Assembly: GCF_017876795.1 (NCBI RefSeq)
Contig: NZ_JAGIOR010000001.1
Span: forward strand, 901,501-965,500
From: Rhizobium leguminosarum
Lineage (GTDB): Bacteria; Pseudomonadota; Alphaproteobacteria; Rhizobiales; Rhizobiaceae
Direction of reading: 5' to 3'
Length of the DNA stretch: 64,000 nt
A program made the position numbers and the translations under genes. This document shows, one piece after another, positions 1-64,000 of the stretch. The notes beneath the pieces are model-generated. The model was given only the letters and a program-made list of their open reading frames with translations. It did no database searches and had not been told where the DNA came from. How positions within the stretch are numbered: position 1 is the stretch's first letter; every line of letters starts with the position of its first letter.

Positions 1-62
1 AAATATCTATGCATACCAACCGTTAAAGTTGTACTCTGTCGAATAGCGAATCGGGAGGGGTT

Positions 63-179
63 ATGCGGTTAAAGAGTGTTAAGTTGTCTCATTTTCGAGG
101 CTACAGAGATACGGTCGTAATTCCCGTTGAGGAGGCGATGACGGGCATCGTTGGCAGGAACGATTACGGCAAATCTTAA
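63..179 (+). pseudogene. 5' fragment of an OLD/RecF-type AAA ATPase gene
   Basis: A 38-codon reading frame with a strong Shine-Dalgarno (GGGAGGGG at about 53-60) starts at ATG 63. It reads like the first beta-strand and Walker A loop of an OLD-family or SMC/RecF-like ATPase: the opening residues MRLKSVKLSHFRGYRD, then GIVGRNDYGKS, where G-R-N-D-Y-G-K-S is a Walker A loop of the N-x-x-G-K-S type. The frame ends in TAA immediately after the Walker A Ser, exactly where opposite-strand similarity to the M41 protease gene begins. The rest of the ATPase (several hundred residues in this family) is missing. An intact start with a lost body indicates truncation by deletion or recombination. The family call rests on the N-terminal motif only. 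Confidence 0.7.
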
Positions 180-1629
180 AGGCGTGTGCGACCAAAGCGT
201 GGCCCGCCTCATGAATGGCGACATGAAACTGGGTGTCGCTGTCTAGAGATGGACGCGGTTCGATGTTCGATTGAAGATCGGCGATTGTAACAGATCGATT
301 TTCTTGTCGTGCTCGACGACGGGCTTGCCTGGCAAGCAGCTCAAGGTCGGCACCGCTTTTGCCCGGCAGTCGGGCTGCAAATTCCTTTAGTTTGGGTTGA
401 TCGGCGAGGCTCGGAAGATGAAATTCCAGGATTTCGGCGCGACCCGCAGCATTCGGAAGGCCGAAGTGAATGTGCTTTTCCAGACGACCACTTCGAATGA
501 CAGCTTTGTCGATCTTGTCTGGGTGGTTACATGCCGCCAAAACCACGACGCCCTCTCGGTGCTCGACCCCATCTAGCGCTTCAAGTAACGCGTTGACCAC
601 CTGGGTTGAGTAATCCGAGTGTCGCGATGGAAACTTGGTCCGGTCTCCGATGCCGTCGATCTCATCGATGAAAAGCACGGACGGCGCGTTTTCCTTTGCT
701 GCGGCAAAACTTTTGAACATGGCTTTAAGCATATCGCCAAGATGCCCATCTCCTGCAGATTGCCACTGGGAGATCGACGTCGCTTCCAAGTGTAAGCCAG
801 CGGATGCCGCAAGCGCCACAGCAAACCCGGTTTTGCCGGTACCGGGCGGCCCAAAGAAAAGGCAACCCTTGTCGACTTCAGACCAAGGCAGCCGTCCTTC
901 TCGCCACTCCTCTAGCTCGTGCTGCAATTCCTTCGCCCAAGCGCTCGCAGCGCCGAAACCCTTGGAAATATCCAGGTGTCTCGCCGGAGCGCTCGAACGT
1001 CTCGGCTCACCCATGAGCCGGTCTGCGGCACGCTGTACCGGTTGGCCTAAACGGAAGATGGCTTCCATACGGCTAGAGGGCTGCCGCGCAATGACGTCGA
1101 GGTAGTCCGCTGATATCGCTCCACATCTGCGAAGCACCGCGACCGCCTTCAGATGGCGAGGTATGCACACATTTAGTCGAGCGTTGAACGTGGCGGCCAA
1201 CCTGAAATCTTCATGGACTTCGGAGTCCTCCGAGACGAAAACGAAAAGCTCTCCTGAAGCGAGAAGTTCACCAGCTTCAACTTCCCACCCTCTTTTGTGG
1301 TGTTTCACGAGCGGATGAGCGCAGAACTTTACCCTATCGTCATCGCCATAGATAAGTTTTGCGGCCTTCACGACGTCCGTCAGGAGCCAACCAGCGGGAA
1401 CGGTCACCAGCGCAACACAGGTTGAATCACAAACCGCCGCCAGGTTTCTGCGTAGAAGGCCAATGAGCGCACAGTAGCTCAGGAAAACCGACGCAGATTT
1501 GAGTGCAATACCGCGCTCATCGCGCCCAGCTCTCGAAAAGGCATTGGTCCGGGACTGCTCAATTTGGCGTGAAAATTTCTGGAGCTTGCTGATGTATTCA
1601 TCGAGATGCTTGTGGGCGGTGGCATCCAT
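79..1629 (-). pseudogene. 3'-truncated FtsH-like AAA ATPase / M41 zinc protease (soluble)
   Basis: The 516-residue frame has a roughly 230-residue N-terminal region with no membrane segment, then an AAA domain: Walker A GPPGTGKT (260-267), Walker B LFIDEID (318-324), sensor/arginine-finger region NHPDKIDKAVIRSGRLEK (about 368-385) and a helical lid ending near 450. At 473-477 it has HEAGH, the zinc-binding motif that opens an M41 peptidase domain. Only about 8 residues of that domain follow before the reading frame runs into the antisense strand of the OLD-type fragment; the last ~31 residues are therefore junk. The ATPase may fold, but proteolysis would be lost because the second half of the zinc site is absent. 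It lies 21 bp downstream of the small gene at 1651-2022 and is probably co-transcribed with it. Full-length relatives are soluble ATP-dependent Zn proteases of mobile elements (inference from domain order). Confidence 0.75.
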
Positions 1630-1650
1630 CGAAATTCCTCCGGAAGACGG

Positions 1651-2022
1651 TCAATAGGCCAAGAGGCCATCTTCAAATCGGTACCAGCGGCTCAATGTTC
1701 GGGCCACGCGGCGCTTGCGGTCGAGATAGTAAAGCTCGCTGGTCACACCCGCACCGTCCTTGATTGTCGGGTGACCCGTCATCATACCGATTAGGCACGG
1801 AACGGACCTATTCGTCAGGATGCAATTCTTGATAATTACCGCGTCGTCGATGCCCTGCGCAGTTCCGGAGGAAGCAATTCGTTCAAGATCATCAACCAAC
1901 GATCTTAGGCGGGGAATGATCAGTTCAGGCGGAGTGCCAAGCCATTTGTCCATGATGCTAGTGCTCTCTGATTCGGCGGCGAAGCCGCTTGGTAGAGTGA
2001 ACAAATCTGATTCGTGATTCAT
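1651..2022 (-). CDS. Small uncharacterised protein (resembles DUF6634)
   Basis: A 123-residue protein starting at ATG 2022 (a TTG two codons upstream is possible). Visible features are a central segment with DKWLGTPPELIIPRLRSLVDD, probably helical, and a C-terminal half with VPCLIGMMTGHPTIKDG and ARTLSRWYRF. The pattern 'RxVPCLxGxxxGHPxx...LSRWYR' is one I associate with the rhizobial family DUF6634, but that cannot be checked here. It precedes the AAA/M41 gene on the same strand and diverges from the double-HTH regulator. Its start codon overlaps one of two ATTTGCAAA boxes, so it is probably controlled by that regulator. Function unknown. Confidence 0.6.
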   Translation of the reverse strand: MNHESDLFTLPSGFAAESESTSIMDKWLGTPPELIIPRLRSLVDDLERIASSGTAQGIDDAVIIKNCILTNRSVPCLIGMMTGHPTIKDGAGVTSELYYLDRKRRVARTLSRWYRFEDGLLAY

Positions 2023-2050
2023 TTGCAAAGAAAATAATGCATTTGCAAAT
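2021..2050. promoter_or_regulatory. Paired ATTTGCAAA boxes, candidate operator of the HTH regulator
   Basis: Two copies of ATTTGCAAA occur at 2021-2029 and 2041-2049; the second extends to the perfect 10-bp palindrome ATTTGCAAAT (2041-2050). The repeat period is 20 bp, about two helical turns. The pair sits between the divergent small-protein gene and the HTH regulator and overlaps the start of the former, as expected for an autoregulatory operator. Inferred from position and symmetry. Confidence 0.5.
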
Positions 2051-2131
2051 ATTGTAGCGCGTTTTTACGCACGTTTTTTTGTTTCTCGTATTTTATTGAC
2101 ATTTCCTTGGCTGGATTGCTCAACCAGAGGA

Positions 2132-2650
2132 ATGGATAGCCTGCCGGACCTTCTCAGAGCTGCACGATGCTTGTTGGGTTACACCCAAACCGGTATCGAG
2201 AACTTGCTGGAACTGAAGTTTCGGTCGGTCTACACGCTCGAAGCTCGCCGCTATAAGCTAACGCCGCGCTTCGCCTACCTCCTGCAGGAGAAGTATGAGG
2301 CGGAAGGCGTCGAGTTCACGGATGCGAGCGGTCCCGTCGGCCAAGGTATCCGATGGAAACTGCCAGGCAGAAAGGACCCTTACAGGCGAGCCTTGCTGCC
2401 TGCGGCAAGGGGGCTAGCCAATCTGTCCCAAGCGCAGCTGGCAAAACTCGCGGGCGTAGACAAAAGCTTCGTTGCCCGCTTCGAACGAGATGATTTTGAC
2501 GGTGTCAGCCAAGCGAAATTGGACCGAATTGAACAAGCGCTCAAAACCAAGAATGTCGAGTTTACGCGCGAGACGGCGGCATTCGGCGCTGGGGTGCGTT
2601 GGATCAAAAATCCCGCACCCACAGAACAGCATTCCAAACTTCCTCAGTGA
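2132..2650 (+). CDS. XRE-type regulator with two tandem HTH units
   Basis: A 172-residue protein from ATG 2132; an in-frame ATG at 2096 would add 12 residues. It consists of two similar halves. The first half (about 1-75) has an HTH-like segment (LRAARCLLGYTQTGIENLLEL) ending in GVEFTDASGPVGQGIRWK. The second (about 83-160) has a clearer XRE HTH (SQAQLAKLAGVDKSFVARFE) ending in NVEFTRETAAFGAGVRWIK. The shared tail 'VEFT-(5)-GxGxRWK' shows a tandem duplication within the gene. XRE proteins bind DNA as dimers; two units in one chain could act as a built-in dimer (inference). Divergent from the small-protein/AAA-protease pair, so it is the probable regulator of that module. Confidence 0.75.
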   Translation: MDSLPDLLRAARCLLGYTQTGIENLLELKFRSVYTLEARRYKLTPRFAYLLQEKYEAEGVEFTDASGPVGQGIRWKLPGRKDPYRRALLPAARGLANLSQAQLAKLAGVDKSFVARFERDDFDGVSQAKLDRIEQALKTKNVEFTRETAAFGAGVRWIKNPAPTEQHSKLPQ

Positions 2651-2655
2651 GACCG

Positions 2656-2724
2656 TCGCTACGCGTACTCACCGCCAAGCTATTGTTTTAAAACACACTA
2701 AACGTATTCGGTACGGCGAGTACG
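2656..2724. repeat. Imperfect inverted repeat at the island edge
   Basis: GCGTACTCACCGCC (2656-2669) is matched in inverted orientation by GGCGAGTACGC (2714-2724), with one mismatch over the shared part. It lies between the regulator gene and the broken tRNA. It could be the arm-type or core site of an integrase, or the end of an element; nothing in the window identifies the enzyme. Confidence 0.35.
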
Positions 2725-2733
2725 CTTATAAAA

Positions 2734-2761
2734 GTGCTCTATCCTGCTGAGCTACGGGACC
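2734..2761 (-). pseudogene. 5' remnant of a tRNA-Arg gene
   Basis: On the minus strand from 2761 the sequence reads GGTCCCG (acceptor), TA, GCTC-(9 nt)-GAGC (paired D-arm), then A, as at the start of rhizobial tRNA-Arg genes. From the anticodon stem onward no tRNA structure can be drawn: there is no T-arm GTTCGA and no CGGGACC to close the acceptor within 100 bp. The 3' half has been lost or replaced, at the boundary with the low-GC island. The amino-acid identity is inferred from the 5' sequence only, because no anticodon remains. Confidence 0.6.
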
Positions 2762-2779
2762 ACTGAAGCCATGCATACA

Positions 2780-2807
2780 AAAGGCTTGGCGGGAAGCCAA
2801 GCCTTAA
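2780..2807 (-). terminator. Hairpin terminator downstream of the amidohydrolase gene
   Basis: A perfect 9-bp stem AAGGCTTGG (2781-2789) / CCAAGCCTT (2797-2805) with a 7-nt loop. Read on the minus strand it follows the amidohydrolase stop by a few bases and is followed by TTTTGTAT, a short U-tract. A plausible Rho-independent terminator. Confidence 0.65.
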
Positions 2808-2813
2808 TTGTCG

Positions 2814-3977
2814 TCAGACACCGAGGCGTTGTTCGGCGAGGCGGACCCAGTAGGAGATGCCGTGGGCGATGGCTTCGTCGTTGAAGTCATAGGCCGGGTT
2901 GTGCAGGCCGGCGCTGTCGCCGTTGCCGATGAAGATGAAGGCGCCAGGGCGGGCGTTCAGCATGTAGGAGAAATCCTCGCCGCCCATCATCGGATCGATC
3001 TCGGCGTTGACGTTGCCCTCGCCGGCAATGGCGCTGGCGGTGGCGACCGCGTGCTCGGTCTCGTCGGGATGGTTGACGGTGACGGGGTAGTTGCGGTGGA
3101 AGCTGATCTCGGCCTCGGCGCCGTGGGCGGCGGCCAGGCCCTCGACGATCTGCCGGAACCGCGTCTCGGCCAGCGTGCGCACTTCGGCGTCGAGGGTGCG
3201 CACCGTGCCGGCGAAGGTCGCATCGTTCGGAATGACGTTATGGGCGAAACCGGCATTGAATTTGGTTACCGAGACGACGACCGAGCTGATCGGATCGGCG
3301 GTGCGCGAGGCGATCATCTGCAGGTTGGCGACGATCTGGGCGCTGATGGCGATCGGGTCGATCGTCCGGTGCGGCTGGGCGGCGTGGCCGCCGCGGCCCT
3401 TTATGGTCACAATGAATTCGTCGGTCGCCGCCATGATCGCGCCCTTGCGGGTGGCGAACTGCCCCACCGGCAGGCCCGGCAGATTGTGCATGCCGTAGAC
3501 CTCTTCGATGCCGAAGCGCTCCATCATGCCGTCCTTGACCATCAGGTTGCCGCCGCCGCCGCCTTCTTCGGCGGGCTGGAAGATCACGGCGATATTGCCG
3601 TTGAAGTTGCGGGTCTCGGCCAGGTATTTCGCAGCGCCGAGCAGCATGGCGGTGTGGCCGTCATGGCCGCAGGCATGCATCTTGCCCGGCGTCTTCGAAG
3701 CCCAGGCTTTGCCTGATATTTCGGTCAGCGGCAGGGCGTCCATGTCGGCGCGCAGGCCGACGGTGCGGTGGCCTTCGCTCTTGCCTCTGATCAGGCCGAC
3801 GACGCCGGTGCGGCCGATGCCGGTGACGATCTCGTCGACGCCGAATTGCTTGAGTTTTTCGGCGACGAAGGCGGCCGTGTTCTCAACCGCGAAAAGCAGT
3901 TCGGGCCGGGCGTGGATGTGGCGGCGCCATTCGGCGACTTCGTCCTGCAATTCCGCGGCTCTGTTCAAAATCGGCAT
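2814..3977 (-). CDS. M20 family amidohydrolase (hippurate hydrolase/N-acyl amino acid deacylase type)
   Basis: A 387-residue cytoplasmic metallopeptidase-like protein starting at ATG 3977. It opens with LQDEVAEWRRHIHARPEL and carries the M20D landmarks: ADMDALP, HACGHDGHTAMLLGAA (metal ligands), QPAEEGGGG (catalytic Glu and ligand), a dimerisation/lid region containing RGGHAAQPH, and a C-terminal MMGGEDFSYML with the last ligand. Family members hydrolyse N-acyl amino acids, hippurate or indole-3-acetyl conjugates; the substrate cannot be read from the sequence. Length is normal for the family. It stands alone, with its own terminator, as the first intact core gene next to the island. Confidence 0.88.
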   Translation of the reverse strand: MPILNRAAELQDEVAEWRRHIHARPELLFAVENTAAFVAEKLKQFGVDEIVTGIGRTGVVGLIRGKSEGHRTVGLRADMDALPLTEISGKAWASKTPGKMHACGHDGHTAMLLGAAKYLAETRNFNGNIAVIFQPAEEGGGGGNLMVKDGMMERFGIEEVYGMHNLPGLPVGQFATRKGAIMAATDEFIVTIKGRGGHAAQPHRTIDPIAISAQIVANLQMIASRTADPISSVVVSVTKFNAGFAHNVIPNDATFAGTVRTLDAEVRTLAETRFRQIVEGLAAAHGAEAEISFHRNYPVTVNHPDETEHAVATASAIAGEGNVNAEIDPMMGGEDFSYMLNARPGAFIFIGNGDSAGLHNPAYDFNDEAIAHGISYWVRLAEQRLGV

Positions 3978-4160
3978 ATTCGCGTTCCTGTTATGAAATC
4001 CCGACGATCTTTCATCGCATCACAAGGGTGCAAGGCCCCGGGGTGTGAGGCTGCGTGTGAGGCTGTGGAAATTACTTAGTCAATGACTTTGCCATGTCAT
4101 AGCCATATAGGATAAATAGGTGAAGGTTTCGAGATTTTCCGAATATCCGAAGGACGAACC

Positions 4161-5294
4161 GTGTCGACGAGCCACTTCCGTTTGTTTGCCGCTTTGCGGC
4201 CGTTGAGTTTCGTGGTCGCCGCGACTGCCGGTTTTATCGCCTCCATTCCGCTTGCTCAGGCCAATCCGCATATTCTCGTCGATGTGCAGACCGGCCGCGT
4301 GCTCGAGCATGAAGAAGCCTTCCGCAAGTGGTATCCGGCCTCGCTGACCAAACTGATGACCGTCTATGCCGTGTTCGACGCGATCCGCGCCGGCCAGATC
4401 AGCCTCGATACGCCTATCGTCATGAGCAAGCGCGCCGCCGCGCAGCCGGCCGCCAAGATGTATTTCAAGCCGGGCCAGAAGCTGACGCTCGACAGCGCGC
4501 TGAAGATCCTGATGGTGAAATCGGCCAACGACATTGCCGTCGCGGTCGCCGAAGCAGTCGGCGGCACGCAGGAAGCCTTCGTGACGCGGATGAACGGCGA
4601 GGCGCTGAAGCTCGGCATGACGGATTCGCATTTCGTCAATCCGAACGGCCTGCCCGGCAAAGGACAATATACGACGGCGCGCGACCTTGCGGTGCTGACC
4701 GTGGCGCTGCGCCGCGACTTTCCGCAATATGCCGGTTATTTCGCGCTTGAGGGTTTCACCAACGGCCAGCAGAACGTGCCGAGCCTCAACATGCTGATCG
4801 GCCGCTTCGCTGGCGCCGATGGCATGAAGACCGGCTTCATCTGCGCCTCTGGGTTCAACCAGATCGGTTCGGCGACGCGCAACGGCCATACGCTGGTCTC
4901 GGTCGTGCTCGGTACCGACAGTCTCGCAGCGCGCGCCGATGCGACGGCGAACCTTTTGCAGAAGGGTTTCACCACGCCGTTTCCCGGCAACGACACGCTG
5001 GGTTCCTTGAAGCCCTACGGGTCGGGACAAGACCAGGTTTCCGATATTACCGCTGATATCTGCAGCGCCAAGGGCGCCAAGGTGCGCAGCGAAACGCGCG
5101 ACGAGGTCGGCCGCATGAAGGTGCAGTCGCCCTATATCCTGGAAATGGACCACGATCCGCGCTTTGTCTTTGCCGGCCTCATTCCCGGTCAGGATCCGCA
5201 GCCGGCGGCACAGCCGGAAAAGGTGGCGACCGGCGATACGGCGGGAGGCATCGCCAACGTGCCGGTGCCGATGCCGCGCCCGACGTCTTTCTAA
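4161..5294 (+). CDS. dac: D-alanyl-D-alanine carboxypeptidase (penicillin-binding protein 5/6 family)
   Basis: A 377-residue S11 peptidase starting at GTG 4161 with AAGGA about 8 bp upstream. The N-terminus is a signal peptide ending ...IPLAQA before NPHILVDVQTG. The three penicillin-binding motifs are in order: SLTK (in PASLTKLMTVYAV), SAN (KSANDIAVAVAE) and KTG (DGMKTGFICASGFN). The enzyme removes the terminal D-Ala of peptidoglycan pentapeptides in the periplasm. The C-terminal ~90 residues are proline-rich (VPVPMPRPTSF) and lack an obvious amphipathic membrane anchor. It lies 24 bp upstream of the CobW-type gene on the same strand, so the two may be co-transcribed. Confidence 0.9.
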   Translation: MSTSHFRLFAALRPLSFVVAATAGFIASIPLAQANPHILVDVQTGRVLEHEEAFRKWYPASLTKLMTVYAVFDAIRAGQISLDTPIVMSKRAAAQPAAKMYFKPGQKLTLDSALKILMVKSANDIAVAVAEAVGGTQEAFVTRMNGEALKLGMTDSHFVNPNGLPGKGQYTTARDLAVLTVALRRDFPQYAGYFALEGFTNGQQNVPSLNMLIGRFAGADGMKTGFICASGFNQIGSATRNGHTLVSVVLGTDSLAARADATANLLQKGFTTPFPGNDTLGSLKPYGSGQDQVSDITADICSAKGAKVRSETRDEVGRMKVQSPYILEMDHDPRFVFAGLIPGQDPQPAAQPEKVATGDTAGGIANVPVPMPRPTSF

Positions 5295-5318
5295 GATAGG
5301 TTTTCAAGGTAAAACGAT

Positions 5319-6515
5319 ATGAGCGCGCTCAACGACAGGATTCCGGTCACCATCCTGACCGGCTTTCTCGGCGCCGGCAAGTCGACGCTGCTCAACCGGA
5401 TCCTCAAAGATCCGGTGATGAAGGATGCAGCCGTCATCATCAATGAATTCGGCGATGTCGGCATCGATCATCTGCTGGTCGAAAGTTCCGGCGATTCGAT
5501 CATCGAACTCGCCGACGGCTGCCTCTGCTGCACCGTGCGCGGCGAGCTGGTGGATACGCTGGCAAACCTGATGGACGCCGTGCAGACGGGCCGGGTCAAG
5601 CCGGTGAAGCGTGTCGTCATCGAGACGACGGGCCTTGCCGATCCTGCTCCGGTGATGCAGGCGATCATGGGCAATCCCGTCATTGCCACGAATTTCGAAC
5701 TCGACGGCGTCGTGACCGTCGTCGATGCGGTAAACGGGCTGCAGACGCTCGACAATCACGAGGAAGCACGCAAGCAGGCGGCGGTGGCCGACCGGCTGAT
5801 CGTCTCGAAAAAGGCGATGGCCGCGGCAACCGACGGGCTGGAAAAGCGCCTGCGGGCGCTCAATCCGCGCGCGACGATGATGGATGCCGACAGCACCGAG
5901 GCAGGCAGCGCCGCGGTGCTCGTCAACGGGATCTACGATCCGGCAACGAAGATCGCCGATGTCGGCCGCTGGCTGCAGGACGAGGATGCACACGAGGCGC
6001 ATCACAATCATGACCACGGTCGTGATGGCGATGATGACCATCATCATGATGGGGATCACCACGGCCACCACCATCGTGATCATCACAATCATGATGGCGA
6101 TCACGCGCATCAGGATCCGCACGACGTCAACCGTCACGATGCCTCGATCCGCTCCTTCTCGATCATCGAGGAAAAGCCGATCGATCCGATGGCGCTCGAC
6201 ATGTTCATCGACCTGCTGCGCTCGGCCCATGGCGAGAAGCTGCTGAGAATGAAGGCGATCGTTTCCGTCTCCGACCGGCCGGACCGGCCGCTGGTGCTGC
6301 ATGGCGTCCAGAGCATCTTCCATCCGCCGGTGCGGCTTGCCGCCTGGCCGGATCCCAGCGACCGGCGCACACGCATGGTGCTGATCACCAAGGACCTGCC
6401 GGAAGCCTTCGTGAAGGATCTGTTCGACGCTTTTCTCGGCAAGCCGCGCATCGACATGCCGGATCGCGCGGCGCTGTCCGACAATCCGCTCGCCATTCCC
6501 GGTATGCGGATTTAA
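5319..6515 (+). CDS. CobW/COG0523 family GTPase with histidine-rich region and unusual G4 motif
   Basis: A 398-residue P-loop metallochaperone-type protein. Visible: Walker A GFLGAGKST near the N-terminus, the metal-binding GCLCC motif (in DGCLCCTVRGEL), ETTGLADP (switch region), a ~50-residue His/Asp-rich stretch encoded at about 5995-6130, and the C-terminal CobW_C domain. COG0523 proteins deliver metal (often zinc) to client enzymes; the His-rich part fits zinc or cobalt binding. The position of the G4 guanine-specificity motif (N/S/T-K-x-D) reads VSKKAM, without the Asp. The stop codon TAA (6513-6515) is the first three bases of an intergenic repeat. Despite the name there is no specific evidence for a cobalamin role. 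Confidence 0.88.
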   Translation: MSALNDRIPVTILTGFLGAGKSTLLNRILKDPVMKDAAVIINEFGDVGIDHLLVESSGDSIIELADGCLCCTVRGELVDTLANLMDAVQTGRVKPVKRVVIETTGLADPAPVMQAIMGNPVIATNFELDGVVTVVDAVNGLQTLDNHEEARKQAAVADRLIVSKKAMAAATDGLEKRLRALNPRATMMDADSTEAGSAAVLVNGIYDPATKIADVGRWLQDEDAHEAHHNHDHGRDGDDDHHHDGDHHGHHHRDHHNHDGDHAHQDPHDVNRHDASIRSFSIIEEKPIDPMALDMFIDLLRSAHGEKLLRMKAIVSVSDRPDRPLVLHGVQSIFHPPVRLAAWPDPSDRRTRMVLITKDLPEAFVKDLFDAFLGKPRIDMPDRAALSDNPLAIPGMRI

Positions 6516-6618
6516 AGCATGTCGCGCAAAAGTGTGCAGCGGTTTTGCGATAACGACATGCGTAAAAACAAAGAGCTAAAGCGCGAGGAGCGAATCTGAA
6601 AGATCGCGACGCGCTTTA
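6514..6618. repeat. Intergenic palindromic repeat, class A (RIME-like)
   Basis: About 105 bp with imperfect inverted ends: TAAAGCATGTCGCG on the left and, inverted, TAAAGCGCGTCGCG on the right. Internal landmarks are CAAAAGTGTGCAGCGGTTTTG and a GACATGCGTAAAAACAAAGAGC segment. The same units recur at 37568, 42943, 44318 and 53719 in the opposite orientation. It resembles the Rhizobium-specific intergenic mosaic elements (RIME) in size and structure; the exact class is not verified. Confidence 0.8.
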
Positions 6619-6653
6619 GAGCGAGAACCGCTCGCACTTATCGTTGAATTGTT

Positions 6654-6878
6654 TCAGCGCTTGCGGATCAGGAAGCGGTGGCCGTTTTCGGTCTTTTCGG
6701 TCTCGACCAGTTCGTGGCCGTCCTCATTGCAAAAATGCGGCATGTCGATCACCGCCAGCGGATCGGTGGTGTCGACGCGAATGAGGGTGCCGCTTGCCAT
6801 GGCGGCAAGCTTCTTGCGTGTCTTGATCACGGGGAAGGGGCATTTCAGGCCGCGAAGATCGTAGAGAACGGGGTTCAA
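6654..6878 (-). CDS. TusA/SirA-like sulfur carrier protein
   Basis: A 74-residue protein with the family's LxCPxPxxxTxK motif near the N-terminus (LRGLKCPFPVIKTRKKL); the Cys is the persulfide-carrying residue. The rest (GTLIRVDTTDPLAVIDMPHFCNEDGHEL) matches the two-layer alpha/beta fold of TusA/YedF proteins. Members relay sulfur for tRNA thiolation or molybdenum cofactor synthesis; which role applies here is unknown. It lies 5 bp downstream of the L,D-transpeptidase gene on the same strand, probably one transcript. Confidence 0.85.
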   Translation of the reverse strand: MNPVLYDLRGLKCPFPVIKTRKKLAAMASGTLIRVDTTDPLAVIDMPHFCNEDGHELVETEKTENGHRFLIRKR

Positions 6879-6883
6879 GCCGT

Positions 6884-8128
6884 TCAGTTCCGGGCCCAGA
6901 ATTTCCAGAACGGCTTCTTTGCCGCGACTTCTGCGGTTTCCTGCGGTTCGGGCGCCGTATAGGCCAGCGGGTTCGGCATCGGCACCGGCACGACCGCGGG
7001 GGTCGCGACGACAGGGGGGGTCGCGGCAGCGACTGCCATTGGCTGCGGCTGGGCAGCGGCGAGTGGTGTGGCGCCCGGTGCGGTCTTGGCGGCGATGCCC
7101 TGCGCGGTGCGCTTGGCCATCATGTCTTCGAGTTCAGCGACCTTGACCATGCGGCCGGCTTCCAGCGAGGTGCCGGTCGGGGCATAAGCCAGTTCGCGGC
7201 CCTTGCGTGTCTTGGCGACCACGGCCTTGCGCTCGGCTTCGGACGGATCGTACCAGGCCATGCCGTCGAATTTGCCCATCGCCTTGGCATAGTCGGCATC
7301 ATAGGTCTTGCCGTAGGCGGAAAGGGCTGCCGTCAGCGCCGGCGGTGTCGACATTTCAGGGCATTTGCCGGCGGCATTGAAGGCGCCGCCATCGGTTGCC
7401 TGCTGGTTGAAGACGTATTTCTTCTCGCAGACGTTTACCTCGGGCGGGCGTTTCGTCACTTCGAAATTGTCGTAGCCGACCTTCAGCATCTTCCAGAAGT
7501 CGTAGCTCGAGTCGAGACGATGCTTGACCATGTTTTCCGCGGACATGCGGAAGGGGAAGGCTTGCAGCTGCACGGTCGACTGGCCGCCCTTGAAGGCGTC
7601 GCGGGCGAAGGCGTAAATTTCAAGCACCTGCTGGTCGGTCATCGAATAGCAGCCGGAGGACGAGCAGGCGCCATGGATCATCAGATCGGAGCCGCTGCGG
7701 CCGTTCGCCGCGTCGTAGCGGTTCGGGAAGCCGGTGTTGATCGCCAGATAGTATTTCGAGTTGGGGTTCAGGTTGGCGCGCGTCAGGTCGTAGAAACCTT
7801 CCGGCGCCTGCCGGTCGCCGGTCTTTACCTTCGGACCGAGACGGCCGGACCAGGCGCAGATCTTGTAATCGGCGATCTTGTCGAAACGGTTGTCGGTCTT
7901 CGCCTTCCAGATCTCCATGGCACCTTCTTCCTTGAAGATGCGGATCATGATCGGCGAATTGCGGTCCATGCCCTTGGCGGACATGGCGGTGAGGATATGG
8001 GCAGGAAGCGGCTGCTCGACCTTGTTCTTGACCTTGGAGAGATCGACCTGCGCGGTATCCAACGCGTCATTGCAGCCGGTCAGAGCCAGCGCCATGAGGG
8101 AAACATAGGCAAAATAACGTATGCGCAT
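6884..8128 (-). CDS. YafK-type L,D-transpeptidase lipoprotein
   Basis: A 414-residue protein with a lipoprotein signal (MRIRYFAYVSLMALALTGC; lipobox LTGC). The central YkuD domain has the catalytic HGACSSSGCYSMTD, with His and Cys as in YafK-type enzymes (HGxCxSxGCY). These periplasmic enzymes form 3-3 crosslinks, attach proteins to, or cleave them from, peptidoglycan. The C-terminal ~80 residues are rich in Ala/Pro (APGATPLAAAQPQP, VVATPAVVPVPMP), likely a flexible wall-spanning tail. Longer than E. coli YafK (about 246 residues) because of that tail and an inserted segment. The tusA-like gene follows 5 bp downstream. Confidence 0.85.
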   Translation of the reverse strand: MRIRYFAYVSLMALALTGCNDALDTAQVDLSKVKNKVEQPLPAHILTAMSAKGMDRNSPIMIRIFKEEGAMEIWKAKTDNRFDKIADYKICAWSGRLGPKVKTGDRQAPEGFYDLTRANLNPNSKYYLAINTGFPNRYDAANGRSGSDLMIHGACSSSGCYSMTDQQVLEIYAFARDAFKGGQSTVQLQAFPFRMSAENMVKHRLDSSYDFWKMLKVGYDNFEVTKRPPEVNVCEKKYVFNQQATDGGAFNAAGKCPEMSTPPALTAALSAYGKTYDADYAKAMGKFDGMAWYDPSEAERKAVVAKTRKGRELAYAPTGTSLEAGRMVKVAELEDMMAKRTAQGIAAKTAPGATPLAAAQPQPMAVAAATPPVVATPAVVPVPMPNPLAYTAPEPQETAEVAAKKPFWKFWARN

Positions 8129-8324
8129 CCAAATAGCCCATAAAGATAATGCGACCCGGTCCGCCTATGGAGTTCGGGCATCAGACGGAATCATAGGCGG
8201 CTTATACTTTATAAATCCTTACCAGCCTATGACGTGCCCTGAACATCCCCGCAAGCGCGAATGTTACAGATAATATCAATGTGGCCAAGATTTGGCCCCA
8301 ATCGGCGAAAGCCGAACTTGTCTC

Positions 8325-8366
8325 GGACATGATGCCGAAAAGTCTCAGCGATTTCCGGCTCTTTTA
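8325..8366. repeat. Degenerate class B repeat fragment at the accA stop
   Basis: CATGATGCCGAAAAGTCTCAGCGATTTCCGGCTC carries the class-B core ATGATGCCGAAAAGTG-nnAGCGGTTTTC in degenerate form and ends in the TTTTAA that contains the accA stop codon (minus strand). The palindromic partner half is missing. Confidence 0.45.
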
Positions 8367-9317
8367 AAGATTGCGGCCGATATTGAGGAATTTCTGGCGT
8401 CGCTCGTTGCGCAGCTGCTCGCCGGAACGGGACGCCATTTCGCCGAGCGCATTGGCAATCATGTCGCCGGTCGCGGCAATGACGCTGTCGGGATCGCGAT
8501 GGGCGCCGCCAAGCGGCTCGGAAATGATGCCGTCGATGATGCCGAGCGATTTCAGGTCCTCGGCGGTGATCTTCATGTTGGTTGCCGCTTCCCGGGCGCG
8601 GGTCGAATCGCGCCAGAGGATGGAGGCGGCCCCTTCCGGCGAGATGACGCTGTAGATCGAATGCTCGAGCATGTAGACCTTGTTGCCGGTGGCGATCGCG
8701 ATCGCGCCGCCCGAGCCGCCTTCGCCGATGACGATGGACACGAGGGGAACCTTGACGCCGAGACATTTTTCCGTCGAGCGGGCGATCGCCTCGGCCTGGC
8801 CGCGCTCTTCGGCGCCGACGCCGGGATAGGCGCCAGCCGTATCCACCAGCGAAATCACCGGCAGGCCGAAACGATCGGCCATTTCGAGGATGCGGATCGC
8901 CTTGCGGTAGCCTTCCGGCCGCGGGCTGCCGAAATTGTGCTTCAGGCGGCTCTTGGTGTCGTTGCCCTTTTCCTGGCCGATGACGGCGACGGGCTGGCCG
9001 CGGAAGCGGGCGAGGCCCGCCTGGATCGCGGCATCCTCGGAAAATTTGCGGTCGCCGGCGAGCGGCGTGAATTCCTGGAACAGCGTCTTGGCGTAATCGA
9101 CGAAATGCGGCCGCTGCGGATGGCGGGCGACCTGGGTCTTCTGCCAGGGATTGAGCTTGGAATAGATTTCGGCGATCGCCTCGCGGACGCGAACCTCCAG
9201 CCTGCCGATTTCATCGGTGGTGTCGATGCTCTCGTCTTCCGTGGCGAGCTTCTTCAGCTCGATAATCTTGCCTTCGAGGTCGGAGATCGGCTTTTCGAAG
9301 TCGAGATAATTGTGCAT
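8364..9317 (-). CDS. accA: Acetyl-CoA carboxylase carboxyltransferase subunit alpha
   Basis: A 317-residue protein starting [18 protein letters not shown] at ATG 9317. The frame is open upstream, but the extension has antisense-like composition and overlaps xerD, so it was not used. Family landmarks: [15 protein letters not shown], the glycine-rich [17 protein letters not shown] loop, [25 protein letters not shown] and [15 protein letters not shown]. With AccD it forms the carboxyltransferase that makes malonyl-CoA for fatty-acid synthesis. Length equals that of other proteobacterial AccA proteins. It follows xerD by 62 bp on the same strand. A class-B repeat fragment (core GATGCCGAAAAGT) lies directly at its stop codon. 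Confidence 0.95.
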
Positions 9318-9379
9318 GAGGTGCGTTTCCGTTCCTTGTGCCCGGGGCGTTTTCCTGGCTCCGCCCCTTGTCGCCGGTC

Positions 9380-10333
9380 CTATTCGTGCTTTTTCGCCTG
9401 TTTGGCAAGGGGGTGATGCGTCTGGACAAGCTGCTGCAGCCTCTCTTCGAGGACATGCGTGTAGATCTGTGTGGTCGAAATGTCCGAATGGCCGAGGAGT
9501 TCCTGCACGACGCGCAGATCGGCGCCGTTGGCCAGCAGGTGGCTGGCAAAGGCGTGGCGCATGACATGCGGCGAGATCAGCGACGGCGTCAGCCCGGCGC
9601 GGATTGCCAGGTTCTTCAGGTCGCGAGCGAAAACCTGGCGCGGCAGGTAGCCCTCCTTCGAGGCGGCGGGAAACAGCCACGGGCTTTCCTGCGGCTGTTT
9701 CGCCACGGCATTTTCCGCCGCCAGCAGTCGCCCGTAGGATTTCAGCGCTGAAATCGCCGAATGCGACAGCGGCACCAGCCGCTCCTTGTTGCCCTTGCCG
9801 CGGATCATCAGGAAACGGCCTTCCTGGTCGAGCACACGGGCGGGAAGCGTAACCAGTTCGCTGACACGCATGCCGGTGGCATAGAGCAGCTCCAGAAGCG
9901 CCAGCATGCGCAGGCGCTGCAGCTGGCCTGGCGCCGCGTCCTCCGCTTCGGCCTCAGCCTGTGAAAGCAACTTGCCGACCTCGTCGACCCCCATCGTCTT
10001 CGGCAGCGGACGGCCTTTCTTCGGCGCATCGAGAATGCCGGTGGGGTCGTCGGTCCTCAGGCCCTCGGCGTAAAGGAACTTGTAGAACTGCCGCATGGCG
10101 GCAAGCCGGCGCGCCTGGGACGAGGGTTTGAAACCCTTTCGGGCAAGCGAGGAAAGATAGGCGGAGAGATCGGCGGAGGCAGCTTCGGTAAGCCGTATGC
10201 TGCGCTCGTGCAGGAAAGAGCTGACATCTTCGAGATCGCGCTCATAGGATTGCAGCGTGTTGGCGGCGGCGCCGCGCTCGGCGCTCATCATCTCCAGGAA
10301 GGATTCCACATGGACGCGGCCGAGATCCACCAT
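9380..10333 (-). CDS. xerD: Site-specific tyrosine recombinase XerD
   Basis: A 317-residue protein from ATG 10333 ([21 protein letters not shown]). The N-terminal SAM-like core-binding domain (about 1-100) includes [17 protein letters not shown]; the C-terminal catalytic domain has all expected residues: Arg in [12 protein letters not shown], Lys in [23 protein letters not shown] (HxxR), [14 protein letters not shown] (His and the nucleophilic Tyr). XerD acts with XerC at dif to resolve chromosome dimers. Upstream, a 58-residue membrane ORF ends 5 bp before this start; accA follows. The frame is open further upstream, but that stretch belongs to the small gene in another frame. Confidence 0.93.
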
Positions 10334-10338
10334 GCCGG

Positions 10339-10515
10339 TCACTTCCTGGTCGGAGCGATCGCCCCCGTCGCAGGCGGATTGACCCGCTCGGACGGAATGC
10401 GGATCGTCACGTCGCGCGGCTCGGGCTCGACGAAGGTTACAAGCGCCCACATCGCTCCGTAGACCGTCCCGGCGAGGATCGCGCAGACGAACAGAAAACG
10501 GAACAGGGTCGGCAT
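10339..10515 (-). CDS. Small single-span membrane protein upstream of xerD
   Basis: A 58-residue ORF from ATG 10515, stop TGA 10339-10341, ending 5 bp before the xerD start. The N-terminus is hydrophobic ([26 protein letters not shown]), a signal anchor or single membrane helix, followed by a short charged periplasmic or cytoplasmic tail rich in Pro ([19 protein letters not shown]). Support for coding: tight coupling to xerD, GC-rich third positions, a sensible membrane-protein layout, and the absence of any other use for this stretch. The cellular role is unknown. Too short for routine ORF thresholds. Confidence 0.7.
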
Positions 10516-10663
10516 CCGGCAACTCCTTCATGCTCTGCTTCTGTTATAAGAAGCGTATCTGCAAGTGCAAGAAGCGGTATTCAAGCCATGATTCCCTTGT
10601 CCGCGACTTGACGCTCCAGCTGCATTTGTCGATACGGTTTGCAAACAAAGTGTGAATGGACCG

Positions 10664-11254
10664 ATGAGTGAACCACTGCTGACCGTTGCTGACAGCTTGA
10701 AAGACAGAGCTCGCGCCGCGCTCGGTTCACGTAATCTCATCCTTGTTGGCCTGATGGGCGCTGGAAAATCCTCGGTCGGCCGGATCGTCGCCACCCAGCT
10801 CGGTATTCCCTTCATCGACAGCGATCACGAAATCGAGCGGGTGTCACGCATGACGATCGCCGAACTATTCGCGGCCTATGGCGAAGTGGAGTTCCGGGCT
10901 CTGGAAACGCGGGTGATAAAGCGGCTGCTGAAGAGCGGGCCGCGTGTCGTCTCCACCGGCGGCGGCGCCTTCGTCAACGACCGGACGCGCAGACATATCA
11001 AGAGGGGCGGCCTGTCCGTCTGGCTGAAGGCCGATCTCGACGTGCTCTGGGACAGGGTCGCCAAGCGCGACTCGCGGCCGCTGCTCAAGACCGAAAATCC
11101 GAAGCAGACGCTCGAAGGCCTGATGAATGCGCGTTATCCGATCTATGCGCAGGCCGACCTCACAGTGCTCTCGCGCGACGTGCGCAAGGAAATCATGGCC
11201 GACGAGGTGCTGAAGGCCCTGATCGAAGCTCAGAAGGAAAGTGCAGCGTCATGA
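10664..11254 (+). CDS. aroK: Shikimate kinase
   Basis: A 196-residue kinase (start at ATG 10664; an ATG at 10652 adds four residues). Walker A GLMGAGKSS, shikimate-binding IDSDHEIE (Asp), RALETRVI (Arg) and STGGGAF (GGG loop), and a lid with KRDSRPLL are all present. It phosphorylates shikimate at the 3-hydroxyl in the common aromatic pathway. The stop overlaps the start of aroB by 4 bp (ATGA), so the two are translationally coupled; the CorC-type gene follows with another 4-bp overlap. A N-terminal extension of about 20 residues before the P-loop is common in alphaproteobacteria. Confidence 0.95.
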   Translation: MSEPLLTVADSLKDRARAALGSRNLILVGLMGAGKSSVGRIVATQLGIPFIDSDHEIERVSRMTIAELFAAYGEVEFRALETRVIKRLLKSGPRVVSTGGGAFVNDRTRRHIKRGGLSVWLKADLDVLWDRVAKRDSRPLLKTENPKQTLEGLMNARYPIYAQADLTVLSRDVRKEIMADEVLKALIEAQKESAAS

Positions 11255-12381
11255 ATGCGATACCCTCCGCATCCGCCGTCCAGATGGTGCATGTGCCGCT
11301 CGGCGAGCGCGCCTATGACATCCTGATCGGTCCGGGGCTGATCGCGCGGGCCGGAGCCGAGATCGCCTCCCGGCTCAAGGGCCGCAAGGCGGCGATCATT
11401 ACCGACGAAAATGTCGCTCCGCTCTATCTGAAGGCGCTCGTCGCAAGTCTTGACGAAGCGGGCATCGCCTCGGCCGCGATCGTCCTGCCGGCCGGCGAGA
11501 AGACCAAGAGCTTCGAACACCTGATGACCGCCTGCGACAAGGTGCTCGAAGCCCGTGTCGAGCGCAATGATTGCGTCATCGCGCTCGGCGGCGGCGTCAT
11601 CGGCGACCTTTCGGGATTTGCCGCCGGCATCGTCCGCCGCGGCGTGCGCTTCGTGCAGGTGCCGACCTCGCTGCTGTCGCAGGTCGATTCCTCCGTCGGC
11701 GGCAAGACCGGCATCAATTCCCGCCACGGCAAGAATCTGATCGGCGTCTTCCATCAGCCGGATCTGGTTCTGGCCGATACCGATGTGCTGAATACGCTGA
11801 GCGAGCGCGAATTCCGCGCCGGTTACGCCGAGGTCGCCAAATACGGGCTGATCGACAAGCCGGATTTCTTCGCCTGGCTGGAAGCCAACTGGACGTCAGT
11901 CTTTACGGGCGGTTCAGCCCGCATCGAGGCGATTGCCGCCAGCTGCCAGGCGAAGGCCGATGTCGTCGTTGCCGACGAGCGCGAGAACGGCCCGCGGGCG
12001 CTGCTCAATCTCGGCCATACTTTTGGCCATGCGCTTGAGGCGGCGACCGCCTATGACAGCTCCCGCCTCGTGCATGGCGAGGGCGTTTCGATCGGCATGG
12101 TGCTGGCGCACGAATTCTCCGCACGGATGAACCTTGCCAGCCCCGACGATGCGCGGCGCGTCGAGCGGCACCTCAAAGAGGTCGGCCTGCCGACCCGCAT
12201 GTCCGACATTCCGGGCGCGCTGCCGCCAGCCGAAACGCTGATGGACGCGATCGCGCAGGACAAGAAGGTCAAGAGCGGCAAACTCACTTTCATCCTGACG
12301 CGCGGCATCGGCCAGTCCTTCGTCGCGGACGACGTTCCGGCCTCCGAGGTGATCAGCTTTCTCCGGGAAAAACATCCGTGA
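11251..12381 (+). CDS. aroB: 3-dehydroquinate synthase
   Basis: A 376-residue protein with the NAD-binding and metal-binding landmarks of AroB: AAIITDENVAPLY, LPAGEKTKSFEHL, DCVIALGGGVIGDLSGFAA, QVPTSLLSQVDSSVGGKTGIN, and the metal ligands in NLGHTFGHALEA and VHGEGVSIGM. It makes 3-dehydroquinate from DAHP, step two of the shikimate pathway. Coupled to aroK upstream (ATGA) and to the CNNM/CorC gene downstream (GTGA), so the operon is aroK-aroB-corC-like, an arrangement seen in other Rhizobiales. Confidence 0.96.
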   Translation: MNAIPSASAVQMVHVPLGERAYDILIGPGLIARAGAEIASRLKGRKAAIITDENVAPLYLKALVASLDEAGIASAAIVLPAGEKTKSFEHLMTACDKVLEARVERNDCVIALGGGVIGDLSGFAAGIVRRGVRFVQVPTSLLSQVDSSVGGKTGINSRHGKNLIGVFHQPDLVLADTDVLNTLSEREFRAGYAEVAKYGLIDKPDFFAWLEANWTSVFTGGSARIEAIAASCQAKADVVVADERENGPRALLNLGHTFGHALEAATAYDSSRLVHGEGVSIGMVLAHEFSARMNLASPDDARRVERHLKEVGLPTRMSDIPGALPPAETLMDAIAQDKKVKSGKLTFILTRGIGQSFVADDVPASEVISFLREKHP

Positions 12382-13691
12382 CAACCGTCGAGGGCACTCT
12401 GGCATTTCTTGCAACTTATTGGCCGGAGATCCTTTCGATCGCGGCGCTCGTGCTGATGTCCGCCGTCTTTTCCGGCTCCGAGACGGCGCTGACCGCCGTT
12501 TCGCGCAGCCGTATCCATACGCTCGAAGCCAACGGCGATGAACGCGCCGGCATCGTCCGGCAGCTGATCGAGCGGCGCGACCGGCTGATCGGCGCGCTGC
12601 TCATCGGCAACAATCTCGCCAATATCCTGTCCTCCTCGATTGCCACCAGCCTGTTCCTCGGGCTGTTCGGCAATTCCGGTGTGGCACTGGCGACGCTCGC
12701 GATGACCGTCATCCTGGTCATCTTCGCTGAAGTGCTGCCGAAGAGCTGGGCGATTTCGACACCCGACCGTTTCGCACTCGCCATTGCGGTTCCGGCCAGG
12801 CTCTTCGTCCTCGTCGTCGGCCCGCTTTCCTCCATCGTCAACGCGATCGTCCGCCGGATCCTTGCGTTGTTCGGCATCAACCTCTCGCGGGAGACGTCGA
12901 TGCTGACGGCGCACGAGGAGCTGCGCGGCGCCGTCGACCTGTTGCACCGTGAGGGATCGGTGGTGAAGGCCGATCGCGACCGCCTCGGCGGCGTGCTCGA
13001 TCTCGGCGAGCTGGAGCTCTCCGACATCATGGTCCATCGTACCGCAATGCGGGCGATCAACTCCGACGATCCGCCGGAAGCGGTGGTGCGCGCCATCCTC
13101 GAAAGTCCCTATACGCGCATGCCGTTGTGGCGCGGCACGATCGACAACATCATCGGCGTCGTGCACGCCAAGGATCTGCTGCGGGCGCTTGCCGAACCGA
13201 ATATGGAGCCGCAGAACCTCGATATCGTGAAAATCGCGCAGAAGCCGTGGTTCGTGCCCGACAGCACCAACCTCGAAGATCAGCTCAACGCTTTCCTGCG
13301 GCGCAAGCAGCATTTCGCCGTCGTCGTCGACGAATATGGCGAGGTGCAGGGCATCGTCACGCTGGAAGATATCCTCGAGGAAATCGTCGGCGATATTTCC
13401 GACGAGCACGATATCGAGATCCAGGGTGTGCGCCAGGAGGCCGACGGTTCCGTCGTCGTCGACGGCGGCGTACCGATCCGCGACCTCAACCGCGCGCTCG
13501 ACTGGAACCTGCCCGACGAGGAGGCGACGACGATTGCCGGCCTCGTCATCCATGAATCGATGACCATCCCGGAAGAGCGCCAGGCCTTCACCTTTTATGG
13601 CAAGCGTTTCGTCGTCATGAAGCGGGAAAAGAATCGCATCACCAAGCTGCGCATCCGTCCGGCCGGGGAAGACGGCGCAAAACCGACCTGA
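12378..13691 (+). CDS. CNNM/CorC family membrane protein with CBS pair
   Basis: A 437-residue protein starting at GTG 12378, overlapping the aroB stop. It has a CNNM (DUF21) membrane domain with about four hydrophobic segments (first LSIAALVLMSAVFSGSETALTAVSRSR), then two CBS domains (about 200-320, with MRAINSDDPPEAVV and HFAVVVDEYGEVQGIVTLEDILEEIVGDI) and a C-terminal CorC_HlyC FAD-like domain ending with ITKLRIR. Family members affect Mg2+/Co2+ export or membrane stress; 'hemolysin' is a historical name. The coupling to aroKB is positional and gives no clue to substrate. Confidence 0.88.
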   Translation: MTTVEGTLAFLATYWPEILSIAALVLMSAVFSGSETALTAVSRSRIHTLEANGDERAGIVRQLIERRDRLIGALLIGNNLANILSSSIATSLFLGLFGNSGVALATLAMTVILVIFAEVLPKSWAISTPDRFALAIAVPARLFVLVVGPLSSIVNAIVRRILALFGINLSRETSMLTAHEELRGAVDLLHREGSVVKADRDRLGGVLDLGELELSDIMVHRTAMRAINSDDPPEAVVRAILESPYTRMPLWRGTIDNIIGVVHAKDLLRALAEPNMEPQNLDIVKIAQKPWFVPDSTNLEDQLNAFLRRKQHFAVVVDEYGEVQGIVTLEDILEEIVGDISDEHDIEIQGVRQEADGSVVVDGGVPIRDLNRALDWNLPDEEATTIAGLVIHESMTIPEERQAFTFYGKRFVVMKREKNRITKLRIRPAGEDGAKPT

Positions 13692-13710
13692 TCCGGCTTG
13701 GATTACCGCG

Positions 13711-13810
13711 ACAGCGCCGCGCGTCTGAAAAGACGCGCAAAGGACGCTGTAGCACTTTGAATTGCTGCATAATTTTGTCCTTAAATCGATCCCGATTTAA
13801 GGAATTATGC
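13711..13810. repeat. Intergenic palindromic repeat, class C (two hairpins, RIME-like)
   Basis: A 100-bp unit made of two strong palindromes. First: ACAGCG...CGCTGT (13711-13716/13745-13750) enclosing GCGCGTCT-GAAA-AGACGCGC (13719-13738). Second: GCATAATT...AATTATGC (13767-13774/13803-13810) enclosing CCTTAAATCG-ATCC-CGATTTAAGG (13779-13802). It lies between the CorC-type gene and bolA, which converge on it, and may act as a bidirectional terminator. Only one copy occurs in this window. Confidence 0.75.
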
Positions 13811-13843
13811 GGCTGCAGGTAACCATATAAGCTGCCTGTGCCG

Positions 13844-14128
13844 CTACCAGCGGGTCGGTTCATCCGGTGCTGCCGGTTCGACGGCCAGCGCATGCAGGCC
13901 GGCATCGAGTTCCGGTTTCAACAGGTCGGTGATCGCCCGATGGCGCGCCAGCCGCGACATGCCGGCGAACTTGGCCGAAACGATCCTCACCCGCATATGG
14001 GTTTCGCCGGTGCCGGTGATATCCGGCTGATGGCCGGCATGCAGATGGCTTTCGTCGATGACGCTCAGGCGGTCGGGCGCGAAGGCTTCGACTAGTTTTT
14101 CTTCGATGCGGGTTCGCAGGGTCATCAT
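13844..14128 (-). CDS. bolA: BolA family protein
   Basis: A 94-residue protein starting MMTLRTRIEEKL at ATG 14128 (a second ATG follows directly). BolA hallmarks: a first helix, then VIDESHLHAGH with the conserved His used in [2Fe-2S] binding, THMRVRIVSAKFAGMSRLARHRAITDLLKPEL (the FxGxSxxxRH motif of the class II KH-like fold), and LHALAVE near the end. These proteins pair with monothiol glutaredoxins in iron-sulfur trafficking and iron regulation. It diverges from the J-domain gene across a ~100-bp shared promoter region. Hidden inside a longer, non-coding extension of the same frame. Confidence 0.92.
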   Translation of the reverse strand: MMTLRTRIEEKLVEAFAPDRLSVIDESHLHAGHQPDITGTGETHMRVRIVSAKFAGMSRLARHRAITDLLKPELDAGLHALAVEPAAPDEPTRW

Positions 14129-14191
14129 CCGGTCTTGGTGCTTCGCGAAAAAGGTTCCCACCAAGCCAGCAACAAACCCATTTGTCAATTC

Positions 14192-14220
14192 TTGTTGTCG
14201 CGTCGCGACAGCCCCATAAT
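14192..14220 (+). promoter_or_regulatory. Possible promoter of the J-domain gene
   Basis: TTGTTG (14192-14197), 17 bp spacer, CATAAT (14215-14220) ahead of ATG 14231. A start point about 7 bp after the -10 box would give a leader of only a few nucleotides, and no Shine-Dalgarno is visible. Weak, consensus-based call. Confidence 0.3.
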
Positions 14221-14230
14221 TAGCGCCGTC

Positions 14231-14848
14231 ATGAGACTTGATTCCAAATATTTCGATCGCATCCGAACACGCCGCAAACGCGAGCCGGAGGCAGAGGAGG
14301 CCCCGCCTACCTGCCAGTGGGACGGCTGCGACAAAAAAGGCTCGCATCGCGCTCCTGTCGGACGCAATGCGGAAGGCCAGTTCTTTTTGTTCTGCTTCGA
14401 GCACGTCAAGGACTACAACAAGGGCTATAATTATTTCTCCGGCCTTTCGGACGGCGAGATCGCGCGCTACCAGAAAGAGGCGATCACCGGCCACCGGCCG
14501 ACCTGGACCGTCGGCGTCAACAAGGCGGCGAAGGACAGTCCGCTGCATTCGGAGGTACGCTCCGGCGCCTACACACGCGTTCGTGATCCCTTCGGCTTCG
14601 TCAAGGAAAGCGGCAAGGGCAGCGGCCCGCGTTTTCCCCAGGCGCGCAAGCTGAAATCGCTGGAAAGCAAGGCCTTCGATACGATGGGCCTCGACGCCAA
14701 TGCGACGTCGGCGGAGATCAAGAGCCGCTACAAGGAATTGGTCAAGAAGCACCATCCGGATGCCAATGGCGGCGACCGCGGCTCGGAAGAGCGTTTCCGC
14801 GCCGTCATCCAGGCCTATCAATTGTTGAAGCAGAACGGTTTTTGTTAA
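14231..14848 (+). CDS. J-domain protein (DnaJ-like, C-terminal J domain)
   Basis: A 205-residue protein starting MRLDSKYFDRIR at ATG 14231. The N-terminal ~60 residues contain CQWDGCDKKGSHRAPVG and FFLFCFEHVKDYNKGYNYF, a small Cys/His-containing module; the last ~65 residues are a J domain (FDTMGLDANATSAEIKSRYKELVKKHHPDANGG) with the HPD tripeptide that stimulates DnaK. It lacks the Gly/Phe and zinc-finger regions of DnaJ, so it is a specialised co-chaperone (class C type). Adjacent to cobS and divergent from bolA; conserved with them in Rhizobiales to my knowledge. Confidence 0.88.
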   Translation: MRLDSKYFDRIRTRRKREPEAEEAPPTCQWDGCDKKGSHRAPVGRNAEGQFFLFCFEHVKDYNKGYNYFSGLSDGEIARYQKEAITGHRPTWTVGVNKAAKDSPLHSEVRSGAYTRVRDPFGFVKESGKGSGPRFPQARKLKSLESKAFDTMGLDANATSAEIKSRYKELVKKHHPDANGGDRGSEERFRAVIQAYQLLKQNGFC

Positions 14849-15154
14849 TTCCCGTCCTTGCTCTTGGGCTTCAATCGGGTATGGTCCAAATCGGCTGAGG
14901 CCGCAGGCAAACGCGGCTCATATTTGTGCGTTTTCCCGACATCGCCTCCGCCGACCTTCCGGACGCGGCGTTTCTTGTCCGGGACTCTTTCAAGAATGCT
15001 CGCACGCGGTCATTATCCCGCCGAGGTTTCGTTTCAGTCCCGGAGAAGCATCGCCGACGTTCCGACCTGGACGGGCGCGGAATAAAATCGCGGCGTCACG
15101 GTTGCGACATGGCCTGAGACAGTATGGCCGGGTGGCATCACCCGCCTTGGAGAC
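14849..15154. other. Intergenic region upstream of cobS
   Basis: 306 bp without a convincing gene. Short frames here show no family features. I looked for a cobalamin riboswitch (B12 box AGYCAGGAGACC-like) because cobST follows, and saw none. GGAGA at 15150-15154 is a usable Shine-Dalgarno for cobS. Confidence 0.5.
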
Positions 15155-16150
15155 ATGATGAGCAAGATCGAACTTGATATATCCGAATTGCCCGATACCA
15201 CCGTTTCGGTCCGCGAGACCTTCGGCATCGATTCCGACATCCGCGTTCCCGCCTACAGCAAGGGCGACGCCTATGTGCCGGACCTTGACACCGACTACCT
15301 GTTCGACCGCGACACGACGCTCGCCATTCTCGCAGGCTTCGCCCATAACCGCCGCGTGATGATCTCCGGCTATCACGGCACGGGCAAGTCCTCGCATATC
15401 GAGCAGGTTGCCGCACGGCTCAACTGGCCTTGCGTGCGTATCAACCTCGACAGCCATGTCAGCCGTATCGACCTCGTCGGCAAGGATGCGATCGTCGTCA
15501 AGGACGGGCTGCAGGTCACCGAATTCAAGGACGGCATCCTGCCCTGGGCCTATCAGCACAATGTTGCGCTGGTCTTCGACGAATATGATGCCGGCCGCCC
15601 CGACGTGATGTTCGTCATCCAGCGCGTTCTCGAATCCTCCGGCCGCCTGACGCTGCTCGACCAGAGCCGCGTCATCCGGCCGCACCCGGCCTTCCGCCTG
15701 TTTGCGACCGCCAATACGATCGGCCTCGGCGATACCACCGGCCTCTATCACGGCACCCAGCAGATCAACCAGGCGCAGATGGACCGCTGGTCGATCGTGA
15801 CGACGCTGAACTATCTGCCGCATGATCACGAAGTGAATATCGTCGCCGCCAAGGTGAAGAGCTTCGGCAAGGATAGGGAAGGCCGCGACACCGTGTCGAA
15901 GATGGTCCGCGTCGCCGACCTGACGCGCGCCGCCTTCATGAACGGCGATCTCTCCACGGTCATGAGCCCGCGTACCGTCATCACCTGGGCTGAAAATGCC
16001 GAGATCTTCGGCGATCTCGCCTTCGCCTTCCGCGTCACCTTCCTCAACAAGTGCGACGAGCTGGAGCGCCCTCTGGTCGCCGAGCATTATCAGCGGGCCT
16101 TCGGCGTCGAGCTGAAGGAAAGTGCCGCCAATATCGTTCTCGGAGCCTGA
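15155..16150 (+). CDS. cobS: Cobaltochelatase subunit CobS
   Basis: A 331-residue AAA+ ATPase of the MoxR class. The first ~45 residues ([27 protein letters not shown]) are typical for CobS; the P-loop is GYHGTGKSS, Walker B is [14 protein letters not shown], sensor region [21 protein letters not shown]. CobS and CobT form the ATP-driven chaperone complex that, with CobN, inserts Co2+ into hydrogenobyrinic acid a,c-diamide in the aerobic cobalamin pathway. Start ATG 15155 or the adjacent ATG 15158. Followed 12 bp later by cobT. CobN is not in the window. Confidence 0.95.
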
Positions 16151-16162
16151 GACCGACCGACC

Positions 16163-18064
16163 ATGGCAGTTCGCGGTGACAATTCGAAAGCAAAGCCCGG
16201 CGCACCTGTCGACGTCGAGCCATTGCGCCGGGCGATAACCGGCTGCGTGCGCTCGATCGCCGGCGACGGCGATGTCGAGGTGACCTTCGCCAATGAACGG
16301 CCGGGCATGACCGGCGAGCGCATCCGGCTGCCGGAGCTTTCCAAGCGGCCGACGGCGCATGAACTGGCGGTCACCCGCGGGCTCGGCGATTCCATGGCGC
16401 TGCGCCTTGCCTGCCATGACGAGAAGGTGCATTCGACGATGGCGCCGCAGGGCTCGGACGCCCGGGCGATCTTCGATGTCGTCGAGCAGGCGCGTGTCGA
16501 ATCGATCGGCGCGCTGCGCATGGAGGGCATGGCGTCGAACCTGCGCTCCATGACCGAAGAGAAATATTCCAAGGCGAATTTCACCGGCATCGAGCGCCAG
16601 GAAGACGCCCCGGTCGGCGAAGCCGTTGCGATGATGGTGCGCGAGAAGCTGACCGGCCAACGGCCGCCGGCCTCCGCCGGCAAGGTGCTCGACCTCTGGC
16701 GCGGCTTCATCGAGGACAAGGCGGGATCCGAACTCGACAATCTGTCGGGCGCGATCAACGACCAGCAGGCTTTCGCCAAGGTCATCCGCAACATGCTGTC
16801 GGCCATGGAAATGGCCGAGGAATACGGCGACGACGATAGCGACGCCGACAATGACGACCAGTCGGAGCAGGAAGACCAGCCGAGCGGCGACGAGCAGGAT
16901 CAGGACGAGGTCGACGAGGATGCCGGCACCGATGCCGCCCCCGTCGAAGACAGCGAAGTCGCCGACGAGCAGATGGAAGACGGCGAGACCGAAGGCGCTG
17001 AAATTTCCGACGACGACATGATGGAAGAGGGCGAAGACGATTCGGAAACGCCGGGCGAGACCCGCCGTCCGAACACGCCTTTCGCCGATTTCAACGAGAA
17101 GGTCGATTATCACGTCTTTACCGAAGAGTTCGACGAGATCATCACCGCCGAGGAGCTCTGCGATGCCGCCGAGCTGGAGCGCCTGCGCGCCTTCCTCGAC
17201 AAGCAGCTGGCGCATCTTCAGGGCGCGGTCGGCCGCCTCGCCAACCGGCTGCAGCGCCGGCTGATGGCACAGCAGAACCGCTCCTGGGATTTCGATCTGG
17301 AAGAGGGTTATCTCGATCCGGCCCGGCTGCAGCGTATCATCATCGATCCGATGCAGGCGCTGTCCTTCAAGATGGAGCGCGACACGCAGTTCCGCGACAC
17401 CGTCGTCACCCTGCTGATCGACAATTCCGGTTCGATGCGCGGCCGGCCGATCACCGTTGCCGCCACCTGCGCCGATATTCTTGCCCGCACGCTGGAGCGT
17501 TGCGGTGTCAAGGTCGAGATCCTCGGTTTTACCACCAAGGCCTGGAAGGGCGGGCAGGCACGTGAGAGCTGGCTTGCCGGCGGCAAGCCGCAGACGCCGG
17601 GTCGCCTCAATGATCTCCGCCACATCATCTACAAATCGGCCGACGCGCCGTGGCGGCGGGCACGCGCCAATCTCGGGCTGATGATGCGCGAGGGCCTGCT
17701 CAAGGAAAATATCGACGGCGAGGCGCTGATCTGGGCGCATAATCGCCTGCTCGCACGCCGCGAGCAGCGCCGCATCCTAATGATGATTTCGGACGGGGCG
17801 CCGGTCGACGATTCGACGCTGTCGGTCAATCCGGGCAATTATCTCGAGCGGCACCTGCGCGCCGTCATCGAACGGATCGAGACGCGCTCGCCGGTGGAAC
17901 TGCTGGCGATCGGCATCGGTCACGATGTGACACGTTACTATCGTCGCGCCGTGACGATCGTCGATGCCGACGAACTCGCCGGCGCGATGACCGAGCAGCT
18001 CGCCTCGCTGTTCGAAGATCAATCCGCCCCGCCGCGTGGCGGCCGGCTCCGTCGTGCCGGCTGA
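16163..18064 (+). CDS. cobT: Cobaltochelatase subunit CobT
   Basis: A 633-residue partner of CobS. The N-terminal region (about 1-215) is followed by a highly acidic linker (about 218-300, runs of D/E such as [12 protein letters not shown]) and a C-terminal von Willebrand factor A domain with the MIDAS motif DNSGSMRG at about 420. The MIDAS metal site is thought to contact CobN. Acidic linker and VWA order match the family. cobS lies 12 bp upstream; the esterase-like gene begins 17 bp after the stop, so cotranscription further downstream is possible. Confidence 0.95.
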
Positions 18065-18080
18065 CGCGGCTGAGGGAAAC

Positions 18081-19091
18081 ATGACTGGTAAGCGCCTTAG
18101 CCGCGCGGCGTTGATCACTTTCTGCATCGCTGCCCGTGCTTGCCCCGCATCGGCGCGCGACGTGCCGGTCATTAGCCGGCAAATCTCCGATTTCAGGATC
18201 GGCTCTTCGCAAACGCACTTCGGGTCGCTGGAATTTCTCGGCGGACTGGAAATGGTTTCAAGCCGAGCCCTGTTCGGCTCGCTCTCCTCCATCCGTTTCC
18301 GGCCGGATCAAAGACATTTCGTGGTGGTACTCGATACCGGCCAATGGCTGACCGGCAGCATCGAGCGCGACGCCAAGGGCAGGCTTTCAGATCTTTCCAA
18401 TGTCGAGATCACCCCGATGAAGAACATCGCCGGGCGCAGCTTCGAGGGCAAGGGGCATATGGATGCCGAGGGCCTGGCGCTCGACGGCGATAGGATCCTG
18501 GTCTCCTTCGAGCAGGATCACCGCGTCGATGTCTACCCCGATCCGGGTTTTGCCGAATCGGGCGCGATCGCTACTTTGCCGATCCTCATTCCGCGCAAGA
18601 TGCTGAGCGAGAACCGCGGCATCGAGACCATCGCCGTGGCGCCCGCATCGAGCCCGCTCAAGGGCGGCGTGGTCATCGTCTCCGAACGCGGTCTCGACAG
18701 CGACGGCAACCGGCTGGCGGCCATTCTGAGCGGGCCGCTGAAAGGGCGGTTTGCGGTTGCGCGCGACGGCAGCTTCGACGTCACCGATGGCGCCTTCCTG
18801 CCGAACGGCGACCTGCTGCTGCTGGAGCGCCGCTTCAACATGGCCGAAGGCATCGGCATGCGCCTTCGGCGCGTCAAGGGCGCCGATATCAGGCCCGGGG
18901 CCGTTGTTGACGGCGAACTTTTGCTCGAAGGCAATTTCAACTCGCAGATCGACAATATGGAAGGGCTCGACGCCTTCCAGGCCGCCGACGGCACCACCCA
19001 TCTCATTCTGGTGTCGGACGATAATCATTCGATCCTGCAGCGCAATCTGATGCTGGAATTCCGGCTCTCGGAGCGACCGGCGTCAAATTGA
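18081..19091 (+). CDS. Secreted phytase-like esterase domain protein
   Basis: A 336-residue protein starting MTGKRLSRAALITF at ATG 18081 with a GGGAAAC leader; the N-terminus is a signal peptide ending near ACPASA. The body is beta-propeller-like with repeated 'DG/GDR' turns: SLSSIRFRPDQRHFVVVLDTG, HMDAEGLALDGDRILVSFEQ, GIETIAVAP, DGAFLPNGDLLLLERRF, NMEGLDAF. This matches the 'esterase-like activity of phytase' family (PF13449). Substrate unknown; periplasmic location inferred from the signal peptide. It sits directly downstream of cobT, but no cobalamin role is implied. Confidence 0.8.
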   Translation: MTGKRLSRAALITFCIAARACPASARDVPVISRQISDFRIGSSQTHFGSLEFLGGLEMVSSRALFGSLSSIRFRPDQRHFVVVLDTGQWLTGSIERDAKGRLSDLSNVEITPMKNIAGRSFEGKGHMDAEGLALDGDRILVSFEQDHRVDVYPDPGFAESGAIATLPILIPRKMLSENRGIETIAVAPASSPLKGGVVIVSERGLDSDGNRLAAILSGPLKGRFAVARDGSFDVTDGAFLPNGDLLLLERRFNMAEGIGMRLRRVKGADIRPGAVVDGELLLEGNFNSQIDNMEGLDAFQAADGTTHLILVSDDNHSILQRNLMLEFRLSERPASN

Positions 19092-19148
19092 CGTCATATG
19101 CCTCGGCTATCCCGCCTGCTGCACGGGGAAGCTGTTTCGGAGACGATC

Positions 19149-19715
19149 ATGGTGCGTATTCATGTCATGGGCGCGTCCGGTTCCGGCACGACATCGCTTG
19201 GTCTTGCACTCGCCGACAGGCTTGATATCGCCCATCTCGACACCGACGACTTCTTCTGGCTGCCGACCGATCCGCCGTTCACCACGCCGAGGAATGCCGA
19301 CGAGCGCATTCGGCTGCTGCTTGAGGAGACGGGACGGCCTGGTGGCTGGGTTCTTTCCGGATCGGCGCTGAAATGGGGCAGCCCGCTTGAGCCGCTTTAC
19401 GATCTTATCGTGTTCCTCAGGATCGAGCCGGCGCTTCGTATGGCGCGCATCCGCACACGAGAGGTGGCCCGATACGGAAACAGGATCGGGCCCGGCGGCG
19501 ACATGGAAGTAAAAAGCGAGCAATTCCTGGAATGGGCGGCGAGTTACGACACGGCCGGTCCCGAACGGCGCAGTCTTTCAGCGCATGAGCAATGGCTGGA
19601 AATGCAGACGGCGCCGGTGTTGCGGCTCGATTCGTCGCTTGGTATCGACGAACTGGCTGCAGAAGTCCTCCTGCATCCGGCTATCGCCGCCGGTGCGGTC
19701 CGGCGGGGTCCGTGA
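19149..19715 (+). CDS. P-loop nucleotide kinase-like protein (adenylate kinase/FlaR type)
   Basis: A 188-residue protein from ATG 19149 (MVRIHVMGASGSGTTSLG); an upstream ATG at 19098 would add 17 residues without family resemblance. Walker A is GASGSGTTS, with Thr where Lys is usual (G-S-G-T-T). HLDTDDFFWLPTDPPFTTPR follows, then VLSGSALKWG, LIVFLRIEPALRMARIRTRE, and a lid-like region. These features match small AAA_17/adenylate-kinase-related proteins (FlaR-type) of unknown substrate. The missing Walker Lys is shared by some members and is worth noting for activity. Confidence 0.72.
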   Translation: MVRIHVMGASGSGTTSLGLALADRLDIAHLDTDDFFWLPTDPPFTTPRNADERIRLLLEETGRPGGWVLSGSALKWGSPLEPLYDLIVFLRIEPALRMARIRTREVARYGNRIGPGGDMEVKSEQFLEWAASYDTAGPERRSLSAHEQWLEMQTAPVLRLDSSLGIDELAAEVLLHPAIAAGAVRRGP

Positions 19716-19721
19716 GTTGAT

Positions 19722-20357
19722 TTAGCTGGCGCGAGCGGCCTGCATCGGCCGCAGCACGTTCATCAGCGCGCCGTAGGGCAAGAGCATGACGAGGCCGACG
19801 ATCATCTTGACGGCGAAATCGCCGATCGCCCAGGAGATCCAGCGCGGCGCCTCGGTCGCAAAGACGCCGAGGACGGGAGCTGCTTCCAGCGAGAAGGGTT
19901 CGTTCGGGCCGAGGAAGACGAAAAACGCGGCGAAGGATAGCGAGAAGAACATCACCGTATCCAGCGCCGAGCCGATCAGCGAGCCGACGAGCGGCGCGCG
20001 CCACCAGGCCTGGCGGCGAAGGCGGTTGAAGACGGCGATATCGAGCAGCTGGCCGGCGAGATAGGCCGAGCCGGAGGCAATGGCGATGCGTGGCGCCGAG
20101 GTGAAGAAGGAGAGCGTCACGCCGACGACGAAGCCGGTAAAGACCACCTTGCGGGCTGCCTGCGGGCCGAACTGACGGTTGGTCAGATCGGTGATCAGGA
20201 AGGCGATCGGATAGGAAAAGGCGCCCCAGGTCAGGATGTCGGCAAGATTGATGCCGGCGACTTCGGCGTTCAGCGGAAACTGGACGAGGAAGTTGGAGGC
20301 GACGACGACAAGCGTCATCAGCGCGACATAGGCGATGGTATAGCGGGTCTTCAGCAT
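19722..20357 (-). CDS. Queuosine precursor transporter (YhhQ/VUT family)
   Basis: A 211-residue membrane protein from ATG 20357 with about six hydrophobic segments: YVALMTLVVVASNFLVQF, ILTWGAFSYPIAFLITDLTNRQFG (conserved D-L-T-N), VVFTGFVVGVTLSFF, and a later FGxW-type GDFAVKMIVGLVMLLPYGAL. The family imports queuine-type precursors (preQ0/preQ1 in E. coli YhhQ). It follows rpmB on the same strand but behind that gene's terminator hairpin. I looked for a preQ1 riboswitch upstream and found none. Confidence 0.85.
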   Translation of the reverse strand: MLKTRYTIAYVALMTLVVVASNFLVQFPLNAEVAGINLADILTWGAFSYPIAFLITDLTNRQFGPQAARKVVFTGFVVGVTLSFFTSAPRIAIASGSAYLAGQLLDIAVFNRLRRQAWWRAPLVGSLIGSALDTVMFFSLSFAAFFVFLGPNEPFSLEAAPVLGVFATEAPRWISWAIGDFAVKMIVGLVMLLPYGALMNVLRPMQAARAS

Positions 20358-20407
20358 TTTTTTATCCTGGGTGATGCCACCAGTTGGAGCGACGGGCCGG
20401 CAAAGCA

Positions 20408-20441
20408 AAAGGCTTGTCCGGTATCATCCGTTCAAGCCTTT
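20408..20441 (-). terminator. rpmB terminator hairpin
   Basis: AAAGGCTTG (20408-20416) pairs with CAAGCCTTT (20433-20441), 9 bp with a 16-nt loop. In the minus-strand direction it follows the rpmB stop by about 27 bp and is followed by TTGCTTTG. It is AT-flanked on both sides, fitting an intrinsic terminator. Confidence 0.65.
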
Positions 20442-20468
20442 AAAGCCGTATGAAAGAAGGGCAGAAGC

Positions 20469-20774
20469 TTAGGCAGCAACAGCAACAGCTGCTTCGGCGG
20501 TCTTCTTGACGATCTGACGGCGCAGCAGGCGCGCGCGCATCGACAGTTCGGTTTCGTTGGCCTTCAGCAGGAAGGCATCGAGGCCGCCACGATGCTCGAC
20601 GGAGCGAAGGGCTGCAGCCGAAACGCGAAGACGATAACGCTGGTTGAGAGCGTCAGAAATCAGCGTGACCTGGCACAGGTTCGGCAGGAACCGGCGCTTG
20701 GTCTTGTTGTTGGCATGGCTGACATTGTTACCAGTCAGGACGGCCTTGCCGGTCAATTCGCACACGCGGGACAT
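20469..20774 (-). CDS. rpmB: 50S ribosomal protein L28
   Basis: A 101-residue protein starting [33 protein letters not shown] at ATG 20774, the textbook L28 N-terminus, continuing [29 protein letters not shown]. Alphaproteobacterial L28 is of this length, with an Ala-rich C-terminus (AEAAVAVAA). It belongs to the large ribosomal subunit. Monocistronic, with its own terminator; a GGTGTTCC-type spacer upstream separates it from the divergent DUF3108 gene. Confidence 0.97.
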
Positions 20775-21015
20775 GGAACACCTATTCTTGTTTTTGTCGG
20801 ACCATCGAATTGCCATCCCGGTCAAAACCAGGCGCGCAATCCAACGGGCATGATTGGAAAGTTGCGGTTCTATAGTCAGGCAGGCTGCGCGCGTCAAGCC
20901 AAACCTTGGCCTTTCCCGCAATTCTGTCAAAAAGCTGCTGTTTTCTTCCCTTCACGGCAGGAGTATAGAGCGCTGAGCAATGGCTGCCAGCGCGCGGCAA
21001 GACAAGGCTTGATTC

Positions 21016-21792
21016 ATGGCTCATTCGGGCAGACGGATTTTCATTTCGGCGATCACGGCGCTGCTTGCCATACCGGCAGCGGCGGCCGAAATCCAGCATC
21101 GGACCGAATACCGGGTGACGCTTGCCGGCCTGCCGATCGCCCGCGCCGCCTTCCTGACGGAGATCGAGGACGATCACAGCTACAAGATCGCCGGCAGCAT
21201 CAACTCCGCCGGGCTTGCCGATCTGGTCACGACAATTTCGGCCAAAACCAGTGTCACCGGCGTCGTGCGCGACGACAAGTTGCAGGCGTCGAAATATTCG
21301 CTCTACTACAAGAGCGGCAAGAAGGCCCGGGTCTACGAGGTCAGCTACCGCGACGGCAACATCGTCTCGGCGACGACGACACCGCCGCCGAAGCGTCCGA
21401 AGAACTGGATCGACGTGACGCCGCGCGACATGCGCTCGGTGCTCGATCCGATCTCCGGCCTGATCTTCACCGGCGGCACCAAGGTCTGCTCGCAGACGCT
21501 GCCGATCTTTGACGGCGAGACGCGCATGGATCTGGTGCTGTCGCCGAAGGGCGACGAGGATTTCTCGACCAACGGCTTCAAGGGCAAGGCGACGGTCTGC
21601 AGTGTGCGCTTCGTGCCGCGCTCGGGCTACAAGAAGGGCCGCAAGGACATCGTCTATCTCAGCAAGAGCGACCGGATGGAAATCTGGTTTGCCAAGTCGG
21701 ACGCTGCAAATGTATACGCTCCCGTCTACGTGCGCATTCCGACCGAATATGGAATGGTGACGATCACTGCCGTCAAATACGGCAGCAGCTGA
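21016..21792 (+). CDS. DUF3108 periplasmic protein
   Basis: A 258-residue protein with a signal peptide (MAHSGRRIFISAITALLAIPAAAA) and a body matching DUF3108: EYRVTLAGLPIARAAFLTEIEDDHSYKIAGSINSAGLADLVTTIS, RPKNWIDVTPRDMRSVLDPISGLIF, and a C-terminal LSKSDRMEIWFAKSDAANVYAPVYVRIPT. Family members are periplasmic beta-rich proteins of unknown role, often near envelope genes. Two Cys residues (VCSQTLPI and TVCSVRF) could form a disulfide. The DMT transporter gene begins 30 bp downstream. Confidence 0.8.
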   Translation: MAHSGRRIFISAITALLAIPAAAAEIQHRTEYRVTLAGLPIARAAFLTEIEDDHSYKIAGSINSAGLADLVTTISAKTSVTGVVRDDKLQASKYSLYYKSGKKARVYEVSYRDGNIVSATTTPPPKRPKNWIDVTPRDMRSVLDPISGLIFTGGTKVCSQTLPIFDGETRMDLVLSPKGDEDFSTNGFKGKATVCSVRFVPRSGYKKGRKDIVYLSKSDRMEIWFAKSDAANVYAPVYVRIPTEYGMVTITAVKYGSS

Positions 21793-21822
21793 CGGAGATC
21801 ATCCTCCGTCAAAGGGGGACGG

Positions 21823-22698
21823 GTGAAGCTTCGCGCGACGTTGATCGGTTTTACCGCCATTTTGATGTGGTCGTTCCTGGCGCTGCTGACGGCCGCCTCC
21901 GGCAAGATGCCGCCGTTCCAGCTTTCCGCCGTCTGCTTTGCGATCGGCAGCATTCCCGGCCTCGTGGTGCTTGCCCTCAACCCGTCGCGGCTGGCGCTGC
22001 TCAAGCAGCCGGCCAAGGTCTGGGTGACCGGTATTTCGGGGCTGTTCGGCTATCATTTCCTCTATTTCACCGCGCTCAGAAACGCGCCGGCGGTCGAGGC
22101 GGGTTTGATCGCCTATCTCTGGCCGCTACTGATCGTCGTCGGCTCGGCCTTGCTGCCGGGCGAACGGCTGCGCTGGTATCATGTCGCCGGCGCGCTTGCC
22201 GGGCTTTGCGACACCTTCCTGATCGTCGGCCGCAACGGCATCGATTTTAACGGCGCCTATGCCGTCGGTTATGGCGCCGCTTTCCTCTGCGCCTTCACCT
22301 GGTCCGGTTACTCGCTGCTGACCCGGCGTTTCGACGCCGTCTGCACCGATGTCGTCACCGGCTTCTGCCTGGCGACCTCGATCCTGTCGCTGTTCTGCCA
22401 TCTCGGCCTGGAGACGACCGTCTGGCCGGCGACGGGTTTCGAATGGTTCGCCGTCGCCGGGCTCGGGCTGCTGCCGGTGGGGGCTGCCTTTTACGCTTGG
22501 GATTACGGCGTCAAGAACGGCGATATCCAGATCCTCGGCGCGGCAAGTTATGCCGCACCGCTGCTTTCGACGCTGTTCGGATTTGCCGAGCCGAGCTGGC
22601 GCATCGCGCTTGCCTGCCTGCTCGTTACCGGCGGGGCGGTGCTGGCCGCCCAGGACATGTTTCGTCGCAAGATCCAGCCGCCGGTTGCGGCGGAATGA
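21823..22698 (+). CDS. EamA/DMT transporter, YddG-like
   Basis: A 291-residue membrane protein starting at GTG 21823 behind a good Shine-Dalgarno (AAAGGGGGA). Ten hydrophobic segments in two EamA repeats: ATLIGFTAILMWSFLALL opens the first, and GAAFLCAFTWSGYSLLTRRF the second. The layout and the opening residues resemble the aromatic amino-acid exporter YddG of the drug/metabolite superfamily, but the substrate is not certain. Convergent with the cupin gene, which ends 3 bp away. Confidence 0.82.
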   Translation: MKLRATLIGFTAILMWSFLALLTAASGKMPPFQLSAVCFAIGSIPGLVVLALNPSRLALLKQPAKVWVTGISGLFGYHFLYFTALRNAPAVEAGLIAYLWPLLIVVGSALLPGERLRWYHVAGALAGLCDTFLIVGRNGIDFNGAYAVGYGAAFLCAFTWSGYSLLTRRFDAVCTDVVTGFCLATSILSLFCHLGLETTVWPATGFEWFAVAGLGLLPVGAAFYAWDYGVKNGDIQILGAASYAAPLLSTLFGFAEPSWRIALACLLVTGGAVLAAQDMFRRKIQPPVAAE

Positions 22699-22700
22699 TC

Positions 22701-23123
22701 TCAGCCGCCCGGCGTCCAGCCCGGCGGCGCCATCTCGAAGCTCGAAAACGCAAAGCCGGGTGAGACAGTGCAGCCGACCAGGGTGAAATCGCCGAGGCTT
22801 TCGGCCGATTGCCACCAATCGGCGGGAACGATCGCCTGCGGCCGCTCGCCGGCGGCCAGGTTGGTTCCGAGCGTCAGGGTCTCGCTCGCCGTTCCGTCTT
22901 CGGAGCGGTGCAGTGAGAGCGGCGCGCCGGCGTAATAATGCCAGACCTCCACCGCATCATGGACGCGATGCCAGTGGGAGCGCTGTCCTCTGGTCAGGAG
23001 ATAATAGATCGCCGTCGAGTGGCCGCGTTCTCCGCCCGCCGTATCGCGGAACGTCTCAGCGTACCAGCCGCCTTCCGGATGCGGCTGCATGGCGAGTTCG
23101 CGGATGATGTCTTCCGGAGACAT
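22701..23123 (-). CDS. Cupin DUF985 family protein
   Basis: A 140-residue protein starting [28 protein letters not shown], the signature start of DUF985 cupins, with HSTAIYYLLTRGQRSHWHRVHDAVEVWHYYAGAPL (the His pattern of a cupin metal site) and a tail TLVGCTVSPGFAFSSFEMAPPGW. Function unknown in the family; the fold is a small double-stranded beta-helix. Its ATG overlaps the gloB stop (TGATG), so the two are translationally coupled. Confidence 0.88.
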   Translation of the reverse strand: MSPEDIIRELAMQPHPEGGWYAETFRDTAGGERGHSTAIYYLLTRGQRSHWHRVHDAVEVWHYYAGAPLSLHRSEDGTASETLTLGTNLAAGERPQAIVPADWWQSAESLGDFTLVGCTVSPGFAFSSFEMAPPGWTPGG

Positions 23124-23893
23124 CAGAAATTGTCCTTGCGCTTGCGGATCTCGGCAAAGACTTCCTCGTTGGTCTTGCCTTCCATCAGCAGATTGCGGCG
23201 GATCGCCGGGTCGGCGGCACGCAGGAACGGGTTGGTTTCCTTTTCCAGCCCCAGCGTCGTCGGGATGGTGAATTTGCCGTCGGCGCGCAAGGCCTCGATC
23301 TCGGCGGCGCGGCTCTTCAGGCGTTCATTGTCGGGATCGACCGTCAGTGCGAAGCGGGCATTGAACAAGGTGTATTCATGGCCGAAATAGACGGCGGTCT
23401 CATCCGGCAGCACGGCGAGTTTTTGCAGCGAATGCCACATGTCGGCGGCCGGGCGTTCGAACAGCCGGCCGCAGCCGAGCGCAAACAGCGTGTCGGCGGC
23501 AAAGAGCAGCTTGTCGTCGACGAAGTGATAGCAGATGTGGCCGGCGGTGTGGCCTGGTGTTTCGATGACGTTGACCGTGTGATCGCCGAAAAGGAAGCTG
23601 TCGCCATCGGCCATCGTCCGGTCGAGGCCGGGAATGGCGATCGCCTCGTTGATCGGACCGATGATCTCGCAGCCGAACTGCTCCTTCAGCGCCAGGTTGC
23701 CGGTGACATGGTCGGTGTGATGATGGGTGGTGAAGATATGGGTGATTTTCCAGCCGCGGCGTGTCGCCGCCTGCAGGATCGGCGCCTCCTCCGGCGCGTC
23801 GATCGCCGCGGTAAAGCCACTCTCCGGATCGTGGACGAGAACGCCGAAATTGTCGGTGCGGCAGAGAAAAACGTCTAATTCCAGAGGTTTCAT
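23123..23893 (-). CDS. gloB: Hydroxyacylglutathione hydrolase (glyoxalase II)
   Basis: A 256-residue metallo-beta-lactamase-fold enzyme. Metal-binding THHHTDH motif ([14 protein letters not shown]), HTPGHT-like [13 protein letters not shown], and [16 protein letters not shown] with the bridging Asp; [14 protein letters not shown] completes the site, and the C-terminal helical domain ends with [13 protein letters not shown], typical of glyoxalase II. It hydrolyses S-lactoylglutathione in methylglyoxal detoxification. Coupled to the cupin gene; divergent from the methyltransferase gene 89 bp away. Confidence 0.93.
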
Positions 23894-23982
23894 CGTTCAA
23901 TAATCCCTTGTCATGCGAGTCTCGCGGAAATGTAGAGGTTCCGGCCTTGAAGTCCAACCGCCCGCTGATAACATTTGTCGCA

Positions 23983-24723
23983 ATGCACGCCGATATCGTC
24001 GACCTACGCCAGTTCTACCACTCCGAGCTCGGGCGCCTTGCCGAGCAGTCGATCGCCATGGCGCTGTCTTCGCTCTGGGTCCGGCTGCCGCAGGAGCGTC
24101 TGGTCGGTCTCGGCTATGCCGTGCCGTTCCTCGACCGCTTCCAGGCCGATACCGAGCGCACCTTCGCCTTCATGCCGGCCGGGCAGGGCGCGGTGAACTG
24201 GCCGATGGGCTCGCTCTCGTCGACGGCGCTGATTTTCGACGAGGAACTGCCGCTGCCGGATTCCTCGATCGACCGGGTGCTGATGGTACATTCGCTGGAA
24301 TTCGCCGAAAGCCCGCGCGAGACGCTGAAGGAACTCTGGCGGGTGCTGGCGCCGGGCGGACGGCTGATTATCGTCGTGCCGAACCGGCGCGGCGTCTGGG
24401 CGCGAATGGAGCACACGCCCTTCGGCTCGGGCCGGCCCTATTCCCGCGGTCAGCTGACGCATCTGCTGCGCGAAACGAATTTCACCCCGGGCGCGACGGC
24501 CGAAGCGCTGTTCTTCCCGCCCTCGAAGGTCAGGACCATCCTGCGCCTTCGCCGCGCCTTCGAGCGGATCGGGCGGACGCTGTGGCCGGCTTTCTCAGGC
24601 GTCATCATCGTCGAGGCGCAGAAGCGGCTCTATCAGGGGCTGCCGGTCGCCGCGCGGGCCTCCCGCCGCGTCTTCGTGCCGGTTCTGGCTCCCCATGGCG
24701 TGCCGACTACACGCAGCCGGTGA
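23983..24723 (+). CDS. Class I SAM-dependent methyltransferase-like protein
   Basis: A 246-residue protein starting [22 protein letters not shown] at ATG 23983. Upstream in-frame ATGs lie in the promoter region and are less likely. The methyltransferase_11 pattern is partial: the region [22 protein letters not shown] stands where motif I would be, [22 protein letters not shown] is motif II, and [27 protein letters not shown] is motif III. The glycine-rich SAM loop (GxGxG) is weak. Unknown substrate. The relation to hisC just downstream (76 bp) is not clear. Confidence 0.78.
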
Positions 24724-24799
24724 CGCCGCCCGGCTCTCGACAAGAACCGTATTCCGCTTTAATGCGACTGGTAATTTCCGGCAGTTCCAAGGTCGATCC

Positions 24800-25909
24800 A
24801 TGAGCGTTGAGATGAGCAAGCCCGTTCCGCGTCCCGGTATTCTCGATATCGCATCCTATGTGCCGGGCAAGGAACATGCGCCGGGTGTTGCCCGCGTCTA
24901 CAAGCTTTCGTCCAACGAAACGCCACTCGGCGCCAGCCCGAAGGCGATCGATGCGTTCAAGGCGGTTGCCGACAATCTGGAGCGTTACCCTGACGGGCAG
25001 GCGGTTGAATTGCGCGAGGCGATCGCTGCCGTGCACGGCCTCAACCCGGCAAACATTCTCTGCGGCAACGGTTCCGACGAGTTGCTCGGCCTGCTGTGCC
25101 ATGTCTATCTCGGCGCCGGCGACGAGGGCATCATCACCGAGCACGGTTTCCTGGTCTACAAGATCCAGATCCAGGGTGCCGGCGCCACGCCTGTGGTCGT
25201 CAGGGAAAAGGATCACACCGTCGATGTCGATGCGATCCTTGCCGCGGTGACGGAGAAAACGAAGATCGTCTTCATCGCCAATCCCGGCAATCCAACCGGC
25301 ACCTATATCCCGGTCAGCGAGATCCGCCGCCTGCAGGCCGGGCTGCCGAAACATGTCGTCCTGGTGCTCGACGCCGCCTATGCCGAATATGTGCGCCGCA
25401 ACGATTATGAAGCCGGCATCGAGGTCGTGTCCTCCAACGCCAACGTGGTGATGACCCGCACCTTCTCGAAAGCCTACGGACTTGCGGCGCTGCGTGTCGG
25501 CTGGATGTATGCGCCGGCCGAGATCGTCGACGCGGTGAACCGCATCCGCGGGCCGTTCAATTTGAACGCGCCAGCAATCGCCGCCGGTGCCGCGGCGATC
25601 CGCGACCAGGCCTTCATCCAGCAGGCCGTCTCCTTCAACCAGATGTGGGTGAAGACGCTGACCCAGGCGCTCGAAGCGATCGGCCTGAAGGTGACGCCGT
25701 CCGTCGCCAATTTCGTCCTCATCCATTTCCCCGAGATCGACGGCAAGCGCGCCGCCGATGCCGATGATCTCCTGACGAGCCGCGGCTACATCCTGCGCGC
25801 CGTGCGCAGTTATGGCTTTGCCAATGCGCTCCGGATGAGCATCGGCCCCGAAGAGGCCAACCGCGGCGTCATCACTGCGCTCACCGAATTCATGGGACGC
25901 AAGGCATGA
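24800..25909 (+). CDS. hisC: Histidinol-phosphate aminotransferase family (HisC)
   Basis: A 369-residue fold-type I PLP enzyme from ATG 24800. Landmarks: [62 protein letters not shown], and the Schiff-base Lys in [17 protein letters not shown]. It converts histidinol phosphate and 2-oxoglutarate; since it is coupled by a 4-bp overlap to tyrC, it may act mainly as an aromatic aminotransferase making tyrosine and phenylalanine (context inference). The last residues ([14 protein letters not shown]) run into ATGA, the start of tyrC. Confidence 0.9.
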
Positions 25910-26832
25910 ACGTGCAGTTCGATCGTATCGCGCTGATCGGCATCGGCTTGATCGGCTCTTCGCTTGCCTACGACATCAGGCGGCTCGGCCTTGCAAAGGA
26001 GATCGTCGTCGCGACGCGTAGCGCCGATACGCTGAAGCGGGCCGAGGAGCTCGGTCTCGGCGACCGTTACACGACGTCTTCGGCCGATGCCGTCAAGGAT
26101 GCCGATCTGGTGATCGTCTCGGTGCCGGTCGGCGCGTCGGAAAGTGTGGCGAAGGAGATAGCGGCTAGCCTGAAGTCCGGGGCTGTTGTCACCGATGTCG
26201 GCTCCACCAAAGCCTCGGTCATCGCGCAGATGCTGCCGCATATGCCTGATAATGTGCATTTCATCCCCGGCCATCCACTGGCCGGCACCGAAAAATCCGG
26301 CCCCGATGCCGGCTTCCCGGGCCTCTTCGAAGGCCGCTGGTGCATCTTCACGCCGGTTGCCGGTACCGACGAGACGGCGCTGAAGCGTCTGCGCAGCTTC
26401 TGGGAAGCACTCGGCTCGAAGGTCGACGAAATGGATGCCGAGCATCACGACAAGGTGCTGGCGATCGTCTCGCACCTGCCGCATATCATTGCCTACAACA
26501 TCGTCGGCACCGCCGACGATCTGGAGACGGTGACCGAGTCGGAAGTCATCAAATACTCCGCCTCCGGCTTTCGCGATTTCACCCGACTTGCGGCTTCCGA
26601 CCCGACCATGTGGCGCGACGTCTGCCTGCACAATCGCGATGCGATCCTCGAAATGCTGGCGCGCTTCTCGGAGGATCTCGCCTATCTGCAGCGCGCGATC
26701 CGCTGGGGCGAGGGCGACAAGATCTTCGAACTTTTCACCCGCACGCGCGCCATCCGCCGCTCGATCGTCCAGGCCGGCCAGGATGTCGACGCGCCTGATT
26801 TCGGCCGCCACGCGCTGGACAACAAGAAGTAG
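25906..26832 (+). CDS. tyrC: Prephenate/cyclohexadienyl (arogenate) dehydrogenase
   Basis: A 308-residue TyrA-type protein. Rossmann loop [60 protein letters not shown] (catalytic His), [33 protein letters not shown]. It oxidises prephenate and/or arogenate with NAD(P)+ in tyrosine synthesis. Lacks an ACT domain at the C-terminus. Coupled to hisC by ATGA; the GNAT gene begins 9 bp downstream. Confidence 0.92.
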
Positions 26833-26841
26833 CCGCTGGCG

Positions 26842-27261
26842 ATGGTTGAGGTGGCGCGTGCCAGCCAGGTGGATATCGATTGGCTCGTTCGCGAGGATGT
26901 CAGCGCTGGTGAAGCCTGGGTGTCGCGATGCGTGGCGCTTGGCGAATATCTCGTTGCGAGGGAAGCCGACGAGATCGTCGGTTTCCTGCGCTTCTCCCGC
27001 TTCTGGGGCAGAGTTCCCTACATGGAGATGATCCGCGTCCTGCCCGGCTACCGCCGTTCCGGCGTCGGAACGGCGCTGTTTGACGCCTGGGAAGGGGCGA
27101 TGCGCGGCGACGGCGCCCGCCTTTTGATGACTTCGAGCGAATGCGACGAGAGCCGCCCTCAGGACTGGCATCGCCGCAATGGATTTACCGAGACCGGCGC
27201 GATCGAACTACCCGGGCTGCAGTCGGTGCCTGAGGTCTTCTTCGTCAAGCGGATAAGCTGA
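26842..27261 (+). CDS. GNAT family N-acetyltransferase
   Basis: A 139-residue protein. The acetyl-CoA loop is visible as IRVLPGYRRSGVGTALFDAWE (R/Q-x-x-G-x-G/A type), with EIVGFLRFSRFWGRVPYMEM before it and QDWHRRNGFTETG after it, the usual GNAT order. The acceptor substrate is not evident. It lies 9 bp after tyrC on the same strand and probably belongs to the transcript. Confidence 0.85.
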   Translation: MVEVARASQVDIDWLVREDVSAGEAWVSRCVALGEYLVAREADEIVGFLRFSRFWGRVPYMEMIRVLPGYRRSGVGTALFDAWEGAMRGDGARLLMTSSECDESRPQDWHRRNGFTETGAIELPGLQSVPEVFFVKRIS

Positions 27262-27272
27262 GAGGCGACATA

Positions 27273-28289
27273 TCAGATCGGCGGTATCCGGCCGAGCGGG
27301 ATGAAACCGCTGACGGTGGCGTTGCCGTGATCGACGACGAGATCGACCGAGACCTTGTCTTTGCCGCCCGCAAGCGATTTCAAGAGCTTGGTCGCCGTTT
27401 TGACGGTCGAGGCGATATCCGGAAAGGCCTGTTTCAGGCTGTCGCCCCAGGGGCCGAGCTGTTCGATCTCCAGCTTGAATTTTCCCGAGAGCAGGCCCTG
27501 CTCGTCGAAGGAGAAGGGACCGGTGAGCGTCATCACCTTGCCGTCGCCGATGTCGGCGACGATGCGGCGCAGCTCACCGGTGGCACCGTTGAGGCCGCTC
27601 GGATCACTGCCGTCGATCAGGCCGGCTTTGCCGGCGACTGTCAGATCGATGCTGGCCGACAGTTTCGGGAAGATTTGCGGCCAGTCCTTGATCGCGGTGT
27701 TGGCATCCTGCACGGAGATCGCGCCGTCGAGATCGGCACCGTTCTGGCGCAGATGAATTTCGGTGCGAGCGGCATCGAAGCTGATGGTCTGGCCGGTGTA
27801 GGAGGAAACCGCCGTCGCCTTCAGGCCCTCGATGACCGTTGAGCTGCGGTCAATGCCCCGCAACCTCGTCGCCAGGCTTGCTTGCAGGTTTGCCCATTGG
27901 GCCGAGATCGAAAGGCCATTGCTGGTGCGGATCGCGGCCGGCGAATCGAGCTCCCAGACGATATTGCCGGGCGCGTAGACCTGCGCTGCCGAACGCAACG
28001 CGCCGAAGGTGGCCGAGACGCCGTTGACATTGTCGTCGACATCGATCTTGGAGCAGAACAGGCCGATACGGAAAGGATAGCCGCGGAATTCGATATCGGA
28101 GCATTCGCCGCTGACGCCTGCCTGGTCGCGCGGCGCGATCGCCTTCAGCACCGTGGTCTTCAGCGTCGATGCCGCATAGAACCAGCCGCCGGTATAAAGC
28201 GCGATCACCAGGAGGACGCCGCCACCCAGCAACCAGAATTTCTTGCCGCTGCTGGATTGGCTGCTGCCGGATTGGCTTGACGCTGCCAT
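27273..28289 (-). CDS. DUF2125 domain protein
   Basis: A 338-residue protein from ATG 28289 (MAASSQSGSSQSSSGKK; an ATG four codons upstream is possible). A Ser/Gln-rich head precedes one hydrophobic helix (FWLLGGGVLLVIALYTGGWFYAA) and a long periplasmic domain with CSDIEFRGYPFRIGLFC, the DUF2125 hallmark (two Cys around a G-Y-P-F-R motif), then repeated beta-strand units. Function unknown; probably an inner-membrane-anchored envelope protein. Divergent from the ChaC gene at 28340. Confidence 0.82.
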   Translation of the reverse strand: MAASSQSGSSQSSSGKKFWLLGGGVLLVIALYTGGWFYAASTLKTTVLKAIAPRDQAGVSGECSDIEFRGYPFRIGLFCSKIDVDDNVNGVSATFGALRSAAQVYAPGNIVWELDSPAAIRTSNGLSISAQWANLQASLATRLRGIDRSSTVIEGLKATAVSSYTGQTISFDAARTEIHLRQNGADLDGAISVQDANTAIKDWPQIFPKLSASIDLTVAGKAGLIDGSDPSGLNGATGELRRIVADIGDGKVMTLTGPFSFDEQGLLSGKFKLEIEQLGPWGDSLKQAFPDIASTVKTATKLLKSLAGGKDKVSVDLVVDHGNATVSGFIPLGRIPPI

Positions 28290-28339
28290 GATGTTCTCCA
28301 ATGGTGAATCGCAAATGTGATTCCGGTCTGGCGTGCGAT

Positions 28340-28870
28340 ATGGACGAAATTTGGGTATTTGGCTACGGTTCGCTGATGTGGAATCCGGGCTTCGAGTTCA
28401 TGGAGCGGGCAGAGGCTCTGATCTACGGCTACAGGCGTTCGCTCTGCGTCCGCTCGTTTGTCCATCGCGGTACGCGCGACAGTCCTGGCCTGGTTCTCGG
28501 CCTCGACAGGGGCGGCGCCTGCCGCGGCATGGCTTTCCGCATTTCCCCGGAAAAATGGGATGAGGTGATCGATTATCTCCGCGCCCGCGAGCTGGTTACC
28601 AATGTCTACCTGGAGCGCCGGGTGCGGCTGCAATTTGCGGGAGGCCGCAGGGTGGAGGCGGTTACCTACATTGCTGATCGCGACCATGAGCAATATGCCG
28701 GTACGCTCGACGCATTTGAGGCGGCGCGGGTGGTGAACCAGGCCAAGGGCCAGTCAGGCCCGAATGATGCCTATGTCTTTAACACGGCGATGCATCTGAA
28801 GCAGATGGGCATTCGCGACCATTGGCTGGAGCAGGTCGTCGACGAAGTGGAGCGGCTGCGCGCCGCCTGA
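28340..28870 (+). CDS. ChaC-type gamma-glutamylcyclotransferase
   Basis: A 176-residue protein from ATG 28340 (MDEIWVFGYGSLMWNPGFEF); a 13-residue upstream extension is possible. The YGSL substrate-binding loop is followed by the conserved WNP, RGTRDSPGLVLGL, GMAFRISPEKWDEVIDYLRARELVTNVYLER with the likely catalytic Glu, and NDAYVFNTAMHLKQMGIRD. ChaC enzymes cleave glutathione to 5-oxoproline and Cys-Gly. Length is slightly shorter than E. coli ChaC. Confidence 0.88.
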   Translation: MDEIWVFGYGSLMWNPGFEFMERAEALIYGYRRSLCVRSFVHRGTRDSPGLVLGLDRGGACRGMAFRISPEKWDEVIDYLRARELVTNVYLERRVRLQFAGGRRVEAVTYIADRDHEQYAGTLDAFEAARVVNQAKGQSGPNDAYVFNTAMHLKQMGIRDHWLEQVVDEVERLRAA

Positions 28871-28929
28871 TCCTCACGCGCGTCGCGATTATTATCGCAA
28901 AAACCGCTGCGCAGTTTGCGCGACATGCT

Positions 28930-29727
28930 TCAGGCGGTCGCCGTCTTCAGCCTGCGCAGCTCGGCCAGCCTTTCGACCGCCGTCGGCGGCAGCGGCACAT
29001 GCGGATTTGCCTCGACGGTTTCGAGCAGAAGCTCGTCGCTTGCCCGCTCCGACACCTCGATCAGATGGGCGAAAAACGCGTCCGGATCCATTCCCGGCAT
29101 GATCGGCGGCAGGATCCTCACCTTGAAATGACCGGGATAACGACGAATGCTGCGCCGCGGCCAGAAGAGACCGGGATGCATGACGATCGGCACCACGGGG
29201 ATGGCGAGATCACGGTACATGCGGGCGATGCCATACTTATAGACCGGTTCGGCACCCGGCGGGCGACGGGTGCCCTCAGGATAGATGATCAGCTGGCGGC
29301 CGGTCGAAAGCTCCTGTTTCGTGCGCTTCAACACCTCCACCATCACCTTGCCACGGGCGCCGCGATCAACCGGGATCATCCGCTGCTTCTTCGCATACCA
29401 GCCGAACAGCGGAATCCACATCAGCTCGCGCTTCAGGATGTAGACCGGGTCCTTCAGCCAGGGCAGCAGCGCATAGGTATCCCAGAAGGACTGGTGCTTC
29501 GGCGCCAGGATGTAGCTGCCGTCCGGGAGGTTCTCCAGGCCTTCGATCTCGAAGGTGGTGCCGACGATCACCCGCATCAGCCAGTGGTTGGAGCGTGCCC
29601 AATTCTTCGGGATCGCATAGGCGGTCAGGCGCGGCGCCAGGAAATAGTATGGCGAGAGAACGATCATCCGTATGATGAGGTTGGCGTAGAAGATCGTGTT
29701 GAAGAGGACGGAACGCAGGGCGATCAT
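28930..29727 (-). CDS. plsC: 1-acyl-sn-glycerol-3-phosphate acyltransferase
   Basis: A 265-residue membrane-associated enzyme from ATG 29727 (MIALRSVLFNTIFYANL; further ATGs lie 8 codons upstream). Motif I is KHQSFWDT, the HX4D catalytic pair; RELMWIPLFGWYAK and VDRGARGK follow, motif III is IIYPEGTRR, and the C-terminal domain carries IVMHPGLFWPRRS. It makes phosphatidic acid from lysophosphatidic acid. Start choice is supported by the hydrophobic first helix. On the same strand as the DUF218 gene, but with a repeat between them. Confidence 0.9.
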   Translation of the reverse strand: MIALRSVLFNTIFYANLIIRMIVLSPYYFLAPRLTAYAIPKNWARSNHWLMRVIVGTTFEIEGLENLPDGSYILAPKHQSFWDTYALLPWLKDPVYILKRELMWIPLFGWYAKKQRMIPVDRGARGKVMVEVLKRTKQELSTGRQLIIYPEGTRRPPGAEPVYKYGIARMYRDLAIPVVPIVMHPGLFWPRRSIRRYPGHFKVRILPPIMPGMDPDAFFAHLIEVSERASDELLLETVEANPHVPLPPTAVERLAELRRLKTATA

Positions 29728-29804
29728 GAAACTTTCCCGAGGCATGCTCACGGGACCGGCCTACACGATATTGCTCGGCATAAAAAGCGTTTGATGACGT
29801 CCCA

Positions 29805-29917
29805 GAACAGGATTCAGATTTTAGGCCGGGCCTAAAATCTGAATCCTGTTCTAAATTAAAGAGTTGGAGCGTGATGTCATGAGTAAACCGCTCACTCTTT
29901 TCGGCATCATGCTCTAG
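29805..29917. repeat. Intergenic palindromic repeat, class B
   Basis: About 113 bp. It starts with a large palindrome, AGAACAGGATTCAGATTTTAGG / CCTAAAATCTGAATCCTGTTCT (centre near 29829), and ends with the unit GAGCGTGATGTCATGAGTAAACCGCTC...TCATGCTCTAG. Class-B copies also occur at 34486, 39118 and, partial, at 43227 and 53670. Confidence 0.8.
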
Positions 29918-29925
29918 CAAAGGCG

Positions 29926-30642
29926 TCAGTTCTCGCTCGACGCGCTTGCCGAGCGCAGCCCGGTGTGGCGACCGAAGCCGGTGATGTTGCGGGCGCCGGT
30001 CAGCAGCACTTTTACATATTCGGCAAGCATGACACGCATCGCATTCGGGTCGGTGAACCAGTTGCGGCTCTTCAAATCCGAATTGACCACGGGATAAGCG
30101 ATGAACTCGATATCGGGATCGACATAGGAGAGCTCCGCGAGGCTTCGCGGCATGTGGTAGTTGTTGGTGACGATCAAGACGCTGCGGTATCCCTTGGCGT
30201 GGATCCAGTTCGAAGCTTCCTCGGCATTGCCGATCGTGTCGATCGCATCGTGGCCGATATCGACACAGCAGGAGAAGAGATCGGCCGAGCCCTGCGTCAT
30301 CTTGCGGATCTGCGCCGGCGTGGTCGTCGGGTGGACGCCGGAAATGAGCAAACGCTTGCCGGCACCCTTCTGCAGCAGCTCCACGGCCTGATCGATGCGC
30401 TGGTAACCCCCTGTCAGCACCACGATCGCATCTGCCTTCGGCTCGGCCGGGGGCTTCAGCGTCGTTACGGAATCGGCGAAACGCAGGAAACCGCCGAACA
30501 CCAGGGCGATCGCCAGCACGCAGGCAAAGCCGCCCCAACGCAGCAGGCGGCGGATCAGCCCGCGCCGCGGCGGCAAACCCGCCGGGCGGTCGAGCTCCGG
30601 GTCCTGATGAATCGGGTTAGGTGTTGTATCTCCGATGGTCAT
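29926..30642 (-). CDS. DUF218/YdcF-ElyC-SanA family membrane protein
   Basis: A 238-residue protein with one hydrophobic segment (GGFACVLAIALVFGGFLRFA, about 36-55) and a DUF218 domain: ADAIVVLTGGYQRIDQAVELLQKG, RLLISG, TIGNAEEASNWIHAKGYRSVLIVTNNYHMPRSLAEL. The motif order (LTGG...N-A-x-E-A...T-N-x-Y-H-M-P-R) is that of ElyC/SanA/YdcF, which act in envelope maintenance. The periplasmic domain probably faces outward. 67 bp downstream of ftsX on the same strand. Confidence 0.85.
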   Translation of the reverse strand: MTIGDTTPNPIHQDPELDRPAGLPPRRGLIRRLLRWGGFACVLAIALVFGGFLRFADSVTTLKPPAEPKADAIVVLTGGYQRIDQAVELLQKGAGKRLLISGVHPTTTPAQIRKMTQGSADLFSCCVDIGHDAIDTIGNAEEASNWIHAKGYRSVLIVTNNYHMPRSLAELSYVDPDIEFIAYPVVNSDLKSRNWFTDPNAMRVMLAEYVKVLLTGARNITGFGRHTGLRSASASSEN

Positions 30643-30709
30643 GAATCGTGACTATACGCTGATTGCGGCGCGGAACAGACGCTTTCATGGCAAAACGGCA
30701 TGGTCACGA

Positions 30710-31723
30710 TCAACTCGCGATGCCGTCGGTGCGTGTCGGGTCCGAGCGTAGTGTATCGATTTCGTAGATCGTCTGCATGACGGTCAACCGCGCGGTGATA
30801 GTGGTCAGGAGCGCAATGACGATCATCGTTGCGAAGATGCCGGCATAACCGAGCACGCCGACGGAGAAGGTGCCAAAGAGCGCCGTCGCCTGGTCCGTTT
30901 CCGGGGTGGCAAGGGTGCGGCTCTGCCAGAAACCGGCGGTGGCGAAGAAGAGGGCGGCAAGGGCGCTGCCGATTGCCGAGCCCTTGAGGCTGATCTTCAG
31001 GAAATGCTTCTGGAATTCGGTGGCGACGAAGGAGCTTTCGGCGCCGACGAAATGCAGAACTTCGACGACGTGACGATTGCCCGACAGCGCGCCGCGCGTG
31101 GCGAAAACGACGGTGAGCACCATCGCCGTGAAAACCAGAAGCAGGATGCCTGTGCCGATCATGACGGTCGTGTGCGCCATGGACACCAGCCGGTCGACCC
31201 AGGTGCGGTGGTCGTCGAGGGTGGCCTGCGGGATGCTGTCTTTCAGCAGCGCCCGCATCGAATCGAAATCCGGTGGATTGCTCTCGTCGATGGTGATGAT
31301 GACCAGGCGGGGAACGGGTAGATCCTTGAGATCGAGACCGGGGCCGAGCCAGGGTTCGAGCAGGCGGGCGGTCGCCGCCTCGTCGACGATCTGGCCGCTC
31401 TTGGTGCCGACGAAGGTCAGCGCCAGGTCGCGCGCCTGGGTCAGCGCCTTTTCCATGTCGAGATTGTCGTCCGGCTTGATCTGGATGGTGATCTCGCGGG
31501 AGATCTGGCTCTCCCAGCTTGCTGCCGTCGAGCGCACCATGCTGACGCCGCCGAGCGTCAGGCAGGCGAGAAAGGCCATGATTGCGATCACCACCATCAA
31601 CGCGCTACCCTGGATGTTGGAGGGCGGCAGGATCGGCGCGGTCGGACGCACGCGCATTTCCGGCCGCTTCTGCTCAGCCTTACCAGGCGCCTTGTCCGGA
31701 TTTCTGGATGGGGGCTCAGTCAT
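30710..31723 (-). CDS. ftsX: Cell division protein FtsX
   Basis: A 337-residue membrane protein with a proline-rich cytoplasmic head, a first transmembrane helix (ALMVVIAIMAFLACLTLGGVS), a large periplasmic loop, then three further helices (MIGTGILLLVFTAMVLTVVFATR, ALAALFFATAGF, GYAGIFATMIVIALLTTI). This is the FtsX layout. With FtsE it forms the ABC-type complex that activates peptidoglycan hydrolases at the septum. Its start overlaps the ftsE stop by 8 bp, so the pair is coupled. Confidence 0.9.
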   Translation of the reverse strand: MTEPPSRNPDKAPGKAEQKRPEMRVRPTAPILPPSNIQGSALMVVIAIMAFLACLTLGGVSMVRSTAASWESQISREITIQIKPDDNLDMEKALTQARDLALTFVGTKSGQIVDEAATARLLEPWLGPGLDLKDLPVPRLVIITIDESNPPDFDSMRALLKDSIPQATLDDHRTWVDRLVSMAHTTVMIGTGILLLVFTAMVLTVVFATRGALSGNRHVVEVLHFVGAESSFVATEFQKHFLKISLKGSAIGSALAALFFATAGFWQSRTLATPETDQATALFGTFSVGVLGYAGIFATMIVIALLTTITARLTVMQTIYEIDTLRSDPTRTDGIAS

Positions 31724-32375
31724 AGATATCGAGATGCCCCCCCGAGAGGATCATGCGGCGCGCTTCCACCTGTTCCATCAGCGCCAGGTCATGCGTGGCG
31801 ATCACAACGGCGGTGCCGAGGCGGTTCAGCTCGAGGAAAAGATTGAGCAGGCGCTTGGCCATCGGCGGGTCGACATTGCCCGTCGGTTCGTCGGCAAGCA
31901 GCACTTCCGGCCGGTCCATCAGCGCCCGGGCGATCGCGGCGCGCTGTTTCTCGCCGCCGGAGAGCACCGGCGGCAGCACGTTGATGCGTTCGCCGAGGCC
32001 GACCCATTTCAGCAATTCCAGGACGTCGGTCTTGTAGGAGCTCTCGTCCTTGCCGCGCACGCGTAAGGGCAAAGCGACATTCTCATAGGTCGTCAGATGA
32101 TCGAGGAGGCGGAAATCCTGGAAGACGATGCCGACGCGGCGGCGCAGCAGCGGCAGTTCGGGGCGCGGGATTTCGGAAATGTCGCGCCCGAACATGCGGA
32201 TCAGGCCGCGTGTCGGCTGCAGTGACATGAACAGCAGCCTGAGCAGCGAGGTCTTGCCGGCGCCCGATGGGCCCGTCAGGAACTGAAAGGATTTCTTCGG
32301 AATGTCGAAGGTCAGGTCCCGGAGGATTTCCGGGCCCATGCCATAGCGCAAACCGACATTCTCGAAGTGGATCAA
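31716..32375 (-). CDS. ftsE: Cell division ATP-binding protein FtsE
   Basis: A 219-residue ABC ATPase. The family start LIHFENVGLRYGMGPEILRDL corresponds to a TTG codon at 32375; an ATG at 32495 would add 40 residues of non-family sequence, so the TTG is preferred. Walker A GPSGAGKTS, Q-loop VFQDFRLL, signature LSGGEKQR, Walker B VLLADEPTGN and switch ATHD are intact. FtsE energises FtsX at the divisome. Upstream, within about 120 bp, are GTTAAC/TTAAC elements and TTAACCAT that may be CtrA boxes. Confidence 0.92.
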   Translation of the reverse strand: MIHFENVGLRYGMGPEILRDLTFDIPKKSFQFLTGPSGAGKTSLLRLLFMSLQPTRGLIRMFGRDISEIPRPELPLLRRRVGIVFQDFRLLDHLTTYENVALPLRVRGKDESSYKTDVLELLKWVGLGERINVLPPVLSGGEKQRAAIARALMDRPEVLLADEPTGNVDPPMAKRLLNLFLELNRLGTAVVIATHDLALMEQVEARRMILSGGHLDIYD

Positions 32376-32415
32376 CGGGCAGCTCAGTCTGTTCTTGGTT
32401 TCACCGCGTGACTTG

Positions 32416-32495
32416 TTAACCAACACCGTTAACAGCCGGTAAATTTTGCCGGAAAGACGCCCGTTTGATGGCGATCTTTGCGAAGCATTAACCAT
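32416..32495 (-). promoter_or_regulatory. Candidate CtrA-type sites upstream of ftsE
   Basis: TTAAC (32416-32420) and GTTAAC (32428-32433) flank a 7-bp gap, and TTAACCAT (32488-32495), a CtrA half-site, lies further upstream. In alphaproteobacteria CtrA binds TTAA-N7-TTAA or half-sites of this type upstream of division genes. The assignment rests on motif matching only. Confidence 0.4.
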
Positions 32496-32581
32496 TAAAA
32501 TTTACGACTGAGCAGGATTCGTTTCAATGCCAAGATTTCCTCTGGCAGCGAAACCATGTGGACATCTGCGAGGCAGCCACC

Positions 32582-33232
32582 ATGGAAGCATCCTCCTTCA
32601 GCCGCCGGACGCCGGGCCAGGCCTATGATTTCCTGCCGCCGGAACCTGCCGCCCGCCAATACCGCGCGGCGCGTCCCGCCGATATTTCCGACGCCGAATT
32701 CGTGACGCTCGGCAAAGCCCGGCCGAAGGAATTTACCGCAAGGACCTATAACGACAACCGCAAGCGCGCGGCTGGCGCTCACGCGGCACAGGCGCTGCCG
32801 ACGCCCGCGATGACAACTGTTCTGCGCGACCTGGAATCCTTCCTGCAGCGCGCCTCGATGCGGAGCTTCGCAGGCTTGGTGCTGGCGCTTGCCGTGCTCG
32901 TCTTCGGGCTTGCGGGCGGCTTTTCCGGCCTTTCCGCCAAGACTGCCTATTCCGGAGCGCCGCTGCATTTCACCCATGTGACGGTGGCGCCGTGCGACGC
33001 GAACGGTATGCGCGTGCTCGTCATCAACGGCATCATCGAAAACGACAGCGGCACGACGCAGACGGTGCAACCGATCCGCGCCGATCTCGTCACCGACGAG
33101 CGGCTGACCGCCAGTATCGTCATCAATCCGCCCTCCGATGTCATCTATAGCGGCCAAAGCCGGGGCTTCTCGGCCCGTGTGCAGCATGCCGGCGGAAAAC
33201 TGCCGGAGGTCCGGCTTTCGTTCCTGCCGTAG
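32582..33232 (+). CDS. Conserved single-span membrane protein (DUF3426-like C-terminus)
   Basis: A 216-residue protein from ATG 32582. The N-terminal ~95 residues are polar and low-complexity, then comes one membrane helix (FAGLVLALAVLVFGLAGGF) and a C-terminal ~95-residue domain with MRVLVINGIIENDSGTTQTVQPIRADLVTDE, an immunoglobulin-like pattern resembling DUF3426 domains of zinc-ribbon MJ0042 proteins. The N-terminal zinc ribbon of such proteins is absent. Divergent from ftsEX and upstream of hpt; function unknown. Confidence 0.7.
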   Translation: MEASSFSRRTPGQAYDFLPPEPAARQYRAARPADISDAEFVTLGKARPKEFTARTYNDNRKRAAGAHAAQALPTPAMTTVLRDLESFLQRASMRSFAGLVLALAVLVFGLAGGFSGLSAKTAYSGAPLHFTHVTVAPCDANGMRVLVINGIIENDSGTTQTVQPIRADLVTDERLTASIVINPPSDVIYSGQSRGFSARVQHAGGKLPEVRLSFLP

Positions 33233-33367
33233 AGAGCGACTTGATACGGAATAGCTGACTTTCCTGCCGCAGGTCGGACCAATCCGGTTAATTTCATGGC
33301 TGGCGAGGCTGTTTCACGCTCGCATATGTGCTAACGGCTTACGCTTCTTTTCATGGAGCAAGCCCTT

Positions 33368-33910
33368 ATGCCTGTCGTGCGCGGAAAAAATATCGAGCCG
33401 CTCTTCACTGCCGAGCAGATCGCCGAGCGCAATCATTCGATGGCGCGGGAGATCGCCAACGGGCCGACCAAGGACCTGCTTGTCATCGCCGTGCTCAAGG
33501 GTTCGTTCATCTTCGCCGCCGACCTGATCCGCGCCCTGCACGATAGCGGGCTTGCCCCGGAGGTCGAGTTCATCACGCTGTCGAGCTATGGCATCGGCAC
33601 GGTCTCGCAGGGCGTGCGCATCGTCAAGGATATCGACAGCGACGTCCATGGCCGCGACGTCCTGTTGATCGATGATATCCTCGAATCCGGCCGGACGCTG
33701 CTGTTTGCCAAGGAATTGCTGTTCGAGCGCGGCGCGCGCAACGTCACGATCGCCGTGCTGCTCGACAAGCGCGTCAAGCGCAAGGAAAAGCTGGAGGCTG
33801 ACTATGTCGGCTTCGAATGCCCTGACTATTTTGTCGTCGGCTACGGCATGGATGTGGCCTATGCCTTCCGCGAACTGCCCTTCGTCGGCGTGGTCACCGG
33901 GGACGCCTGA
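33368..33910 (+). CDS. hpt: Hypoxanthine phosphoribosyltransferase
   Basis: A 180-residue type I PRTase starting MPVVRGKNIEPLF at ATG 33368. Landmarks: LLVIAVLKGSFIFAADLIRAL, the SSYG loop (TLSSYGIGT) that closes over the active site, and the PRPP motif VLLIDDILESGRTL. PDYFVVGYGMD binds the purine. It salvages hypoxanthine and possibly guanine to IMP/GMP. Five codons upstream there is another ATG (33353). Followed by cpdR about 150 bp downstream. Confidence 0.93.
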   Translation: MPVVRGKNIEPLFTAEQIAERNHSMAREIANGPTKDLLVIAVLKGSFIFAADLIRALHDSGLAPEVEFITLSSYGIGTVSQGVRIVKDIDSDVHGRDVLLIDDILESGRTLLFAKELLFERGARNVTIAVLLDKRVKRKEKLEADYVGFECPDYFVVGYGMDVAYAFRELPFVGVVTGDA

Positions 33911-33968
33911 GCGACTGCAAAGTGGTTTGAAAGACGCCGGCCGCTGCCTTGCCGTTCGAGATGGGTTG

Positions 33969-33976
33969 TTAACCAT
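33969..33976 (+). promoter_or_regulatory. CtrA-type half-site upstream of cpdR
   Basis: TTAACCAT, 87 bp upstream of the cpdR start codon, on the coding strand. It is identical to the half-site upstream of ftsE in this window. Cell-cycle control of cpdR by CtrA is known from Caulobacter; here it is a motif-based inference. Confidence 0.45.
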
Positions 33977-34062
33977 CTCGTCCATCGCTTCCTGATCTTT
34001 ACCGATCGAAAAGGAAAGTCTGGTGATTTCCGTCGCGGGGCTGACCACGGAGCAATGCACAT

Positions 34063-34422
34063 ATGGCAAGAATTCTGATCACGGAAGACGAGGACTCCCT
34101 GCGGTCCTTCGTAGCCCGAGCCCTGCGGCTTGATGGCCACGAGACCGACGAGGCGGCCGACGGGGCCGAGGGTCTGGAGAAGCTCAGGGAAGGGGTCTAC
34201 GATCTGCTGCTTTCAGATATCCGCATGCCCGTGATGGACGGCATCGAACTCGCCCATCAGGCAAAAGACGCCTTTCCTGGCCTGAAGATCCTGCTGATGA
34301 CCGGATATGCCGAGCAGCGCGAACGGGCCGATGATCTTGCCGAAAAGATCATCGACGTTGTCGCCAAACCATTCGCACTTCCCGATATCCGCAAGGCGGT
34401 TGCCCGGGCGCTGGTCGCTTAA
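34063..34422 (+). CDS. cpdR: Response regulator CpdR
   Basis: A 119-residue single-domain receiver: acidic pocket ITEDED (residues 6-11), phosphoacceptor Asp in LLLSDIRMPVMDG, Thr in LLMTGYAEQ and Lys in VVAKPFALP. No output domain. CpdR links the CckA-ChpT phosphorelay to ClpXP: unphosphorylated CpdR delivers CtrA and other substrates for proteolysis. Length and the sequence MARILITEDEDSLRSFVARAL match rhizobial CpdR proteins. The stop TAA (34420-34422) is the first part of a class-A repeat remnant. Confidence 0.92.
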   Translation: MARILITEDEDSLRSFVARALRLDGHETDEAADGAEGLEKLREGVYDLLLSDIRMPVMDGIELAHQAKDAFPGLKILLMTGYAEQRERADDLAEKIIDVVAKPFALPDIRKAVARALVA

Positions 34423-34699
34423 AGCTTCATTTTATGCATGTCGTCATCCCGGAACCGCTGCACACGTCCTGATGACATGCATCAGAGCATGATGCTGAAA
34501 ACTGAGTACGGTTTTCGGACGGCATACCGCTCACTTTCTTGGATGAGATCCGGATTCAGATTTTAGGCCGATCCGGCCTAAAATTCCCGCGCCGGAGCAT
34601 GATGCCGAAAAGTGCGAGCGGTTTTCTCATGACTCTAACTCTTTAAATTTAGAACAGGATGATTTTAGGCCGACCGAGCCTAAAATCATCCTGTTCTAG
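34420..34699. repeat. Composite repeat block (class A remnant plus two class B units)
   Basis: Between cpdR and the TIGR02302 gene, 310 bp hold no gene. TAAAGCTTCATTTTATGCATG...GACATGCATCA (34420-34487) is a shortened class-A unit. Two class-B units follow: AGAGCATGATGCTGAAAACTG... (from 34486) with the palindrome TTTTAGGCC(GATC)GGCCTAAAA, and GGAGCATGATGCCGAAAAGTG... ending with AGAACAGGATGATTTTAGG / CCTAAAATCATCCTGTTCT (34661-34699). The block probably acts as the terminator for both converging genes. Confidence 0.75.
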
Positions 34700-34732
34700 C
34701 GCGCGTCGTATCATGTCACGGCGGTGAAAGCC

Positions 34733-37399
34733 CTACTGGATGTCCAGCAACCGTTCGAGATACCGCCGTTCCATTTCCTGCGGCGGATTGTTGCCGAGCT
34801 TCTCGCGGATCGCGTCGAGGATTTCTCGGGCGCGCTGAACGTCGATCTCGTCGGGAACCTTCACGCTGTTGTCGCCGAAATCCGGTCCCGGGGGGCGTGG
34901 CCGGCCGAGCGGGTCGCGGCCATTCTGATCACCGCCCTGGCTCATCTGGCCGTTCGGACCTCGCCCTTGCTGGCCCTGTTGCGCCTGCATCATCTGGTTC
35001 ATCATGTCGCGGGCGCCCTGGCGAAGTGCTTCGAGCGCGCGGCCCTGGCCTTCGATGGCCGGCTGGCCATGGCCCTGGCCGAGTTCGCGACCGGCGCCTT
35101 CCATCTCACGTTGCGCCTGACCGAAGCCCGGGCCGGGCTTCATGCCCATCTCGCCGAGGCTCTTCTGCAATTCGCCGAGCTGCCTGCCGAGCGCATCCTG
35201 GTGGGCGCGCAGCTGTTTCAGCGCCTCGCGCAGCTGCTCTGTCGTCATCTGATCGGAGGGCTGCTGGCCGTCTTTGCCTTGCTGGCTCTGCTGCTGATCC
35301 TGCGGTTCGCCGTTTTCTCCGGGGGTCATCTCATCGAGCAGCGGATCGTTTTCACCCATGTCGGGTTCGCCGCGTTGCATGCGGTCCCTGAGCTGCTGAT
35401 CGAGGCGGAAGGTCTGATCCATCAGCTTCTGCTGGTCACGCAGGATCTCGCCGAGCTTGTCGATCTGCTTGCGCGCCTCGCTGTTTTCCTGGCCCTGCTG
35501 GCCGCGCTGCGGGCGGCCGGCCTGCAGGTTGTTCATCATCCGCTGCAATTCCGACAGCATCTGCTGGGCTGCGTCACGATTGCCGGAGCGGGCGAGATTC
35601 TCGATCTGGTCCATCATCCGTTCCAGATCCTGCTGGCGCAGGATGTTCTGCGCATTCTGGTTCGGCTGCATCGGCGCGTTCTGCATGCGTTGGGCGAGCT
35701 CGGTCATATAGTCCTGCATCGCCTTGCGCAGCTCATCCATCAACTTCTTGATCTCGGCGTCGGGGGCGTTGCGGTCCAACGCGTCGGCAAGCTTCTGCTG
35801 GGCCTCGCGCAGCTTGCGCTCGGCAAGCGAAAGATCGCCGTCCTCCATGCCGAGTGCGATATCCCAGAGATATTGGGCTGTATCCTTCAGCGCATCCTCA
35901 CCCTTTGCGAGCTTCATGCGCGTCAAGGCGGATTCCAGCAGGAGATAGTTGGTGAGCTTGGGGATGGTCTCCTCGGGACGGATGGTCAGCGCCTCGTTCA
36001 GCGCGATCGCCTGCGGCATCTTGCGGGTGTCGAGCGCGAAAACCTGCCGTTCCTCGGCCACGGCGGCTGCAAGCGGCTCGTTGAAGGGCCGCGACGGCAG
36101 GGTCATCTCATGCGGTGGGCTGCGGCCGGTCTGGCCGGCGGCATCCTTGGCGATGAGCGTCACGCGCACGCGCTTGCCGGCAAGCGGATGTTCGGTCAGG
36201 TTGCGGCTGGTCACGCCCTTGGCGTCGCGGGCGTTGCGGCGGGGGATGTCCAGCCGGTATTCCGGCAAGGGATAGAGCGGCGTCGCCGTCGGATCGGTTT
36301 CGACGGGAACGATCTCCGCATGCGCCTCCTGTACGCCGTAATCGTCCTTGACGGTGAAGCCGATTTCAAGCGCGCCGTTGACGCTGGGTTTCGGCATGCC
36401 GTCGAAAGCAATTTCCGGCGCCTTGTCGGGGAGGACCTCGAAGCTCCAGCGGCGACCGTTGACTTCGAGTGCACCGTTCTCCTCGAGCTTCATCACATGC
36501 GTCTGGGCGACAGGAGCCTGGCCTGCTGGGGCCTGGCTGACTGGCACCGTATTCGGCTGTTGACTGCCGGACGCCGCCTGCTGCGGCTTGGTATCCGCCT
36601 GCACGGCGATATCCTGCGCCTCGCCGTTTGCCTTGCGGAACACGACCTTTTCGGCTGTCTTGCCGCCACTGACGCGCACGGTGAGGCCTGAAAACTGCGG
36701 AATGCCGATCGACGCCTGCTCGCTGCCGTCAGCGGTCAGATAGACTGGGGCGCGGCCGGTATAGGCGGGCGGCGTCACCCAGGCGTCGATGCGCACCGCC
36801 GGATCGACGGTGACGTGCTCGGGTGCTGCCTGCAACGCGTCACTGATCGAGCCGCCGTTGATCGACAGCGAATAGGCAAAGGCAGTGACCAGCAGCAGCG
36901 CCGGCACGGCGCGCAGCGCGAAACGGTCATGCACGGCGATATCAGGCCTCGGCAGTCCGGCATCGAGTGCCGCGATCTTTTCCGCCATGCGCGTCTGGTG
37001 CTCGCGCCAGAGCGCCCGGGCGAAGGGCGTATCGAAGGCCGGCTCGTCTTCCTGGACGGTGACCGGCTGGTGCGGCAGGCCATTGCGCTCTTCCAGCATG
37101 CGGTCGGCTTCGGCGACCTTCGGCCAGCGCAGGGCGCGGAAGGGCAGGAGCGAGGCGACAAAAGCAGCGGCAAAGGCAATCAGCAGCAGGATGCGCAGCG
37201 TGTCCGGCACGCTGCGAAAAATGCCGAACCAGGAGACGGAGAGATAAAAGGCGATGATTGCCAGAACCGTCATCAAAGGCGGCAGCAACTGCTCGAAAAA
37301 CAGCACAATACGCGCAAGCAGGCGTTTTGTCGTCACCAGCCGGGCAAGCGAGGGGCGGAGCGCAAATGCACCTTTCCTCTGCCTTGAGGGGCTTGTCAT
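34733..37399 (-). CDS. TIGR02302 family (DUF4175) membrane protein
   Basis: An 888-residue protein from ATG 37399 (MTSPSRQRKGAFALRPSLARL; an open frame of 46 codons upstream is not convincing). Two hydrophobic segments near the N-terminus (MTVLAIIAFYLSVSWF, LLLIAFAAAFVASLLPF) and a third at about 170-190 (AVPALLLVTAFAYSLSI) precede a periplasmic part with beta-rich WVTPPAYTGRAPVYL, and a long helical, Gln/Met/Gly-rich C-terminus (PMQPNQNAQNILRQQDLERMM). Alphaproteobacteria have this protein as conserved but uncharacterised. The role is unknown; the Gln-rich tail suggests coiled-coil assembly. Confidence 0.85.
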   Translation of the reverse strand: MTSPSRQRKGAFALRPSLARLVTTKRLLARIVLFFEQLLPPLMTVLAIIAFYLSVSWFGIFRSVPDTLRILLLIAFAAAFVASLLPFRALRWPKVAEADRMLEERNGLPHQPVTVQEDEPAFDTPFARALWREHQTRMAEKIAALDAGLPRPDIAVHDRFALRAVPALLLVTAFAYSLSINGGSISDALQAAPEHVTVDPAVRIDAWVTPPAYTGRAPVYLTADGSEQASIGIPQFSGLTVRVSGGKTAEKVVFRKANGEAQDIAVQADTKPQQAASGSQQPNTVPVSQAPAGQAPVAQTHVMKLEENGALEVNGRRWSFEVLPDKAPEIAFDGMPKPSVNGALEIGFTVKDDYGVQEAHAEIVPVETDPTATPLYPLPEYRLDIPRRNARDAKGVTSRNLTEHPLAGKRVRVTLIAKDAAGQTGRSPPHEMTLPSRPFNEPLAAAVAEERQVFALDTRKMPQAIALNEALTIRPEETIPKLTNYLLLESALTRMKLAKGEDALKDTAQYLWDIALGMEDGDLSLAERKLREAQQKLADALDRNAPDAEIKKLMDELRKAMQDYMTELAQRMQNAPMQPNQNAQNILRQQDLERMMDQIENLARSGNRDAAQQMLSELQRMMNNLQAGRPQRGQQGQENSEARKQIDKLGEILRDQQKLMDQTFRLDQQLRDRMQRGEPDMGENDPLLDEMTPGENGEPQDQQQSQQGKDGQQPSDQMTTEQLREALKQLRAHQDALGRQLGELQKSLGEMGMKPGPGFGQAQREMEGAGRELGQGHGQPAIEGQGRALEALRQGARDMMNQMMQAQQGQQGRGPNGQMSQGGDQNGRDPLGRPRPPGPDFGDNSVKVPDEIDVQRAREILDAIREKLGNNPPQEMERRYLERLLDIQ

Positions 37400-37567
37400 C
37401 GGTCCGGTCTCCGCGATCTGGCGTTCTGAAACAGAGGGCGCTTCCGGCGATTGCAGGGCAATACGCTCATGACTGATAAGGATAACACTCTTTGTGGCGA
37501 AGGCGAGGGCGAGCGGCCGGCAATACCGGCTTTTCACGTTAATTCGCCAAAAAGTGATGGCTGCCTA

Positions 37568-37668
37568 AGCGCGTCGCGATCTTTCAGATTGCTCCTCGCA
37601 CTTCAAGTCTTTGTTTTACGCAGTCGTGATCGCAGAACCGCTGCACAGTTTTGCGCGACATGCCTTAG
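37568..37668. repeat. Class A repeat next to the IS5-family insertion
   Basis: AAGCGCGTCGCGATCTTTCAGATTGCTC...GCACAGTTTTGCGCGACATGC, same orientation as the copies at 42943, 44318 and 53719. It ends at CCTTAG, whose TTAG is the left target duplication of the insertion sequence. On the far side of the IS, class-B sequence begins straight after TTAG, so the IS entered between a class-A and a class-B unit. Confidence 0.75.
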
Positions 37669-39113
37669 CAGGCTGTTGAAAAACGTCCTGGCGCATCGGC
37701 CTTGGTCGTGATTCACTAGCTCTGTTGCGATTTGGAGCTGATGGATGCGCGGCAGCGATGCAAAGACAGGGGAACTTTTCAGCTATGTCGATTTGGAGGA
37801 TCGCGTTCGTCGTGATCATCCGCTACGGGCTATCCGGCAAATCGTGAACGAGGCACTCGTTCTGCTGGAACGAGATTTTGCAGCGCTTTATTCACCGATC
37901 GGACGGCCGTCGATCGCGCCTGAAAAGCTTCTTCGAGCCATGCTTTTGCAAGCCTTCTACTCGATCCGCTCTGAGCGGCTTTTGATGGAGCGGTTGGAAT
38001 ACGACCTTCTTTTCCGCTGGTTCGTCGACATCGGCATTGACGACCCCGCTTGGGACCATTCGGTGTTTTCGAAGAACCGCGACCGGTTGCTCGATGGTGA
38101 CATCGCTGCGAAGTTCCTGGGTGCAATCCTTTCTCAGCCCAAGATAAAGCGGCTGCTGTCAACCGACCACTTCTCTGTCGATGGCACGCTGATCGAAGCC
38201 TGGGCGTCGATGAAGAGCTTTAAGCCGAAGGACGGCTCAGGCGAACCGCCATCGGATGGCGGCGGCCGGAATGCGCAAGCAGACTTCCATGGTGAAAAGC
38301 GTTCCAACGAGACGCATGCTTCAACGACCGACCCGGATGCAAAGCTCTATAGGAAGGGCAAAGGCAAGGAGGCGAAGCTCTGCTTCATGGGGCATGGGCT
38401 GATGGAAAACCGCCATGGCCTGCTGGTCGACGCTTGCCTGACGGAGGCGAGCGGATTTGCCGAACGGGTCGCGGCTCTTGGGATGATTGAACCCTTTTCC
38501 GATCGGCCGCAAGCGATCACGCTGGGTGCCGACAAGGCCTATGACACCAAGGACTTCGTCAAAGACTTGCGGTCGATGAAGGTAACACCCCATGTGGCGC
38601 AGAACATCAACGGGCGCAGCTCAGCCATTGAGGAGGCGTTCGGCTGGATCAAGACTATCGCGGGGCAGGACAAGACGAAGTTCCGCGGCCGAGACCGCGT
38701 CGGATGGGCCTTCACCTTCGCCGCCGCTGCCTATGACTTAGTGAGGTTACCGAAACTGATGGCGGTGTCGTCATGAGCGCGGCTTCAAACTGCCGGCTGA
38801 TTGGTCGCTGGCGGATCGTCGAGGCCGATCTATGGGATCGGGATTATCTCGACCTAGTCGAGCCAGCGGCGATCGCCATCGGCCCAAACGGTCGCGGCGA
38901 AATCGCCTTCGGCGCAATGCAAGCGGGCCTCGATCTCGGCTATGGCCAATCCATAGTTTCCTTCACTTGGTCTGGATTTGACGAGATGGACGAAGTCTCG
39001 GGCGATGGTCATGCTGAGATACTCGAGGATGGCTCGATCGAGATAACCTTCACCTACCACAATGGCGACGAGGCCATCCTCAAAGCCAAACCCGAGACTT
39101 CTTCAACAGCCTG
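37669..39113. mobile_element. IS5-family insertion sequence, 1445 bp, with passenger gene
   Basis: Terminal inverted repeats CAGGCTGTTGAAAAACGTC (left, 37669-) and, inverted at the right end, CAGGCTGTTGAAGAAGTCTC (to 39113): the first 12 bases match, plus scattered matches beyond. A perfect 4-bp target duplication TTAG flanks it (37665-37668 and 39114-39117), matching the YTAR target of IS5-type elements. It carries the transposase and a coupled second gene. The element is apparently complete and recently inserted, since both ends and the duplications are intact. Confidence 0.92.
37745..38776 (+). CDS. IS5-family transposase (DDE)
   Basis: A 343-residue transposase. The N-terminal DUF772-type domain (YVDLEDRVRRDHPLRAIRQIVNEAL, PSIAPEKLLRAMLLQAFYSIRSERLLMERLEYDLLFRWFVDI) is followed by the DDE core: first Asp in FSVDGTLIEAW (about 146), second in LGADKAYD (about 263), Glu in SAIEEAFGWIKTI (about 296). 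A charged insert KSFKPKDGSGEPPSDGGGRNAQADFHGEKR lies between the first two. No frameshift or stop; probably functional. The stop overlaps the passenger's start (ATGA). Confidence 0.93.
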   Translation: MRGSDAKTGELFSYVDLEDRVRRDHPLRAIRQIVNEALVLLERDFAALYSPIGRPSIAPEKLLRAMLLQAFYSIRSERLLMERLEYDLLFRWFVDIGIDDPAWDHSVFSKNRDRLLDGDIAAKFLGAILSQPKIKRLLSTDHFSVDGTLIEAWASMKSFKPKDGSGEPPSDGGGRNAQADFHGEKRSNETHASTTDPDAKLYRKGKGKEAKLCFMGHGLMENRHGLLVDACLTEASGFAERVAALGMIEPFSDRPQAITLGADKAYDTKDFVKDLRSMKVTPHVAQNINGRSSAIEEAFGWIKTIAGQDKTKFRGRDRVGWAFTFAAAAYDLVRLPKLMAVSS

Positions 39114-39117
39114 TTAG
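38773..39117 (+). CDS. IS passenger protein of unknown function
   Basis: A 114-residue acidic protein, MSAASNCRLIGRWRIVEADLWDRDYLDLVEPAAI..., with recurring turns (GRGEIAFGAMQAGLDLGYGQ, GHAEILEDGSIEITFTYHNGDEAIL) suggesting a lipocalin-like or beta-rich fold. Its ATG overlaps the transposase stop (ATGA), so it is translationally coupled. The last Cys codon (TG+T) and the stop TAG are completed by the TTAG target duplication: the element itself ends with ...AACAGCCTG. Any YTAR target gives Cys-stop. No known function; relatives, if any, should be sought next to IS5 transposases. Confidence 0.7.
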   Translation: MSAASNCRLIGRWRIVEADLWDRDYLDLVEPAAIAIGPNGRGEIAFGAMQAGLDLGYGQSIVSFTWSGFDEMDEVSGDGHAEILEDGSIEITFTYHNGDEAILKAKPETSSTAC

Positions 39118-39228
39118 AGCAGGATGATTTAGGCCCACTCGGCCTAAGATCTGAATCCTGTTCTAAATTAAACAGTTAGAGCATGATGTCATAAGAAAAC
39201 CGCACACACTTTTCGGCGTCATGCTCTA
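39118..39228. repeat. Class B repeat between the IS and lysA
   Basis: AGCAGGATGATTTAGGCC...GGCCTAAGATCTGAATCCTGTTCT followed by AGAGCATGATGTCATAAGAAAACCGCACACACTTTTCGGCGTCATGCTCTAG. The terminal CTAG at 39226-39229 supplies the lysA stop codon (TAG on the minus strand). Confidence 0.78.
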
Positions 39229-40494
39229 GTCGAGCCAGGCCGGAACGGAGTCGAGGCTGATCAGTTCGGCATAGGTTCTGCGCGGGCGAATCGTATGGAA
39301 ATCGCTGCCTCTGACCAGAACTTCGGGCACCAGCAGCCGGCTATTATATGTGCCGGCCTGGACCGCGCCGTAAGCGCCGGCCGTGCTGACGGCCATCAGG
39401 TCGCCGGGCTTCGGCATCGCCATCTCGCGGTCGAGCGCCAGATAATCGCCGGTCTCGCAGACCGGGCCGACGACGTCGGCGCGGATGCGCGGGGCGTTCG
39501 CCGCCGAAATCGTTACCGGGCGGATCTCGTGATAGGCTTCGTAGAGGGTCGGGCGGATCAGATCGTTCATCGCGCCGTCGACGATGACGAAGGTCTTCTC
39601 GCCGCCGTCCTTCACATAGAGGACTTCGGTCACCAGGATACCGGCATTGCCGACGATCAGGCGGCCGGGCTCGGTGATGATCTTGCAGTTGAGGCCGCGC
39701 AGCTGGTTCTTGACGATCGCCGCATAGGCGTCCGGCAGCGGCGGCGGATTGTTGTCGTCCTTGTAGGGGATGCCGAGGCCGCCGCCGATATCGACGTGAT
39801 CGATGGTGTGGCCGTCGGCGCGCAGCGTCGCGACAAGATCGTGCAGCAGCTTGAAGGCGTCGTCGAAGGGCTGCAACTCGGTGATCTGGCTGCCGATATG
39901 CATGTCGATGCCGGTGACCTCGATGCCCGGCAGCTTTGCGGCATGGGCATAGATGGCGCGGGCACGCTCCCAGGAGATGCCGAACTTGTTTTCCTTCTTG
40001 CCGGTCGAGATCTTGGAATGGGTTTTTGCATCGACGTCAGGGTTGATGCGGAAGGAGACCGGCGCTTTCGTCCCGGCCTTGACGGCGCGCTGGTTGAGGA
40101 TTTCGAGCTCGGGCTCGGATTCGACGTTGAAACAATAGATGCCTGCCTCGAGAGCGAAATCCATCTCCTGCGGCGTCTTGCCGACACCCGAAAACATGAT
40201 GCGGCTGGCGGGAATGTCGGCAGCGCGCGCGCGGCGCAGCTCGCCCTCCGAGACGACGTCGATACCGGCGCCGAGGCGGCCGAGTGTCTTCAGCACCGCC
40301 TGGTTCGAGTTCGCCTTCATCGCATAACAAACCATCGAGTCCATGTCCGCGAAGGCTTCCGAAAAGACCCGGTAATGGCGCTCCAGCGTTGCGGTGGAAT
40401 AGACATAAAAGGGTGTGCCGACCGCCTTGGCGATCTCGGGAATGGGGACGTTCTCGGCATGCAGGACGCCGTCGCGGTACTCGAAATGGTTCAC
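39226..40494 (-). CDS. lysA: Diaminopimelate decarboxylase
   Basis: A 422-residue fold-type III PLP enzyme starting at GTG 40494 (VNHFEYRDGVLHAENVPIPEIAKAVGTPFYVYS); the frame is open upstream but that part belongs to the lipoprotein gene. The PLP Lys is in VCYAMKANSN; GVDVVSEGEL-like GIDVVSEGELRRA, HIGSQI, GGGLGIPY, EPGR and GPVCETGD are in order, and DGAMNDLIRPTLY closes the active site. It makes lysine from meso-diaminopimelate. 11 bp downstream of the LptM-like gene. The stop comes from the end of a repeat. Confidence 0.95.
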   Translation of the reverse strand: MNHFEYRDGVLHAENVPIPEIAKAVGTPFYVYSTATLERHYRVFSEAFADMDSMVCYAMKANSNQAVLKTLGRLGAGIDVVSEGELRRARAADIPASRIMFSGVGKTPQEMDFALEAGIYCFNVESEPELEILNQRAVKAGTKAPVSFRINPDVDAKTHSKISTGKKENKFGISWERARAIYAHAAKLPGIEVTGIDMHIGSQITELQPFDDAFKLLHDLVATLRADGHTIDHVDIGGGLGIPYKDDNNPPPLPDAYAAIVKNQLRGLNCKIITEPGRLIVGNAGILVTEVLYVKDGGEKTFVIVDGAMNDLIRPTLYEAYHEIRPVTISAANAPRIRADVVGPVCETGDYLALDREMAMPKPGDLMAVSTAGAYGAVQAGTYNSRLLVPEVLVRGSDFHTIRPRRTYAELISLDSVPAWLD

Positions 40495-40505
40495 GGGCTT
40501 ATGCC

Positions 40506-40700
40506 TTAAAGAAGGGGATCGAGAAGGAAGGGCTTGTCGACGGTTCCCGGCTTTTTCGTCGGCTTGGAAACGTCGCCTTCCTTGGTTGCCGCAGCACTCG
40601 GCGGATCGAGATCGCCCTTGCGCCCGCATCCGGCAACGGCAAGGCCGATGACGGCGAGAACCGCCGTCAGGCGGATGAGGTGCGGCAAGCTCTTCTGCAT
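40506..40700 (-). CDS. LptM-like small lipoprotein
   Basis: A 64-residue protein from ATG 40700 (MQKSLPHLIRLTAVLAVIGLAVAGC); lipobox VAGC followed by GRKGDLDPP, the hallmark CGxKGxLxxP of LptM-type lipoproteins (PF13627, often upstream of lysA). In E. coli LptM helps LptD mature at the outer membrane. The tail is Lys/Pro-rich (KPTKKPGTVDKPFLLDPLL). Same strand as and probably cotranscribed with lysA, 11 bp away. An ATG 7 codons upstream would weaken the signal peptide. Confidence 0.85.
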   Translation of the reverse strand: MQKSLPHLIRLTAVLAVIGLAVAGCGRKGDLDPPSAAATKEGDVSKPTKKPGTVDKPFLLDPLL

Positions 40701-40852
40701 GGATATCCTCTTCGGCGGCATTTGATGGCATCATTCATATCGAATGATCGACATCTTCATAGCGAAGTTTATCCGCCTTGTGCACCCTGATTGTTGGACG
40801 ATCTTGCCGCGTATATGGCAAGATGGCGGCGGCTTTCGCCGCCTGATATCTC

Positions 40853-42256
40853 TCAGTTACGGGCGCGCCAGAAGGAGATCTGCCGACGTACCTCGGACGG
40901 CGCCGTGCCGCCGAAGCTCTTGCGGCTGGCGACCGAGGCCTCGACGGTCAGCACGTCGTAGACCTTGTCGGTGATGTCGGGATGGATCGCCTGCAGGTCG
41001 GAGAGCGGCAGTTCGGCAAGGTCGCAGCTTTTGCTTTCGGCAAGTGCTACGGCGCGGCCGGTGACGTGATGGGCATCACGGAAGGGGAGGCCCGCTTCGC
41101 GCACCAGCCAGTCGGCAAGATCGGTCGCCGTCGAATAGCCGGAGCCGGCCGCCGCCTTCATGCGCGCGGTGTTGACCGTCATGTCGCGCACCATGCCGGT
41201 CATGGCAGCAATCGCCAGTTCCAGGCTCTCGGCCGCGTCGAACACCTGTTCCTTGTCTTCCTGCATGTCCTTGGAATAGGCGAGCGGCAGGCCCTTCATG
41301 ATCGTCAGCAGGGCCACCAGCGAGCCGTTGATGCGGCCGGTCTTGGCGCGCACCAGTTCGGCGGCATCCGGGTTCTTCTTCTGCGGCATGATCGAGGAGC
41401 CGGTCGAGAAGGCGTCGGAGAGACGGACGAAACCGAATTGCGGCGTCGACCAGATGACGATCTCTTCCGCCAGACGCGAAAGATGCATGCCCGTAATTGC
41501 GGCGATCGACAGGAACTCGATGGCGAAGTCGCGGTCGGAGACCGTATCGATGGAGTTGCGGGTCGGCTCGCGGAAACCGAGCGCCTTGGCGGTCATATGA
41601 CGGTCGATCGGATAACCGGTGCCGGCAAGGGCGGCGGCGCCGATCGGGCTTTCATCCAGATGCTCGATGGCGTGGCGCACGCGCGAGCGGTCGCGACCGA
41701 ACATTTCGACATAGGCCATGCAGTGATGGCCGAAGGTCACAGGCTGGGCGGTCTGCAGATGGGTGAAGCCCGGCATGACGCTTTCGGCATGCTCTTCGGC
41801 GCGGTCGAGGAAGGCGGCGATCAGGCCGGTCAGCATCCGTTCGGTCTTCTCCAGCTCTTCCTTCACCCAGAGGCGGAAGTCGAGCGCTACCTGATCGTTG
41901 CGCGAGCGGGCGGTATGCAGCCGACCGGCTGCCGGTCCGATCAACGTCGCCAGGCGCGCTTCGACATTCATATGAATGTCTTCGAGCTGTCGCGAGAATT
42001 CGAAATTGCCGCTTTCGATTTCTGACAGGATCGTGTTTAGCCCGTGAACGATCTTGTCCTTATCGTCGGCTGAAATGATCCCCTGATGGGCGAGCATGGT
42101 CGCGTGGGCGATCGAACCGCGGATATCCTGTGCGAATAGCTTCTTGTCGAAACCGATCGAGGCATTTATCTCCTCCATGATCGCGTCCGGGCCGGAAGCG
42201 AAGCGCCCGCCCCACATCTGGTTGGAGGATTTGGTATCGGTTTTGCTCTCGGCCAT
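40853..42256 (-). CDS. argH: Argininosuccinate lyase
   Basis: A 467-residue enzyme from ATG 42256 ([26 protein letters not shown]). Landmarks: [10 protein letters not shown], the substrate-binding [31 protein letters not shown] (catalytic His), and the mobile signature loop [22 protein letters not shown] with the catalytic Ser. It cleaves argininosuccinate to arginine and fumarate. Length matches E. coli and rhizobial ArgH. Divergent from tlpA; their starts are only 26 bp apart, so the promoter regions must overlap the opposite coding region. Confidence 0.96.
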
Positions 42257-42282
42257 GGAAGATGCCCGTCCTGGAGAATGAA

Positions 42283-42945
42283 ATGACGACGAGAAAACCC
42301 TTCGGCCTGCCGTCCGTAAAATTGATCGCAATCGCCGCCGTTGCAGGCGTTGTTGCCGGTGCGGCTGCGGTATACGTGAAGGAGACGGGGATTGGCAATG
42401 GCATCGGCAATACCGCTTCGGCCGAATGCTCGCTGGCGAAGGATCGCGCTGCCAATCTGGCGCCGCTGATGAAGGGGCAGGTCGCCGCCATGGTCGCCGC
42501 CAGCGAGCCGCGCAAGCTGACTGCGGTTACATTCAACGGCCCTGACGGCAAGGCGATGACGCTCGATCATTTTGCTGGCAAGACCGTGCTTCTCAATCTT
42601 TGGGCCACGTGGTGCGTGCCCTGCCGCGAGGAGATGCCGGCGCTGAACGCGCTGGAAAAGGGTATGGGAAGCGACAAGTTCCAGATTGTGCCGGTCAATA
42701 TCGATACCGGTGACGACGAGAAGCCGAAGGCCTTCTTGAGCGAGATCGGCGTCGATGCGCTGCAGCTTTACCGCGACAATACGATCGGCGTCTTCAATAG
42801 CCTAAAGAAGGAAGGCCTCGCTTTCGGTCTGCCGGTGACGCTGCTGCTCGACGACAGGGGCTGCCTGATTTCGGCGATGAACGGCCCGGCTGCCTGGGAC
42901 AGCGAAGATGCTAAGGCACTGATCAAGGGTGCGATCGGGTCCTAA
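42283..42945 (+). CDS. tlpA: TlpA-family membrane-anchored thiol:disulfide oxidoreductase
   Basis: A 220-residue protein from ATG 42283 ([14 protein letters not shown]) with an ATG seven codons upstream. The N-terminal signal anchor ([19 protein letters not shown]) is followed by a periplasmic thioredoxin domain with the active-site WCVPC ([18 protein letters not shown]) and cis-Pro loop ([12 protein letters not shown]). TlpA reduces the copper-site proteins of cytochrome oxidase in Bradyrhizobium. Two extra Cys (AECSLAK, RGCLIS) are also seen in TlpA. The stop TAA is the start of a class-A repeat. Confidence 0.92.
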
Positions 42946-43047
42946 AGCGCGTCGCATCAAATTTGATTCATGCGACGCGCTTTAGCTCTTTGTTTTATGC
43001 ATGTCGTTATCCCGGAACCGCTGCACACTTCAGGGCGACATGCATTA
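42943..43047. repeat. Class A repeat downstream of tlpA
   Basis: TAAAGCGCGTCGCATCAAATTTGATTCATGCGACGCGCTTTA (a perfect ~20-bp-arm hairpin, 42943-42984) then AGCTCTTTGTTTTATGCATGTCG...GCGACATGCATTA. Its first TAA is the tlpA stop codon. The hairpin and the T-rich tail could act as a terminator. Confidence 0.8.
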
Positions 43048-43056
43048 AGGAGCCCG

Positions 43057-43149
43057 TCAGGAGTCTCCGTCTCCTTTGATGAGGAACACGCCCGCAAGCC
43101 CGATGAGCACGCAGCATTGTAACAGGAACATCGGTGTTTCAGTCGACAT
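43057..43149 (-). CDS. 30-residue hydrophobic peptide with a strong ribosome site
   Basis: ATG 43149 preceded by GGGAGGA with 6-nt spacing. It encodes MSTETPMFLLQCCVLIGLAGVFLIKGDGDS, split here as MSTETPMFLLQCCVLIGLAG and VFLIKGDGDS, then TGA. It is a single membrane helix with polar ends, the layout of bacterial micro-membrane proteins. Sits between hbd and tlpA and next to two repeats. The coding call rests on the ribosome site and layout; no family known to me. Confidence 0.5.
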   Translation of the reverse strand: MSTETPMFLLQCCVLIGLAGVFLIKGDGDS

Positions 43150-43226
43150 GGCGTTTCCTCCCGTTCACGGCAAGAAAGCATGTCGCGGGCGGTCGGTCCA
43201 TTCGCCCTTTCGGGTGACACCTGCTT

Positions 43227-43291
43227 AGAACAGGATGATTTTAGGCCCGGTCGGCCGAAAACCGCTCACACTTTTCGGCATCATGCTCTAG
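43227..43291. repeat. Class B repeat at the hbd stop
   Basis: AGAACAGGATGATTTTAGGCC then CGGTCGGCCGAAAACCGCTCACACTTTTCGGCATCATGCTCTAG, a shortened class-B unit. The last CTAG (43288-43291) supplies the hbd stop codon on the minus strand. Confidence 0.75.
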
Positions 43292-44169
43292 CGCGTCGGG
43301 ACCGGCACTTCACCGCGATAGTCATAGAAGCCGCGTCCGGACTTGCGTCCGAGCCAGCCGGCCTCGACATATTTGACCAGCAGCGGGCAGGGACGGTATT
43401 TCGAGTCCGCCAGGCCGTCGTGAAGCACCTGCATGATCGAAAGGCAGGTGTCGAGGCCGATGAAATCGGCAAGCTGCAGCGGCCCCATCGGATGGTTGGC
43501 GCCGAGCTTCATCGCCGTATCGATGGCGTCGACCGTTCCGACGCCTTCATACAGCGTATAGATCGCCTCGTTGATCATCGGCAGCAGGATGCGGTTGACG
43601 ATGAAGGCCGGGAAATCCTCGGCCACGGTGATGGTCTTTTCCAGCGTACCGACGAATTCCTTGGCGGCCGAGAAGGTCTTCTCATCGGTCGCGATGCCGC
43701 GCACCAGTTCGACCAGCTTCATCACCGGCACCGGGTTCATGAAATGTATGCCCATGAAGCGTTCGGGGCGGTCGGTGGCGGCAGCTAGCCGGGTGATGGA
43801 AAGGGAAGAGGTGTTGGTGGCAAGCAGCGCTTCCGGCTTCAGGACCGGACAAACCTGCGCATAGATCTTGCGCTTGACCGTTTCATCCTCGGTGGCGGCC
43901 TCGATGACGAGATCGGACGGGGCGAGATCGTTGACATCGGACGAGCCTGATATGAGCGACAAGGTCGACTTGCGTTCCTCTTCGGTCATCTTGCCGTTCG
44001 TCACCAGGCGGGCAAGGTTGCCGTTGACGGTGGCAAGGCCGGATTCGATGCGATCCTGGGAAAGATCGTAGATATGAACCCTGTAACCTGCGGCGGCCGA
44101 AACATGCGCGATGCCGCAGCCCATCTGGCCGGCACCGATAATACCAATATTCTTCAACACCGCATTCAT
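43288..44169 (-). CDS. hbdA: 3-hydroxybutyryl-CoA dehydrogenase
   Basis: A 293-residue protein starting MNAVLKNIGIIGAGQMGCGIAHVSAAAGYRVHI at ATG 44169. Rossmann loop GAGQMG, conserved IEAATED, NTSSLSIT, the catalytic His in FMGIHFMNPVPVMKLVELV, Glu/Asn region EDFPAFIVNRILLPMINEA, and the dimer helix NHPMGPLQLADFIGLDT. It interconverts 3-hydroxybutyryl-CoA and acetoacetyl-CoA in fatty-acid or poly-3-hydroxybutyrate metabolism. Downstream of etfB-etfA on the same strand, with a class-A repeat in the 265-bp gap. The stop codon is supplied by a repeat. Confidence 0.93.
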   Translation of the reverse strand: MNAVLKNIGIIGAGQMGCGIAHVSAAAGYRVHIYDLSQDRIESGLATVNGNLARLVTNGKMTEEERKSTLSLISGSSDVNDLAPSDLVIEAATEDETVKRKIYAQVCPVLKPEALLATNTSSLSITRLAAATDRPERFMGIHFMNPVPVMKLVELVRGIATDEKTFSAAKEFVGTLEKTITVAEDFPAFIVNRILLPMINEAIYTLYEGVGTVDAIDTAMKLGANHPMGPLQLADFIGLDTCLSIMQVLHDGLADSKYRPCPLLVKYVEAGWLGRKSGRGFYDYRGEVPVPTR

Positions 44170-44317
44170 CTCCAAACCCCCGCACGGCATTCGCCCCCGC
44201 GCTGCCGCATTTTTTAGCAATACTGCCGGACGAAGGATCGCCCGGCAGCAGTAGTAGCCCGATAAAAGATAATTTTCCAGTCATTCGCAAGTGCGAAAGA
44301 AAAGCATTTGACGCGTT

Positions 44318-44423
44318 TAAAGCGCGTCGCGATGTTTCAGATTCGCTTCTCGCGCTTTTGGTCTTTGCTTTGCGCATGTCGTTGTCCCAAAACCGCTGCA
44401 CAGTTTTGCGCGACATGCTTTTA
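44318..44423. repeat. Class A repeat between hbd and etfA
   Basis: TAAAGCGCGTCGCGATGTTTCAGATTCGCTTC...GCGCGACATGCTTTTAG, about 106 bp, with the same TAAAGC...GACATGC ends as the other copies. It lies within the probable etfBA-hbd transcript, so it does not abolish readthrough, or hbd has its own promoter. Confidence 0.78.
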
Positions 44424-44434
44424 GCGCCATCTGT

Positions 44435-45364
44435 TCAGAGCGCCTTTTCCAGTTCCGGCAGTGCCTCGAACAGATCGGCGACCAATCCATAGTCGGCAAC
44501 CTGGAAGATCGGCGCCTCCTCGTCCTTGTTGATGGCGACGATGACCTTACTGTCCTTCATGCCGGCCAGATGCTGGATCGCCCCGGAGATGCCGGCGGCG
44601 ATATAGAGATCAGGCGCCACCACCTTGCCGGTCTGGCCGACCTGCCAGTCGTTCGGCGCATAACCGGCATCGACGGCAGCACGGCTGGCGCCGACGGCGG
44701 CGCCGAGCTTGTCGGCAACGGGAAGGATGACCTCCCGGAACTTCTCGGCGGAGCCGAGCGCCCGGCCGCCGGAGATGATGATTTTCGCCGACGTCAACTC
44801 CGGACGATCGGAGGCCGACAGCGCATCCTTGACGAAACGCGACAGCCCCGGACCCGAAATCGCCGGGATCGCCTCGACGGCGGCCGAGCCGCCTTCGGCC
44901 GCCGAAGCAAACGAAGCGGTGCGCACGGTGATCACCTTCTTGGCATCACTTGCCTGCACCGTCTGAATGGCATTGCCGGCATAGATCGGCCGCTTGAAGG
45001 TGTCGGATGAGATCACTTCGATGATTTCGGAGACCTGGGCGACGTCGAGCAGCGCGGCGACCCGCGGCAACACGTTCTTGCCGGTCGAGGTGGCGGCCGA
45101 GATGATCGTGTCGTAGGAACCGGCGAGCGAAACGATCAGGTCGGAAAGCGGCTCGGCCAGATTGTTGGCAAGTTCGTCGCTTTCGGCCAGTAGCACCTTG
45201 GAGACGCCGGAGAGTTTTGCCGCCGCATCGGCGGCTGCCTTGGCGCCCTTGCCGGCGACCAGAACATGCACGTCGGAGCCGATCTGGCTTGCCGCCGTCA
45301 GCGCCTTGGCGGTCTGGTCGGAGAGGCTTTGATTGTCGTGATCGGCCAGAAGAAGAATGGTCAT
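44435..45364 (-). CDS. etfA: Electron transfer flavoprotein subunit alpha
   Basis: A 309-residue protein, starting [22 protein letters not shown]. The C-terminal FAD-binding domain is clear: [86 protein letters not shown]. With EtfB it shuttles electrons from acyl-CoA dehydrogenases to ETF-ubiquinone oxidoreductase. 23 bp after etfB, same strand. Confidence 0.96.
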
Positions 45365-45387
45365 GATGTCGTTCTCTCTTTTCTGGC

Positions 45388-46149
45388 TTAAAGCACGCCG
45401 GCTTCGTTCTTCAGTCTGTCGACCAGCTCAGTGACCGACTTGACCTTGACGCCGGCCTTGCGGCCCGACGGTTCCTCGGTCTTCAGCACCTTCAGCCGCG
45501 GCGTCGTGTCGACGCCGAAATCGGCCGGGCTCTTCTTGTCGAGCGGCTTCTTCTTCGCCTTCATGATGTTCGGCAGCGAGGCGTAACGCGGTTCGTTCAG
45601 CCTGAGGTCCGAGGTGATGACCGCCGGCAGCGTGATCTCGATCGTCTGCAGGCCGCCATCGACTTCGCGGGTCACCTGAGCCTTGCCCCCAGAACCTGGG
45701 GTTTCGATCTCGATCTTCGAGGCGAAAGTCGCCTGGGCCGAACCCAGCAGTGCTGCCAGCATCTGGCCGGTCTGGTTCGAATCGTCGTCGATCGCCTGCT
45801 TGCCGACGATGACAAGACCCGGCTGCTCGGCATCAACGATGCCCTTGAGGATCTTGGCGACAGTCAGCGGCTCGACCGCATCGTCGGTCTCGACCAGGAT
45901 CGCCCGGTCGGCACCCATGGCAAGGGCGGTCCGCAACGTCTCTTCGGCCTTGGCAGGACCGATCGAGACGACGATCACTTCCTCGCACTTGCCGGCTTCC
46001 TTCAGCCGCAGCGCCTCTTCCACCGAGATCTCGTCGAACGGGTTCATCGACATCTTCACATTGGCAAGCTCGACACCCGTGCCGTCCGGCTTCACCCGGA
46101 TCTTCACGTTGTAGTCGACAACCCGCTTGACGGGCACGAGAATCTTCAT
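45388..46149 (-). CDS. etfB: Electron transfer flavoprotein subunit beta
   Basis: A 253-residue protein starting [27 protein letters not shown]. The AMP-binding signature region is [24 protein letters not shown], followed by [44 protein letters not shown], as in all group I EtfB proteins. First gene of the etfB-etfA-hbd operon; a candidate MerR-type operator lies 147 bp upstream. Confidence 0.96.
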
Positions 46150-46295
46150 GGGGGTCCTTCCTTCACGGGAAACTGGCTTTAGCGAAAATGCGCGCTCGCG
46201 CGCCGCTCCGATTGTCGATTGGCGACATGGATACGCGCTTTTCCTCCAAATACAACGCTTCCATGCCGCCGGTAGACGATTCGCCGGGCAATATA

Positions 46296-46317
46296 TGAAC
46301 GTTTACGTTCACGTCAA
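46296..46317. promoter_or_regulatory. Candidate LiuR/MerR-type operator upstream of etfB
   Basis: TGAACGTTTACGTTCACGTCAA contains three ACGT tetramers at exactly 6-bp spacing (46299-46302, 46305-46308, 46311-46314) and an inverted repeat TGAACG-TTTA-CGTTCA (46296-46311). Read on the minus strand, TTGACGTGAACGTAAACGT resembles the motif described for LiuR, the MerR-family regulator of branched-chain and fatty-acid catabolism, which controls etf genes in some proteobacteria. Inferred. Confidence 0.5.
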
Positions 46318-46325
46318 TGTTGCTG

Positions 46326-47111
46326 TCAGCGTCGACCCCAGGGAAGGCGCTGCACTGTGCGCCCATCCGCGCCGGCGGCGATGGCGGGGCCGGCGCCAGG
46401 ATCGCTTCTCACCGCGCGGGGCGTGACGATCTCCCGGTCGAACAGCGGTACACCGGGCCGGCGCAACACCAGGATCAGAAGGGCCCCGGCAAGAATGCCG
46501 CCGACATGTGCGCCCCAGGAAACATCGCCATCCGGTGCGATCACCAGCATGAGGAACTGCTGGCCGATCCACAAAAGCAGCGGGATGAAGGCAGGCAGGG
46601 GCAGGGGCAGACGGAAGAATACCAGCACCCAGACCTTGACGCGCGGATGCAGCATGACATAGGCGGCGACGACGCCGGAGATCGCTCCCGAGGCGCCGAC
46701 CAGCGGTGCTTGCGAGGCCATGGCCAGCAGACCGTGGCAGAGCGCGCCGGCGGCCGCACAGACGACGTAGAAAATCAGGAAGCGCAGGTGTCCCATCGCG
46801 TCCTCGACATTGTCGCCAAAGACCCAGAGGAAAATCATGTTGGACGCCAGATGCCAGAAGCCGGAATGGACGAAGGCATAGGTGAGGTAGGTCAACGGTT
46901 CCGGCACGATTTCCAGCCCTTGCGCCAGCACCGCGTCGCCGAAGGCGATCGCCGGGATATAGCCGAGCCCGACGGTCGTCGCCTGAGCGGCCTGTTCGCT
47001 TTCCAGGCTGGTCAAGAGCCAGACCGCGACATTCAAGGCGATCAGTGAGAGCGTCACCCACTGAACCTTGATATATTTCAGCGTATTGGCGTCGTGAAAA
47101 GGTATGAACAT
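46326..47111 (-). CDS. Rhomboid family intramembrane serine protease
   Basis: A 261-residue membrane protein starting MFIPFHDANTLKYIKVQWVTLSLIALNV at ATG 47111. Six helices; the rhomboid motifs are HSGFWHLASNMIFLWVFGDNVED (helix 2 His/Asn), GASGAISG with the catalytic Ser, and SWGAHVGGILAGALL with the catalytic His. It cleaves transmembrane substrates in the membrane. The C-terminus (DREIVTPRAVRSDPGAGPAIAA) is low complexity. 31 bp downstream of the cobalamin adenosyltransferase gene. Confidence 0.9.
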   Translation of the reverse strand: MFIPFHDANTLKYIKVQWVTLSLIALNVAVWLLTSLESEQAAQATTVGLGYIPAIAFGDAVLAQGLEIVPEPLTYLTYAFVHSGFWHLASNMIFLWVFGDNVEDAMGHLRFLIFYVVCAAAGALCHGLLAMASQAPLVGASGAISGVVAAYVMLHPRVKVWVLVFFRLPLPLPAFIPLLLWIGQQFLMLVIAPDGDVSWGAHVGGILAGALLILVLRRPGVPLFDREIVTPRAVRSDPGAGPAIAAGADGRTVQRLPWGRR

Positions 47112-47142
47112 CAGGCCCCCGGCGATCGTGATCGCGGCAAGC

Positions 47143-47721
47143 CTATCTGTTTTTTCCCGGAACCCAAAGCACATCCGCGTGGCCGCGATCATTTGCATGA
47201 CGCGCTGCGACGAAGAGGAAATCGGAGAGCCGATTGACATATTTCATCGCCGCCTCGCTGACGATTTCACCGTCGGTGCGGGTAAGCGCCACCATCAAAC
47301 GTTCGGCGCGCCGCGCAATCGTGCGGGCAAGATGCAGATGTGCGGCGGCCGGGCTGCCGCCCGGCAGGATGAAGGATTTTAGCGGCTCCAGGCCGGCGTT
47401 CAGCTGGTCGATATCGCGCTCCACGCGGTCGACCTGCGTCTCGACGATCCGTAGCGGTTCGTAGCCCGGCGGCTCGCCGGTATCGGGTGTGGCGAGATCG
47501 GCGCCGAGATCGAAGAGGTCGTTCTGGATCGACATCAGCATAGCGTCGAGTTCGGGCAGGCCGGCAGTGTGCAGTCGCGCCAGGCCGATGGCGGAATTGG
47601 CCTCGTCGATGGTGCCATAGGCCTCGACGCGGAGATCGTCCTTCGTCCGGCGCGGGCCGGAAACCAGCCCGGTGGTGCCGTCATCGCCGGTTTTGGTGTA
47701 GATCTTGTTGAGTTTTACCAT
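47143..47721 (-). CDS. PduO-type cob(I)alamin adenosyltransferase
   Basis: A 192-residue protein starting MVKLNKIYTKTGDDGTTGLVSGPRRTKDD at ATG 47721, the PduO-type ATP-binding N-terminus (TKTGDxGxT). Then VEAYGTIDEANSAIGLAR, IQNDLFDLGADLATP, FILPGGSPAAAHLHLARTIARRAER and YVNRLSDFLFVAARHAN. It adenosylates cobalamin for coenzyme B12. Related in pathway to cobS-cobT in this window, but encoded elsewhere. A 16-residue upstream in-frame extension was not used, because the ATG start matches the family. Confidence 0.93.
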   Translation of the reverse strand: MVKLNKIYTKTGDDGTTGLVSGPRRTKDDLRVEAYGTIDEANSAIGLARLHTAGLPELDAMLMSIQNDLFDLGADLATPDTGEPPGYEPLRIVETQVDRVERDIDQLNAGLEPLKSFILPGGSPAAAHLHLARTIARRAERLMVALTRTDGEIVSEAAMKYVNRLSDFLFVAARHANDRGHADVLWVPGKNR

Positions 47722-47759
47722 GCCGCACCGCCCCTGGACGGGAGGGCTGAACCACCCCA

Positions 47760-47855
47760 TCCTCCGTCATGCTTGGGCTTGACCCGAGCATCCACACTGC
47801 ATCCATCAGCGGCTACGGGAATGGATCCTCGGGTCAAGCCCGAGGATGACGGAGG
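47760..47855. repeat. Palindromic repeat of the CTCGGGCTTGACCCGAG type
   Basis: CCTCCGTCATGCTTGGGCTTGACCCGAGCATCCA (left) is mirrored by TGGATCCTCGGGTCAAGCCCGAGGATGACGGAGG (right, ending about 47855). Both arms also fold internally (CTCGGGTCAAGCCCGAG). Widespread in alphaproteobacterial intergenic regions to my knowledge. The stretch 47856-47995 beyond it has no convincing gene. Confidence 0.7.
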
Positions 47856-47995
47856 GTGGGGTTGGCCTTCCAGGCAAACTCGCCCCGGCATACTGACGCA
47901 CACTGCCTCGAGGTGCTTCCTCAAGCCGGCGCTCACCTCTCCTCCGTCATTTCTGTCCGTGTCCGTCATTTAAAAACACCCCTCCCAAGGTTTCC

Positions 47996-48199
47996 TCAGG
48001 TCGGCCGCCCGCCGCCGGTGATCCAGAGGGTCAGCATGATCAGGATGACGGCGATTGCCTGCAGCAGGACGCGAAGCTGCATCAGCTTGTTGGAACGGTT
48101 GGCGTCGCCGCCCTTCATCATGTTGAAGAGGCCGCGGATCAGGACGAGGGCGACGGCGCCCATGACGATGATCGCAAGGATATAGGTGACCGTGGACAT
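47996..48199 (-). CDS. Twin-transmembrane HIG1-type small protein
   Basis: A 67-residue protein, MSTVTYILAIIVMGAVALVLIRGLFNMMKGGDANRSNKLMQLRVLLQAIAVILIMLTLWI, with two hydrophobic helices separated by a polar loop containing the HIG1-like NRSNKLMQLRVxxQ motif. The family (HIG1_N) includes respiratory-chain stabilisers in mitochondria; the bacterial role is unknown. Located 14 bp before the SDR gene's stop, i.e. downstream in the same direction. Confidence 0.8.
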   Translation of the reverse strand: MSTVTYILAIIVMGAVALVLIRGLFNMMKGGDANRSNKLMQLRVLLQAIAVILIMLTLWITGGGRPT

Positions 48200-48213
48200 G
48201 GCATTCAGCTTTC

Positions 48214-49047
48214 TCAGTCCGTCCGGCGCATCAGGCGGTAGAAGAGGTCTGCCGGAAGCAGCCGCTTCAGGAACATGCCCTGTTTAGCCGGTGTCGTTAC
48301 AGGATAATGTGGCCTTGGATTTTTCGAGTTCAATGCGAGTTTCAATACGGAATAGACCGCTTCCGGGCCAAGCCTATGGCGGTTGACCGGGCCGGATCCA
48401 TCGAGTCTTGCTAGTTGCCTGACATAGTCGGCCGCGTGCGGCGAATTCTCAAGGTCGATATTCTCCCTGATCTTTGCGAGCGCATTTGCTGTGAAACGTG
48501 TGGCGATCGGTCCCGGCTCGATCAGGCTCACATGGATGCCGCTGCCCTGAAGCTCCATGCGCAGCGTGATGCTGAGGCCCTCGAGCGCGAATTTGGAAGC
48601 GGTGTAGGCGCCGCGATAGCGATAGGGCACAACGCCGAGGATCGACGAGCACTGCACGATCCGCCCCTCTTGGCGTTTGCGCATCGCCGGGATGATCTGC
48701 CGCGTCAGTTCATGCCAGCCGAAAAAATTCGCCTCGAACTGGGCGCGCAACGCGGCGGTCGAAAGGTCCTCGACGGCGCCCGGCTGGCCGTAGGCGCCAT
48801 TGTTGAAGAGCGCATCGATGCGGCCGCCGCTGCGTTCCAGAACTGCGTCGACCAGCTCCGAAATCGTCTCGGGCCTGGCATAGTCCATCAGGAAGGCTTC
48901 AATGCCGTCTGCCTCCAGCCCCGGCAGGTCTTCCGCCTTGCGCACCGTCGCAAAGACGCGCCAGCCATCGACTTTCAGCGCTCGCGCGCAATGAGCGCCG
49001 ATGCCGGACGAACATCCGGTCACGACAATGGTGCGCTCTCCCGCCAT
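48214..49047 (-). CDS. Short-chain dehydrogenase/reductase
   Basis: A 277-residue classical SDR from ATG 49047 (MAGERTIVVTGCSSGIGAHCARAL). TGCSSGIG cofactor loop, NNGAYGQPG (NNAG-like), catalytic Ser in VQCSSILGV and YTASK (Tyr-x-x-x-Lys), then IEPGPIATRF. The substrate is not identified. The last ~60 residues (ARLDGSGPVNRHRLGPEAVYSVLKLALN) form the variable substrate-binding region. Divergent from the YihY-type gene 76 bp away. Confidence 0.88.
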   Translation of the reverse strand: MAGERTIVVTGCSSGIGAHCARALKVDGWRVFATVRKAEDLPGLEADGIEAFLMDYARPETISELVDAVLERSGGRIDALFNNGAYGQPGAVEDLSTAALRAQFEANFFGWHELTRQIIPAMRKRQEGRIVQCSSILGVVPYRYRGAYTASKFALEGLSITLRMELQGSGIHVSLIEPGPIATRFTANALAKIRENIDLENSPHAADYVRQLARLDGSGPVNRHRLGPEAVYSVLKLALNSKNPRPHYPVTTPAKQGMFLKRLLPADLFYRLMRRTD

Positions 49048-49123
49048 GGAATGATTCCTGTACAAAATGGGACTCGTTTCCCATATTCGGGCAAAGGATA
49101 CAATCTGGAAAGCCGGAGACGGA

Positions 49124-50047
49124 ATGCCGAAGGCGCTGCGCACGATCTACGACGTGGTCTACGACGCGATCTGTCACATGATCGAGGACGACGGCTTTGC
49201 CATGGCGAGCCATGTGGCGCTGTCCAGCCTGCTTGCGGTTTTCCCCTTTGTGATCTTCGGCACGGCGCTTGCAAGCTTCCTCGGCGCCGATCAATTTTCC
49301 TCGACCGCCATCCATCTGATCTTCGACACCTGGCCCGAGGCGATTGCCAAGCCGCTCGCCGACCAGGTGCTGCAGGTGCTGACAATTCCGCGCGGCGGGC
49401 TGCTGACGATCTCGGTGCTGGCGGCCGCCTATTTCGCCTCGAACGGCGTCGAGGCGCTGCGCATCTCGCTCAACCGCGCCTACCGGGTGCAGGAGACGAG
49501 ACCCTGGTATTTCACGCGCCTCGCGAGCCTCGGCTACGTGCTGATCGCGGTCATCATCTTTGCGGCGATCAGCATCTTGCTGGTCGCCGTGCCGCTGGCG
49601 CTCGATTATGCCAGGAACTGGTTTCCGCTGTTTGCCGATACGCTCGACATCGTCTTCAGCTGGCGCATCTACGGCACGCTGGTGGTTCTGACGGTCGGAC
49701 TGCTGGTCATGCATCTCTGGTTGCCGGCCGGCAAGCGGCGGGTCTTCGACGTCATCCCGGGCGTGCTGCTGACCCTGCTCCTCTGGCTCGCCGGCGCGCT
49801 GATCTTTGCCTATTATCTGGCGACTTTTGCCAATTATACCGCAACCTATGCCGGTCTCGCCTCGGTCATGATCGTGCTGATCTTCCTCTACATGGTCGGC
49901 GTCATCTTCATCGTCGGGGCGGAGATCAATGCGGCGCTGATCAAATTCCGTGTCTTTCGGATGTTCTCCCACACGCTTTCGATCGTCGGCAGAGAGCGTG
50001 CCGAACGGGCATCAGAGCCCGACAAGGCGGCGAATACCGGCCCTTGA
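49124..50047 (+). CDS. YihY/BrkB-type inner membrane protein
   Basis: A 307-residue protein with six predicted helices: FAMASHVALSSLLAVFPFVIF (first), LLTISVLAAAYFASNGVEALRISLNRAYRV (typical motif), YVLIAVIIFAAISILLV, IYGTLVVLTVGLLVMHLW, DVIPGVLLTLLLWLAGALIFAYYL and ASVMIVLIFLYMVGVIFIVGAEINA. This is the YihY/UPF0761 family, once called ribonuclease BN; function unresolved. The start at ATG 49124 follows 77 bp after the divergent SDR start. The C-terminus overlaps the gluQ stop by 36 bp (convergent). Confidence 0.85.
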   Translation: MPKALRTIYDVVYDAICHMIEDDGFAMASHVALSSLLAVFPFVIFGTALASFLGADQFSSTAIHLIFDTWPEAIAKPLADQVLQVLTIPRGGLLTISVLAAAYFASNGVEALRISLNRAYRVQETRPWYFTRLASLGYVLIAVIIFAAISILLVAVPLALDYARNWFPLFADTLDIVFSWRIYGTLVVLTVGLLVMHLWLPAGKRRVFDVIPGVLLTLLLWLAGALIFAYYLATFANYTATYAGLASVMIVLIFLYMVGVIFIVGAEINAALIKFRVFRMFSHTLSIVGRERAERASEPDKAANTGP

Positions 50048-50893
50048 CATGCCGCGGGCGCGCAGTTCGCCAAGCCCGCTGTCGCCGTCGCTTTTCGAAA
50101 GCTTGCGACCGGCCGCATCGAGAATGAGACGGTGATGGTGATAGATCGGCTGCGGCAGGCCGAGCAGCACCTGCAGCAGCCTGTGCACCGATGTCGCGGG
50201 AAAGAGGTCGAGGCCGCGCACGACATGGGTGACGCCTTGCAGCGCATCGTCGATGACCACTGAAAGATGATAGCTCGACGGAGCGTCCGAGCGCGACAGG
50301 ATGACATCGCCCCAGACTTCGGGTTCGGCGGCGATCTCGCCCGATCTGCCGTCGCCGGTTTCGGTCCAGAACAGCAGTTCGCCGATCAGCGCAAGCGCCT
50401 TGCGCATATCGAGCCGCCAGGCATGTTTCTTCCCCGAGGTCAGCATTTCCCGCCATTCGTCTTCCGGGCGCTCGCGATCGTTTGCGGGATAGTGTGGCGT
50501 GCCGTCGGGATCGCGCGACCAGGATTCACCGGCCGCCTCATAGGCAGCGACCCGCGCCTTCACCTCGCCGCGGGTCAGGAAGGCCGGATAGACCAGGCCG
50601 CGCTCGATCAGCGCGTGCAGTGCTGCCTGATATTCGGGGAAATGTTCCGACTGGCGCCGCACCGGACTTTCCCAGCCGATATCAAGCCAGTCGAGATCCC
50701 TGAGGATGCCTGCCTCGAACTCCGGCGTGCAGCGCGCCTGGTCGATATCCTCGATGCGCAGCAGCAGACGGCCATGCTCGATCGCCGCCATGTCGCGGTT
50801 CAGGAGAGCCGAGAGGGCATGGCCGAGATGCAACTGTCCGTTGGGACTCGGCGCAAAACGAAAGACAGGTTTTTGACGCTCGCTCGTGGTCAT
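50012..50893 (-). CDS. gluQ: Glutamyl-Q tRNA(Asp) synthetase
   Basis: A 293-residue truncated class I synthetase from ATG 50893 (MTTSERQKPVFRFAPSPNGQLHLGHALSAL): HIGH-type HLGH, then RIEDIDQARCTPEF, WLDIGWESPVRRQSEH, and the KMSKS-type RKLSKSDG. No anticodon-binding domain, as in GluQ/YadB, which attaches glutamate to the queuosine of tRNA-Asp. The window also encodes a queuosine-precursor transporter, so both ends of the queuosine pathway are present. The Cys-based zinc site of some members is not evident. Confidence 0.9.
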   Translation of the reverse strand: MTTSERQKPVFRFAPSPNGQLHLGHALSALLNRDMAAIEHGRLLLRIEDIDQARCTPEFEAGILRDLDWLDIGWESPVRRQSEHFPEYQAALHALIERGLVYPAFLTRGEVKARVAAYEAAGESWSRDPDGTPHYPANDRERPEDEWREMLTSGKKHAWRLDMRKALALIGELLFWTETGDGRSGEIAAEPEVWGDVILSRSDAPSSYHLSVVIDDALQGVTHVVRGLDLFPATSVHRLLQVLLGLPQPIYHHHRLILDAAGRKLSKSDGDSGLGELRARGMSRAGIRRLVGL

Positions 50894-50906
50894 GCTTTCT
50901 TCTGCC

Positions 50907-51584
50907 ATGGATTTAGGTTTTGAACCACTGCGAGGCGATGTGCAGATCATCCGCAACGAAGACGATGTCAGCCGGGGGCTTGAAGCGCTGCTTCGTCTCG
51001 ATCCGCGCCTTGTGCCGATCGCGGTGGACGCAGGGCCTGTTCCGTTGCGGTTGCGCGAACCGGGTTTTGCCGGCCTTGCCCATATCATCGTCTCGCAAAT
51101 GGTGTCGCGCGCCAGCGCCGAGGCGATCTGGCGGCGCATGCTGCCGGCCGACGGTCTCCTGACCGCCGAAGGCTATGCGCTGCTTCATGCCGAAGCCTGG
51201 CGTGAATTCGGCCTGTCACGCGCCAAGGCTGAGACCCTGTCGCGGATCGCCGAAGCCGTTGCCTCCGGCCGCCTCGATCTTTCCGGGCTCTGCCTGAAGC
51301 CGCCTGAAGAAGCGCTTGGCGAACTCACCGCGCTCAAGGGCGTCGGTCCGTGGACGGCGGAGGTCTATCTGATGTTCTGCGGCGGCCATGCCGACGTCTT
51401 TCCTGCCGGCGATGTCGCGCTGCAGAATGCCGTCGGTGCGGCATTCGGTCTCGCGGCCCGGCCGCAGGCAAGGGCGCTGGCTGCCCTGGCGGAAGCATGG
51501 TCGCCGTGGCGCTCTGTGGCGGCACGGCTTTTCTGGGCCTATTACGCCACGAAAACGCGCCGCGACATGGTGCCGACCGGCTGA
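50907..51584 (+). CDS. AlkA-type DNA-3-methyladenine glycosylase
   Basis: A 225-residue HhH-GPD protein from ATG 50907 (MDLGFEPLRGDVQII). Helix-hairpin-helix LTALKGVGPWTAEVYLMFCGG and the catalytic Asp in VFPAGDVALQNAVGAAFG are present, with IIVSQMVSRASAEAIWRRM before it. It excises alkylated bases. No Fe-S cluster Cys. Its start is 14 bp from the divergent gluQ start. Confidence 0.9.
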   Translation: MDLGFEPLRGDVQIIRNEDDVSRGLEALLRLDPRLVPIAVDAGPVPLRLREPGFAGLAHIIVSQMVSRASAEAIWRRMLPADGLLTAEGYALLHAEAWREFGLSRAKAETLSRIAEAVASGRLDLSGLCLKPPEEALGELTALKGVGPWTAEVYLMFCGGHADVFPAGDVALQNAVGAAFGLAARPQARALAALAEAWSPWRSVAARLFWAYYATKTRRDMVPTG

Positions 51585-51695
51585 TCGGCAACACTCTTCA
51601 AATTGCCTTTATCCTCTGAATTTATTGGACTTCACAATCCTGTAACAACCGGCCTAATATACAGGTGCAGATGCCGAATCGATCAGGAGAGTCCC

Positions 51696-52253
51696 TTGAC
51701 GATTGCAGTCTCCCCACAGGCCCTGCCAGCGCTCGTCCTGAACGCTGACTACCGGCCACTGAGTTATTACCCCTTGTCGCTATGGTCCTGGCAGGACGCG
51801 ATCAAGGCGGTATTTCTCGACCGTGTGAACATCATCGCGGAATATGAGCATTCGGTTTCCTCGCCGAGTTTCTCGATGCGGCTTCCGAGTGTCGTGTGCC
51901 TCAAGACTTACGTTCAGCCGTCCCGCAATCCCGCTTTCACCCGGTTCAACGTCTTCCTGCGCGACCGGTTCGAATGCCAGTATTGCGGCGCCCATGACGA
52001 TCTGACCTTCGACCACGTCATCCCGCGCGCCCATGGCGGTGAGACCACCTGGGAGAATGTCGTGGCAGCCTGTTCGCCCTGCAATCTGCGCAAGGGCAGC
52101 AAGCTTCCCAAGCAGGCAAGCATGTTCCCGTCGCAGAAGCCTTATCAGCCGACGGTGCAGGATCTGCACAATAACGGCCGGCTGTTCCCGCCGAACTATC
52201 TGCATGATAGCTGGCTCGACTATCTCTACTGGGATACCGAACTGCAGCCGTGA
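51696..52253 (+). CDS. HNH endonuclease-like protein
   Basis: A 185-residue protein with a likely TTG start at 51696 (LTIAVSPQALPALVLNADYRPLSYYPLSLWSWQDAI) behind CAGGAGA, five bases upstream. The HNH domain is CQYCGAHDDLTFDHVIPRAHGGETTWENVVAACSPCNLRKGSKL: two CxxC pairs bind zinc, H-x-I-P-R is the catalytic region. The N-terminal WSWQDAIKAVFLDRVNI block is typical of a widespread single-gene family of unknown role in Rhizobiales. Chromosomal and not associated with any phage gene here. Confidence 0.85.
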   Translation: MTIAVSPQALPALVLNADYRPLSYYPLSLWSWQDAIKAVFLDRVNIIAEYEHSVSSPSFSMRLPSVVCLKTYVQPSRNPAFTRFNVFLRDRFECQYCGAHDDLTFDHVIPRAHGGETTWENVVAACSPCNLRKGSKLPKQASMFPSQKPYQPTVQDLHNNGRLFPPNYLHDSWLDYLYWDTELQP

Positions 52254-52263
52254 TCGAAAGGCT

Positions 52264-52779
52264 CTAGGCGGCCTTGCGAACGCCAACGAAGGCGAAGGCT
52301 GCGAGCAGGATTCCGGCGATCACGTTCCAGCCCGCAAAAGACAGGCCGAGCACCCGGAGCGCCGCATCGGTGCAGGACGGGCCCTTGATCGTGTTGAGCT
52401 CGCCGAGCAGATCGCCGGCATTGGTCGTCATGCTGCTTGCCGTCGTCGAGCAGGTGGCCGGGCCGGCCCAGAAATGCCATTCGACGCCGGCGTGATAGAC
52501 GCCCATGCCCGCGGTGACCAGCATCAGGATGCCGGCGGCGAGAATGAGCGCGCGGGTGATCCAGTTGGGCAGGCCGACGAGTTCCGAAATTGCCGCGAGG
52601 ATCGCGATTGGGATGGCGTAATAATAAGGCTGGCGCTGCAGCAGGCAGAGTGCGCAGGGGATATAGCCGCCGATATATTGGAAACCAAGCGCCGTGCCGA
52701 TCGCGGCCGCCATGCCGATGGCGAGCAATATGGAATAGACAAAGCCGGGGCGGGCGAGCGGCGAGGAAGTCGCAGTCAT
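52264..52779 (-). CDS. DsbB-like disulfide bond formation protein
   Basis: A 171-residue membrane protein starting MTATSSPLARPGFVYSILLAIGM. Four helices; the first periplasmic CXXC is PCALCLLQR at about 41-49, the second pair of Cys (ATCSTTASS and GPSCTDA) lies in the second periplasmic loop. DsbB reoxidises DsbA through quinone. The sequence is shorter in loop 2 than E. coli DsbB but keeps the four Cys. Confidence 0.85.
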   Translation of the reverse strand: MTATSSPLARPGFVYSILLAIGMAAAIGTALGFQYIGGYIPCALCLLQRQPYYYAIPIAILAAISELVGLPNWITRALILAAGILMLVTAGMGVYHAGVEWHFWAGPATCSTTASSMTTNAGDLLGELNTIKGPSCTDAALRVLGLSFAGWNVIAGILLAAFAFVGVRKAA

Positions 52780-52803
52780 GGCGGAACTCCGCGAAAGTTT
52801 GGC

Positions 52804-52907
52804 TTAGAGCAATTCCAGCAAAAGTGTGAAGCGGTTTTGCGTCCGGAATTGCGTAAAATTAAAGAGATAGAGCATCTTTGTTATTCGAAGAAAAACGAAA
52901 TGCTCTA
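52804..52907. repeat. Palindromic repeat variant between dsbB-like and yqaA-like genes
   Basis: TTAGAGCAATTCCAGCAAAAGTGTGAAGCGGTTTTGCGTCCGGAATTGCGTAAAATTAAAGAGATAGAGCATCTTTGTTATTCGAAGAAAAACGAAATGCTCTAG, given here by its ends: TTAGAGCAATTCC...GGAATTGCG (palindrome) and AGAGCAT...ATGCTCT (palindrome). The last CTAG provides the yqaA-like stop. It is related to class B by the GCAAAAGTG-AAGCGGTTTT core. Confidence 0.72.
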
Positions 52908-53495
52908 GTGAGCGAAAGAGCGGTAGCCGACATATAGCACGATCACCGCAGTGGCACCGATGCCGACGATCTGGCCGAGGCGCTTCTCGATGAAATCACG
53001 GATCGGCTCGCCGTAGCGGCGCAGCAGCCAGGCCAGAAAGAGGAAGCGCGCGCCGCGTGCAATAATCGCCGAAACAATGAAAAGCCCCAGATTGACGTGA
53101 ATGACGCCGGACAGGATGGTGACGATCTTGATCGGCGGCAGATGCGCAAGGCCCGAGGTGACAAGCAGCAGCAGGATCGTCTCGTAGGTAACATAGGCCT
53201 TCATCTGCTCGAAGGCGTCGAGCTTGCCGTAGAATTCGAGAACCGGCCGCGCCACCGTCTCATAGGCGTAATAGCCGAGCGCCCAGCCGGCGATGCCGCC
53301 GAGCACGGAAGCGATGGTCGCGATCACCGCATAGCGATAGGAGCGCTCCGGCTTGGCAAGCGCCATCGGCAGGAACAGCACATCGGCGGGCACGAGAAAG
53401 ATGGAGCTTTCGACGAAGGCGATGACGGCGAGCCAGACTTCGGCCGATTTGCGCGAGGCCAAAGACATGGTCCAGTCGTAAAGTCTGCGGAGCAT
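52905..53495 (-). CDS. YqaA/DedA family membrane protein
   Basis: A 196-residue protein from ATG 53495 (MLRRLYDWTMSLASRKSAEVWLAVIAFVESSIFLVPADVL). The motif E-S-S-I-F-x-x-P-x-D and G-x-x-x-G-Y (AGWALGYYAYETV) are typical of DedA/SNARE-associated YqaA proteins, which probably flip phospholipids. Four to five hydrophobic segments. The stop codon TAG is supplied by the adjoining repeat. A 43-codon upstream open frame has no family character. Confidence 0.85.
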   Translation of the reverse strand: MLRRLYDWTMSLASRKSAEVWLAVIAFVESSIFLVPADVLFLPMALAKPERSYRYAVIATIASVLGGIAGWALGYYAYETVARPVLEFYGKLDAFEQMKAYVTYETILLLLVTSGLAHLPPIKIVTILSGVIHVNLGLFIVSAIIARGARFLFLAWLLRRYGEPIRDFIEKRLGQIVGIGATAVIVLYVGYRSFAH

Positions 53496-53669
53496 TCCGT
53501 TCCCTTCCTGTTGCGGTGCAAAAAGCTTTAGGGGCCGTGGGCGGCGCTGTAAATGCTCACCCGTGTCCTTCGTATCACCCCTGTCCAAAAATTTTCGTGA
53601 TGGGGGGCATCGGCGCCTCTCCAAAGATTACACGGGATTGCGAATCGGCGATTCTGCGGCAAGCTGTCT

Positions 53670-53826
53670 CAGAGCTTGATGCCAAAAAGTGTGGGCGGTT
53701 TTCGGACGAGGTCATGCTCTAAAGCGCGTCGCATCAAACTTGATTCATGCGATGCGCTTTAGTCCTTTGTTTTTATGCATGTCGTTATCCCGGAACCGCT
53801 GCACACTTCCGGGCGACATGCATTAG
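53670..53826. repeat. Class B fragment fused to a class A repeat
   Basis: CAGAGCTTGATGCCAAAAAGTGTGGGCGGTTTTC...GTCATGCTCTAA (about 53670-53721) runs straight into TAAAGCGCGTCGCATCAAACTTGATTCATGCGATGCGCTTTA (53719-53760) and CTTTGTTTTTATGCATG...GCGACATGCATTAG (to 53826). The region 53496-53859 holds no gene apart from these repeats. Confidence 0.78.
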
Positions 53827-53859
53827 CTGAATTGGGGCGACGTGCAGGGTGGCGTGAGA

Positions 53860-54144
53860 ATGTTCAAAGTGATCGAGGGCGGCCGCGGCCAGGCCATGCA
53901 CATGGTCGAGCGGTCCGATGAGGGGGGCGGGCCGAGCAGGGATGATGTGCGCCGGGAGGCGGCGCGGCGGCTGAGCGAAAGTGGCTATCATCTCTCGCGC
54001 ATGCGGGAGTTCGCGACCGGCGTGCCGATGCTGGCGTCTCTTCAATACCTGTCGCTGCAGATCGATTTTGCGGCCGAGAGCTTGTCGCGACTCGATCCGA
54101 TCCCGGAGGATTTCCGCGCCGATGGCTATTGGCCGGCAGGCTGA
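53860..54144 (+). CDS. Small conserved-type hypothetical protein
   Basis: A 94-residue protein from ATG 53860 (MFKVIEGGRGQAMHMVERSDEGG; an ATG six codons upstream is possible). It has a Gly-rich head and a helical part (REAARRLSESGYHLSRMREFATGVPMLASLQYLSLQIDFAAESLSRLDPIPEDFRADGYWPAG). No signal peptide or membrane helix. Located between a repeat and the antiporter gene. GC-rich codon bias supports coding. Function unknown. Confidence 0.6.
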   Translation: MFKVIEGGRGQAMHMVERSDEGGGPSRDDVRREAARRLSESGYHLSRMREFATGVPMLASLQYLSLQIDFAAESLSRLDPIPEDFRADGYWPAG

Positions 54145-54181
54145 ACAATCGCGCTATCGCCGAGACATGCATTAGGTTGCG

Positions 54182-55930
54182 TCAGGAGAGATCCATCGAT
54201 TTTTCCCATTGCTGACGCAGGTCGTTCATCTCAGTGCGTTTCTGGGCCATTTCGCTGACGGCGGCGCGCAGATTGGGATGACGCGCCATGAACATGTTGA
54301 AGTCGCGCCGTTCCAGCACTTCGAACTGGCAGAAGTCGACGGCGATGACGTCGGCGGTGCGCCGTCCGCCGCTCAGAAGCGCCATTTCGCCGAAAAAGGC
54401 GCCGGGCTCCAGGCGGATCGCGCCACTGGCGAGCCGGACTTCCACCGCTCCCGATGAGATAAAATACATGCCGTCGCCGCGATCGCCGCGGCGGATGACG
54501 CGCTCGCCGGGCGGTGCCGATTTCGCCTTGAAGAGCAGCAGCAGTTCCTCCTGCGCGTCTTCGTCGACCTCAGAAAACAGCGGGAAAGTCTCGATCAGCT
54601 GCTGCATCTTCAACTGATGCTCGCGTTCGCGCTCCTCGCCGAGCGCCCTGATTTTTTCCAGTTCCTTGCCGAGCGCCTTCTGCCTCTTCCTGCCGTAGGT
54701 TTCCCAAGGGGAGGGCCATTTCGAATGAGCAAATTTCTTCAGGCCATCGGTGGCGAAGATCACGATCGGATTGAGTGTGATCGACAGGATTGCGGCGGCA
54801 AGGATCAGATCCTGGCCCTCATGCGGCAACAGCCCGAGCGAGACGCCGAGGCCGGCGAGGATGAAGGAGAATTCGCCGATCTGGGCAAGGCCGCCGGCCA
54901 AGGTCAGCCCCAGACCGATCGGATATCGCAGCAGCATGACGATCATGAAGGTGATGATGCCCTTGCCGAGGATGACAAGCGCCAGCGCGCCGATCACCGC
55001 CAGCGGCTGGCGCACCAGGATCGATGGGTCGAAGAGCATGCCGACAGAAACGAAGAACAGCACGGAGAAGGCATTCTGCAACGGCAGCGAGTCGGCGGCT
55101 GCCCTGTGGCTGAGCTGGGATTCGCTCATGACCACGCCGGCAAAAAAGGCACCGAGCGCAAAGGAGACGCCGAAGATCGCCGCCGAGCCGAAGGCGATGC
55201 CGAGCGCGATCGCCAGTACCGTCAGCGTGAAGAGTTCGCGTGAGCCGGTGCGGGCGATCATCGTCAGCAGCCAGGGCACGATGCGCGGGCCGAGGAAGAT
55301 CGCCATGGCGGCGAAACCCGCCACCTTCAAGAGCGTCAGGCCGATCGTCAGCACCAGGGAAAGTTCGCCGAGGCCGTGGTTGGTCGTAGCGGCGGCGTTC
55401 CCACCCAGAAGCTCTGCAAGGGCCGGCAGCAGCACCAGCGCCAGCACCATCACCAGATCCTCGACGATCAGCCACCCAACGGCGACGCGCCCGCTCGGCG
55501 CGTTGACGAGATTGCGCTCCTCCAGCGCCTTCAGCAGAACGACGGTGCTCGCCACCGACAGGCTGAGACCCAGGACGATGCCGGCGCCGAGGCTCCAGCC
55601 CCAGAGCTTGCAAAGGCCGATGCCCATGAGGGTGGCGAGGATGATGCGCCCGATCGCGCCCGGCACGGCGATGCCACGTACGGCCAGCAGGTCGGAGGCG
55701 GAAAAATGCAGGCCGACGCCGAACATCAGCAGGATGACGCCCATTTCGGCGAGCTGACCGGCAAGGGCGGTATCGGCAACGAAGCCCGGCGTGAACGGCC
55801 CCATCAGGATACCGGCCATCAGGTAGCCGACCAGCGGCGGCAGCCGAAGCCGGTCAGCGGCATACCCCAGGATCGCCGCGAAAACGAAACTGACGGCAAC
55901 CGTCGCGATGAGCCCTACTTCCTGATGCAC
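54182..55930 (-). CDS. Kef-type monovalent cation:proton antiporter with cyclic-nucleotide-binding domain
   Basis: A 582-residue protein starting at GTG 55930 (VHQEVGLIATVAVSF) behind GGAAGGG; a long in-frame extension is non-coding. The first ~400 residues form the CPA2 antiporter domain with about 12 helices, including LPPLVGYLMAGILMGPFTPGF, LLMFGVGLHFSASDLL, GWLIVEDLVMVLAL (ED motif) and GLAQIGEFSFILAGLGVSLGLL. A helical linker rich in E/R (EREREHQLKMQQL) leads to a C-terminal CRP-like cNMP domain: LLLFKAKSAPPGERVIRRGDRGDGMYFISSGAVEV and PGAFFGEMALLSGGRRTADVIAV. Cyclic-nucleotide control of transport is inferred. Confidence 0.88.
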   Translation of the reverse strand: MHQEVGLIATVAVSFVFAAILGYAADRLRLPPLVGYLMAGILMGPFTPGFVADTALAGQLAEMGVILLMFGVGLHFSASDLLAVRGIAVPGAIGRIILATLMGIGLCKLWGWSLGAGIVLGLSLSVASTVVLLKALEERNLVNAPSGRVAVGWLIVEDLVMVLALVLLPALAELLGGNAAATTNHGLGELSLVLTIGLTLLKVAGFAAMAIFLGPRIVPWLLTMIARTGSRELFTLTVLAIALGIAFGSAAIFGVSFALGAFFAGVVMSESQLSHRAAADSLPLQNAFSVLFFVSVGMLFDPSILVRQPLAVIGALALVILGKGIITFMIVMLLRYPIGLGLTLAGGLAQIGEFSFILAGLGVSLGLLPHEGQDLILAAAILSITLNPIVIFATDGLKKFAHSKWPSPWETYGRKRQKALGKELEKIRALGEEREREHQLKMQQLIETFPLFSEVDEDAQEELLLLFKAKSAPPGERVIRRGDRGDGMYFISSGAVEVRLASGAIRLEPGAFFGEMALLSGGRRTADVIAVDFCQFEVLERRDFNMFMARHPNLRAAVSEMAQKRTEMNDLRQQWEKSMDLS

Positions 55931-56131
55931 GTCTGACCCTTCCTGTGATTGCGGCGGCCACTCTGTACGAAGTGCATGCGAAATTAAACAGTTGATTTGG
56001 GTGGCGCTGCCCTTGTTTTCGGTCTTGCCCGTGAGGCGTAGAACTCGTCTGCCGCGCGATGCGGCCTCCGGCGATGTTGGAACCACTTGCTTCTTGTCTC
56101 GTTGCCTTTTCATCAAGAAAGGAGAAACGAC

Positions 56132-56416
56132 ATGCGGAAGATCATCCTCAACTGTACTGTAGCGGCCCTTGCCGCCTGCTCGTTTGCAGCGCCTGTACTC
56201 GCCGACAGCGTCTATGTCCGGGAGCGTTCCTATGACGACGGTTATCGTCATGAGCGGGTAAGACCCGGCATCACCATCAGCGAGCGTGGCGTCACTTTCG
56301 GTGCGGTGCGCGAACGCGAACACCGCCGCTATCGCGACTATGGCTGCGAAACCAGAAGCATCACCCGCCAGACCGACGAAGGCGAAGTCACCAAGACGGT
56401 CCGGCGTTGCGATTGA
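56132..56416 (+). CDS. Small secreted Arg/Tyr-rich protein
   Basis: A 94-residue protein from ATG 56132 with AAAGGAG 6 bases upstream. Signal peptide MRKIILNCTVAALAACSFAAPVLA, then a mature part rich in Arg, Tyr and charged residues (VRERSYDDGYRHERVRPGITISERGVTF). Two Cys near the end (DYGCETRSI and VRRCD) may form a disulfide. An isolated gene followed by a strong terminator. Function unknown; periplasmic or secreted. Confidence 0.72.
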   Translation: MRKIILNCTVAALAACSFAAPVLADSVYVRERSYDDGYRHERVRPGITISERGVTFGAVREREHRRYRDYGCETRSITRQTDEGEVTKTVRRCD

Positions 56417-56430
56417 CCAGGAATACCCGA

Positions 56431-56474
56431 CGAAAGCGAAGCCCGGTTCCAATGAGCCGGGTTTTCGCCTTTCG
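56431..56474 (+). terminator. Long-stem terminator of the small secreted protein gene
   Basis: CGAAAGCGAAGCCCGG...CCGGGTTTTCGCCTTTCG: an imperfect stem of about 16 bp with core CCCGG/CCGGG and outer CGAAAGCGAA/TTCGCCTTTCG, and a T-rich 3' arm (GGGTTTTCGCCTTTCG). 15 bp after the stop codon of the preceding gene. Confidence 0.65.
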
Positions 56475-56584
56475 TGGCGCGAATATCTCAATGCAGTGGT
56501 GAAACTCGTCCGTCGGTGTTATGAGCACGCCTTTGGTACAAGCGCGTTCCCAGCGCAAACAACACCTGCACAGGATCTTTTAGT

Positions 56585-56872
56585 ATGATTGAGCTTACGC
56601 CGTCCCAGATTGCCGCACTGAAACTCGCCAGGGATGGAGACCTTTACCCTCAGCCAGCCAATAAATGGACGCATCAGAACGCGACGGTGACCTACGCAAA
56701 GACCGACCGTTGGAAAGAGCGGCCTCAGAAAATCAAATCGGTCACCGCCAAGACGCTTGGCGAGTTGAAGGAGCCTGGTTTTCTCGAGCGGCGGCACCTC
56801 GATGACGATGTCTCGAAAGACGTCTACGGCATCACCATGGCCGGCAAGATGTGGCTGTTGAAGAACAAGTAG
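56585..56872 (+). CDS. Small hypothetical protein, winged-helix-like
   Basis: A 95-residue protein starting MIELTPSQIAALKLARDGDLYPQP. Pattern: helix (LTPSQIAALKLA), strand region (ATVTYAKTDRW), helix (KSVTAKTLGELKEPGFL), wing (ERRHLDDDVSKDVYGITMAGKMWL). The order helix-helix-wing and TAKTLGELKEPGFL suggest a small winged-helix fold, but no family is recognised. Codon use is less GC3-rich than its neighbours, which hints at acquisition. 95 bp of unremarkable sequence separates it from the preceding terminator. Confidence 0.6.
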   Translation: MIELTPSQIAALKLARDGDLYPQPANKWTHQNATVTYAKTDRWKERPQKIKSVTAKTLGELKEPGFLERRHLDDDVSKDVYGITMAGKMWLLKNK

Positions 56873-57018
56873 TTTTATTCCGGCTACGAATTCGTTCGGT
56901 GCTCCCGCGTCAGGTCTTTGAAGAAAGGGCTACGCGGCGGCATTTGAGATGATGGTGTTGCTAACCGGAGCACTCCCGAACCAGTCCGCCTTTGTTCCTG
57001 ACGGAAATGCGGCGCGAC

Positions 57019-57073
57019 AGCCTACGCTCTGTGAGCTTCAGCTCGCCAAGCCGAAGCTCACAGAGCGTAGGCT
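57019..57073. repeat. Perfect 21-bp-arm hairpin touching the 3' end of tRNA-Leu
   Basis: AGCCTACGCTCTGTGAGCTTC (57019-57039) and its exact reverse complement (57053-57073) enclose a 13-nt loop in which GCT/AGC adds three pairs after one mismatch. The right arm ends at 57073, which is also the last base (A of CCA) of the minus-strand tRNA-Leu. No U-tract follows. It probably shapes the 3' processing or termination of the tRNA. Confidence 0.85.
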
Positions 57074-57158
57074 GGTGCCCCATGCCGGAGTCGAACCAGC
57101 ACTTCTTTCGAAACTCGATTTTGAGTCGAGCGCGTCTACCAATTCCGCCAATGGGGCA
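57073..57158 (-). tRNA. tRNA-Leu (anticodon CAA)
   Basis: On the minus strand: TGCCCCA acceptor, D-arm GGCGGAATTGGTAGACGC, anticodon stem CTCGA / TCGAG with loop CTCAAAA (anticodon CAA, Leu UUG), the long variable arm of a class II tRNA (TTTCGAAAGAAGTG), T-arm GCTGGTTCGACTCCGGC, closing TGGGGCA and encoded CCA. 86 nt including CCA. The gene lies alone between the winged-helix-like gene and the MFS gene. Confidence 0.96.
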
Positions 57159-57246
57159 ACGGATACGAACGGGCGGCTGTCTAACATGTGAGCGCCTGCA
57201 CGCGCAAGACGGGCAAGCGAAGTTATCCAACTGATCCGGTAGAGGG

Positions 57247-57271
57247 ATCCGGCCTCGTTTCGAGGCCGGAT
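57247..57271. terminator. Perfect 11-bp hairpin downstream of the MFS gene
   Basis: ATCCGGCCTCG-TTT-CGAGGCCGGAT, 11 bp stem with a 3-nt loop, 11 bp beyond the MFS stop. On the minus strand there is no U-tract after it; on the plus strand GCTTTTGAT follows. It may still block transcription or protect the mRNA end, so it is called a terminator-like structure only. Confidence 0.5.
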
Positions 57272-57281
57272 GCTTTTGATA

Positions 57282-58577
57282 TCAATGAGCGGTGGCCGTT
57301 GCCGGAGCGGTTAGGCCGGACTTCTTCAGCGTGATCGCCAGGATCGATGCCAACAGGCAGAAGGCGCCGGCGATAAAGAAGGCGGGCAGGTAGCTCGAAA
57401 GCTCCGTGCGCGAGAGGCCGGCGCCATAGGCGGCGGTGGCGGCTCCCAGCTGATGGCCGGCAAAGATCCAGCCGAAGACGAGGCCGGCCTTTTCGCGGCC
57501 GAAGCGGTCGGCAGCGATCTTGACAGTCGGCGGCACGGTGGCGATCCAGTCGAGACCGTAGAAGACGGCGAAGATGGAGAGGCCGTAGAAGCTGAAATCG
57601 CTGAACGGCAGGTAAAGCAGCGACAGGCCGCGAAAGCCGTAATAAAAGAACAGCAGCCAGCGGTTGTCGAAGCGGTCTGACAGCCAGCCGGAGCCGATGG
57701 TGCCGAAGAAATCGAAGATACCCATGACGGCCAGCACACTGGCGGCGGCCACCGGCACGATGCCGAAATCGCCGCAGAGGGTGACGAAATGGGTCTGGAT
57801 CAGGCCATTGGTGCTGAGACCGCAGATGAAAAAGGTGGCAAACAGGATCCAGAAAGTCGAGGTCTTCGAGATTTCCCTGAGCACGGTGATCGGCGTCATC
57901 AGCGCGACGCCGAGGGAGGTGCTTGCCGGCGGCGGCGTGACCTGCGTTTCGCCGAGGGCGGGCAAGTTGAGGTCGGCCGGCCGGTCACGCATGAAGGCAA
58001 GCACCGCAAGGGCTGCGACCATGATCATGGCGCAGACGAAAAACACCGTCGAGCGCCAGCCGTAGCGTTGCGTCAGCTCCGCCATTAACGGCAGAAAGAC
58101 GAGCTGGCCGGTGGCCGAACTTGCCGAGAGCATGCCGACGACGAGGCCACGATGCTTGGTGAACCAGCGGGTGGAGATGGTTGCGGCGAGCACCATGGCC
58201 GTCAGACCGGTGCCGAAGCCGACGACAATGCCCCAGAGCAGCAGCAGCTGCCACAGCGTCGTCATGAACAGCGAACCGATGAAGCCGGCGCCGATCAGGG
58301 CGAGGGCGAAAACGATGACTTTGCGCACGCCGAAATAATTCATGAAGGCGGCGGCGAACGGGCCCATGAAGCCGAAAAGAATCAGTCGGATCGCAAGGGC
58401 TGAGGAAATCTGCGAGGTCTCCCAGCCGAACTCGTCCTGCAGCGGCTTGATGAGAACGCCAGGTGCGCCCATCGCGCCTGCTGTGACCAGCATGGTGAGG
58501 AAGGTTGCGGCGGCGACGACCCAGCCGTAGTGGATGTTACGCCGGGCAAGGGTGGAGGCGAGGGCTGTGGAAACCAT
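57282..58577 (-). CDS. MFS transporter (OFA/monocarboxylate type)
   Basis: A 431-residue, 12-helix protein starting MVSTALASTLARRNIHYGWVVAAATFL. Typical MFS loops: FMNYFGVRKVIVFAL (helix 2-3), RWFTKHRGLVVGMLSASSATGQLVFLPL, SGWLSDRFDNRWLL. The start IHYGWVVAAATFLTMLVTAGAMGAPGVLIKPLQDEFGW is typical of oxalate/formate and monocarboxylate-type antiporters. Substrate unknown. Divergent from the tetR-type gene, with two operators between them, so it is probably its target. Confidence 0.85.
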   Translation of the reverse strand: MVSTALASTLARRNIHYGWVVAAATFLTMLVTAGAMGAPGVLIKPLQDEFGWETSQISSALAIRLILFGFMGPFAAAFMNYFGVRKVIVFALALIGAGFIGSLFMTTLWQLLLLWGIVVGFGTGLTAMVLAATISTRWFTKHRGLVVGMLSASSATGQLVFLPLMAELTQRYGWRSTVFFVCAMIMVAALAVLAFMRDRPADLNLPALGETQVTPPPASTSLGVALMTPITVLREISKTSTFWILFATFFICGLSTNGLIQTHFVTLCGDFGIVPVAAASVLAVMGIFDFFGTIGSGWLSDRFDNRWLLFFYYGFRGLSLLYLPFSDFSFYGLSIFAVFYGLDWIATVPPTVKIAADRFGREKAGLVFGWIFAGHQLGAATAAYGAGLSRTELSSYLPAFFIAGAFCLLASILAITLKKSGLTAPATATAH

Positions 58578-58628
58578 GGGCGAGATTCCGTTCGAATTCA
58601 GCTTCGGGAAAATGCAAGATCGATTTAC

Positions 58629-58671
58629 ATGATGGCCATCATATTTGTTGCGTATTGATGATGGACGTCAT
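58629..58671. promoter_or_regulatory. Two TetR-type operators between the MFS and TetR genes
   Basis: ATGATGGCCATCAT (58629-58642) is a perfect 14-bp palindrome; ATGATGGACGTCAT (58658-58671) is the same with two changes. Shared pattern: ATGAtGGnCnTCAT. Centre-to-centre distance is 29 bp, near three helical turns, in the 129-bp gap between the divergent genes. This is the expected position and symmetry for TetR autoregulation and control of the MFS gene. Confidence 0.72.
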
Positions 58672-58706
58672 ATATTTTGTCAAGCGACTATTTCTGGAGA
58701 TGAAAA

Positions 58707-59285
58707 ATGCGGGTGAGCCGCGAGAAGTTTGCCGAAAACCGAGAGAAAATCCTGGGCGTTGCCGGCGTGCTCTTCCGCGAGAACGGTTTCGACGGGGTTG
58801 GCGTCGCCGACATCATGAAGGCGGCGGGGCTGACGCATGGCGGTTTCTACGGTCATTTCGCTTCGAAGGACGACCTGGCGCTGGAGGTCAGCCGTAAGCT
58901 GATCGACAAGGTCGAAACGCGCTGGAAGGAGCATATCGCTGATTCTCCAGATCGGCCGCTGGAATCGCTTCTCGACCATTATATCCACTGGCGCACGGTC
59001 GACGATCCAGGCGGCAGCTGCGTCTTCGCGACACTGATCCAGGAGGTGAGCCGCAGCCGCGGTGCTGTCCGCGCCGTCTTCAGCGACGGGCTGTCCGTGC
59101 TGGTCGACACACTCGCCGATATCGTTCCCGGCGAGACCGAAGAAGACCGCCGTGCCAATGCCGCGACGACGCTCTCATCGATGATGGGCGCCGTCATTCT
59201 GGCCCGTGCGGTGGAGGACAGGGCGCTTGCCGAGCAGTTTCTGGTGACGATGCGCCGGCAGCTCGATCCCGGCAGTCGGATATAG
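58707..59285 (+). CDS. TetR/AcrR family repressor
   Basis: A 192-residue regulator from ATG 58707 (MRVSREKFAENREKILGVAGVLF). The N-terminal HTH VADIMKAAGLTHGGFYGHFASKDDLAL is a typical TetR DNA-binding domain; the C-terminal ligand domain contains HWRTVDDPGGSCVFATLIQEV, as in TetR proteins of the NemR-like subgroup. Probably represses the divergent MFS gene and itself through the paired palindromes. Inducer unknown. Confidence 0.9.
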   Translation: MRVSREKFAENREKILGVAGVLFRENGFDGVGVADIMKAAGLTHGGFYGHFASKDDLALEVSRKLIDKVETRWKEHIADSPDRPLESLLDHYIHWRTVDDPGGSCVFATLIQEVSRSRGAVRAVFSDGLSVLVDTLADIVPGETEEDRRANAATTLSSMMGAVILARAVEDRALAEQFLVTMRRQLDPGSRI

Positions 59286-59371
59286 TTCTAGGATGGTGAT
59301 GGTTTCGATTTCCCCTCCGCGCAAACGGAGGGGATCCGCCTTGATCGCTGAGGCTGAGAACCCGCTGGCGA

Positions 59372-60352
59372 CTATTTGAAGCCGGCGACGGCGTGCGGGA
59401 TGTAGGGTGCTTCCAGTGCGGCGATTTCTTCAGTGGTGAGCTTGACCGAGAGTGCGGCAACGGCGTCGCTGAGGTGGTCCGGTTTGGAAGCGCCGATGAT
59501 CGGGGCGGTCACGGCACTCTTCTGCAGGATCCAGGCGGTTGCGACCTGGGCGCGGGAGACGCTGCGCGCTTTGGCGATCTCGGCCACGGCCTCGACGATT
59601 TTGCGGTCGGCATCGATCGACTGCGTGTAGAGCGTCTTGCCGAATTCGTCAGTTTCGCTGCGCGCCGTCGCCTCCTCCCAGTCGCGGGCCAGGCGGCCGC
59701 GGGCAAGCGGGCTCCAGGGGATGACGGCGATCTTCTGATCTTCGCAGAGCGGCAGCATTTCACGCTCTTCTTCGCGGTAGAGCAGGTTCAGGTGGTCCTG
59801 CATGCTGACGAATTCGGTCCAGCCGTTCAGCCGGGAGATGTAGAGCGCCTTGGCAAATTGCCAAGCATACATGGACGAGGCGCCGATATAACGCGCCTTG
59901 CCCGATTTGACGACATCGTGCAGCGCCTCCAGCGTTTCCTCGATCGGCGTCGTGTAATCGAAGCGGTGGATCTGATAGAGGTCGACATAGTCGGTGCCGA
60001 GACGGCGCAGGCTGTTGTCGATCTCATCGAAGATAGCCTTGCGCGACAGGCCGGCGCCGTTCGGGCCCGGCCGCATGCGATTGAACACCTTGGTCGCCAG
60101 CACGATGTCCTCGCGCCTGGCGAAATCTTTTATGGCGCGTCCGACGATCTCTTCTGAAGAGCCGTTGGAATAGGTGTTGGCGGTGTCGAGGAAATTGATG
60201 CCGAGGTCGATCGCCTGCCGGATCATCGCCCGGCTTTCTTCTTCCCGCAGGCTCCAGGCATGATTGCCGCGGCCGGGATCGCCGAAGGTCATGCAGCCCA
60301 GGCAGATTTTCGAGACTTCCAAACCGGTCTTGCCAAATTTTGCGTATTCCAT
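59372..60352 (-). CDS. Aldo/keto reductase
   Basis: A 326-residue AKR from ATG 60352 (MEYAKFGKTGLEVSKICLGCMTFGDP). Catalytic tetrad visible: Asp/Tyr in FLDTANTYSNGSSEE, Lys in IVLATKVF and His in DLYQIHRFD. C-terminal IIGASKPDHLSDAVAAL (NADPH site). The closest type is the NADP-dependent AKR with the DTANTYSNG motif; substrate unknown. Divergent from the acyl-CoA synthetase gene. Its upstream in-frame extension is not used because the ATG matches the family start. Confidence 0.9.
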   Translation of the reverse strand: MEYAKFGKTGLEVSKICLGCMTFGDPGRGNHAWSLREEESRAMIRQAIDLGINFLDTANTYSNGSSEEIVGRAIKDFARREDIVLATKVFNRMRPGPNGAGLSRKAIFDEIDNSLRRLGTDYVDLYQIHRFDYTTPIEETLEALHDVVKSGKARYIGASSMYAWQFAKALYISRLNGWTEFVSMQDHLNLLYREEEREMLPLCEDQKIAVIPWSPLARGRLARDWEEATARSETDEFGKTLYTQSIDADRKIVEAVAEIAKARSVSRAQVATAWILQKSAVTAPIIGASKPDHLSDAVAALSVKLTTEEIAALEAPYIPHAVAGFK

Positions 60353-60580
60353 GAAACGACTCCGTGATGACCCAATTCGATGTTCCCAGGGGATGGCTTT
60401 CAATGATCTAGCGCGGAAACCGGCAAAGTCGCAGGGCGGCCGGCGCACAATCGGTTCTGCCATGCGCACAACAATGCGTGATGGGCTTTGAAACCGGGCT
60501 TGTCATCGCTGCCCGGACCTGTCGCTTGCGCACTTGCAGCACAAGGTGTTAGCTGTTGCAGCATCCACCGGATTTCGCCT

Positions 60581-62212
60581 ATGATACTGCCACCTCACGA
60601 TCGCTATGACGATCTTTATCGCGATTTCTCGTGGCGGATTCCCGAAGATTTCAATATCGGCCGCGCCGTCAGCGATGACTGGGCGGCGAGGGCGCCGGAG
60701 CGCGTCTGCCTCGAACATTTCAGCCCGGACGGCCATCACCGCACCCTGACCTACCGCGCGCTTGCCGACGGTTCCTCGGCCTTTGCAAATGCGCTGGTTT
60801 CGCTTGGCATAAAACGTGGCGATCGCGTCGCGCTGCTCTTGCCGCAATCCTTCGAGACGGTGATCGCGCATGTGGCGATCTACAAGACTGGCGCGATCGC
60901 ACTGCCGCTGGCGCTGCTCTTCGGCGTCGAGGCGCTGGAATACCGGCTGAAGGCGGCAGGCGTGGTGGCCGTCGTCACCAATGGCTTCGGTCTCGAACGC
61001 ATCCGCCAGATCCGCGATCGGCTGCCGTTGCTGAAACATCTCGTCAGCATCGACGGGGCGAGTGCCGATGCGGCCGCCTTCGGCAAACTGGTGGACGGCC
61101 ATTCCTCCGTCTTCGACGTCGTCAAGACCGGTCCGGACGATCCGGCACTGATGATTTTCACCTCGGGAACCACGGGGTCGCCGAAGGGCGCGTTGCATGG
61201 CCACCGCGTGCTGCCCGGTCATATTCCCGGCATGCAGTTTGCCCATGAGGGTTTTCCGAAAGTGGGCGACAAGGTCTGGACGCCGTCCGACTGGGCCTGG
61301 GCGGGCGGGCTGCTCAATGCGCTGCTGCCGAGCCTGCTGCTCGGCGTTCCCGTCGTCTCGTCGCCGGCGCAGAAATTCGATGCCGACATGGCCTACCGGA
61401 TCATGGCCGAGATGGGGGTGCGCAACGCCTTCATTCCGCCGACCGCATTGAGGCTGATGCGATCCGTTGCCGATCCACGCTCGAAATACGATCTGGTGCT
61501 GCGCACCATCGGCTCGGCCGGGGAGGCGCTCGGCCGCGAGACCTATGAATGGGCACAGCGCACGCTCGGCATCACCGTCAACGAATTCTACGGCCAGACG
61601 GAGTGCAATTTCGTGCTCGCTTCGAGCGCTGCCCATGGCGTCACCAAGTCGGGCGCCATCGGACGGGCGGTGCCTGGGCATCGCGTTGCGATCGTCAGCG
61701 AAGCGGGTGACGAGTTGCCCGTCGGCGAACCGGGCCAGATCGCTATCGCCAGTCCCGATCCCGTCATGTTCCTCGGCTATTGGGACGATGCGGCGGCGAC
61801 GATGCGAAAATTCGCCAAAAGCTGGCTGCTCACCGGCGATATCGGCCGGCAGGACGCGGACGGTTACGTCACCTTCGAAGGCCGCGACGACGACGTCATC
61901 ACCTCGTCGGGTTATCGCATCGGCCCGGCCGAAATCGAGGATTGCCTGATCGGCCATCCCGCCGTGCAGCTTGCCGCCGCCGTCGGCAAACCCGATGCCG
62001 TGCGCACCGAGATCGTCAAGGCCTATATCGTTCTGTCGCCAGGCCATCAGCCAAGCGAGGCGCTGGCCGCCGACATCAGGGAATGGGTGAAGAAACGGCT
62101 TTCAATGCACGAATATCCGCGCGAGGTGGAATTCATCGATGCCTTGCCGCTGACGACCACCGGCAAGGTGATCCGCCGGCTGTTGCGCGAAAGGGCGGCG
62201 GCCGAAGGTTAG
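60581..62212 (+). CDS. AMP-dependent acyl-CoA synthetase/ligase
   Basis: A 543-residue enzyme from ATG 60581 (MILPPHDRYDDLYRDFSWRIPEDFNIGRAVSDDWA). Motifs: P-loop-like IFTSGTTGSPKGALHGH, GQTECN in the adenylate-binding loop (FYGQTECNFVL), GYWDDAA, LTGDIGRQDADGYVTFEGRDDDVITSSGYRIGPAEIED, and the C-terminal catalytic Lys in PLTTTGKVIRR. It activates a carboxylic acid (medium-chain or aromatic by similarity of layout) to a CoA thioester. The C-terminus overlaps the acyltransferase stop by 4 bp (convergent). Confidence 0.9.
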   Translation: MILPPHDRYDDLYRDFSWRIPEDFNIGRAVSDDWAARAPERVCLEHFSPDGHHRTLTYRALADGSSAFANALVSLGIKRGDRVALLLPQSFETVIAHVAIYKTGAIALPLALLFGVEALEYRLKAAGVVAVVTNGFGLERIRQIRDRLPLLKHLVSIDGASADAAAFGKLVDGHSSVFDVVKTGPDDPALMIFTSGTTGSPKGALHGHRVLPGHIPGMQFAHEGFPKVGDKVWTPSDWAWAGGLLNALLPSLLLGVPVVSSPAQKFDADMAYRIMAEMGVRNAFIPPTALRLMRSVADPRSKYDLVLRTIGSAGEALGRETYEWAQRTLGITVNEFYGQTECNFVLASSAAHGVTKSGAIGRAVPGHRVAIVSEAGDELPVGEPGQIAIASPDPVMFLGYWDDAAATMRKFAKSWLLTGDIGRQDADGYVTFEGRDDDVITSSGYRIGPAEIEDCLIGHPAVQLAAAVGKPDAVRTEIVKAYIVLSPGHQPSEALAADIREWVKKRLSMHEYPREVEFIDALPLTTTGKVIRRLLRERAAAEG

Positions 62213-63486
62213 CCCCGGCCTGCGAGCGACATGATCTTCTCGCGCAGCATCTTCGCCATGTTGCGGGTGCTGCGGTACATGTGGAGCTGAGCTGAGACCT
62301 GCCTCATGTCACGGTCGCCGTTCTGCGTCAGGCCGATCACCAGGGTTCCCATCTCCTCGCGCTCCTGCCAGAAGCGGCTCATGATCGGATGATCCGAAAC
62401 GGCGCAGGAATCGGAGCGCACGATATTGGCGTCGTCGAGATGCCATTCGGTGAGTTCGTTCATCAACAGCTTGCCGGGCGAATAGCGGGCATAGTTCTCG
62501 TCATAGGCGGTCTTCCAAGTATAGGCCTCGCCGCCCATCATCAAAACGACGATGGCGGCGATGGCCTTGCCGTTGAGATCGATCGTGTGAATACGCACGG
62601 CATCGACGGCGGCAAGGTTCGACACCGCCTCGCGGGCGAAGGCCGTATGATAGCGATCGGTGACGAGAGCGCTTCGCCGCTTGCCCTTCCAGCCGCCGGC
62701 TTCCATCGCCAGGAATTCTTCGAAACGGATGTGGATTTCGCGCGGCTGGCGGGCGACGGCATAAACCGCCGTTCCCTGTTCCTCCAGCAGACGCCACTGG
62801 CGGCGCATCTCGCGCATGTGCGAGGAAGAGATGGTGCGGCCGAGATAGGCCGGCGCCTCTTCGTCGCTCTGCAGCATCGGGCGCAAGTAGGGATTGGTGA
62901 CAGTGACCGGGAGATTGCGGCTGAGCGCCACGGCCTTGACCATGCGCACGAAGATCCCGTTCAGCCTGAGATCCGGCAGAACCAGTATGCCGGGCAGATT
63001 GAGATCGCGCGCAGTTAGTCCCTCGAAGAGATTGTCGAGGGTCTCGGCGGCATCCTCGCTATCGACCAGCGGCGTGCCGAGCGGGCCGAAGCTGTTCGAC
63101 CAGCCGCGGATGATCGACGGGCCGACGGCGAAGCCGGGCTTGTCGACAGAAAACGGCATCAGAAAGCGCATGCGGCTGCGGCCGGCGTTGTGGTCGCGGA
63201 TCAGGGCGAAGTTCACCTGCCGGTCTTCGAGCCGCGGCATGGCGGGAGCGAGGAAGCGGCCGGAGAAGAAGACGTTCGGTTCCATCGCCCTGTGGGAGAG
63301 ATAGTCGAGTTCCTCTTGAAGCTCATAGCCGAGCTTGCCGGGATAGATGCAGAGCTCGCGCCCTGGCCGGCCGATCTCGGCGCGCGCCTCGGCCCGCGGC
63401 GCTTCGAAATGCAGCGCGGCGAGATCATGTACCATGCGGTTCGCAGCGCTGTCGGTGCTTTCGGTAACGGGAGGAATACGCACCAT
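62209..63486 (-). CDS. FemAB/CelD-like GNAT acyltransferase
   Basis: A 425-residue protein. N-terminal GRELCIYPGKLGYELQEELDYLSHRAMEPNVFF; central to C-terminal part contains the Acetyltransf_6 (BioF2-like) layout: RFEEFLAMEAGGWKGKRRSALVTDRYHTAFAREAVSNL, HTIDLNGKAIAAIVVLMMGGEAYTWKTAYDENYARYSPGKLLMNELTEWHL. The last motif (AYDENYARYSPGKLL) marks CelD/BcsL-type proteins that act in exopolysaccharide or cellulose synthesis. The gene starts directly after the stop of the flippase gene (TAGATG), so the two are coupled. Confidence 0.82.
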   Translation of the reverse strand: MVRIPPVTESTDSAANRMVHDLAALHFEAPRAEARAEIGRPGRELCIYPGKLGYELQEELDYLSHRAMEPNVFFSGRFLAPAMPRLEDRQVNFALIRDHNAGRSRMRFLMPFSVDKPGFAVGPSIIRGWSNSFGPLGTPLVDSEDAAETLDNLFEGLTARDLNLPGILVLPDLRLNGIFVRMVKAVALSRNLPVTVTNPYLRPMLQSDEEAPAYLGRTISSSHMREMRRQWRLLEEQGTAVYAVARQPREIHIRFEEFLAMEAGGWKGKRRSALVTDRYHTAFAREAVSNLAAVDAVRIHTIDLNGKAIAAIVVLMMGGEAYTWKTAYDENYARYSPGKLLMNELTEWHLDDANIVRSDSCAVSDHPIMSRFWQEREEMGTLVIGLTQNGDRDMRQVSAQLHMYRSTRNMAKMLREKIMSLAGRG

Positions 63487-64000
63487 CTATCGAACTCTCA
63501 TTTCTGGCGTTGCGGCGGAGGGGCTGGCGAAGGCGAAAAGGACGATGCCGAGCGTACGGCGCACGGCGAGATGCAGCAGGATTGCCTCGACCGCCATGGC
63601 GGAGGCTGTGGCGATCGCTGTGCCTTCGATGCCGTAGTGCGGGATCAAAGCAAGGTTGAGGCCGACATTGGCCGTCAGCGCGCCGGCGTAGAGCGCGACG
63701 CAAAAATTCTGTCTGCCGGCCATCATCAGCAGCGTTTCGGCCGGGCCGACCAACGACTTGGCGAGGATGCCGGCGAGCAGGATCGCCATGACCACATAAC
63801 CTGATGTGAAGGCGCCGCCGAAAAGCGACAGCAGAAGATGACCGGCGGCAAGCACCGCAAGGCCAACACCGAGCGCCGGCCAGAAGGTCCAGCGGGCGGC
63901 GTCGATGGCGGCGGCGGCGAGCTGTGCGTGGTCGCCTTCGGCGATGATCGAAGAAAAGCGCGGGCCGGAGGCTGCCTTGACCGAGAAATTGATGAAATGC
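63487..64000 (-). CDS. Polysaccharide flippase-like membrane protein, 5' end outside window
   Basis: The visible 170 C-terminal residues begin HFINFSVKAASGPRFSSIIAEGDHAQL and continue through hydrophobic segments (GVGLAVLAAGHLLLSLFGG, YVVMAILLAGILAKSLVG, LYAGALTANVGLNLALIPHYGIEGTAIATASAMAVEAILLHLAV) with the MATE/Wzx-type pattern N-L-x-L-I-P-x-x-G-x-x-G-x-A. It probably moves lipid-linked oligosaccharides across the inner membrane for exopolysaccharide. The start lies beyond 64000. The stop TAG is followed at once by the acyltransferase ATG. Confidence 0.8.
   Translation of the reverse strand, partial: HFINFSVKAASGPRFSSIIAEGDHAQLAAAAIDAARWTFWPALGVGLAVLAAGHLLLSLFGGAFTSGYVVMAILLAGILAKSLVGPAETLLMMAGRQNFCVALYAGALTANVGLNLALIPHYGIEGTAIATASAMAVEAILLHLAVRRTLGIVLFAFASPSAATPEMRVR

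Follow-up and report, generated by a model that had tools for sequence, protein, structure and literature searches.

How does a gene end when its reading frame is still open at the last base of the mobile element that carries it? The question is raised by an insertion sequence (IS) in a 64,000-nucleotide stretch of Rhizobium leguminosarum DNA (the window), in which a transposase gene is followed by a second gene, here called the passenger. The element starts with CAGGCTGTTGAA at 37669 and ends with TTCAACAGCCTG at 39113, and its first 12 bases are the reverse complement of its last 12 (Table 1). The original prediction held that the stop codon of the passenger is made by the target-site duplication, and reading across the boundary bears this out. 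Within the element the frame runs ...ACT TCT TCA ACA GCC TG up to base 39113; T39114, which is target DNA, completes the last Cys codon, and the TAG behind it is likewise target DNA, giving ...GCC TG/T TAG (the slash marks the element boundary). That the target supplies the stop follows from the terminal TG of the element together with its NTAR target.

Table 1. Features of the insertion sequence and of its flanks, in positions of the window.
Feature	Position	Strand	Remarks
Left target-site duplication TTAG	37665..37668	.	identical to 39114-39117
Insertion sequence, two genes	37669-39113, 1445 bp	both genes +	sequence read directly
Left terminal inverted repeat CAGGCTGTTGAAAAAC	37669..37684	+	sequence read
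IS5-family transposase	37745..38776	+	NCBIfam NF033581; Pfam DUF772 and DDE_Tnp_1
Junction of in-frame 60-bp deletion in transposase	38629..38630	+	comparison with the 1505-bp sister copy L005
Passenger gene, 114 aa	38773..39117	+	ATGA overlap with transposase; stop TAG 39115-39117 in target duplication
Right terminal inverted repeat CTTCTTCAACAGCCTG	39098..39113	+	passenger codons ..SSTA(C)
Right target-site duplication TTAG	39114..39117	.	T gives TGT (Cys), TAG = stop

We consider it very probable that this is a two-gene IS5-family element whose passenger receives its stop from the target at insertion. The two genes would be translationally coupled through the ATGA overlap. The passenger frame crosses the right inverted repeat and is open up to the final base of the element, and insertion of an element ending in TG at YTAR, mostly CTAG, yields TGN TAR, with the stop taken from the target.

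A stop peculiar to the insertion in the window was ruled out, since the same genome carries eight full-length copies (three of 1445 bp and five of 1505 bp, besides one fragment) and the passenger is ended by the target in all eight. The flanks are CTAG in seven of them, on both sides of the element, and TTAG in the window copy. The window copy and L005 differ by a single gap, with 0 other mismatches over 1445 bases: the 60-bp deletion, which removes 20 aa just before EEAFGW and leaves a transposase of 343 aa, against 363 aa in the five sister copies. The deletion is present in three identical copies (the window, C1:145463-146907, and C3:61397-62841 of this genome, G000), which lie at three sites with different flanks, five undeleted copies being found in the same genome. 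The deleted copies may have been moved in trans or may still be active. This genome also contains many other, weakly matching IS5-type transposase copies (12 matches with 289-aa frames and 9 with 346-aa frames).

Relatives were gathered as 188 loci from the same genome, plasmids, viral contigs and genome collections, in 184 of which 195 passenger matches were found. A recognisable right end (at least 12 of 16 bases like the repeat) was required, which kept 154 matches and dropped 41 of the 195; removal of 22 duplicates by an 80-base key left 132 distinct right ends, loci L189-L196 standing outside this count. The passenger stop lies in the flanking NTAR in 90 of the 132, is TG/A in 2, lies inside the element in 28 and past its end in 12, proportions that differ from nature's as the loci were collected with profiles led by window-type passengers. 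The internal stops fall in frame 1 (22), frame 2 (5) and frame 0 (1), and four of these passengers (L020, L122, L147, L044) look like broken genes. Where the left end and a perfect 4-bp duplication are also present (n = 64), the target makes the stop in 52, TG/A in 1, and an internal codon in 10 (8 in frame 1, 2 in frame 2); the only frame that runs on is that of L157, whose passenger alignment breaks off early. With an intact transposase in addition (n = 47), the corresponding numbers are 38 by the target, 1 by TG/A, 5 inside in frame 1, 2 inside in frame 2 and 1 beyond, so that 46 of the 47 passengers have a legal end of some kind. Intact elements end the passenger in frame 2 by the target or an early stop and in frame 1 by an internal stop; among all frame-2 passengers with a perfect 4-bp duplication (n = 55), the target closes 53 and an internal stop the other 2. 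Another 16 elements possess both ends with an imperfect duplication, often one base apart. Passenger matches were found in 25 of 297 genomes drawn from the family, 23 of 397 from the order, 19 of 385 from the class and 14 of 398 from the phylum, in draws that overlap and all include the genome of the window. The viral contigs yielded one truncated relative only.

The targets of the 64 perfect duplications are CTAG (55), TTAG (6), CTAA (2) and ATAG (1), with no non-NTAR target among them. Of the four YTAR words, CTAG is the one that occurs least often in the window (20 of 120 on the + strand), and the bias for it is therefore the element's. Targets that give no stop were found at some of the right ends: 12 of the 132 have non-NTAR flanks, where the passenger runs past the end in 8 and stops inside in 4, but these copies look decayed or rearranged, because none of the 12 has a matching duplication. 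It had further been predicted that a YTAR target gives Cys followed by a stop. This is mostly what we observed, although the rule proved wider, since any NTAR stops the frame: TGY TAR gives Cys and a stop, TGG TAR gives Trp and a stop, and TG/A is itself a stop one codon earlier. Cys with YTAR as the sole outcome was ruled out by the TG/A stops at the ATAG flanks of L104 and L113 and by the C-terminal Trp of P0021, P0043 and P0070 (the last three known from protein records only). These sequences show the stop made by the target to be real, and general within the window's clade.

The claim of a passenger that ends at the element boundary in every copy survives for most of the window's clade and fails for the IS family, in a second passenger clade (group B) and in some other relatives: the 28 frames closed inside the element include all 10 rows of group B in the passenger tree. 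The passenger of group B has about 40% identity to the window type and lies in another frame, with an internal TGA or TAA by the repeat. We measured the distance between the conserved Gly-Asp codon and the end of the element, which was possible for all but 6 of the 132 right ends. In target-stopped passengers (91 measured of 92) it is 50 nt in 85 and 53 nt in 6, which is the same frame; in frame-1 passengers with an internal stop (21 measured of 22) it is 52 nt in 20, and the TGA or TAA stands just before the CTTCTTC of the repeat. Searches of protein records gave 2380 homologs at E ≤ 1e-3 with the window passenger and 930 with that of group B, sets that may overlap. Among the best 120 of the 2380, a C-terminal Cys stands at the place of the target-made stop in 109, three end in Trp and a few run on. 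A simple motif rule recognised the 11-residue tail in 90 of the best 120 of the 930 group-B homologs, and several of the other 30 were missed by the rule rather than being different. SSTAC, the ending expected of a target-type stop, is found in two frameshifted group-B proteins (P0184, P0200), and two in the third frame (P0164, P0197) run on, all four being known from protein records only. The target-made stop may thus also serve as a backstop that catches frameshifts in one of the three frames.

A tree of the passenger core was built from 93 rows and 107 columns, after broken or short cores had been left out and near-identical ones merged (119 to 93); with so few columns many of its branchings are uncertain. 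The window's clade A and a deep clade C (L011, L171, L145, L173, L185) contain target-made stops. Group B forms one clade of 10 rows (support 100/99), all with internal stops. Internal stops also occur at the base of the window's clade (L127, L138) and within it (L130, L131, L108, L119, L125), and to account for the four states (target, internal frame 1, internal frame 2, beyond) the tree requires 15 changes or more. The order of gain and loss of the target-made stop is unreadable because the root is unsure, the outgroup not being one side of any branch.

The transposases give another picture of group B. In a quick tree with SH-aLRT support only, from which 8 of 55 transposases were left out (7 copies from the genome of the window, and L101, which is a fragment and adjoins an unrelated ORF), the six group-B elements whose transposase is intact lie dispersed between elements of the window type, and a single group-B transposase clade was rejected (log-likelihood 186.5 lower, p-AU 1.67e-58). 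L014 and a copy from the genome of the window are 90% identical in the transposase and 42% in the passenger. Compared with L057, which has the nearest window-type transposase, L014 shows a nucleotide identity of 88-95% over the transposase gene up to its last 15 nt, 66% in those 15 nt and 59% in the passenger; of the 17 last bases of the element, 16 are the same. A similar drop was seen in L037, L169 and L170 against L081; the breakpoint was not clear for L146, nor for L037 against L088. Since the passenger clade is intact but scattered by transposase, and identity drops at the gene junction, passenger and right end have been swapped between transposases, and every cassette has retained its own mode of termination. 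By the transposase tree, the elements with an exchanged passenger and right end are L014, L015, L037, L146, L169 and L170.

Tentatively, and with some doubt, these elements could be read as a class of IS with an exchangeable 3' cassette and two termination types, in which the passenger is a general accessory factor of transposition recruited by different elements. The cassette would consist of the beta-barrel passenger and the right inverted repeat and would have passed between transposases by recombination at the gene junction; one type would leave its stop codon to the insertion target and the other bring its own stop at the repeat. The role as a general accessory factor is suggested because passenger homologs also follow an unrelated, rve-type transposase.

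Whether the match between gene end and target is more than chance is a separate matter. An evolved fit between gene end and target preference had been proposed, by which selection set the passenger frame and keeps it since the target preference guarantees a stop. Consistent with this, all 91 measured target-stopped copies share one frame, the two distances of 50 and 53 nt differing by a whole codon; both clade A and the deep clade C contain target-stopped passengers; and all 64 perfect duplications are NTAR. The proposal is possible but not proved, as one frame in three would fit without any selection. The repeat is not altered to serve the gene. Group B has the same right inverted repeat, and its genes terminate shortly ahead of it and leave the target-made stop unused. 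Group B also prefers CTAG, and the target preference is therefore independent of the gene end. Within clade A itself, L108 and L125, in both of which the transposase is intact and the CTAG duplication perfect, stop internally and have no tail, and L119 also stops inside. On balance, we regard selection for the fit as rather unlikely. The target-supplied stop of the preferred reading may have arisen as the element became more compact, through growth of the gene into the repeat or its trimming onto it, and would have been kept since it gives the gene a legal stop; changes of frame would survive mainly when they come with an internal stop.

It is far less probable still that the arrangement reads out integration, a proper protein end being formed only in the inserted element and a run-on protein from a circle or a wrong target, with an effect on the regulation of transposition. 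Such a read-out follows logically from the passenger frame, and run-on frames are seen at the non-TAR flanks of L064 and L121 and in the proteins P0017, P0050 and P0057 (protein records only). Against this, group B, L108 and L125 manage without a target-made stop, and the tail concerned is encoded by the DNA of the repeat itself, its residues 110-114 being the only part of the predicted passenger structure under pLDDT 50.

The passenger is predicted as a small all-beta, barrel-like domain (mean pLDDT 83.4), and the gene is, as judged by codon substitutions, under purifying selection. Over 399 pairs from 36 elements, pairwise dN/dS had a median of 0.23 in the passenger and 0.15 in the transposase; 43 elements had qualified, six of them copies from the genome of the window that were excluded, and a pair was dropped if its translated part contained a stop or its dS fell outside 0.1-1.2. 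An ATGA or TGATG junction joins the two genes in most intact elements. That the passenger is no gene, only an open frame beside the transposase with a coincidental stop, as its lack of any Pfam or NCBIfam match at E ≤ 1 might suggest, is extremely improbable and was ruled out by the number of homologs and the dN/dS, and the gene junction, the confident fold and the homologs outside the window's IS type speak against it as well. The predicted fold is like that of many small, unrelated beta-barrels, among them designed barrels, the Cap15 receptor domain, avidins and similar lipocalin-like barrels, and fatty-acid-binding proteins. Identity is 7-15% in the 50 structure matches listed, and a profile search of solved chains gave no match better than E 0.5, with three at E 0.5-0.6. 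No function can be inferred from the fold, because the designed barrels score as high. In the reading that we prefer, the passenger may be an accessory protein of transposition or of the relations between element and host, moved as a cassette with the right end.

The transposase places the element among known families. The IS870/IS630 group, which duplicates a 2-bp TA target, was rejected for the window element, as the duplications found here match over 4 bp with variable outer bases. The IS1182 family (NF033551) fits worse than IS5, with 178.6 bits against a cut-off of 270. Against NCBIfam NF033581 (transpos_IS5_4) the window transposase scores 225.2 bits, above the cut-off of 140, and the 363-aa sister transposases score 260.9 bits. 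PMC10359306 gives YTAR as the motif for IS5, and 63 of the 64 perfect duplications found here are YTAR, the other being ATAG. The element is thus like the IS5 family in its transposase score above the curated cut-off and in its 4-bp YTAR duplication, and differs in having a coupled second gene without a family name and a strong CTAG bias.

The principle of a target-made stop is already known from IS870, for which, by the title of the paper, a CTAG target is needed for the stop codon of the large ORF1 (Fournier, Paulus and Otten 1993, J Bacteriol 175:3151, as cited in PMC6471742). Common to both is an element ORF whose stop is made by a CTAG-like target, here that of the passenger in 92 of the 132 right ends, TG/A included. 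By that title it is the large ORF1 that the target ends in IS870, whereas the window transposase ends at its own stop inside the element (TGA 38774-38776). IS870 is moreover listed with the Tc1-mariner-IS630 superfamily (PMC4678618), unlike the window element with its IS5-family score. Among the literature matches listed, no title or opening of an abstract concerned a passenger-gene stop made by the target, which is weak evidence of absence as subscription journals are mostly uncovered. As far as our searches show, what is new is a target-made stop for a second, coupled gene and its conservation, together with the alternative ending in a sister clade and the swapping of cassettes. The element offers a clean natural case of a protein-coding gene that receives its stop codon from the recipient genome, one that spans deep divergence beside relatives with other termination, and the system permits the joint evolution of target preference and gene ends to be tested. 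Further leads are a conserved but unnamed passenger family and the swapping of cassettes within an element of 1.5 kb.

Homologs of the passenger were also seen in other settings. One lies downstream of an rve-type transposase in L190, L193 and L194, three copies in one genome; Pfam rve_3 was matched in L193, the one locus tested, where the ORF just upstream resembles, by eye, a group II intron reverse transcriptase. Rhodococcus (L012), Halomonas (L016) and Dolichospermum (L017) have others at places where a search for the ends of the window-type IS found none. Among these, the Rhodococcus homolog (L012:2995-3345), with no IS ends found around it, shares an ATGA overlap with a downstream 364-aa ORF without a Pfam match and is possibly a cellular relative.
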